Shown here: positions 1-27,576 of the stretch, one piece after another
Position numbering within the stretch: the first letter of the stretch is position 1
Layout of the letters: each line of letters opens with the position of its first letter
IMG/VR virus record: IMGVR_UViG_3300047328_000111
Coordinates: 1-27,576 of that record
Length of the DNA stretch: 27,576 bases
Reading direction: 5' to 3' (one strand)
Source: a virus
The notes under the pieces: model-generated
Told to the model about the DNA's origin: nothing
Databases searched by the model: none
The model's input: only the letters and a program-made list of their open reading frames with translations
Translations under genes and position numbers: made by a program

Positions 1-198
1 TTAGCGGCGCGCGGAATTGCCGATCTGCGGTTTGCAATGTGCAAGGGAAGCCAAAATGTCGTTGATCGCTCGATCATTGCTTTTTCTGGCGCGTCGCAAG
101 TCGCCAAGAGCGCGCGCCGTGGCGCGCTTCGTCGCCGGGTCGATTACCGCCGCGATTTCCGGGCAGCGTCCAAACAACCGTTTCCAGAGCACCTTCAT
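1..198 (-). CDS. Small basic protein of unknown function, end of lysis module
   Basis: Complete 65-residue reading frame whose TAA stop is the first three bases of the window. Its ATG overlaps the TGA of the upstream spanin-like gene (ATGA), and a GAGGA Shine-Dalgarno lies 8 nt before the ATG, so translation is probably coupled. The product is basic, with Arg/Lys clusters around residues 24-40, one Cys near the N-terminus and one near residue 54, and no membrane segment or signal peptide. I do not recognise a family. Its position as last gene of the lysis block could fit an accessory lysis or DNA-binding role, but nothing in the sequence proves either. Confidence 0.6.
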   Translation of the reverse strand: MKVLWKRLFGRCPEIAAVIDPATKRATARALGDLRRARKSNDRAINDILASLAHCKPQIGNSARR

Positions 199-440
199 TG
201 CGAATGTCCTCGCCGTGAAAGCCCCCTCACCGTCTCGTTAAGAACCTGAAGGGCAGCCGTGTTCCCCTCCAATGCCTTCGTGGATGCTGACGCTTCCGTG
301 ACCCGCTTTTCCTGAAGCTCGGAAATGATCTCGGCGAGTTTATCGCTGCGCTTCCATTCACGCAGGAGGAAGAAGACCAGTAGCGCGATGATCAGACCTG
401 GAGCACCCAGCTTCAAGACTTCGGGGATCAGCTGTTCCAC
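195..440 (-). CDS. Single-TM, coiled-coil protein, possible i-spanin-like lysis protein
   Basis: 81 residues from a GTG at 440, chosen because AGGG lies 8 nt upstream and the frame before it overlaps the holin gene and is Arg-rich shadow sequence. One strong hydrophobic segment (about residues 12-28, GLIIALLVFFLL core) is followed by a charged, helix-prone region (about 30-78) rich in Glu, Lys and Leu that should form a coiled coil. An N-terminal anchor plus a periplasmic coil is the layout of lambda Rz-type inner-membrane spanins, and the gene directly follows the holin. No outer-membrane partner (Rz1-type lipoprotein) is seen embedded or downstream, so the spanin role is inference from layout only. 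Confidence 0.55.
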   Translation of the reverse strand: MEQLIPEVLKLGAPGLIIALLVFFLLREWKRSDKLAEIISELQEKRVTEASASTKALEGNTAALQVLNETVRGLSRRGHSQ

Positions 441-450
441 GACCGCGACC

Positions 451-1065
451 CTATCTCTTTTTGGGCGCCGCCGGCACAGCCTGGGCAGCAGTGTCGGCGG
501 CCGACGTCTTCTCCTTCGAACGGCCGACGATGTAGACGCCGACCATCGCGGCAAGCGTGCCGAAATAGGCGAGGAACAGCGGCCATGCTTCGACCAGCGC
601 GCGGAGCGGTTCGCGATCGCCGCCGATTGCGTGAACGCCAGCCCAGATCAGCAGAACACCGAAGGCAAACGCATTGCCGTCGAAAATCCAGCCCGCCATC
701 GGTCGCCAACCGGTGAAGAACCAATGACGATTCTGCAGCTCAACACGCATCGTCTCGTTGGTCTGCGTCACCACTGCGGCGTCGCGCGTCGCTTCCGCCG
801 CGCCGATCTCGGCCAATGCGGGCCACATCGCCTTCGCCTCATCGGCCGCGGCGCGAAGCTTGGCGATCGCGAGTTCATTCGGAGATGCCGCGATCGCTCC
901 GGCGACGGCCGCGGGCGTCGATTCCACTCCGAATTGCTTAGCGATGATGTTGCCGAGCGCCTGCCCCGCGATCGCCCCGCCGGGAAACGGAATCAAGCCG
1001 CCCAGCAACCCGCCCAAGGTCGGGGCAATCGGTGCGACGATTTTTCCGAGATCGGTCCAGTCCAT
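451..1065 (-). CDS. 3TM holin of the gene-transfer-agent/phage type
   Basis: 204 residues; the ATG overlaps the TGA of the upstream gene (TGATG). The N-terminus (about 12-45) is Gly/Pro/Ala-rich and moderately hydrophobic. Then comes an Ala/Glu-rich helical stretch and the NRHWFFTGWRPMAGW block (about 112-126) typical of the family named 'holin of 3TMs, for gene-transfer release'. Two clear membrane helices follow (about 131-148 and 160-180), and the tail is Lys/Ala-rich and charged. Family knowledge: these proteins assemble lesions in the inner membrane that let the endolysin reach peptidoglycan. The neighbours, a GH19 endolysin two genes upstream and a spanin-like gene downstream, agree. 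Confidence 0.8.
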   Translation of the reverse strand: MDWTDLGKIVAPIAPTLGGLLGGLIPFPGGAIAGQALGNIIAKQFGVESTPAAVAGAIAASPNELAIAKLRAAADEAKAMWPALAEIGAAEATRDAAVVTQTNETMRVELQNRHWFFTGWRPMAGWIFDGNAFAFGVLLIWAGVHAIGGDREPLRALVEAWPLFLAYFGTLAAMVGVYIVGRSKEKTSAADTAAQAVPAAPKKR

Positions 1066-1544
1066 CAGACCGCCCCCGACGCCTTCGCATCTGCGATTGC
1101 GGCCACGGCCTGGACATTCTGTTCTTCGACCTTGGCGACCTGCTGCAGCACCACCGCCGGCGCGCTATCCGGGATCGCCACGACCGCAAGCGGCTTCGTG
1201 GTGTCACGCCGCAGCCATTCGTCGATCGCACCGACCGCGCTGATCAGCAGCGGAAGAAACTGGACGATCAGATGCGCGTAAGCCTGATAGGCCTCCGGCA
1301 CCAAAAACATGAACGGCGAGACATCGACCGCGCCGATTTGCGTCAGCAGGAACAGCAGTCCGCCCACAAGCATCTTCAGGCGCGCGAACAGAATCGTCTC
1401 GGACTTACGATACAGCGCCAGCTCGAGCGGTTCGACGAACCCGAAGAAGCCCGCAGCCCACGGCTTCGTCTTCAGCCAGGCGCGACCGCCGAGAATGTAA
1501 ATCAGGATCAGCAGCACCAGGGCTGCGACGGCAAGCTTCCACAT
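1065..1544 (-). CDS. Multi-pass membrane protein of unknown function in lysis module
   Basis: 159 residues with ATG at 1544 and GGAGA about 7 nt upstream. The N-terminal helix (about 4-19, AALVLLILIYILGG) resembles a signal anchor. Two further hydrophobic segments lie near residues 58-72 and 92-108, and the C-terminal 40 residues are soluble, Ala/Val-rich and probably helical. The stop overlaps the holin ATG. I recognise the general type (LKTKPWAAGFFGF-like conserved membrane proteins in alphaproteobacterial phage lysis clusters) but no assigned function. It may be an antiholin or a membrane partner of the holin; that is inference from position and topology only. Confidence 0.6.
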   Translation of the reverse strand: MWKLAVAALVLLILIYILGGRAWLKTKPWAAGFFGFVEPLELALYRKSETILFARLKMLVGGLLFLLTQIGAVDVSPFMFLVPEAYQAYAHLIVQFLPLLISAVGAIDEWLRRDTTKPLAVVAIPDSAPAVVLQQVAKVEEQNVQAVAAIADAKASGAV

Positions 1545-1561
1545 GACACGTTCTCCGTTTG

Positions 1562-2557
1562 TCAGAACCAGTTGGCCGCGACCGCTTTCGTCTTCCGGGC
1601 AATGAGCACCGTCGCGACGATCGCGAGGACGATGCCAGCTGCGATGAGTCCATACGCGGCGGGCGTCGGCAGAAGTGGCGACTTCGTTGGCTGTTGCGTC
1701 CCGGCCGTCGTCACCGGGGCATCGGCGGTCTTCGCGACTTCGTTGGCACCACCGCCGACGGCACCAGCAGCGCCGGCCGCACGCGCCTTGCGCTCGGTCT
1801 TGGTCGCATCGTCGATGGCCTGCTTAGGCGGCACTGGCGTCGGCGGCGAACCGGGCAGCACCTTCGCCTGCGGCATGATGCGATCGACATTCTGTAGGCG
1901 CGCGATGAACGGATCATTCCCGGCCATCGCGGCCTCACGATCGGCGAGGCCAATCTGACCGCCGTTCCAAAGCCGGACCGCGCCCTTGAAATCTCCCGTA
2001 TCTGCTTTGGCGTTCAGCTTCTTCCAATCCCAGAAACCTGCGCAGACTTCCGGCTGAAGATCGTATCGAGCGGCAAGCGATGGCAACGCGACCGCGTCCT
2101 GACCGAGAAAGCGAGCGAGTTGCGCGTAACCATCGCGACCGGTCCATTGCGGACCCCCGCGGCCGATGAAGGTCGAACCATCATTCGTCCCCGGCCGGTT
2201 TCCCATCCGGTTGCCGTAAATGTCATCGAACATTCGGTATTGCCAGCCCGTCGCGGTGCCGTACTTCCGACGAACAGCGGCAGGATCGCCCTTACCGTTC
2301 ACCACCGGCGGGAAGCGCTTCGGCCATACAGCGGCAGCGCGTTCAGCCGTGTAGTTGGTGTTCTCCGTCAGGTTCTTGATGGTAAAACCACCGCATTCGT
2401 GTTCGATGTTCGCGAAGAAGTACGACAGGCGCGTCCGCGTATGCGTGACGCCGACGCGATCGAGCACGTCCTGCTTTGCAACGAAGGCATCGATGACTTC
2501 CTGCGGCGCTTTCGGGAAAATCTGACGCAGGATCGGCGCGGTCAGCTGGATCGTCAT
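1562..2557 (-). CDS. GH19 chitinase-like endolysin with C-terminal membrane anchor
   Basis: 331 residues; ATG at 2557 preceded by GAGGA. Residues 1-230 match the GH19 phage endolysin pattern, which cleaves the beta-1,4 glycan bond of peptidoglycan. Visible features are the IEHECGGF block with the likely catalytic Glu54, a second acidic residue at Glu65 (LTENTNY), and the YGNRMGN..DGSTFIGRG..QWTGR core (about 114-141). Oddly, a Pro/Ala linker (about 231-298) leads to a hydrophobic helix (about 301-320) and a short basic tail. Ordinary GH19 endolysins are near 180-230 residues and lack this. The protein may be tethered to the inner membrane until lysis, or held inactive there. No N-terminal signal peptide is seen, so export would depend on the holin or the C-terminal helix. 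Confidence 0.85.
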   Translation of the reverse strand: MTIQLTAPILRQIFPKAPQEVIDAFVAKQDVLDRVGVTHTRTRLSYFFANIEHECGGFTIKNLTENTNYTAERAAAVWPKRFPPVVNGKGDPAAVRRKYGTATGWQYRMFDDIYGNRMGNRPGTNDGSTFIGRGGPQWTGRDGYAQLARFLGQDAVALPSLAARYDLQPEVCAGFWDWKKLNAKADTGDFKGAVRLWNGGQIGLADREAAMAGNDPFIARLQNVDRIMPQAKVLPGSPPTPVPPKQAIDDATKTERKARAAGAAGAVGGGANEVAKTADAPVTTAGTQQPTKSPLLPTPAAYGLIAAGIVLAIVATVLIARKTKAVAANWF

Positions 2558-2566
2558 CGGATGTCC

Positions 2567-2740
2567 TCAGATTTGTGCGAGCAGCACCGTCATGACGGCG
2601 ATCGTCAGAACGGCTGCGCAGGCGATGAAGGCGGTGTCGGATGGTCGCGATGGAGCCGCGGAACGGTCCGGATCGGCGACGATGGATGCGGCGAAGCTAT
2701 CGAGGCGCGAAGCGATCGCACGCGCGAAGCTGCTGAGCAT
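2567..2740 (-). CDS. Small membrane protein of 57 residues, possible holin/antiholin
   Basis: ATG at 2740 lies 8 nt after the TAA of the upstream hydrolase gene, with an AAGGG-like ribosome site in the gap; the stop lies just before the endolysin ATG. The first 35 residues are soluble with a basic/amphipathic start. Residues about 36-56 form one hydrophobic helix (AFIACAAVLTIAVMTVLLA) ending almost at the C-terminus. A small single-helix protein between two cell-wall hydrolases fits a pinholin, antiholin or tail-anchored lysis regulator. I do not recognise a family, and the same region is also open in longer frames that overlap the upstream gene, which I rejected. Confidence 0.55.
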   Translation of the reverse strand: MLSSFARAIASRLDSFAASIVADPDRSAAPSRPSDTAFIACAAVLTIAVMTVLLAQI

Positions 2741-2748
2741 GTTCGCCC

Positions 2749-3177
2749 TTAGCCGCCCACGTAGGCGACGACCCGGCGGCGCGGATAGACGCCATCGCCG
2801 ACGACCCGGCCATAATTGCCGGAAATGATGATCGGATCGCCGCGATCGGTGAAGCCCGAGACGACACCGACATGCCCCGCAGAGCCCCGTTTGCCACGCG
2901 ATAGAACAGCGATGGCGCCGACATAGGGAGCCACGCGCGGCAGCTCTGCCCAAGCCCGAGCCGAGCGCGGATTGCTGATACGTGCGGCAGCCGACGGCGC
3001 AATCAACGCCATGAAGTCACCGCACCACAGCCGCGCACGGCCGGTCGGATTGGTGCCCATGTAGCTTCGGGCAGAAGCAACGAGGCCACCAAACAATGGC
3101 GCGGAGGATCCTGCGCATGCAGGAGTCGCGGACATGCACGCAATCGCGCAAAGCGCGGCGAGGACGGCGCGTTTCAT
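2749..3177 (-). CDS. Secreted NlpC/P60-like (TIGR02594-type) cell-wall hydrolase
   Basis: 142 residues. The N-terminus is a Sec signal peptide: MKRAV, a hydrophobic core, then a likely signal peptidase I site after ACA (about residue 22). The mature part has the order expected for small C40/CHAP-type cysteine peptidases: LWCGDF with Cys52 as nucleophile, SAGHVGVVSG with His102 as base, and ISGNYG with Asn121 as third residue. These enzymes usually cut peptide bonds in peptidoglycan. The gene opens the lysis block and, unlike the GH19 endolysin, can reach the periplasm without a holin. The ribosome site is weak, and a GC hairpin ends 21 nt before the ATG. Confidence 0.8.
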   Translation of the reverse strand: MKRAVLAALCAIACMSATPACAGSSAPLFGGLVASARSYMGTNPTGRARLWCGDFMALIAPSAAARISNPRSARAWAELPRVAPYVGAIAVLSRGKRGSAGHVGVVSGFTDRGDPIIISGNYGRVVGDGVYPRRRVVAYVGG

Positions 3178-3190
3178 GTTTGAATTCCGC

Positions 3191-3226
3191 TTAAGACAAA
3201 GCCCGCGCGGTTTCCCACGCGGGCTT
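3191..3226 (-). terminator. GC hairpin with T-rich tail before lysis genes
   Basis: Read on the minus strand, AAGCCCGCG pairs with CGCGGGCTT (9 bp, loop about 10 nt), and the right arm runs into TTTGTCTT. It looks like an intrinsic terminator after the 49-residue gene. Its 3' edge is 21 nt before the ATG of the secreted hydrolase, and no promoter fits in the remaining gap, so read-through, antitermination or an RNA-stabilising role is possible. Confidence 0.6.
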
Positions 3227-3250
3227 GTGATTCACAGATTGAAAGCTGCG

Positions 3251-3400
3251 TTAATCGCCTTCGCGGTTCACTTGCGCTTCACGGCGAAGCTGTTCGCGAA
3301 CGTTCGGATCGGGATCGGTGCCGACGATTTCGCCGTTCACCACCACGTCGTTTTCTGTCACGTCGCGTTCTTGGCCGGTCAGTCTGTCCTTCGCGCGCAT
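3251..3400 (-). CDS. Small acidic protein of unknown function, 49 residues
   Basis: ATG at 3400 chosen because AAGGAG sits 8 nt upstream; an earlier in-frame start exists at 3436 but has no ribosome site. The protein is hydrophilic and charged, with a central DVVVNGEIVG-like beta segment (about 17-26) and a helix-prone Arg/Glu/Gln-rich C-terminus. It is the last gene before the hairpin at 3191-3226 and so ends the fibre/modification group. No family recognised. Confidence 0.5.
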   Translation of the reverse strand: MRAKDRLTGQERDVTENDVVVNGEIVGTDPDPNVREQLRREAQVNREGD

Positions 3401-3440
3401 TGATCGCACTCCTTCAGCGGGACGCTTTTGAAACAAGGTG

Positions 3441-3776
3441 TCAGACGGCCGCGCCCGCCTTGCCTTCCGACCCTGCAGACTTCGTCAGATGCTTTCGAAT
3501 GTGGACCGTTCGCGAATTCTCAGCGACGCCGACAATGCCGTGAGGGAAGCCCGCGAACGTGTCGATAACTGCGCCGGCTTCGTGGTGTTCACTATTCACG
3601 CCGCCATTTTGCGGGTCTTGCACAAGGATGACGACCGACCCGCGCGCCACAATGATGACGTGCGAAGTTTCTTCGTCGTGATTGTGCATCTGAAGAATGT
3701 CGCCCGGCTTGGCGAAGTCATAAATCAGCGTGTTCAGATCACCGATCTGCGCGGGCGTCACCGTTGGCTGTGCCAT
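3441..3776 (-). CDS. Small single-domain cupin protein
   Basis: 111 residues; ATG at 3776 begins 1 nt after the TAA of the 2OG-oxygenase gene, so the two are coupled. Residues about 25-46 fit cupin motif 1 (G, five residues, HNH, acidic run, then Gly). A second motif with FPHG follows near residues 76-79 and a late His-rich strand near 93-97. Cupins bind a metal through these His/Glu residues; small ones act as isomerases, dioxygenases or sugar-binding proteins. Here it lies between a 2OG/Fe(II) oxygenase and a small unknown gene, in the tail-fibre region, so it may help modify fibre proteins or surface sugars. The substrate is unknown. Confidence 0.65.
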   Translation of the reverse strand: MAQPTVTPAQIGDLNTLIYDFAKPGDILQMHNHDEETSHVIIVARGSVVILVQDPQNGGVNSEHHEAGAVIDTFAGFPHGIVGVAENSRTVHIRKHLTKSAGSEGKAGAAV

Positions 3777-3777
3777 T

Positions 3778-4353
3778 TTACATTCTTTCGACAGGGCCGA
3801 ACGCCCATGCCACAAGGCTAAGGCGCGTTCCTTTGGTCACTGGACGAACTTCGTGGATGACGTGGCTTCGGAAGAACGTGGTCAGCCCTTTCCGCTTTGG
3901 CATCGTCACCGGGTTAAGATTGTGCGGGTACAGCAGAAGTTCGCCGCCGTCGTATTCTTCGGCGTCCGAAAGCTGAACCGTCATGCTCAGCTTGCGGTCA
4001 TTGCTGGGCTGCTCGCCGTAACCGTTATCAGTATGCGCACCGTAGTGCCCCGCGCTGTCGCCTTCGTATGCGGTAAGCTGTAGCTGGCCCATCCCCGCAA
4101 GGTTCAGGTGGAAGTGATCGTTCGCGAACTTAAACGCGCCTTCGATATGCCGATAAAGCCATTCGGTTTCCGGCGAAGGGGCGATGAAGCGAACACGGCT
4201 ATCGCGAATGCCTTTGTCCACTACATCGCAGCCGATGGCGCCAACAGTTTCCGGCTTCGGAAGATTGACGATCTTCGCGAGTTCATCGGCTGAAAATACT
4301 TCGTCCGAAGCGATCCACGCTTGCGGCGGAAGCCGCGAGAATTTCCAGACCAT
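3778..4353 (-). CDS. 2-oxoglutarate/Fe(II)-dependent oxygenase, prolyl-4-hydroxylase-like
   Basis: 191 residues; ATG at 4353, 1 nt after the stop of the collagen-like gene. The double-stranded beta-helix motif is complete: HYGAHTDNG gives His107 and Asp109, and VIHEVRPVTKGTR gives distal His167 plus Arg177, which should bind the 2OG carboxylate. Preceding LTAYEGDSAGHYG and following GGELLLYP blocks match the PKHD/P4H-like branch. Family knowledge: these enzymes hydroxylate proline or other side chains using O2 and 2OG; phage versions are often encoded near tail fibres. Inference: the directly preceding gene product, with nine X-Pro-Gly sites, is the obvious candidate substrate. Other targets (host or sugar) cannot be excluded. 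Confidence 0.85.
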   Translation of the reverse strand: MVWKFSRLPPQAWIASDEVFSADELAKIVNLPKPETVGAIGCDVVDKGIRDSRVRFIAPSPETEWLYRHIEGAFKFANDHFHLNLAGMGQLQLTAYEGDSAGHYGAHTDNGYGEQPSNDRKLSMTVQLSDAEEYDGGELLLYPHNLNPVTMPKRKGLTTFFRSHVIHEVRPVTKGTRLSLVAWAFGPVERM

Positions 4354-4354
4354 C

Positions 4355-4753
4355 TTAGGAGACGTTCACGACGACAGACCCAGCCGGGCCGGGACTTCCC
4401 GGCGCGCCGGGCGACGAATACGGCCCGCCATTGCCGCCGGGTCCGCCAGCGCCGCCAGCGCCGACGACCACAGTGATACCGCTACGCGGCTGTATATACG
4501 TCGCGCCGCCGCGCAGGTATGTCGCCGTCCCCGCGCCCCTGAAGCTTGATGGGGAGCCGGGGCTGCCGGCGAAGCCGCATGTTGCCGAATTAGGACCGCA
4601 GTTAAAGCACGGATTGCCGGGCGCCCCCGGTGCCCCTGGCGATCCCGGCGTAACCGTTGCGGCGATCTGCCGAAAGCCCTTCGGAACCGTGTAGGTGAAT
4701 GTTCCGGCAGTGCTGAAGGTCTGCGATCCGACGATGACAGCGAAGCCGCGCAT
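4355..4753 (-). CDS. Collagen-like, Gly-rich tail-tip/adhesin protein
   Basis: 132 residues. The start, FSTAGTFTYTVPKGFRQI (about 13-30), matches the short beta lead-in of phage Gly-rich tip domains. Then come Gly-X-Pro triplets at 37-48 (GSP GAP GAP GNP) and around 63-68, a middle beta region (71-97), a polyglycine stretch (98-110), and a second triplet block at 113-125. Pro in X-Pro-Gly context occurs at 36, 39, 42, 45, 65, 105, 115, 118 and 121. Three Cys (49, 52, 59) sit just after the first block. Its position after a fibre gene resembles the gp38-type adhesins that cap fibres with polyglycine-II sheets. It may be a fibre tip, a collagen trimer, or both. Confidence 0.6.
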   Translation of the reverse strand: MRGFAVIVGSQTFSTAGTFTYTVPKGFRQIAATVTPGSPGAPGAPGNPCFNCGPNSATCGFAGSPGSPSSFRGAGTATYLRGGATYIQPRSGITVVVGAGGAGGPGGNGGPYSSPGAPGSPGPAGSVVVNVS

Positions 4754-4756
4754 GAC

Positions 4757-6241
4757 TTACCACCCCGAAACGGTGACGTTCACAGCGACAAGCTGAAGAA
4801 GAACCTTTGTGTTCGTCAGAACCTTCGCGTGGAAGAAGGACCACTTGCTTGCCGCTGTGCCGATGACGAACGCAGTATCGCCATCGTGGCAATAACCCGA
4901 CGCGGACACGTTCAGCGTCCGGCTGCCAGTGCCGTCCTGCTTCACCGCGAGCATGATTTCGCGCCCCGGGATCAGGCCCGCAGACGGGAACGCCAGTGTT
5001 CGGTTTCCGGCCATGCCGGCGGGCGCAAGACGGAAGTTCTTGCCCGCCGTGAAGTCTGGCGTCATCGTCGCCGCGTCCGCAATATCTACCCACGCTTCAG
5101 CGTCGGCGATCGCCTTAGCCGTCGCGCCCTTGGCGTTGTTCGTGCCAGTCCACAAGTCGGCAGCGGCCGCGGCGGTGAAGCCGCCAGCGCCGGAAACGGC
5201 GGCGTCCACATAAGCCGTTGTCGCGATCTTCGTGGAATTGTCGTTCGCCGTCGGCGTAGGCGCGGCCGGTGTTCCAGTGAATGTCGGCGACGCGAGCGGT
5301 GCCTTCGCCGCAAGCGCGCTTGTCACGGCGGACGCATCCGCCTTTGAAGCGAGATCAGCGACAAGCCCAGACACGTCACTTTCGGTAATCGCAAGCGCGG
5401 TCTTGAGACCAGAGGCGGTGATCGCGCCGGTGAGCGTCGCGACGGATTGGACAGCGGCGACGATATTCCCACCCGAACTGGAAAGACCCGCACCCAGCCC
5501 GAGCGTTGCGGCAGCGCCAAGGCCGGACACATCGCCGGCGGCGATCGACAGGAGTGCTTTCATCGCTGCGTAGTTCACCGCGGTGAGTAGGCTGCGGCCA
5601 TTGGCGCTTGCATCCGTAATGTCAGCGGCAGCGATCGCCAAAAGCGACTTCATGGCCGCGTAGTTGGACGCCATGATGAAGCTGCGGCCGTTGGCCGAAG
5701 CATCCGAAATTAGCGAGGCAGTGACGGACGACAGCGACGCGAGCGATCCGAACGTGAAGCCGACGGCTGCCTGCACTTCCGCCAGCGTCAGACTACCCTC
5801 GAGCTTCTGCCATTTTCCGGCATAGGTCGTGTTGCCGGGATTATCGACGCGGGCATAGATGCTGTCGCCTACGCTGAAGGACACACCATTGACCGTGCCA
5901 GCCACGGAAACGACCCAGAAATTCCCTTTCTTGGCCGTCGCGCTCGGGAACGTACCTACTGATGCGTCCCAGACATCCTGAAACAGCGCCGCACCGACCA
6001 GCAACGCATCCACGTAAGCCTTTGTCGCGGCGTCGGCGCTGGCAGACGGCGCAGCCAGGCCGGTGATGCGATGGAGCGCCATCGCAATATCGCCGGCCAT
6101 TTCCCCACCGATGAGGGATAACTTACCGGCGAGAGCCTCTTCGACTTCCGTACCCCACGTCCGGATTTTCGGCTTGCTCGGCTTAAGCGGGAGCCCGTCC
6201 GGACCGTCATCGGCCCAGATTTCGTTCGCGTTGAATTGCAT
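4757..6241 (-). CDS. Tail fibre protein with 30-residue internal repeats
   Basis: 494 residues, Ala/Ser/Thr/Gly-rich. The N-terminal ~80 residues carry a DGPDGLPLKPSKPKIRTWG start and a DAATKAYVDALL helix common at fibre bases. Two near-identical 30-residue repeats lie at about 178-207 and 208-237 (DASANGRS ... NYAAMK.LL.IAA). Around 317-352 is a PLASPTFTGTPAAPTPT / TKIATTAYVDAA unit typical of phage fibre shafts. The C-terminal 120 residues are beta-rich and could be the receptor-facing or trimerising end. The next gene encodes the Gly-rich tip. Function in host recognition is inferred from composition, repeats and position. Confidence 0.7.
   Translation of the reverse strand: MQFNANEIWADDGPDGLPLKPSKPKIRTWGTEVEEALAGKLSLIGGEMAGDIAMALHRITGLAAPSASADAATKAYVDALLVGAALFQDVWDASVGTFPSATAKKGNFWVVSVAGTVNGVSFSVGDSIYARVDNPGNTTYAGKWQKLEGSLTLAEVQAAVGFTFGSLASLSSVTASLISDASANGRSFIMASNYAAMKSLLAIAAADITDASANGRSLLTAVNYAAMKALLSIAAGDVSGLGAAATLGLGAGLSSSGGNIVAAVQSVATLTGAITASGLKTALAITESDVSGLVADLASKADASAVTSALAAKAPLASPTFTGTPAAPTPTANDNSTKIATTAYVDAAVSGAGGFTAAAAADLWTGTNNAKGATAKAIADAEAWVDIADAATMTPDFTAGKNFRLAPAGMAGNRTLAFPSAGLIPGREIMLAVKQDGTGSRTLNVSASGYCHDGDTAFVIGTAASKWSFFHAKVLTNTKVLLQLVAVNVTVSGW
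5531..5710 (-). repeat. Two 90-bp diverged tandem repeats in tail fibre gene
   Basis: The two units encode residues 178-207 and 208-237 of the fibre. Protein identity is high, but many third positions differ, so the duplication is old or held at protein level. Such units are natural sites for repeat-number variation in fibre shafts. Confidence 0.7.
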
Positions 6242-6245
6242 CGTC

Positions 6246-6563
6246 TCAACCCTGGGATTGCTGCGGCGTCAGCGGGTTTTCAGGAGAAAGGCCCAGCGCA
6301 TACGGATCGCCTGGCTTATTTATGAACACAGGGGTTCCGTTCGCGTCGAACCAGACTTCACCGCGGCGATCGGCGACAACGGTCCACTGGCCAGCGGGTC
6401 CAAGAACCGGAACTTCCCGCTCACCATACACGGGCGGCTCGACTTCCGTCGCATTGCCCGGAACCATATAGCGTGCCGGATCGGCCGGATCGCGATAACT
6501 GTCGTCGAGTGTCTGCGCATTCAGGAATGCGCGCGTCTCGTAGTCGAAAAGATAGATTCTCAT
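6246..6563 (-). CDS. Tail fibre assembly-like (chaperone) protein
   Basis: 105 residues from ATG 6563, which has GAGG 6 nt upstream; a TTG four codons earlier is less likely. MRIYLFDYETRAFL begins a short beta motif, followed by DPADPARYMVPGNATEVEPP and GQWTVVADRRGEVWFD, the layout of small phage proteins next to fibre genes that resemble tail fibre assembly proteins. These assist folding or trimerisation of the fibre. It lies between the collar-domain fibre and the second fibre, 4-8 nt from each. The long C-terminal domain of classical Tfa is absent, so a structural accessory role is also possible. Confidence 0.6.
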   Translation of the reverse strand: MRIYLFDYETRAFLNAQTLDDSYRDPADPARYMVPGNATEVEPPVYGEREVPVLGPAGQWTVVADRRGEVWFDANGTPVFINKPGDPYALGLSPENPLTPQQSQG

Positions 6564-6571
6564 GACCAGCC

Positions 6572-7639
6572 TCAATAGACGATGCAGGGCATGACGGCCG
6601 CATTGCGCGGCCGGGTTTCCGACGCGGTACCGGCGATGCTGATGTTTCCGCTGGCTGGCTGCGGAATGAGACCGTAGCCAGCGTCAGCTGCCGGAGCAAA
6701 GGGGCCACCAGCCTGTACCTGATAGCCGATCCCGCCAATCACGTTTGATGAGAAAGTCCCGGTATAGGGCCCAATGCTGTCCGCCTGCTGCTTGCCCAGA
6801 ACGCGCGACACGTCTATGCCGCGGCCATCGTCGAAGAAGCGCATGAATTCACCACGCAGATCGGGCAGACGAATCGTCGTGCTGCCATCGCCCGATGAGA
6901 ATGCGGTCCAAAGGCGCTTGCTGGCATCCTGCCAGTCTGTCTCGGAAACGATGCGGCCCGAATTGAGCGCGTAATCGGCCAAGGCCGGATAGGACGCGCG
7001 AAGGAAGGTCGCTCCATTGGCGCGTAGTGTGTACGGCAGCACCGAATTGCCAAGGCCCATCACCAGCTGACCGGTCACGCCGGGCTTCTGCACAATCGCC
7101 TGCGCCGGATTGCTGACCAGCAACACCTGGAACTTCGTGCCATCATAGGCGGCGAGCACCATGCTGCCTGCAATGAACGCGCCGGCCGCAAGATCGCTGC
7201 CGTCGATATTCACGACCGCTTTCGCTCCCTTGCTGTTGGCATTGAGCGTCACAGCACCGGTGTTGGCGTTAGCAATCTTCATCAGCAGCACCATGCCGAG
7301 ATAGAGATTGCCCGGGTTGGGCTCGAAGGTGCCGGTCAGTGCGTTCGTTCCCGCAACGCTGGCAAACGGAATGCTCAGCGTGAAGTTCAGCGCCTCGAGA
7401 CCGTCGCCGACGACCTGCGTCGCCTGCTGTGCGGCAATCGCCTTGATCGCCTGCCACAGCTGCGTGAGGTCCGTCGCACTCGGCGTCAGACCAGCTTCGG
7501 TGATGACCTTCAGGATTTCGCGCTGCGGATGCTCAATTGAAGCTGCGGGCGGAATCGAGCCAGGCGTTCCCGTGGCGGGATTGCCATTGACATAGGGCGC
7601 GTCTTCATTCGCCGCACCGAAGGGCTGATTGTATTTCAT
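6572..7639 (-). CDS. Tail fibre/collar-domain protein
   Basis: 355 residues from ATG at 7639 (MKYNQPFGAA), preceded by AAGAGA; longer frames overlap gp48. The N-terminus with Pro/Asn/Gly and an AASIEHPQREILKVI helix is usual for Mu/P2-like fibres attached to the baseplate. The C-terminal third has the phage tail collar signature: YPALADYAL, DGSTTIRLPDLRGEFMRFFDDG, and ends ETRPRNAAVMPCIVY, close to fibre C-termini of P2/Mu type. It is the first gene after baseplate gp48, the usual position. Role: host receptor binding or short collar fibre. Confidence 0.85.
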   Translation of the reverse strand: MKYNQPFGAANEDAPYVNGNPATGTPGSIPPAASIEHPQREILKVITEAGLTPSATDLTQLWQAIKAIAAQQATQVVGDGLEALNFTLSIPFASVAGTNALTGTFEPNPGNLYLGMVLLMKIANANTGAVTLNANSKGAKAVVNIDGSDLAAGAFIAGSMVLAAYDGTKFQVLLVSNPAQAIVQKPGVTGQLVMGLGNSVLPYTLRANGATFLRASYPALADYALNSGRIVSETDWQDASKRLWTAFSSGDGSTTIRLPDLRGEFMRFFDDGRGIDVSRVLGKQQADSIGPYTGTFSSNVIGGIGYQVQAGGPFAPAADAGYGLIPQPASGNISIAGTASETRPRNAAVMPCIVY

Positions 7640-7676
7640 CGTTATGGTCTCTTGGAGTTGACGGAAAACGCGAGGA

Positions 7677-8441
7677 TCAGGGCGTTCCGGCCATCGGATT
7701 GGCAGCGTCGATGCCGGAGTAGTCGAAAGCGATTTCCGTGTGCGCCGGCTTCCAGCGCCGGAGCACACATTCAAGGTCAGTCGCGATCGCTATGCGCAGA
7801 TGAGGGTCAACGCCGGTCTGACCAGAAGCCACGCGAAACCAGCTCAGGCGCGGCGATGACAGCGACACAGTCCAAAAGAAGCGTACTTCAGGCGGCCCAA
7901 TTTCCCAGCGAGGCCCGCCATAGGGCACGAAGTCCTGACCGTAGCCGCGCCCATCGCTGAACACGGTATCGTCCGAATGCGGAGCGCCTGCGGGATATAC
8001 CGGGGGAATCCAGGCGCGCGTGTCGCCGACCTGCGATATGCCGCACATGAACGGCGCGTGTTCGCGGATGGCGATCGTGTAGCCCAGCTTTGCCGCGACG
8101 CCGATGAAGAATGCGCGCGACTGACCACCTTCGGTCGTCATGCGATTGAGCAGCGCGGTATGGCGCGCTTCGATCGTCAGCGGCTCGGCGACGCAGGGAT
8201 CCGGGAGACCGAAGGCCCGCTCCCACTCCGGCAACAACTCGATTGTCGCGCGTGGATCGCTTTCGCGCCTCAGCAGGTCATCCACACGGCCGTCAACGAA
8301 GCCGAAGATTTCGGCGAGGCCGCGGATAACGCGCATCAGCACGCTTTGCGGGTCGCGCGGCCAAGCGATGCCGCGCGGCAGCAGCGCCGCTAGAGCGTGC
8401 GCGTACTCCGCGCCCCCTCGGCGCAGCTGCTGGTCAGGCAT
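7677..8441 (-). CDS. Mu gp48-like baseplate/tail protein (DUF2313, YmfQ family)
   Basis: 254 residues; ATG overlaps the end of the gp47-like gene by 8 nt. AEYAHALAALLPRGIAWPRDP at the start and the ELLPEWERAFGLPDPC block (about 70-86) followed by RHTALLNRMTTEGGQS are diagnostic of the YmfQ/DUF2313 family, equivalent to Mu gp48 and P2 gpI-like proteins. These link the baseplate wedge to the tail fibres. Order gp44-45-46-47-48 then fibre is exactly that of Mu. The C-terminal half contains a beta-rich insertion with several Gly/Pro turns. Confidence 0.88.
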   Translation of the reverse strand: MPDQQLRRGGAEYAHALAALLPRGIAWPRDPQSVLMRVIRGLAEIFGFVDGRVDDLLRRESDPRATIELLPEWERAFGLPDPCVAEPLTIEARHTALLNRMTTEGGQSRAFFIGVAAKLGYTIAIREHAPFMCGISQVGDTRAWIPPVYPAGAPHSDDTVFSDGRGYGQDFVPYGGPRWEIGPPEVRFFWTVSLSSPRLSWFRVASGQTGVDPHLRIAIATDLECVLRRWKPAHTEIAFDYSGIDAANPMAGTP

Positions 8442-9492
8442 AGGTGATCGTTCCCAGCACCGGGATATGACCGGGCGACTGCATCGCGGTAGAGCTGAAG
8501 GTCAGTTCGTGATGGTCTTCGCCAATGGCGCCGCTGATCGCTTCGTCAACCCATGACCGGTAGACGGTCTGGCCTGGCGGACAACGTTCAATGAGCATCT
8601 GCTTTACGGCCGCCGCGATGGCGGCGCGGGTGGCGGCGTTGTCGGTGCTCAGGGACGTGATGGTGAAATTTACCGGTTGAAGGATCGGTGCGACGACAAA
8701 GAAATCCTTCACTGCGACCGGACGCACCGTGTCGAGATAGGCGCGCACTGCATCGATGTCGCCACTTTGCGGAATGCCAGATTGGCCGGCCCGCAATTCA
8801 TCCATCATGAAGCGAACGGTAACGGTGCCGATGCCCATTTCGTTCGGATACGACCAAGCCCGGCTGACGCCGGAAATTTTGCGTGTCCACGCGACATAGT
8901 CGTCAGCATCGCCACCCATGGGAGGGCGCTGGATGCGAAACAAGACACGTTCCCGCAGACTATCGTCGCTCTCGATATCGACGCCGCCGATCAGCGAGAC
9001 TACGACGGCAGTTGCATCGACGCCGGCAACGGCACCCGAAAGATTAAGGGAGGCGCCGCTATCCTGATTGCCCGCCGATCCCGGCGTCAGCGCTCGGATG
9101 GCCGCCGGCGTAGCCGCACTGCCAATCGTGATCTGCTCGGTCGTCTCGTACTGCACACCACCGGTCGCAGCGGCGAGCCTTGTCCCGGCCGGCAGAACCG
9201 TCCCATCGATCCCCGTGAAAGTGGCCGTGCCGGCGGCGTATGTCGCGTCCTTTCGGCCACCGATCCAGATATTGGCGTGCCGGTCGAGCCATTCCCGTTC
9301 TGCCGTATCGGGCAGGAGTTGCTGCGAGACCCAGAACACATATCGCAGCACAAGATGGGCCAGCGCCGACATCGCGTCCGCGACCTTCGGCAGCACACCA
9401 TTTCCGATGACGGAAGCGCCCTGCAGTGCGGCCGCAACGTTGTCGCGCGTAAGACGGCGCACATCGGCAAGGCTTGGAGTCGTCCAGGGCAT
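8434..9492 (-). CDS. Baseplate wedge protein J, Mu gp47-like
   Basis: 352 residues from ATG at 9492 (MPWTTPSLADVRRLTRDN), 1 nt after the gp46 stop; frames before it are shadow. Matches the baseplate J-like family: AEREWLDRHANIWG-type motif (about 65-76), GTATFTGIDGTVLPAGTRL, GVQYETTEQITI, and the VVSLIGGVDIESDDSLRERVLFRIQRPPMGGDADDYVAWTR stretch in the middle, which contains the family hallmark. The C-terminal half covers conserved PNEMGIGTVTVRFM and the helical end. Role: wedge component that triggers sheath contraction. Length is normal. Confidence 0.92.
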   Translation of the reverse strand: MPWTTPSLADVRRLTRDNVAAALQGASVIGNGVLPKVADAMSALAHLVLRYVFWVSQQLLPDTAEREWLDRHANIWIGGRKDATYAAGTATFTGIDGTVLPAGTRLAAATGGVQYETTEQITIGSAATPAAIRALTPGSAGNQDSGASLNLSGAVAGVDATAVVVSLIGGVDIESDDSLRERVLFRIQRPPMGGDADDYVAWTRKISGVSRAWSYPNEMGIGTVTVRFMMDELRAGQSGIPQSGDIDAVRAYLDTVRPVAVKDFFVVAPILQPVNFTITSLSTDNAATRAAIAAAVKQMLIERCPPGQTVYRSWVDEAISGAIGEDHHELTFSSTAMQSPGHIPVLGTITYA

Positions 9493-9493
9493 G

Positions 9494-9988
9494 TCAGTTT
9501 CCGCTTTCCGTCCAGAGATCGAGGAAGCGCAGCGCGATCGCCGGAAGCGGCCCGCGATACAGCACCACCTTGACCGACACCGCATTCACTCCATCGCGCG
9601 ACGCGAGCACGTCGATGCGCGACACGATCCGTTGATCAATGAACGGTTGCAGCGCCTCGCGAACATAATCCTCCGCGCGGATCAGCAGCCCGCCTTCCCG
9701 CGCCGCCATTCCGGTGATCTTGGCGCGCTCGAGAAGCCAGAGCCGCGTCCCGATCGGCCAGCCATCCCAGATTTCCTGAACGTCCGTATCGCCCCACCAG
9801 CCGCGCCGGTCGGTGCTGCCCGGATCCGGGAGAACATCGTCCGCTTCAGCCAGTCGATCCGTACCCAACGCGACCATGACCGCTGTTGCCAGATCGTGAC
9901 TGTCGTCGAGTGAGCCATCGCCGAGCATCAACCAATCGGCTGCGGTTCCGATCAGTTCAGCCCGGGTCACAACACGAATATCAGTCAT
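9494..9988 (-). CDS. Baseplate protein gp46-like (P2 W-type)
   Basis: 164 residues. The GTRLWLLERAKIT and RAEDYVREALQPFIDQRIVSRIDV blocks are those of the phage GP46 family, with a downstream KVVLYRGPLPAIALRFLDLW beta-helix end. These small wedge proteins correspond to T4 gp25/P2 gpW and sit between spike gp45 and J-like gp47. ATG overlaps the stop of the gp45-like gene by one base. The N-terminal half has a W-G-D cluster typical of the family. Normal length. Confidence 0.88.
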   Translation of the reverse strand: MTDIRVVTRAELIGTAADWLMLGDGSLDDSHDLATAVMVALGTDRLAEADDVLPDPGSTDRRGWWGDTDVQEIWDGWPIGTRLWLLERAKITGMAAREGGLLIRAEDYVREALQPFIDQRIVSRIDVLASRDGVNAVSVKVVLYRGPLPAIALRFLDLWTESGN

Positions 9989-10554
9989 CAGGTCACCGCG
10001 AAGACCTTCGAGGACGGTCCATCGACCGTGACCACAGCCGATGGCGCGGGATCGGCACCAAGGTCGATGCGATCGGGCTTCACCACGATCATCATGTTAT
10101 TGACCTTCACCGTGGCCTTATCTTTCGCAAAGGTCACAGTGAGTTGGCCGTTCGTAATCGTGAGGGGCTTTTGCGCGGCACCGGCATCGATCTTGATCCC
10201 GTCGCGCGACACGTAAATGCGCTGCCCCTGATCGTCATACAGCACGCTTTCGCCCGGCTTGAGGCCTTTCGGCCTGTGCCGACGGTCATCGACCGCGAGA
10301 ATGACCGGATGCGAGCGATTGCCGCCCAGGTAGGCGATGATGGCTTCGGGATATTTTCCGCCGGCGCCGGGCAGCGGTACGGAGGAAACGCCATACTGCT
10401 GAAAGCGTTCGATGCCGGTGTGCTGCTCGTTGGCCAGCACCTGCACATTCGCTTCCTGCAGCTTCGGATCATCGTTGCTTTTGATCAGCAGGCCGCGACT
10501 GATACCGATATAGCTACGGCGCGCGGCATCGTTTGTGTTGCTGCGCATTGTCAT
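9988..10554 (-). CDS. Baseplate spike protein, Mu gp45-like (V family)
   Basis: 188 residues. The first half (about 15-85) has the OB-fold layout of Mu gp45: SRGLLIKSNDDPKLQEANVQVL, then FQQYGVSSVPLPG and EAIIAYLGGNRSHPVILAVDD, the central motif of the family. The C-terminal half is a beta-helix-like run of short strands ending near DGPSSKVFAVT. Homologues form the trimeric membrane-piercing spike. ATG at 10554 overlaps the TGA of gp44. The length is close to Mu gp45; I did not see the terminal HxH iron motif that some spikes carry. Confidence 0.88.
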   Translation of the reverse strand: MTMRSNTNDAARRSYIGISRGLLIKSNDDPKLQEANVQVLANEQHTGIERFQQYGVSSVPLPGAGGKYPEAIIAYLGGNRSHPVILAVDDRRHRPKGLKPGESVLYDDQGQRIYVSRDGIKIDAGAAQKPLTITNGQLTVTFAKDKATVKVNNMMIVVKPDRIDLGADPAPSAVVTVDGPSSKVFAVT

Positions 10555-11615
10555 GTCGCACCGCCTGGGCCCGTCGCGACTCCGCCCGTACCGAGCGTTG
10601 CTTCTGTCACCAACTCAAGCGTGGTCGTGGTACCCTCATCGCTCTGCTCGAATGTGACGGATTGAATGGCGAGATCGGTGTTCTCGATGTCGCACGTCGG
10701 AGAATTGAGCGTGACCTTTTTGCCCATTTCCCAGATCGCGCCATCGGGCCGCAGCCAGCCTTGCACTGTGATGAAGAGCTGCAGATAGGTGTAGGCCTGC
10801 TGCTTCTTTTCGCGCTCCAGACGATCCTGCAGGTCCTGCTTCGTCGAAGGCTGTTCCGAAATCAGCAGCAACGGACGATAGCGCTGCATCAGAGGGTTTT
10901 CGAGAAACGCCGATGGCGAGGCGACCGCTTCACCGTTCCGGTTATCGCTTCCCGGCGCCTGGCCGACGCCGTAAATCTGGCCGTTCATGGCGTCGTCGCG
11001 AATGACACCCCGCGCGCGCCAGATATTTTTTCCCTCTTCCAGCTTGGCCTGAGACGGGCCGTTCTCCGGCTGCCCGGCTACGAGATCGCCGTCCGGATTG
11101 CTGATCATCGTGATGCCCCGCACACGCGCAAGGCGCTCTATGAGCTGCCACGCCGTCTCCCCGGGATGCACATGAACACGATCGAACGGGCGCTCTGCCC
11201 CCGCCGGCGGATTCCGCATAACCAGATTGACGTTGAATGGCGCCAGAACCGACCGCGCAATCGCTTCAAACGTGTAGCCCTTGAACTCTCCGGTCTTCGT
11301 GATGACCGAAGACTTCACAATATCGATCGTCTTTCCGACGACGCCGATCTGCACGCCTTTGCGGTAGGCGTCGAAAGCTGGCTGACGCAGCCAGACGAAG
11401 CCATCGATGACCTTGTAACCCGCGAGCGTCACAGAGGCTGCATCGCCTGGGCGGACCTTCGTCTGCGCCGCCGTGGTGCCGGTCACCGGCTCGACGATGC
11501 TCACCGTCGCCCGGAACATCGGATCGGACATGTCATGAACGACCTGCACGGCCGTCCAGTCACGATATTTCCGGCCGTTGACCTGAACCTCACAATACTC
11601 TTCCGGACGCGGCAT
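10551..11615 (-). CDS. Baseplate hub protein, Mu gp44-like (P2 D type)
   Basis: 354 residues; ATG at 11615 begins 3 nt after the stop of the gp43 C-terminal gene. The N-terminus MPRPEEYCEVQVNGRKYRDW and the VQVVHDMSDPMFRATVS stretch match Mu gp44 hub proteins. The middle has HVHPGETAWQLIERLARVRGITM, a LysM-like/hub motif, then AKLEEGKNI and a YGVGQAPGSD region. The C-terminal RPLLLISEQPSTKQDLQDRLE and WLRPDGAIWEMGKKVTL blocks are highly typical. Role: central hub of the contractile baseplate that holds the spike and contacts the tape measure. Length is normal. Confidence 0.9.
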   Translation of the reverse strand: MPRPEEYCEVQVNGRKYRDWTAVQVVHDMSDPMFRATVSIVEPVTGTTAAQTKVRPGDAASVTLAGYKVIDGFVWLRQPAFDAYRKGVQIGVVGKTIDIVKSSVITKTGEFKGYTFEAIARSVLAPFNVNLVMRNPPAGAERPFDRVHVHPGETAWQLIERLARVRGITMISNPDGDLVAGQPENGPSQAKLEEGKNIWRARGVIRDDAMNGQIYGVGQAPGSDNRNGEAVASPSAFLENPLMQRYRPLLLISEQPSTKQDLQDRLEREKKQQAYTYLQLFITVQGWLRPDGAIWEMGKKVTLNSPTCDIENTDLAIQSVTFEQSDEGTTTTLELVTEATLGTGGVATGPGGAT

Positions 11616-11618
11616 GCG

Positions 11619-12269
11619 TCACTCCGAGAACGCGACACCTGTCGCCGGCATGAAGGCAGGATGAATGACGCGATTTTCGGAAATCAGTTCGTCCGACCGC
11701 GTCGCATCGGCATAAAGACGCTGGGCCAGCGCGACCGCCGGCAGCGACCCGACTGCGTAAGCTACAACCTGCGGCAGGGTCCGGCCCCGATCGACCAGAT
11801 CGCGCGTGACTGAGGCCCGCAAGCTGACCAGCGCAAGATAGATCGCGCTATCGTCACGATCGCCGGCAGCATCGATCGCGCCCTGAAACAGCGGTGCGAC
11901 ATAGGCGAGAAGATCCTGCGCATCGGCCCGGGAGCGCACCTGCGTATCGGCGATGATGCGCGCCGTGGCGATCAAGGACAGCCAGAACGCGACATCGGCC
12001 ACCGTGCCGGTGTAGCCGCTCATCCGTGCGCGAAACCCATCGACGGCCGAAAGCGTGGTGCCGGCCGTCAGTAGCAGCGTGAAACAGGCACGCAGACGCG
12101 TACCGGCGGTGCCAGCCTCGAGCGCACTTTCGGCATCGGCACTCAGTTCTCCGGCCGCCCGGCGCAAAGCCGAGGCCGCAAGCGTCGTGCGGTCCGATGG
12201 CGCGGCAATAAGCCCAGCCAGCGCCGCGCGGAGCGCAGCCGCTTCCACTTTCCGTTTGGCGAGGTTCAT
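11619..12269 (-). CDS. DNA circularisation/tail protein, C-terminal part (Mu gp43-like)
   Basis: 216 residues, Ala/Arg-rich helical. The end LISENRVIHPAFMPATGVAF matches the conserved C-terminus of Mu gp43 (N) family proteins, and GRTLPQVVAYAVGSLPAVALAQRLYAD just before it is also typical. Family members are single chains with the N-terminal DNA_circ domain followed by this part. Here the N-terminal domain is the separate upstream gene, whose TGA overlaps this ATG (ATGA at 12266-12269). The two peptides may still assemble together. Mu gp43 is needed for tail assembly; the 'DNA circularisation' name is historical. Confidence 0.75.
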   Translation of the reverse strand: MNLAKRKVEAAALRAALAGLIAAPSDRTTLAASALRRAAGELSADAESALEAGTAGTRLRACFTLLLTAGTTLSAVDGFRARMSGYTGTVADVAFWLSLIATARIIADTQVRSRADAQDLLAYVAPLFQGAIDAAGDRDDSAIYLALVSLRASVTRDLVDRGRTLPQVVAYAVGSLPAVALAQRLYADATRSDELISENRVIHPAFMPATGVAFSE

Positions 12270-12745
12270 GTATTGACGCCGTCCAGCACAGCCGCAGCGG
12301 CAGCGGCGGCGGCATCGGCTCCCTTACGAACGACCGCCGCCGTATCGGTCGCGACCGGCAATGACAGGACGCCGGCTTCGACGAAGTTCATTTCGAAGGT
12401 GGCCATGCCGCCCTTCTGGCGATTTTCGATGACGGTGAAGCCGTTGCAATTGGCCCGCAGGGAACCCCACGACGGGTGCACCAGCATCCCCGCCCCTTCG
12501 GCCTCGAGCGCCCGGATCAATTCCGTGCGCTGCGCTTCGTAATCGTCTCCCAGAACATAGCCGGTGATGACGACGCGACGGGCACGGCGCCCCATGTCCT
12601 CCGTATACGGATCATCGCGTTTCGCGAATTCGAACACCGCATCGCGGCGTCCGCCGATTCCGGCGGCCTGCTCGACATGAAACGGAGCCCCGCGATAGGA
12701 TGCGCGCCGCAAGTTCCGACGCCAGGTCGTGTCAGGGAGAGGCAT
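12266..12745 (-). CDS. DNA circularisation protein N-terminal domain (Mu gp43-like)
   Basis: 159 residues from ATG 12745 (MPLPDTTWRRNLRRASYRG). The blocks RGAPFHVEQAAGIGGRR, FAKRDDPYTEDMGRRARRVVITGYVLGDDYEAQR, HPSWGS and GGMATFEMNFVEAG are the DNA_circ_N signature. After about residue 137 it becomes Ala-rich and ends in VLDGVNT at a TGA that overlaps the next ATG. Upstream there is no recognisable ribosome site: the 15 bases before the ATG lie inside the oppositely oriented gene at 12747, only 1 nt away. The insertion of that gene may have removed the original leader. Start is supported by the normal family N-terminus. Confidence 0.85.
   Translation of the reverse strand: MPLPDTTWRRNLRRASYRGAPFHVEQAAGIGGRRDAVFEFAKRDDPYTEDMGRRARRVVITGYVLGDDYEAQRTELIRALEAEGAGMLVHPSWGSLRANCNGFTVIENRQKGGMATFEMNFVEAGVLSLPVATDTAAVVRKGADAAAAAAAAVLDGVNT
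12672..12701 (+). promoter_or_regulatory. Candidate sigma70-type promoter for the antisense cargo gene
   Basis: TCGACA (12672-12677, five of six to TTGACA) and TAGGAT (12696-12701, four of six to TATAAT) with an 18-nt spacer. It lies 45 nt before the plus-strand ATG and inside the gp43 N-domain gene. Weak match; a guess that would explain independent expression. Confidence 0.3.
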
Positions 12746-12746
12746 A

Positions 12747-13253
12747 ATGCGGCTGCTAGTGGCTATGCTGCTTTTGGCCCCAACCGTCACGTCGGCTCAG
12801 CTAATTGAGCGCGATGTGCCGATTGTTGAAGCTGCAGCTTTCTTTCTGACGGGTGATCCGACGCCGAAGGTCAAAGGGACTACGGTCGTCACTCGGAACG
12901 GAAAGGCGATTTTTGCTCCTACCGAAAGTGAGCCGTGCAAGATCGCTTTAATCGAAAGCGATACAGCTAAAACTCTATTCGTTTTCGATTTTCGGAAACT
13001 GAACGCCGATCCGACTGTCAGGAACGTGACCTTCATCACCGTTCATGGCGATCCGGCCGTGTGTGAGATGACTTTATCCGATTTTTCTTCTGCAAATTTT
13101 CGCCCGGAGAACGTCGTATCACAGCGCTGCTCTAAGGAAGCTACGTTCACAGTAGTTGGGAACGTCGGCAGAGTGCTTTGGGCGTTCGATTATATCCAAA
13201 GGCGCTATTGCCGCGGGCTCCCCGCATTGCCGCGATACGTTGACCCGTACTGA
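12747..13253 (+). CDS. Plus-strand secreted protein, probable phage 'moron' cargo
   Basis: 168 residues on the opposite strand to all other genes. ATG at 12747 has a very strong AGGGAGAGG ribosome site 4 nt upstream; an earlier frame start at 12729 lies before it. The N-terminus is a Sec signal peptide (MRLLVAMLLLAPTVTSA, likely cut before Gln18). The mature part is beta-strand-rich with Cys at 64, 106, 128 and 155, allowing two disulfides, and there is no membrane segment. The sequence is visibly richer in A/T than its neighbours. It ends 2 nt before the tape-measure stop and starts 1 nt from the gp43 start. No family recognised; a periplasmic superinfection-exclusion, immunity or host-fitness factor is a fair guess. 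Confidence 0.8.
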   Translation: MRLLVAMLLLAPTVTSAQLIERDVPIVEAAAFFLTGDPTPKVKGTTVVTRNGKAIFAPTESEPCKIALIESDTAKTLFVFDFRKLNADPTVRNVTFITVHGDPAVCEMTLSDFSSANFRPENVVSQRCSKEATFTVVGNVGRVLWAFDYIQRRYCRGLPALPRYVDPY

Positions 13254-13255
13254 GG

Positions 13256-15148
13256 TTACTCCGCCTCACTCGCCGTCGCCATTGCTGGCGCTCGATTGAC
13301 CTGCACCTGCTCGAACAAGCCGCCGCCCGTGGACATATCGAGTTTCGTGCCTTTCGGAAATCCATTGAGGTCAATCCGCAGATTTGCGCTGCCTTCAACC
13401 TTTGTCGCGGAACGCTCCCGCTGATTTTCCTGGTCCAGCAGCGCGCCGAGCGGGCGGATATTACCTTGGCGCTTGGCTGTGTCCGCCGCCGGACGCGCGG
13501 GCCGCTCAAATTCGTAGACCATGCGGCGCGTGGCCGCTTCCGATGAACGATTGTTCTGCAGGAACTGCGTCAGACCAGAAAACTTCCGCGTCATTTCGTG
13601 GCGGAAGAACTCCTGCTGCGCTTCCGTCGTCTTCCAGTCCAGCCCGTTTTTCGCCGCGAATTGCTTCAGGTCGGTCCAGCGCGACGCGTGCCATTGCGCA
13701 ACGCCATAAGACGTACCGCCATCGCCGACCAGATTGGGGTTCAGGTTCCGGCCGCTTTCGCCTTGGAAATTGGCGATGACGCCCTTGGCGGACTCGTGGG
13801 TCATCCCCATTCGTTCGGTCAGGAACTTATGCCACGACTGAATGCGCTCCCGGCCAGTCTGGCCGACCGGGTCACGCTTCGGAATCGCTTCATCCGCCCC
13901 ACCTGAGGCGCCAGAAGATGGTGTTGCGCCCTCGCCGGTCGCTGTCGATCGACGGCCGGCACCGCTCGGACCGTAGGATGCCCGCTGGACCATACCCTCA
14001 AACCCGGCGCTACCATTCAGGCTCATGCGCTTGACGGCTTCGAGGCCTTCCTTGACGCCGTCGCGCGCACCTTCCTTGATCTTTTCTTCGAACTGACGGA
14101 TTTGATCATCCATCATATCGCGCTTTTCGATCAGGGGAGCGACGCGCTCCTTCGGTGCGCCGGCGTTCTGAAGACGATCGATCTCACGATCGGCCCTGTC
14201 GCGCTCCGCCTTCATCCGCGCGAGTTCATTTTGACGATGTTGCGCACCATCCTTGACCGGGTCGATCGTCTGAAGACTTTTCAGACCGCTGACCAGTGAA
14301 CTGATGAGCGTGTCGCCATCTTGGGACATCTGTTTCAGCGTCGAACTAAACGCCCGAATTGCGCTGGTGGCGAACGGCAGTGTATCGACCGTAAGCTGTT
14401 TGATCGCCTTATCAAACTCCATCCAGGCATTGTTGGCTTCGCGTGCGGCCTGATCGAGCTTTACGTTCGGCTGACCATGTTCCGACCGGGCTTCTGACAG
14501 AGCCTCGCGTGCCTTTTTCAGATCATCGACACCGGTGAAGCTTGGAAGACCTGCCGCGCCGGCCAGCATCCCGCGCTTGATAGGATCCTTTTGCGCCGCG
14601 AGCATTTCGATGGCGATGCGAAACGCATCGGTGTCATTCTTCGCTTTGCGAAGCTTGTCCGCCCACTCCTGTCCGGCCGGGGTCCTACGCAGGAACAGCA
14701 TGAACTCGCCCGTGTTATGGCGAAGTTCGAACATGTTCTTGGCGAAGTTCTTGACGTCGCCCTGGACCTCATCTGGCGCGATATCGAATTTCCGCGCGAC
14801 TGCCTGAAACTCTCGCAGATTCTCGGTTGCAAATCCGGTTTCGCGGCCGACGCGCTGCATCGCGATGTTCTCCCGCGTCAGATTGCGGAGACCACCAACC
14901 AGCGCCGCGACAGCGCCGGCGACGCCGATGCTGCCCACGCCCAATGAACTCATAACCGGCGCCAGACCGGTGCGCATGCCAGTCGAGACACCCTGAACCA
15001 CGCTGCCGAGGTCCTGAAAGTCCTTTTTGACGGCCTGCATTTCGCGGGTCGGCCGGATGGACTGAAGCTGAGCCCGGAGCGCGCGAAGGGGACCGGAGTA
15101 ACGGTCCTGAACTTCGGCGACCATGCGCAGGGTTTCGGCTTCGCTCAT
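13256..15148 (-). CDS. Tail tape measure protein with C-terminal lysozyme-like domain
   Basis: 630 residues. The N-terminal half is helical: the start AETLRMVAEVQDRYSGPLRALRAQLQSI is typical of tape measures, a hydrophobic Gly/Ala stretch follows near 65-90 (SLGVGSIGVAGAVAALVGG), then heptad-like coils to about 400. A Ser/Gly/Ala linker leads to residues about 432-560, a phage_tail_lysozyme domain: WHKFLTERMGMTHESAKGVIANFQGESG with likely catalytic Glu464, then NLVGDGGTSYGVAQWHASRW and FERPARPA. Such tape measures set tail length and locally open peptidoglycan at injection. The ATG overlaps the stop of the frameshifted chaperone. At 630 residues it implies a rather short tail. Confidence 0.9.
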   Translation of the reverse strand: MSEAETLRMVAEVQDRYSGPLRALRAQLQSIRPTREMQAVKKDFQDLGSVVQGVSTGMRTGLAPVMSSLGVGSIGVAGAVAALVGGLRNLTRENIAMQRVGRETGFATENLREFQAVARKFDIAPDEVQGDVKNFAKNMFELRHNTGEFMLFLRRTPAGQEWADKLRKAKNDTDAFRIAIEMLAAQKDPIKRGMLAGAAGLPSFTGVDDLKKAREALSEARSEHGQPNVKLDQAAREANNAWMEFDKAIKQLTVDTLPFATSAIRAFSSTLKQMSQDGDTLISSLVSGLKSLQTIDPVKDGAQHRQNELARMKAERDRADREIDRLQNAGAPKERVAPLIEKRDMMDDQIRQFEEKIKEGARDGVKEGLEAVKRMSLNGSAGFEGMVQRASYGPSGAGRRSTATGEGATPSSGASGGADEAIPKRDPVGQTGRERIQSWHKFLTERMGMTHESAKGVIANFQGESGRNLNPNLVGDGGTSYGVAQWHASRWTDLKQFAAKNGLDWKTTEAQQEFFRHEMTRKFSGLTQFLQNNRSSEAATRRMVYEFERPARPAADTAKRQGNIRPLGALLDQENQRERSATKVEGSANLRIDLNGFPKGTKLDMSTGGGLFEQVQVNRAPAMATASEAE

Positions 15149-15602
15149 GCGTCGGACTCGTCTTCAGGGATCAGTTGTTCGGTCCAGTAGAGATGCATCT
15201 CGACTTCAGAAAACGGCAGCGTGAGGAATGCGCGGGGATGCTGGCGGTAATAGCGCGCCAGCGCGTAACACCGCCGGATCAGGTAGTCGCCGGAGCCGGC
15301 GGCGGATTCCCCAGCTTCGGAATAAAAAAAGGCGAGACCGACCACGCTGCGGTCGTCCAGTCTTCCGCCGACAGCGCCTTGATTGTCGATGGCGGCACCG
15401 CCGCAAGGCGGGCCAGCATCGCGGTCATCTTTTTCCCATCGAATGTGACCGCCGGCGGATCGGACGTCATATCGAGGAGAACAGGCGGACCGCCGACTTC
15501 GGCGATATCCATCCCCGTCGGTTCGCGCAGGGTGAGTTCGGAAATTTCCTCACCCTGCGCTTTCACCGGCTTAACGAGGGCGACCCTGATGGCGTCGGCC
15601 AT
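15145..15602 (-). CDS. Tail assembly chaperone, -1 frameshift fusion product
   Basis: Predicted 152-residue protein: the first 91 residues of the gp41-like gene, Phe-Phe over the T7 slip site, then 59 residues in the -1 frame (FFYSEAGESAAGSG ... EQLIPEDESDA) ending at a TGA that overlaps the tape-measure ATG. The -1 frame is open without a good start of its own and carries a credible helical sequence (YLIRRCYALARYYRQHPRAFL). Lambda G/GT, P2 E/E' and Mu gp41 use the same arrangement; the long form recruits the tape measure and the short one the tube. Confidence 0.75.
15279..15602 (-). CDS. Tail assembly chaperone, short form (Mu gp41-like)
   Basis: 107 residues from ATG 15602, which overlaps the TGA of the tail tube gene (TGATG). 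MADAIRVALVKPVKAQGEEISELTLREPTGMDIAEVG matches the phage tail assembly family (PF10109-type), where an N-terminal beta pair ELTLREPTGMDI is conserved. The zero-frame end ...SPFFIPKLGNPPPAPATT follows the slip site. A helical domain with MTAMLARLAAVPPSTIKALSAEDWTTAAW lies before it. It binds unassembled tube/tape-measure subunits and is not part of the virion. Confidence 0.8.
   Translation of the reverse strand: MADAIRVALVKPVKAQGEEISELTLREPTGMDIAEVGGPPVLLDMTSDPPAVTFDGKKMTAMLARLAAVPPSTIKALSAEDWTTAAWSVSPFFIPKLGNPPPAPATT
15324..15330 (-). other. Slippery T7 heptamer for programmed -1 frameshifting
   Basis: On the minus strand the sequence reads CCT TTT TTT ATT in the zero frame, so T TTT TTT is an ideal X XXX XXX slip site (Phe-Phe at codons 92-93). 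The -1 frame stays open to 15145. It is the only homopolymer of this length in the tail genes. Confidence 0.75.
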
Positions 15603-15964
15603 CACGCGATCTCCAGGCAATCCGTGCCTTCCCAGCGAACCCGCGCGGTGCCTTCCTTCGTATTCAGTTCGAAGGCGGACTTGGTCCATGCGTTGCGCAG
15701 CACATAGACCTTGCCGTTCGCGAGTTCGGCAGTGACGGTGACATCGGTCATCGCTTCGAGGTCTTCGATCGAGACCTCCGCCAACAGCGAGATGTCGCCT
15801 TCGATGAAGGGCACGCGCGGGCTTTCCTCAAAGCCATGCACGTAATCCTGACCGGCAATGCCCGTGCGCTCGACACGCGAAGGGCTGACGGTGTAGTTGC
15901 CTTTGAGCGGAAGCTGGTTGCCGTCGGCCTTGACGTAGGCGATGCCAGCGAAGCGCTGTCCCAT
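15602..15964 (-). CDS. Tail tube protein (Mu M-like)
   Basis: 120 residues; ATG 15964 with GGAGAG 6 nt upstream. The sequence FAGIAYVKADGNQLPLKGNYTVSPSRVERTGIAGQDYVHGFEESPRVPFIEGDI is the phage tail tube (PF10618-type) pattern, and the C-terminal half gives the beta strands SIEDLEAMTDVTVTAELANGKVYVLRNAW... typical of Mu gp40. It polymerises into the inner tube through which DNA passes. It stands directly after the sheath and before the chaperone, as in Mu. Length normal. Confidence 0.92.
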   Translation of the reverse strand: MGQRFAGIAYVKADGNQLPLKGNYTVSPSRVERTGIAGQDYVHGFEESPRVPFIEGDISLLAEVSIEDLEAMTDVTVTAELANGKVYVLRNAWTKSAFELNTKEGTARVRWEGTDCLEIA

Positions 15965-16003
15965 GGAAGTCTCTCCTGTGTTCGCTGCCTAGAACAGCGC
16001 TGC

Positions 16004-17518
16004 TTAAATGACCGTCGTGGCGCTGGTGTCGTATTGCAGGCGGAACTGCGCCAGCACCGCGAACATCCGCGCCTGGTTGATGATGTCCGGCGGATAAACG
16101 ATGTTCAGCCGGTTCGGATTGTTGGTGTCGCGCTCGACGATCAGGTTGGCCTTGAACGCGCCGACGTTCTCGACAAGGCCGTTGAATTCGTCTTCGCCGT
16201 ACTGCGCAACCAGCTCGGCCTTGACGATCTTCGGCGTGACGATCGCCTGGCCGGGACCAAAGCGCGTGCCGTCATTGGCCAGCTTGTGACGCGGAAACTT
16301 GCCGGCGATGCGCGCGCGCTGACGACGGAACAGCGCCGCAAGCGTGGCGAGCGTGGTGACCAGCTCGTAGGCGTTGTCCGGCTGCCCCTGCGTATTCTTC
16401 TGATACCGCGTGCTTTCGCGCAGGATCATCATCTTGTTGTTGGCGCTGACGCCCTGGGTCGCGAGACCGACGCCCGCAAGGTTGTTCAGCTCCGTCTGCA
16501 TGAAGCGACGGCCTTTCGGCGCCGGCAGGAGGCCTTCCAACTCCAGCGTCTGCAGGGGCCGCGCCGGATCGTTGCTGAGCGCGCGCGCCGCCTTCGCGGC
16601 GTAGCCGGCAGCAATCTCATAGACGGTTGCAGGGACCAGCGGCTCGACGGCCAGCATCGACACGATGCCGGAATTGTCATTCGGACCATAAGTCATCAGG
16701 TTCGAATAGGTGTCACGCTTCGCGCTGAAGACATGACCGTAGACCTGGCGCATCCAGCCCCAGCGGCCGGAGTCCGAGAAGCCGTATTCGGTTTCCCATG
16801 CACTCAGCGACGTGTTGTCGGTGAACGGCATGGCGACGAATTCGAAGGGATCGTCACCGAGATTGGCAATCGCACTCGACATATCCGGCGCGCCGGCGCC
16901 GTTGGCCATTGCGGTATAGGTCAGCGCGAGACCCGCCGGCATCTGCTCGCCGCCGATCAGGCCTTCATAGTTGTCCGACAACTGAATGTCGTTCCCCGTG
17001 AGGCCCTTCCAATCGCAGGTCAAATTGACCGTGGACGAAGAGACGGCCGCCGTGACCGGCAGCGTCGTCATGGCATTGATCGCCGCGGCGATCGCAGTCG
17101 CAACCTGCGCCGTCGTCTGGTTCGCCGTAACCGGCACTTTCACCAGCTGTCCCGCGACATAGAGCGAAAGAACGCCGGATGCCGTCGGTGCACTGGACAC
17201 AGCGATCGAACCGGTCGCCGCGGTGCCGCCGGCGGGCTCGACAAGCGGAAGAATCCACAGTTCCTGAGCGAGGTTACTGGCGAAGAATGCCGCCGCCATC
17301 CGCGACAGCATTGAGCCCGCACCGGCATAGGCATCGACCGCGGCCTGCGACGCGACCGCAACCGGCACGTTGGGCGGAGCCGAACCGGCCGAGAGCTTCT
17401 GACCGACCAGCAATGCTGCCTGACGCACCGTGAAGGTGCCGGCCTTGCTGGGATCGACTTCGATGAACTGACCGGGCAACTTCCAGTTGGCCGGAATCTG
17501 GTTGAACGAAACGGGCAT
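16004..17518 (-). CDS. Contractile tail sheath protein (Mu L-like)
   Basis: 504 residues. N-terminal FNQIPANWKLPGQFIEVDPSKAG and AALLVGQK blocks match Mu gpL; a variable beta-rich insertion covers about 100-210; the middle (EFVAMPFTDNTSL and WGWMRQVYGHVFSAKRDTYSNL) and C-terminal domain (VPATVYEIAAGYAAKAARALSNDPARPLQTLELEGLLPAP; RFGPGQAIVTPKIVKAELVAQYGEDE) are classical for the subtilisin-like sheath family. The ATG overlaps the DUF2635 stop (TAATG). Role: contractile outer tube that drives injection. Length is normal for the Mu type. Confidence 0.95.
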   Translation of the reverse strand: MPVSFNQIPANWKLPGQFIEVDPSKAGTFTVRQAALLVGQKLSAGSAPPNVPVAVASQAAVDAYAGAGSMLSRMAAAFFASNLAQELWILPLVEPAGGTAATGSIAVSSAPTASGVLSLYVAGQLVKVPVTANQTTAQVATAIAAAINAMTTLPVTAAVSSSTVNLTCDWKGLTGNDIQLSDNYEGLIGGEQMPAGLALTYTAMANGAGAPDMSSAIANLGDDPFEFVAMPFTDNTSLSAWETEYGFSDSGRWGWMRQVYGHVFSAKRDTYSNLMTYGPNDNSGIVSMLAVEPLVPATVYEIAAGYAAKAARALSNDPARPLQTLELEGLLPAPKGRRFMQTELNNLAGVGLATQGVSANNKMMILRESTRYQKNTQGQPDNAYELVTTLATLAALFRRQRARIAGKFPRHKLANDGTRFGPGQAIVTPKIVKAELVAQYGEDEFNGLVENVGAFKANLIVERDTNNPNRLNIVYPPDIINQARMFAVLAQFRLQYDTSATTVI

Positions 17519-17745
17519 TACTTGTCCCTCCGGGAGTTCGATGCGGATTTGTCGTCACCGCCGGCGGCTGCCGGTTGGGTGTTGCTGATGTCAGAGACCG
17601 ACACGCGCGCGATCGCACCATCCGCGACGCGGCGCGCGGTGAACTGATCATCCGGCCAGTCACTTTCCTTCCCGATCGCGCCGTGCGTCGGATGACGCAG
17701 GCCTTCGTAATCGGACTTTGTGGGTCTCACGCGGACGATGTTCAT
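17518..17745 (-). CDS. DUF2635 small tail protein (Mu gp38-like)
   Basis: 75 residues; ATG 17745 shares bases with the previous TGA (TGATG), and GGAG lies 8 nt upstream. The start MNIVRVRPT, then GLRHPTHGAIGKESDWPDDQFTARRVADG, fits DUF2635, always found immediately before the sheath in Mu-like tails. The C-terminus has an Ala/Gly/Asp-rich, disordered extension. Function not known; possibly sheath or tube assembly. Confidence 0.85.
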   Translation of the reverse strand: MNIVRVRPTKSDYEGLRHPTHGAIGKESDWPDDQFTARRVADGAIARVSVSDISNTQPAAAGGDDKSASNSRRDK

Positions 17746-18299
17746 CAATCTTGCTCCAGTTCGACGCGGCCGCGCATCGGCATCGTCTGCGGCGATCCGC
17801 CGACGACCTTGCCGGTGACGTTCACGTCTTCGAATTGATCGGGAATAGAGGGCTCGAAGGCCACGCGCGTGACAAACGCAATCTCGAGCCGAAGCTCGGC
17901 GAAATAGGTCTCGCCGTTTTGAGGATAGAGCCGCCGTCTGTTGACCGACGAAATGCTCTCGAACAGCGCATTTGGACCGAAGCTGATGAATTCGGGATCG
18001 GTGAAAAGCCTATCTTCGATCCTGTCGACGTCGCTATCGATGTCACCCGACAATGTCGCGGGATCGTCGAAGCCGCGCACGACGGAAATCCCGATCGTGA
18101 CGGTCGAGACGAATTTCAGTTCGCCGGCGTTAGGATCGCCGTCCGGCTGAAGCTGCTCACCGAGAATGAATGTGGAGAGACACGGCAGATTGTTCGGCTG
18201 CAGCTGGGCGACCGGTGTCTTGCGGCGTGCTTCATATCCAGCCAGTGATTCCAGACGCTGATAGATATCGTCCCGCAGTTGCGTCGCGATCGTTGTCAT
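17745..18299 (-). CDS. Tail terminator/neck-like protein (Mu gp37 position)
   Basis: 184 residues; ATG overlaps the TGA of the FII-like gene (ATGA). N-terminal TTIATQLRDDIYQRLESLAG, a central LPCLSTFILGEQL, and ISVVRGFDDPATLSGDIDSDVDRIEDRLFTDPEF are typical of phage tail terminator-type (U-like) proteins in this slot. A beta-rich C-terminal half follows. Position between head-tail joining protein and DUF2635/sheath equals Mu gp37. Homology to lambda gpU is only by layout; family membership should be treated as probable. Confidence 0.65.
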   Translation of the reverse strand: MTTIATQLRDDIYQRLESLAGYEARRKTPVAQLQPNNLPCLSTFILGEQLQPDGDPNAGELKFVSTVTIGISVVRGFDDPATLSGDIDSDVDRIEDRLFTDPEFISFGPNALFESISSVNRRRLYPQNGETYFAELRLEIAFVTRVAFEPSIPDQFEDVNVTGKVVGGSPQTMPMRGRVELEQD

Positions 18300-18616
18300 G
18301 ACAGCGCCTTCAGCGTCCAGCGAGAGCCGCCATTACCGTCAAAATCCGTGTCGTCGATGAGATAATTGACGCCATCCAGCGCCAGGCGGTCGCCGGGGAC
18401 CGGTTCTTGGACAATCTCAGCAAGACGCACGTCGAAAGTCAGAGTGGCCGAAGACATGATTCCGTCTTCGACCGGCACGTCGATATTCTGACGTGTGAAG
18501 ATGCCGCGCACCGCATAAGCCGGCGCGCCTGGTTGCGAGACCGACGGCGTGACAGTCGCCGGTCTCGCAAAGGTGTTCATCGCAGGCGCAAGCACCAGCG
18601 ATGAGAAGTCGATCAT
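18296..18616 (-). CDS. Head-tail joining protein, lambda FII-like
   Basis: 106 residues from ATG 18616 (MIDFSSLVLAPAMNTFARPATVTPSVSQPGAPAYAVRGIFT), 4 nt after the DUF2190 stop; a longer frame start at 18643 overlaps that gene. N-terminal MIDFSSLVLAPAMNTF and the RGIF turn fit the gpFII-like head-tail connector group, as does the order cement-FII-terminator. The rest is strands with SATLTFDVRLAEI, GDRLALDGVNYLIDD and SRWTLKAL. It would sit on the head to receive the tail. The shared gene order supports this more than any single motif. Confidence 0.65.
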   Translation of the reverse strand: MIDFSSLVLAPAMNTFARPATVTPSVSQPGAPAYAVRGIFTRQNIDVPVEDGIMSSATLTFDVRLAEIVQEPVPGDRLALDGVNYLIDDTDFDGNGGSRWTLKALS

Positions 18617-18620
18617 GGGA

Positions 18621-18944
18621 TCAGCCGATGCGGACGCGGCCAACAGCCGACGGGTTCGCCGCCGCTTCGGTCGCGTAGCCGATCAACGTGTTGCCGGACG
18701 CCGTCGTCGTGGCATTGCTGGCGTTGGAGTCCCAATAGATGGGGGCACCGACGGTCCAGACCTGCGCACTGACCTTCGCCAGTTCGAAGACGCCCTTGGT
18801 CTTGACCGAAGTCGGCGCGCCAGCAGCCGCCGCGAAGGTCGCAACACCGATCAGCGAGCCGATGATGACCAGCTGACCGGACAACACGCCGCCCGACGGC
18901 GCGGGAACGGTGATGTTCTCGCCGTCCTGAATGAAGTTTTTCAC
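18621..18944 (-). CDS. Capsid cement/decoration protein, DUF2190 family
   Basis: 107 residues, start GTG at 18944 with GGAGA about 6 nt upstream. MKNFIQDGENITVPAPSGGVLSGQLVIIGSLIGVATFAAAAG is a clear DUF2190 signature, with the WTVGAPIYWDSNASNATTTASGNTLIGYATEAA core after it. DUF2190 proteins occupy the position of lambda gpD beside the major capsid protein and decorate or strengthen the capsid. A strong hairpin ends 21 nt before the start, between this gene and the capsid gene. Confidence 0.85.
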   Translation of the reverse strand: MKNFIQDGENITVPAPSGGVLSGQLVIIGSLIGVATFAAAAGAPTSVKTKGVFELAKVSAQVWTVGAPIYWDSNASNATTTASGNTLIGYATEAAANPSAVGRVRIG

Positions 18945-18965
18945 GTAAGTTCTCCGGAATATGCG

Positions 18966-18987
18966 AAGGCCCGCCGGAGCGGGCCTT
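18966..18987 (-). terminator. GC hairpin between capsid and cement genes
   Basis: AAGGCCCGC pairs perfectly with GCGGGCCTT across a 4-nt loop (9 bp). On the minus strand no T-run follows (CGCAT), so true termination is weak; on the plus strand the tail is TTTCGC. It lies 31 nt after the capsid stop and 21 nt before the cement start, where abundant expression is needed. A processing or mRNA-stabilising element is likely. Confidence 0.45.
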
Positions 18988-19018
18988 TCGCGCTACGATT
19001 TGGGGTGAGGTCCGCCGC

Positions 19019-20452
19019 TTACGCGCCGGGGTTTTTGTACAGGCCGCGCCAGTGCAGCGCCTTCACGCCGGCATCGAGGCGCACCTTGAACTCGGTGCCA
19101 TCGACGCTCCAGCCTTCGCGCTGATCCAGGAACGGCTCGCTGTTGCCGTCGAGGTAGGTCACTTCGACGGTGTCGGCCGCATTCGGATCGGCGGCGAAGT
19201 ACCACGCCGTTCCGGCAAGACGCGCATCCGAAACCGGGGTCGCGATGTTGCGCACCGGGTTCGGCGTTCCCGCCGCATCACCCGGCGTCTTCTCCGAGTT
19301 GATGATGGTCAGGGCAAGGTCCAGCAGCTCGGGCGGGAGCAGCATGAACTTCGGCCGCAGATTCAGACCCGCGACGATGTTGTCGGGGTCCTTCTGCCGC
19401 GACATCGCGACCCGGCCGGCGCCGAGCGTGGCAACCGACGGAGCGCCGCCCGATGCCGCCAAGTTGCCGTGAGCGGAATTGAACAGCGCGACGCTGTCCT
19501 GCATGACCGGATTGCTGTTCAGGATCGCGTAGACCAGATTGCCGATCGTCCGCTTCGCAGCGCGGCCCATGCGCTGCGGAATCTTCGTCATCACCGACAT
19601 GTCGTCATTGATGATCGCCTGACGCGTGATGGCGAACATCTTGCCGTAGGTCGCGATCTGAACCGAAACGCCGGTATCGCCGATGGTGCCGTATTTGTAC
19701 TCGGCGCCCTCTTCCACCTTGTCGAGACCCGGGAACAGGTTGAGATCGACGCGGGAAATCGGCCGGAAATCCGACGCGGTCCCCTTCGCGGTCCACTGAT
19801 CGAAGGTCTCTTCGGCTTCCTGGTAGCCGATCATCATCGCCTTGTGCGCGACGTTGCCGAGCACGTTGCCGAAGTCCGACGACGAATGCATGCCGGCCGC
19901 GTTCCGGAACGTGAAGGCGTGGCCGATCATGGCCATGCGGTCCATCTGGCCGCTGCGGACATTGACCGTGGTCAGGAACGAACGGGCGAGTTCGGCGAGG
20001 GTGAGCCCCGCAAACTCATTACCACGCGCGTTCTGAAGCGCTTCGCCGCGGAGCATGCCGGCCCGCAGCAGGAGGCCCTGCTCCGCACCCTGACGCCACT
20101 TGTCCTGGGCATCGGCCACGACCGTGACCTGCCCATGCGACGGCGCGGTGCCGCCATTGGCATTTTGGGTTTCGGCCCACTTGTCGATGATGCGCTGGCG
20201 CGCGTCATTGACCGTGACACCGTCGCGGATCATTTCATCCGCGAAGTCCTGGCTGAGACGGGCCGAACGCACCGCCGAATTGATGGTGGCAACGCGTTCG
20301 CGTTCCGCACGCACGCCTTCCTGGCGGATAGCGTTCTGGTCAACGTTGACCGTGACCGGCGCGCCGGCGACGGCCGCAGGGGCCGGTGCAGGCGGCGGAG
20401 CCGGGGTATTCTCGGCAGGAATCGTGCCCGCCGTCGTGGTCGCTTGAGGCAT
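19019..20452 (-). CDS. Candidate nested capsid protein from internal start in fusion gene
   Basis: Within the 705-codon fusion gene, codon 229 is an ATG (20450-20452) with AGAGAGGA 6 nt before it, at least as strong as the ribosome site of the full gene. Translation there would give 477 residues: a Pro/Ala linker, a helical scaffold/delta-like region (about 260-325 of the full protein), and the whole capsid domain, without the ClpP protease. Lambda Nu3 within C is the known precedent for such nesting. It lies exactly at the boundary between the protease and the linker, so it is unlikely to be chance. Confidence 0.6.
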   Translation of the reverse strand: MPQATTTAGTIPAENTPAPPPAPAPAAVAGAPVTVNVDQNAIRQEGVRAERERVATINSAVRSARLSQDFADEMIRDGVTVNDARQRIIDKWAETQNANGGTAPSHGQVTVVADAQDKWRQGAEQGLLLRAGMLRGEALQNARGNEFAGLTLAELARSFLTTVNVRSGQMDRMAMIGHAFTFRNAAGMHSSSDFGNVLGNVAHKAMMIGYQEAEETFDQWTAKGTASDFRPISRVDLNLFPGLDKVEEGAEYKYGTIGDTGVSVQIATYGKMFAITRQAIINDDMSVMTKIPQRMGRAAKRTIGNLVYAILNSNPVMQDSVALFNSAHGNLAASGGAPSVATLGAGRVAMSRQKDPDNIVAGLNLRPKFMLLPPELLDLALTIINSEKTPGDAAGTPNPVRNIATPVSDARLAGTAWYFAADPNAADTVEVTYLDGNSEPFLDQREGWSVDGTEFKVRLDAGVKALHWRGLYKNPGA

Positions 20453-21136
20453 AGCTTGTCCTCTCTGGGGTGATGCGGCGGGTGCCGCGGGGGCCGGGCT
20501 CTGGGCCCGGAGCTGTGCGGGCGCACGAAGAATGCGCGCCAAATCTTCTTTCTTCAGCGGTGCGTAAGCCGCCGTGCGGAGCGCTTCGGCGATCTGGTCG
20601 GCGAAGCCCTTTTCGACGCATTCCGCAGCGCCGAGAAAGGTTTCCTGCGACATCATCGCGCGGATTTCCTCCGGACTGAGGCCGGTCCGCTTTGAATAGA
20701 TATCGACGATGATCTGCGTCTGCCGATCGACTTCATCGGCCATGTCACGCATGTCTTCAGAGCCGCCGAACACAGCACCATAGACATCGTGGATCATCAT
20801 GCTGGCGTTGTCGGCGATGATGATCGTGTCGCCAGCCATCGCGATGACCGACGCAATCGACGCCGCCATGGCGTCGATCCGCACTTCGATCTTCTTGCCG
20901 CAAGCACGCAGCGCGTTGAAGATCGCGAGACCTTCCATCACCGAGCCGCCGGGTGAGTTGATCCGCACCACGATGGTGTCTCGATCGCTCAGCTCAGCGA
21001 GCGAGGCGATGACATCGATCGCACGGATCGATCCGTCCCAATCCGTTGAATCGATCACGCCGTAGATCAGAATTTGTCCGTTGATCACAAGCGAGCGGAC
21101 GTCGTCGCGCTCGTTGCGCGTTGCTGGTGCAGGCAT
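19019..21136 (-). CDS. ClpP-like prohead protease/major capsid protein fusion
   Basis: 705 residues; ATG 21136 with GAGGA just upstream, following the portal stop. Residues 1-200 are a ClpP/S14 protease: INSPGGSV (59-66) forms the oxyanion loop, AMAASIAS gives Ser93, and MMIHDVYG gives His116; the third residue may be acidic near 165. A Pro/Ala/Gln linker (about 205-265) leads to a helical scaffold region. The capsid domain then covers about 335-705, with WRQGAEQGLLLRAGM, the HSSSDFGNVLGNVAHKAM block and the GTAWYFAADPNAADTVEVTYLDG end typical of this HK97-fold group. Role: prohead assembly and maturation; the protease is presumably removed after cleavage. The fusion family is known; here a strong internal start adds interest. 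Confidence 0.93.
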   Translation of the reverse strand: MPAPATRNERDDVRSLVINGQILIYGVIDSTDWDGSIRAIDVIASLAELSDRDTIVVRINSPGGSVMEGLAIFNALRACGKKIEVRIDAMAASIASVIAMAGDTIIIADNASMMIHDVYGAVFGGSEDMRDMADEVDRQTQIIVDIYSKRTGLSPEEIRAMMSQETFLGAAECVEKGFADQIAEALRTAAYAPLKKEDLARILRAPAQLRAQSPAPAAPAASPQRGQAMPQATTTAGTIPAENTPAPPPAPAPAAVAGAPVTVNVDQNAIRQEGVRAERERVATINSAVRSARLSQDFADEMIRDGVTVNDARQRIIDKWAETQNANGGTAPSHGQVTVVADAQDKWRQGAEQGLLLRAGMLRGEALQNARGNEFAGLTLAELARSFLTTVNVRSGQMDRMAMIGHAFTFRNAAGMHSSSDFGNVLGNVAHKAMMIGYQEAEETFDQWTAKGTASDFRPISRVDLNLFPGLDKVEEGAEYKYGTIGDTGVSVQIATYGKMFAITRQAIINDDMSVMTKIPQRMGRAAKRTIGNLVYAILNSNPVMQDSVALFNSAHGNLAASGGAPSVATLGAGRVAMSRQKDPDNIVAGLNLRPKFMLLPPELLDLALTIINSEKTPGDAAGTPNPVRNIATPVSDARLAGTAWYFAADPNAADTVEVTYLDGNSEPFLDQREGWSVDGTEFKVRLDAGVKALHWRGLYKNPGA
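20453..20466 (-). promoter_or_regulatory. Internal ribosome binding site in capsid fusion gene
   Basis: On the minus strand AGAGAGGA is followed by CAAGCT and then ATG of codon 229. It is a near-consensus Shine-Dalgarno inside a coding region at the protease-linker boundary. Confidence 0.6.
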
Positions 21137-21146
21137 GATGTCCTCG

Positions 21147-22709
21147 TTAAGCGGCGGTCGCGATATCGGGGATATCGGGCGCGTTCGGATCGGCGATCTT
21201 TTGCGACACGCCCTTATCGGTCACTCGACGCGGATCGCTGTCGAAAATGAGACCGTTCTTGTCGGCGACTTCGTTGTCCCGCGCCTGTTCGGCCGCCAGT
21301 TCTTCCGGCGAGTAACCGAGACGGCGCTGTTCTTCGCTGCGGCTCGACAAGCCGGTGCGGATCGCCTTTTTCGCCGCGTCGATTTCGACGCTCGGATCGA
21401 TCATCTCGCGCCGCGGCGGCGTCCAGGTCAGAGACCACGGTTCGGTAGAACCGGTCACGACGGCGACCGCCTGATGCGTCCAGCGATCGACTGCTCCCAG
21501 CATCTGCGGGATCAGCATATTCCAGCGCCACGACTCGATATTGCGCCCGAATTCGAGCCAGCCCATCCGCCCCGACGAATAGTTCACACCGGAGAGATTG
21601 CCGGTGAACGCTTCGCGCGAAATGCCAAGGCCGACGGCAGCCTCACCCAACGTCTCCGACGCATAAGGCGCGAAGTCCTGCGTCGTCGGCGGGGTGGCAA
21701 ATTCAACGCTCTCACCCTGCCGCAGGCGTTCGATCATGCCGGGTTCAAACTGTTCGACCGGAATGCCGGAGGGCGATGTCGCGGCATACTGGTAGCCGTT
21801 CTCCGGATCCTGCGTTTCCGTGACAGCGCCAGGATCAACACCGTCGTCCTCCGTGGTCACGAAAGCGGCGAAACACGCGGCGATTTTCTGCCGGATCAGC
21901 TGGGCATCGCGATAGTCGGCCCAATCGCGCATCAGCGTCATGACCGGCGCGAACCATGACACCCCGCGCACCTGCCCCGGTCGATCGACGCGGAACACAT
22001 GCGCGACAAAGTCAGCGGACACGCGCGTGCCCCGGAAGCCGGATCGAACACCCGGCAACATCGATCCGGGATGCTGATCGAAAAGGTAATAGGCGACGCG
22101 ACGGCCGATCAGATCGAATTCGACGCCCTGCACCGCGATATTGCCGTTCGAAAGAACGCCTTCGACCGAACTGTCGATGAAGTCCGGCTCGAGAACCTGC
22201 AGCTGGAACGGGAGCGCAAGCTTGTCTTCGGCGCGGCGTGGCCGCATGCGGATCAGGACTTCGCCGGCTTCAACGATGGTGCCGATCGCGAGGTCCTGCA
22301 GACCGTACAGGTTATGGCGGCCATCGGCATCGATGTCAGTCGATTCGAAATGCTGCTTCAGAAGCTTCTTGACGGCGGCCGCCCGCCTCTCGCTGTCGGC
22401 AGTGACCTGCGGCAGAATTCCGGTGCCGACAACGTTATGCTGGATCACGGTTTTCGCCCGCGCCGCATAGCCATTGTTGCGCACCATATCGCGCGCGACG
22501 TTGCGCAAGCGACCGATCGCATGACGGGTCTCGGTATTCGCATCGGTCCCGGTCGCCCGCCATCCCTGCGTGCGGCGGGAAATGCTGGCACCCTCATAGA
22601 GCGCGCGCGTCGTGGCCATGCGATCGACGCGCTGCCGCGCGGCAATGCGGCGCTCTCCGGCGCGCGGTGCCACGGCCAGAATGGCGCGATCAAGCCAGTT
22701 GGGTTTCAC
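21147..22709 (-). CDS. Portal protein, lambda gpB type
   Basis: 520 residues from GTG 22709 (encoding VKPNWLDRAILAVAPRAG), 1 nt after the gpW stop; the NWLDRAI opening is the usual N-terminus of this family, so the TTG fifteen codons earlier is less likely. Diagnostic blocks are NVARDMVRNNGYAARAKTVIQHNVVGTGI, HVFRVDRPGQVRGVSWFAPVMTLMRDWADYRDAQLIRQKIAA, and GISREAFTGNLSGVNYSSGRMGWLEF near the C-terminus. It forms the dodecameric portal ring for DNA entry and exit. The gene order gpW-portal-protease is that of lambda. Length normal. Confidence 0.94.
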   Translation of the reverse strand: MKPNWLDRAILAVAPRAGERRIAARQRVDRMATTRALYEGASISRRTQGWRATGTDANTETRHAIGRLRNVARDMVRNNGYAARAKTVIQHNVVGTGILPQVTADSERRAAAVKKLLKQHFESTDIDADGRHNLYGLQDLAIGTIVEAGEVLIRMRPRRAEDKLALPFQLQVLEPDFIDSSVEGVLSNGNIAVQGVEFDLIGRRVAYYLFDQHPGSMLPGVRSGFRGTRVSADFVAHVFRVDRPGQVRGVSWFAPVMTLMRDWADYRDAQLIRQKIAACFAAFVTTEDDGVDPGAVTETQDPENGYQYAATSPSGIPVEQFEPGMIERLRQGESVEFATPPTTQDFAPYASETLGEAAVGLGISREAFTGNLSGVNYSSGRMGWLEFGRNIESWRWNMLIPQMLGAVDRWTHQAVAVVTGSTEPWSLTWTPPRREMIDPSVEIDAAKKAIRTGLSSRSEEQRRLGYSPEELAAEQARDNEVADKNGLIFDSDPRRVTDKGVSQKIADPNAPDIPDIATAA

Positions 22710-22710
22710 G

Positions 22711-22917
22711 TCAGAATCCGCTGGTAAAGCCGGCAACGGTGCGGCGCTTGGCAACCGGCAGCCCGAGCTGTCGCTTCAGCGCATCGCGGATCGAACGCAT
22801 TTCGCTGACGGTGCGGTAATCGACGCTCTTGCCGTCATAGGAAACGCGCGTGGTCCCCGACGCAAGCGCGGTCTCGATCGCTTCGAGCCGCGCCTGCACC
22901 TGATCGTTCGTCGGCAT
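22711..22917 (-). CDS. Head-tail joining protein gpW
   Basis: 68 residues, ATG 22917. The order RLEAIETALASGTTRVSYDGKSVDYRTVSEMRSIRDALKRQLG followed by a Lys/Arg-rich tail ending AGFTSGF matches gpW: two helices with a beta hairpin (RVSYDG..VDYRT), and the same C-terminal GF. gpW binds the portal ring after packaging and provides the attachment for the tail. Located between the Ala-rich unknown and the portal, as in lambda. Size equals lambda gpW (68 residues). Confidence 0.92.
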   Translation of the reverse strand: MPTNDQVQARLEAIETALASGTTRVSYDGKSVDYRTVSEMRSIRDALKRQLGLPVAKRRTVAGFTSGF

Positions 22918-22931
22918 TGCTCAGTCCCGCG

Positions 22932-23459
22932 TTAACGCGAACCCTTGCGCGAACCCTTGCCGCGCGGTGCATCATCGGCGGGCTGCTGCATGGCCGCGTC
23001 CAGAGACGGAGTGGAGCCCGGCGGCAGTTCCGTACCGACTTCAGCGGTACCGGCCTGCACCGTGCTGATCACTTTCGGCTGTTCGTCCGAAGCGATCTGG
23101 ACCACGGTCACACGACCGCCCGGCTCGATGACCAAGGCCTGCAGCTCGCCTGCAGCCAGCGCCTTCTGCACCTGCTCATCGGTGACATATTCGGTCGGCA
23201 GACGCAGATTCGAACCGCTGTTGTCGATCGGCGCACCGGGATAGCTCCACACGTGGCCGAACCGCATCAGCTTTTCGTTGTCGGTCTTCATCGCGAGTTC
23301 GAGAACAGCGTCGTTCTCATTGGTCGCGGCTGCGGTCGGACCAGACTGCGGCGCGGCCTGCGCCGCCGCCGGAGCCGTGGTGGTGCCGCTGGCACCGCCG
23401 GTGCCCGCCGCAGCTGCGTTCGAATTCTGATTGTCGGTCTGTGTCTGAGTTTCAGGCAT
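22932..23459 (-). CDS. Ala/Thr-rich hypothetical head-region protein
   Basis: 175 residues from ATG 23459, with GAGGA 6 nt upstream; a start five codons earlier is less good. The first ~50 residues are low-complexity Gln/Thr/Asn/Ala (probably disordered). A folded segment runs about 50-125 with RFGHVWSYPGAPIDNSGSNLRLPTEYVTDEQVQKALAAGELQALVIEPGGRVTV, and the end is Pro/Ala then Lys/Arg/Gly. No family recognised. It lies between terminase and gpW, and the basic tail may touch DNA or other virion proteins. Confidence 0.65.
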   Translation of the reverse strand: MPETQTQTDNQNSNAAAAGTGGASGTTTAPAAAQAAPQSGPTAAATNENDAVLELAMKTDNEKLMRFGHVWSYPGAPIDNSGSNLRLPTEYVTDEQVQKALAAGELQALVIEPGGRVTVVQIASDEQPKVISTVQAGTAEVGTELPPGSTPSLDAAMQQPADDAPRGKGSRKGSR

Positions 23460-23470
23460 TTCCAGTCCTC

Positions 23471-25513
23471 TCATTTCAGCCAGCCGGTGCGGCGTGGCAG
23501 GAATTTTCCTCGCGAAGGCGGGCGCGGCGCACGCGGCGGCGTCGGATCGATCGATTGGTGTTCGCCCTCCGCCTGGGCGGAAGGTCCAGCATCATCCGTG
23601 AGCGAGAATTCAAGGGTGCGTTCGATACTGCGTGGCAGCGACCGCCGCACTGCGAGCGAGCCGACGAATGTGTCGAGCGCCTCGTTGCGTTTGCCTTCCG
23701 GACAAACCCAGACGGTGTATGGCTGACCGCCGCGGCGATGCGTTTCTCGGACTTCGACGGTCAGTTGCGAAAAGTAGTCCGGCCCGAAATTGTCCTGTGC
23801 CGGAAAATGGATGTAGCCAGGTTTGCGTTGCCCGGCTTCCGGCGGATTGATGCGAAGGCGGGCATAGACGGCATCCTTCGCGGCGTTCGTACCAATCTTC
23901 CAGAACGCGTCGTTCGTTTTTGATCGCGACGGCCGTGGCGTCCAGAGCGGGCCGGTCGCAAAACCCTTGGTCGGAAAGATACGACGCCGGCGGCGCGTGC
24001 GGCAGAACGCATAGACCTGCGCGCCGTGATGACCGCCGGTATCGATTCCGAACGCCGCGAAGCGCAGAAGCCGACCTTCCCTCGTTTTGAAGATGCGCTT
24101 CGTCAGCGCGTCGAGCTCTTTCCAGGCCGCTGGCTGCGCAGGATCCTGCTGAATGATTTCGTAGAGGAACGGCCATGCCTCTTCGTCGGCTCCCCACGCG
24201 ATGGCCTGCACTTCAAGACGGTCGCCCTGGACGTCCGCGAAGCCTGTGACCACCTGCACTTCATCGGGGAGATCGTCCGGCCCGTAATTCTCCGCTCGCG
24301 AGATGAGGCCGGTGCCATCCAGGCCTTCACGACCGCGCGGCTTCCACAGTTCGGCAAGCGCCGTATTCGTGAATTTGCGCAGCAGCTCCGCATCGTGGCG
24401 CGCATCTAGGAATTCGCGGACGATCTCGGCAAGGCGATGGCGCGCGGAATACAGCTTCGATACGACGAAGCCGGCATGTCCGTTATACGGCGCGGGCTTC
24501 TCACAGACCTTGCAATAGGCTCTACCCGCCGCAGTCCAGCGATCGGGAACACGAAGTTCTTCGCAACAGAAGAACTCTCGCGTCTGACGCCAACCCTTGT
24601 CCGAGCGATCAGCAAGCGCAGCGAGAGACGATTGCCGGTCACGTTCGCTCCACACGACGCCGCAGCTTTCGCACCGGATTGCCGCCGTATCGGCAAGGTG
24701 CTCGCCGCCTGGCCCCTTATCCCACGTGACGTGCGACCAGTTCAGAACCTGCTCATGACCGCAGTGCTGGCATGCGATGAAGCACTTTCGTCGATCACTC
24801 GCGGCATATTCGCGCCCGATGCGCGACGTTCCTTCTTCCGTCGGCGAGCACGCACGCGCGAATTTTGCGCGGCCAAGCGCATGATAAGTCGATGCGCGTT
24901 CTTCGCCGAGTTTGAGAGGGTCGCCTTCAGAACCCGCGCTCGGCGGGTACTTGTCGATTTCGTCAGCGAGAATGATCCGCTTCGGACGCGACGCAAGGTC
25001 GGTCGGAGAGTTCGCCCCGACGAAGTCAATGGCGCCGCCAGGATAGGCCTTATGCGTAACCGTGTTTTCACTGGTGCGGGACCGTGCCGGTTCGATCAGC
25101 TGCTTCAGGATCGGCGTCGCCGCAACCGTCGGCGCGAAGCGCTCTTTCGAAAAGCTCTCCGCAGCACCTTGCGTCGGCTGAATGAACAGGATCGGGCTCG
25201 GATCCTGATGGATGAAGTAGCATGCCGTGTTCAGCAGGAATTCCGTCTTCAGAACCTGCGTTGCAGCCATCACCGTGACGGTGTGCGTATCCCTTTCGGT
25301 AATCGCGAGCATCGGTCCGAGCGACACGGGCTGTGCGCTGGTCTTCCACTGGCCGGGGCTAGCCGATGTTCTGGCGGCAACGCGCCGATAGCGATCTGAC
25401 CACTCAACTACGTTCAGACGCGGCGGCGGCTTCAGAGCCTGCCGGGCTCTCAGAAGTCGCCTCGCCAGTTCCTCGCGCCCGATCGGTGAGGGCATCGGGG
25501 TCATGGAGTTCAT
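23471..25513 (-). CDS. Terminase large subunit, GpA family
   Basis: 680 residues from ATG 25513, preceded by AGAGG at 6 nt; earlier in-frame ATG at 25534 also exists. It overlaps the small-subunit gene by 110 nt. Seen motifs: ATQVLKTEF (about 84-92) as a Walker A-like loop, RPKRIILADEIDKYP (about 176-190) as Walker B, a zinc-finger-like set of Cys at about 248, 251, 281 and 284, and VVTGFADVQGDRLEVQAIAWG plus AAFGIDTGGHHGAQVYAFC in the C-terminal nuclease. Family knowledge: GpA-type terminases cut at a specific cos site and drive DNA into the prohead by ATP hydrolysis. Length is close to lambda gpA (641). Confidence 0.93.
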   Translation of the reverse strand: MNSMTPMPSPIGREELARRLLRARQALKPPPRLNVVEWSDRYRRVAARTSASPGQWKTSAQPVSLGPMLAITERDTHTVTVMAATQVLKTEFLLNTACYFIHQDPSPILFIQPTQGAAESFSKERFAPTVAATPILKQLIEPARSRTSENTVTHKAYPGGAIDFVGANSPTDLASRPKRIILADEIDKYPPSAGSEGDPLKLGEERASTYHALGRAKFARACSPTEEGTSRIGREYAASDRRKCFIACQHCGHEQVLNWSHVTWDKGPGGEHLADTAAIRCESCGVVWSERDRQSSLAALADRSDKGWRQTREFFCCEELRVPDRWTAAGRAYCKVCEKPAPYNGHAGFVVSKLYSARHRLAEIVREFLDARHDAELLRKFTNTALAELWKPRGREGLDGTGLISRAENYGPDDLPDEVQVVTGFADVQGDRLEVQAIAWGADEEAWPFLYEIIQQDPAQPAAWKELDALTKRIFKTREGRLLRFAAFGIDTGGHHGAQVYAFCRTRRRRRIFPTKGFATGPLWTPRPSRSKTNDAFWKIGTNAAKDAVYARLRINPPEAGQRKPGYIHFPAQDNFGPDYFSQLTVEVRETHRRGGQPYTVWVCPEGKRNEALDTFVGSLAVRRSLPRSIERTLEFSLTDDAGPSAQAEGEHQSIDPTPPRAPRPPSRGKFLPRRTGWLK

Positions 25514-25937
25514 GCAAGGCCTCTGCGATCTCATCGGCCAGGTGCGCTTCGATGTCCTCCCGCTCGCCGCCTACCAGCGAATCCGAAATTTTGCCCGGGA
25601 TGGCGAGAAGCCGTTCGCGAACGACCGCGTAGTCCCGTTCGACCTGCTTGCCGACCTCATCGACACTGACGACTTCGCCGCGTGCGATGGCGTTCTTGAT
25701 CGCGATGTTGTCGCGCTGTTCTAGCGTCAGGCTGACCTTCGCATCCGAAAGCCGCGCGTCGTTGTCGGCGCCACGGCCGGCGGCCATTTCGCGAAGGTGA
25801 CGGATGTAGGCGATGCGGACCGCATCAAGATCGTACTGACCCGGCGGCATGCGCTTGAAGACATCGGCTTCGATCAGCTCGCGAAACCGCCGCTCACCGA
25901 GATCGATATGCCGTGCCGCTTCAACCTGCGTCGCCAT
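25404..25937 (-). CDS. Terminase small subunit, Nu1-like
   Basis: 177 residues, ATG 25937; GAGGGGA about 9 nt upstream. The N-terminal winged-helix-like segment TQVEAARHIDLGERRFRELIEADVFKRMPPGQYDLDAVRIAYIRHLREMAAGRG is typical for Nu1-type small terminases that bind cosB repeats. A helical segment for oligomerisation follows (about 58-140), and the end is Ala/Glu/Ser-rich. Directly followed by the large subunit, with 110 nt overlap. The iterated motifs just upstream are candidate binding sites. Confidence 0.9.
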   Translation of the reverse strand: MATQVEAARHIDLGERRFRELIEADVFKRMPPGQYDLDAVRIAYIRHLREMAAGRGADNDARLSDAKVSLTLEQRDNIAIKNAIARGEVVSVDEVGKQVERDYAVVRERLLAIPGKISDSLVGGEREDIEAHLADEIAEALHELHDPDALTDRARGTGEATSESPAGSEAAAASERS

Positions 25938-25940
25938 CGA

Positions 25941-25976
25941 CCGGAGTCCCCTCTTTAGAACCGGAGTCCCCCCTCT
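25941..25976 (-). repeat. Iterated CCGGAGTCCCC motif, two copies, 20 bp apart
   Basis: Plus-strand copies start at 25941 and 25961, each followed by C-rich CTCT; a third copy, CGGAGTCCCC with a diverged flank, begins at 26140. The 20-bp period (about two helical turns) suits cooperative protein binding. The proximal copy also supplies the ribosome site of the terminase gene. Confidence 0.55.
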
Positions 25977-26170
25977 GAAAGCTGTCCAAACGCGCGGTTT
26001 CAGACGCGATTAGAAGCTTCATGGCGGGCCATTCCAGCGAGCCGCCGATCGCCGCTTTCGCTCTCCGCAGCGCGCCGGTGACGATTTGTGAGTCTCAGCG
26101 CCCTAAACGATTAGTGCTGCAATAACAGCGGGTTGGTGGCGGAGTCCCCTATAGAAAATCTAGCGCTGCG

Positions 26171-26214
26171 CACCCCCCGGGGTCGCGCGTTCCCCGTTTG
26201 GCACCCCCCTAGGG
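26171..26214. repeat. Paired CACCCCCC palindromes, possible cos nick region
   Basis: CACCCCCCGGGG (26171-26182) and CACCCCCCTAGGGG (26202-26214 with its preceding base) share the first eight bases and have self-complementary cores. They sit about 230 bp before the small-terminase gene. GC-rich palindromes are known at several phage cohesive ends, but this is only a location-based suggestion. Confidence 0.35.
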
Positions 26215-26248
26215 GAAGGACCCAGGGATTTTTTCGGGGTGATGCCGG

Positions 26249-26836
26249 TCATTTTCGACGGGTCCGCATGGCATTGACCATCGCCTTCGGGAAGTTGCGG
26301 TGCGCTTCTTCCTTCATCATGCGACGAAACTCAGGGATGAACGGGACATCGGGCCGCACAGTGGCCGACGTCTTGAATGCGTAGCGAAGGTGAAGCCTAC
26401 CACCCTGACCGACGAAGATGCCGTTCGACGTGATGCGCAGCGCCCGCTTCGGCGTGCGATCAATGATCGCGCGCGGCGTCTGGCTCTTGATCACACCGCG
26501 CGACGTGCGCCGCACCGAGCCCTTGGGAGGGATAGCCAGTCGCTTACGCGCCTTCTTCAGTCCGCCGTAAGCGTGCAGCTTCAGGTGACCACGGTTCAGT
26601 TCGTCGAATATCTCGACACGCAGGTTGCGCTTCGTCGCCTTCTCGATATGCAGCGAGGCACGAAGGAAGTTGCGGTTGCGCTGTTCGACGTAGCGCGGCC
26701 ACATATCCTTGACCATGAACTCGCGCGTCTGGAATGCCGCGCGCGACATCGCATTGGCCAGCGCAAACGGCACTTGATCAATCGCACCGTTCAGTTCGTA
26801 AGCCTTCCGCTCGAAGTCGCTGAGATCGAATTCCAT
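26249..26836 (-). CDS. Minor tail protein gpZ-like (tail completion)
   Basis: 195 residues from ATG 26836 with AGGGTGG a few nt upstream; an in-frame TTG seven codons earlier is less likely. MEFDLSDFERKAYELNGAIDQVPFALANAMSRAAFQTRE at the N-terminus, a very basic middle (many Arg/Lys), and AFKTSATVRPDVPFIPEFRRMMKEEAHRNFPKAMVNAMRTRRK at the end have the layout of lambda gpZ and Mu-like virion-morphogenesis proteins. Those join the tail to the head. Unusually it lies before the terminase rather than beside the tail genes. Homology is by pattern only. Confidence 0.55.
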   Translation of the reverse strand: MEFDLSDFERKAYELNGAIDQVPFALANAMSRAAFQTREFMVKDMWPRYVEQRNRNFLRASLHIEKATKRNLRVEIFDELNRGHLKLHAYGGLKKARKRLAIPPKGSVRRTSRGVIKSQTPRAIIDRTPKRALRITSNGIFVGQGGRLHLRYAFKTSATVRPDVPFIPEFRRMMKEEAHRNFPKAMVNAMRTRRK

Positions 26837-26854
26837 CGCCGCCACCCTGAAATG

Positions 26855-26880
26855 CAAAACGCCCGGAAATGATCCGGGCG
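26855..26880 (-). terminator. Intrinsic terminator/hairpin before gpZ-like gene
   Basis: On the minus strand CGCCCGGA pairs with TCCGGGCG around a TCATT loop (8 bp, perfect) and is followed by TTTTG. It lies about 65 nt after the stop of the partial upstream gene and 23 nt before the gpZ-like ATG. A good terminator for the upstream gene, or an RNA element for the downstream one. Confidence 0.65.
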
Positions 26881-26946
26881 CAATTTGGCGACTTACAATT
26901 ACGACCGATAGTGCACGAAATTCGAGTCGTCAACGCGACGGCGAGC

Positions 26947-27576
26947 TTATCCCCCGGCAAGACTGCGATGGCGCCCTTTCCAGCCGCGCTCCGGCTTCTC
27001 ACGGTTCGGACCGCGCGTCCCGCCATTGCCGTCATCGTAGAGAATTTCGATTTCCTTTTCGTCGTGCGACCATGTCGAACGCTCATAGACGTGACCGCGA
27101 AGCTTCCGCCGGTCGGGCTGATCCGGCCCGAAGTGCAGGAACGCCAGAATTTCGGCGCCGACGCGCACCATGCCGAGCCGATCCGCCTCGATATCCCGAT
27201 CAGCGATGACCAGCTGATCGATGGCGGAGATCGCGGCGCGCGCATAGGCATCGCCGACGCTTTTCCCTTCACCAAGCTTCACCTTGTCCCCGATGCTCAG
27301 CAGCGCTTCACGGTTGCGGTTGAAATCGGCGATGTAGTCGCGGGCCTGCTTGTCCGTCAGTTCCCGCACATTCAGTCCGATCCCGCGCGCCTGCAGAAAG
27401 TCGAGCGCCTGCGGTCTGTCCTTTGGCGTCGCCCGCACCCAGCGCTCCCGGCCAACGACCTCGGCGTATTTCGACAGCGCGGCATGCTGCCGTTCCGTCA
27501 GCCCGTTGCCGCCATCGCGATACGGCAGCCCGAGAATGCGCGCCACTTTGAGCGGGCTCTTGTAGGCATTCTCCGC
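26947..27576 (-). CDS. Partial hypothetical protein cut by window edge
   Basis: The frame stays open to the right-hand edge (reading ...AENAYKSPLKVARILGLPYRDG); a GTG at 27546 is possible as a start but the sequence before it looks equally coding, so the N-terminus is probably missing. At least 209 residues are visible. They are hydrophilic, with a helical middle (ARDYIADFNRNREALLSIGDKVKLGEGKSVGDAYARAAISAIDQLV) and an Arg/Gly/Lys-rich C-terminal tail. TAA stop at 26947. No family recognised. It is followed by a terminator, so it may belong to a different transcription unit from the head genes. Confidence 0.6.
   Translation of the reverse strand, partial: AENAYKSPLKVARILGLPYRDGGNGLTERQHAALSKYAEVVGRERWVRATPKDRPQALDFLQARGIGLNVRELTDKQARDYIADFNRNREALLSIGDKVKLGEGKSVGDAYARAAISAIDQLVIADRDIEADRLGMVRVGAEILAFLHFGPDQPDRRKLRGHVYERSTWSHDEKEIEILYDDGNGGTRGPNREKPERGWKGRHRSLAGG

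Follow-up and report, generated by a model that had tools for sequence, protein, structure and literature searches.

We found that a gene for a 2OG/Fe(II) oxygenase (P0001) directly follows the gene for a Gly/Pro-rich putative tail-tip protein (P0002) in the late region of a tailed phage, and genomic linkage together with predicted fold strongly suggests that the two are paired as hydroxylase and tip protein. We put the probability that P0001 hydroxylates the X-Pro-Gly prolines of P0002 at roughly 0.6. The window, meaning the whole stretch of DNA analysed, is an IMG/VR virus record of 27,576 bases and carries on its minus strand the late genes of a Mu/PBSX-like contractile-tailed phage (Pfam and PHROG matches), a type assigned because Mu gp48-like and baseplate J-like proteins are present. 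The tail-end gene cluster contains the following features:

7677..9585, minus strand: baseplate, Mu gp48-like and baseplate J-like proteins (Baseplate_J and Mu Gp48 matches)
6572..7774, minus strand: tail collar-domain fibre (Pfam Collar, E = 2.1e-9)
6246..6575, minus strand: tail fibre assembly protein (PHROG 105, E = 8.7e-13)
4757..6241, minus strand: 494-aa tail fibre gene, directly upstream of P0002 (PHROG 4209 and others, tail fiber)
4355..4753, minus strand: P0002, 132-aa Gly/Pro-rich putative tail-tip protein, the candidate substrate (weak Pfam Gly_rich_2 match, E = 0.04)
3778..4353, minus strand: P0001, 191-aa 2OG/Fe(II) oxygenase with a predicted prolyl-4-hydroxylase-type fold (Pfam, PHROG, model)
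3441..3776, minus strand: 111-aa cupin-like protein downstream of P0001 (no match in Pfam or PHROG)

The order of transcription is collar fibre, fibre assembly protein, 494-aa fibre, P0002, P0001, cupin-like protein, a small gene and a CHAP-domain protein. P0002 and P0001 meet at TAA-G-ATG, a gap of 1 nt, and P0001 and the cupin-like gene at TAA-A-ATG (cupin start 3776); these junctions suggest that the three genes are translationally coupled. Two other genes of the window are worthy of note: a 174-aa plus-strand ORF with the signal-peptide-like start MLLLAPTVTSAQ, which lies among the minus-strand tail genes (12729-13253) and is possibly a moron gene, and a 705-aa minus-strand protein (19019-21136) which reads as a putative ClpP/S49-type protease fused to a major capsid protein.

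The sequence-only reading had described P0002 as a collagen-like protein with nine X-Pro-Gly sites, and exactly nine were found in its 132 residues (P36, P39, P42, P45, P65, P105, P115, P118 and P121). The protein consists of an N-terminal 'GSQTFSTAGTFTYTVP' module, a GSPGAPGAPGNP block, a polyGly stretch, a second SPGAPGSPG block and a C-terminal strand. Its PG count of 9 exceeds the 3.6 of composition-matched shuffles (p = 0.002), and its density of 6.8 PG per 100 aa exceeds the 0.6 over all window proteins; Gly-X-Pro-Gly occurs 7 times in P0002 and 0 times in nine other listed window proteins, and P0002 is the sole X-Pro-Gly-rich protein of the window. The label “collagen-like” fits P0002 only in part: its in-phase Gly-X-Y runs reach five triplets at most, and its N-terminus is a Gly-rich tip module and not a collagen triple-helix domain. 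A Pfam search gave no collagen match in P0002, and its classification as a classical collagen was rejected for want of a long uninterrupted Gly-X-Y run. The match to Gly_rich_2 (PF21722) scored 14.4 bits (E = 0.04), under the gathering cut-off of 24.3, and the AlphaFold prediction of P0002 alone was uninformative (pLDDT 42). We defined an oxygenase-linked X-Pro-Gly tip family by an N-terminal GxQTFxxxGTFxxP module followed by GxPG blocks, and P0002 belongs to it, its N-terminal module scoring 18.8 bits where the best of 999 shuffles reached 5.6. Among the collected Gly-rich ORFs, its best phmmer match was in locus L425 (E = 4e-4), where an oxygenase is encoded 642 bp away.

As had been proposed, the gene starting 1 nt after P0002 encodes an intact 2OG/Fe(II) oxygenase carrying H107-x-D109, H167 and R177, four residues which are invariant across 70 aligned sequences. 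P0001 matches Pfam 2OG-FeII_Oxy_3 (E = 2.9e-16), belongs to phage PHROG 61 (E = 9e-25) and has the HxD...H iron triad, the basic 2OG residue and, in its model, the double-stranded beta-helix of the 2OG/Fe(II) oxygenase superfamily (PF13640). The AlphaFold (AF2) model built from 70 sequences had a pLDDT of 89 and a pTM of 0.86, and its top fold matches in the PDB were peptidyl prolyl-4-hydroxylases, including PHD2 with a HIF peptide; P. putida P4H with EF-Tu was among the best (TMq 0.74), as were PHDs from Dictyostelium and Trichoplax and a B. pseudomallei oxygenase without an assigned substrate. The number of PDB entries for PHD2 means that its rank alone overstates the likeness, but other, independent PHD/P4H entries give the same picture. 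Identity to the PHD2 and PPHD matches was about 16-23%. PiuC, a PKHD-type hydroxylase, was the best PDB match by sequence alone (E = 3e-6) but ranked only 39th when folds were compared (TMq 0.59); its PDB entries exceed P0001 in length by about 30-50 residues. The predicted fold, closest to those of peptidyl prolyl hydroxylases (PHD2, P. putida P4H), thus favours the prolyl-hydroxylase-like identity first suggested, and a substrate cannot be read from such modelled likeness by itself. A single-protein search of IMG/VR found no close relatives of P0001 and a GTDB scan gave one partial relative; identity to relatives is only 27-41%, and in the oxygenase tree P0001 is divergent and has no firm position.

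As loci chosen by their oxygenase are biased by that choice, we also surveyed in the reverse direction, using DNA patterns blind to the oxygenase. Group H (n = 61 IMG/VR records) had GNPGNPG in a Gly-rich ORF, with contigs already fetched through the oxygenase excluded; group L (n = 46 records) had the N-terminal Gly-rich module GT[FW]TVPxGV and comprised Gly-rich, mostly Pro-poor tip proteins; and group C (n = 28 records) had classical collagen-like runs containing (Gly-x-Pro)3-Gly. Oxygenases were called at E < 1e-20 over all ORFs of the fetched stretch and then of the whole record. The fetched stretch contained an oxygenase in 37 of the 61 group H loci, and the whole record did so in 43/61 for group H, 3/46 for group L and 0/28 for group C (Fisher: H vs L, 9e-12; H vs C, 3e-11). 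It should be noted that group H records are related to one another, one cluster holding 50 of the 61 at 45% identity, so part of the linkage signal is common ancestry; when group H was merged at 60% identity, 14/25 had an oxygenase (7e-6 and 2e-6 vs the unmerged L and C controls). Within group H the oxygenase and tip genes are often adjacent and mostly less than 2 kb apart, with the oxygenase on either side of the tip gene and in several arrangements. This genome-neighbourhood survey, of a kind which the sequence-only reading had called for, supports a pairing of the oxygenase with X-Pro-Gly tips; a partnership with collagen-like fibres in general found no support in the 28 classical collagen-like records.

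The composition of the neighbouring proteins differed in the same direction. Gly-rich proteins near an oxygenase and control Gly-rich proteins had equal Gly content (0.319 vs 0.315), whereas Pro made up 7.7% of the former and 3.2% of the latter, and PG per 100 aa was 3.0 vs 1.1. Pro was the most enriched of the 20 residues (2.3-fold, with the runner-up at 1.4-fold), and Gly-X-Pro-Gly accounted for 59% of PG sites near the oxygenase vs 27% in controls. At equal Gly content this enrichment points to proline as the probable target. The counts in the three groups and the Pro enrichment together indicate that the partner is a family of Gly-rich tip proteins with X-Pro-Gly sites and not the ordinary collagen of phages.

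When loci were instead chosen by oxygenase, scanning IMG/VR with a four-sequence profile yielded 80 of them, with encoded relatives at 33-43% identity. Many were near X-Pro-Gly-rich Gly-rich proteins, with PG counts as high as 97 (L098), 67 (L117), 37 (L049) and 35 (L068), and some had no such protein nearby; among loci with 3 kb on both flanks, 16/41 had one within 3 kb. With a loose threshold (at least 6 PG and Gly of at least 0.25, within 3 or 6 kb), loci of the oxygenase and of baseplate J could not be told apart (16/41 vs 6/21 within 3 kb, p = 0.58). With a strict threshold (at least 10 PG and Gly of at least 0.30) the counts were 13/41 vs 0/21 (p = 0.003, uncorrected, the thresholds having been explored). 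Pro at the Y position, as in animal collagen, was tried as a signature and was unusable, being mixed among oxygenase loci; some relatives adjoin long fibres with Pro at the X position and others are without any Gly-rich neighbour.

Chromosomal homologues from Alphaproteobacteria had no X-Pro-Gly tip neighbour, several cyanophage copies lie among unrelated genes, and family members are also found by uvsW, neck or tRNA genes; the subfamily is therefore broader than tip use. The sequence-only reading had named, as evidence against the pairing, homologous oxygenases regularly found in phages whose fibre genes lack X-Pro-Gly repeats; many homologues do have no X-Pro-Gly protein nearby, which counts in part against the pairing and speaks against a one-to-one system. 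In the oxygenase tree, the label “X-Pro-Gly neighbour” switches at least 11 times on well-supported branches, a point in favour of the proposed hydroxylation. Two alphaproteobacterial contigs, L478 (G217:C40) and L479 (G383:C19), carry two or three tandem oxygenase copies and no Gly-rich neighbour.

Several loci (L118:4151-5909, L460:3220-4978, L125:748-1910 and L104:5878-7729) have two or three different 2OG oxygenases around an X-Pro-Gly tip gene, which suggests that there is more than a single modification; in L118 and L104 Pfam identifies them as one PF13759 protein and one or two of PF13640. Locus L382 (6558-11357, minus strand) encodes a 1599-aa protein with 105 PG (Pfam Collagen, E = 4e-61) 13 bp from an oxygenase gene, and is an extreme form of the pairing. 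The wider proposition, that a widespread group of tailed phages carries dedicated cassettes of one to several 2OG oxygenases which hydroxylate X-Pro-Gly sites in Gly-rich tail-tip adhesins, is one that we hold tentatively, at a little below even odds.

Cultured phages, cyanophages among them, contain similar neighbourhoods. In Synechococcus phage S-MbCM6 a 275-aa Gly-rich protein with 11 PG ends 22 bases before the oxygenase gene, and in S-CAM8, P-RSM4, S-RSM4 and phage MS29 a Gly-rich protein with 6-12 PG is encoded no further than about 3 kb from an oxygenase. The paired genes are 36/37 of KJ019063 in S-MbCM6, PRSM4_046/048 in P-RSM4 and SXCG_00049/00047 in S-CAM8; the isolates S-SCSM1, S-E7 and P-SSM7 have the oxygenase and no such neighbour. 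In P-RSM4 (L562, 34651-40406) and S-CAM8 (L561) the gene for a Gly-rich protein of the tail region, with 12 PG, precedes those for a carbamoyltransferase, an oxygenase of this subfamily, a “ferrochelatase”-like protein and further oxygenases. One P-RSM4 oxygenase is annotated as leprecan-like, leprecan being a name for prolyl 3-hydroxylase. A tblastn search of cultured phages with one linked Gly-rich protein gave no match.

The oxygenase was absent from 62 loci which share the baseplate J of the window (34-59% identity), an absence that is weak for some of them because many of these stretches are short. In those read in detail, the corresponding slot is filled by different fibre modules, among them collagen-like fibres in L501 and L532. 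Joint acquisition of P0001 and P0002 by the lineage of the window is the simplest interpretation, and relatives without the oxygenase would then be expected. The cupin-like gene, which had been suggested to take part, does not appear to be necessary: the nearest phage relative of its product, in podovirus ctEw122, likewise lies between tail and lysis genes, and no oxygenase was found within the 12 kb examined there. We think it likelier to be an independent late gene than a partner.

We propose that P0001 is a peptidyl prolyl hydroxylase which would act, probably by 4-hydroxylation, on the X-Pro-Gly prolines of P0002 and perhaps on neighbouring fibres too. The modification would be made within the infected cell, either as the tail assembles or earlier, and P0002 would then be carried in the virion. 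Hydroxylation could give a more stable Gly-rich tip, as polyglycine-II or short collagen-like helices, or could tune the receptor-binding surface, with a possible benefit to stability or adsorption.

An unlikely alternative is that the oxygenase targets a host protein such as EF-Tu, or the 2OG/nitrogen state of the host, and lies by the tail genes through the gathering of late accessory genes. One of the closest folds is that of P. putida P4H in complex with EF-Tu, cyanophage 2OG oxygenases have been proposed to act in 2OG/nitrogen signalling or DNA repair (PMC3037559), and the copies by uvsW, neck or tRNA genes and the alphaproteobacterial copies without a tip neighbour fit such a role. A host target leaves unexplained, however, both the Pro enrichment and the frequency of the oxygenase with X-Pro-Gly tips and not with Pro-poor tips or collagen fibres.

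Modification of some other tip or fibre residue (Asn, Asp, Lys or Thr), with proline purely structural, is more improbable still. Asn precedes Pro-Gly at 21% of sites in linked proteins, and neighbouring cassettes contain several different 2OG oxygenases; yet in P0002 the preceding residues are Ser, Ala, Thr and Gly and never Asn, Asn is just 1.2-fold enriched in linked proteins while Pro is the residue that stands out, and the best fold matches are prolyl hydroxylases. We regard as least probable that the two genes have no functional connection and simply both abound in the same lineages of aquatic phages. Linked records do cluster through shared genes, and cyanophages carry 1-5 such oxygenase genes, and in one case 24 (PMC9602691), but the short distances on either side of the tip gene in several arrangements, a p value which stays below 1e-5 after relatives are collapsed, and the occurrence of the pair in the window phage, which is of another lineage with sampled relatives lacking the oxygenase, all argue against hitchhiking.

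Hydroxylation of P0002 by P0001 would mean that some phages modify their own tail tips as animals modify collagen. If the wider cassette proposition is true, it would amount to a collagen-type tail maturation dependent on host oxygen, iron and 2OG, and many as yet unexplained phage 2OG oxygenases would gain a function. According to PMC9602691, the role of such oxygenases in viruses had not been the subject of specific study. The abundance of these oxygenases and the recurrent tip pairing make tip hydroxylation a concrete hypothesis, testable in cultured phages. No hydroxylase/tip pair in tailed phages was reported in the open-access papers searched.

Several known systems resemble this pair in part. 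Collagen prolyl 4-hydroxylase with collagen, and the viral P4H of PBCV-1, share the 2OG/Fe(II) enzyme type, the target (proline, in our case putative) and Gly-X-Pro-Gly blocks; unlike these, the present case is a tailed bacteriophage in which P0001 is a bare catalytic domain with, as its putative substrate, a short and Gly-rich protein of the tail tip. For 4-hydroxyproline in viruses there is a precedent in the enzyme of chlorella virus PBCV-1 (Eriksson 1999, as cited in PMC9301287), and that survey terms the viral use of prolyl 4-hydroxylase “cryptic”. The best structural matches of the P0001 model, HIF prolyl hydroxylases (PHD2) and Pseudomonas P4H (PPHD), have HIF and EF-Tu as known targets, whereas the putative target of P0001 is a structural tip protein. 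PHROG 61 and cyanophage clusters such as T4-GC 412 are of the same sequence family as P0001; published proposals for phage 2OG-Fe(II) oxygenases are metabolic or concern DNA repair (PMC3037559, PMC9602691), whereas here the pairing is with a tail tip. P0002 resembles the Gly_rich_2 (PF21722) class of polyglycine tail-tip adhesins (E = 0.04), but most sampled members of that type are Pro-poor and without an oxygenase, whereas P0002 is Pro-rich and has one. Phage collagen-like fibres, such as those of E. coli prophages, have Gly-X-Y repeats in tail fibres, as in P0002, and differ from the P0002 family in that 0/28 records carry the oxygenase. The E. coli prophage collagens are reported to show no Pro preference at the Y position, which was attributed to a missing prolyl hydroxylase, bacteria and viruses being stated to be without the required enzymes (PMC3368898); the pairing described here calls that claim into question for bacterial and viral collagen-like proteins.
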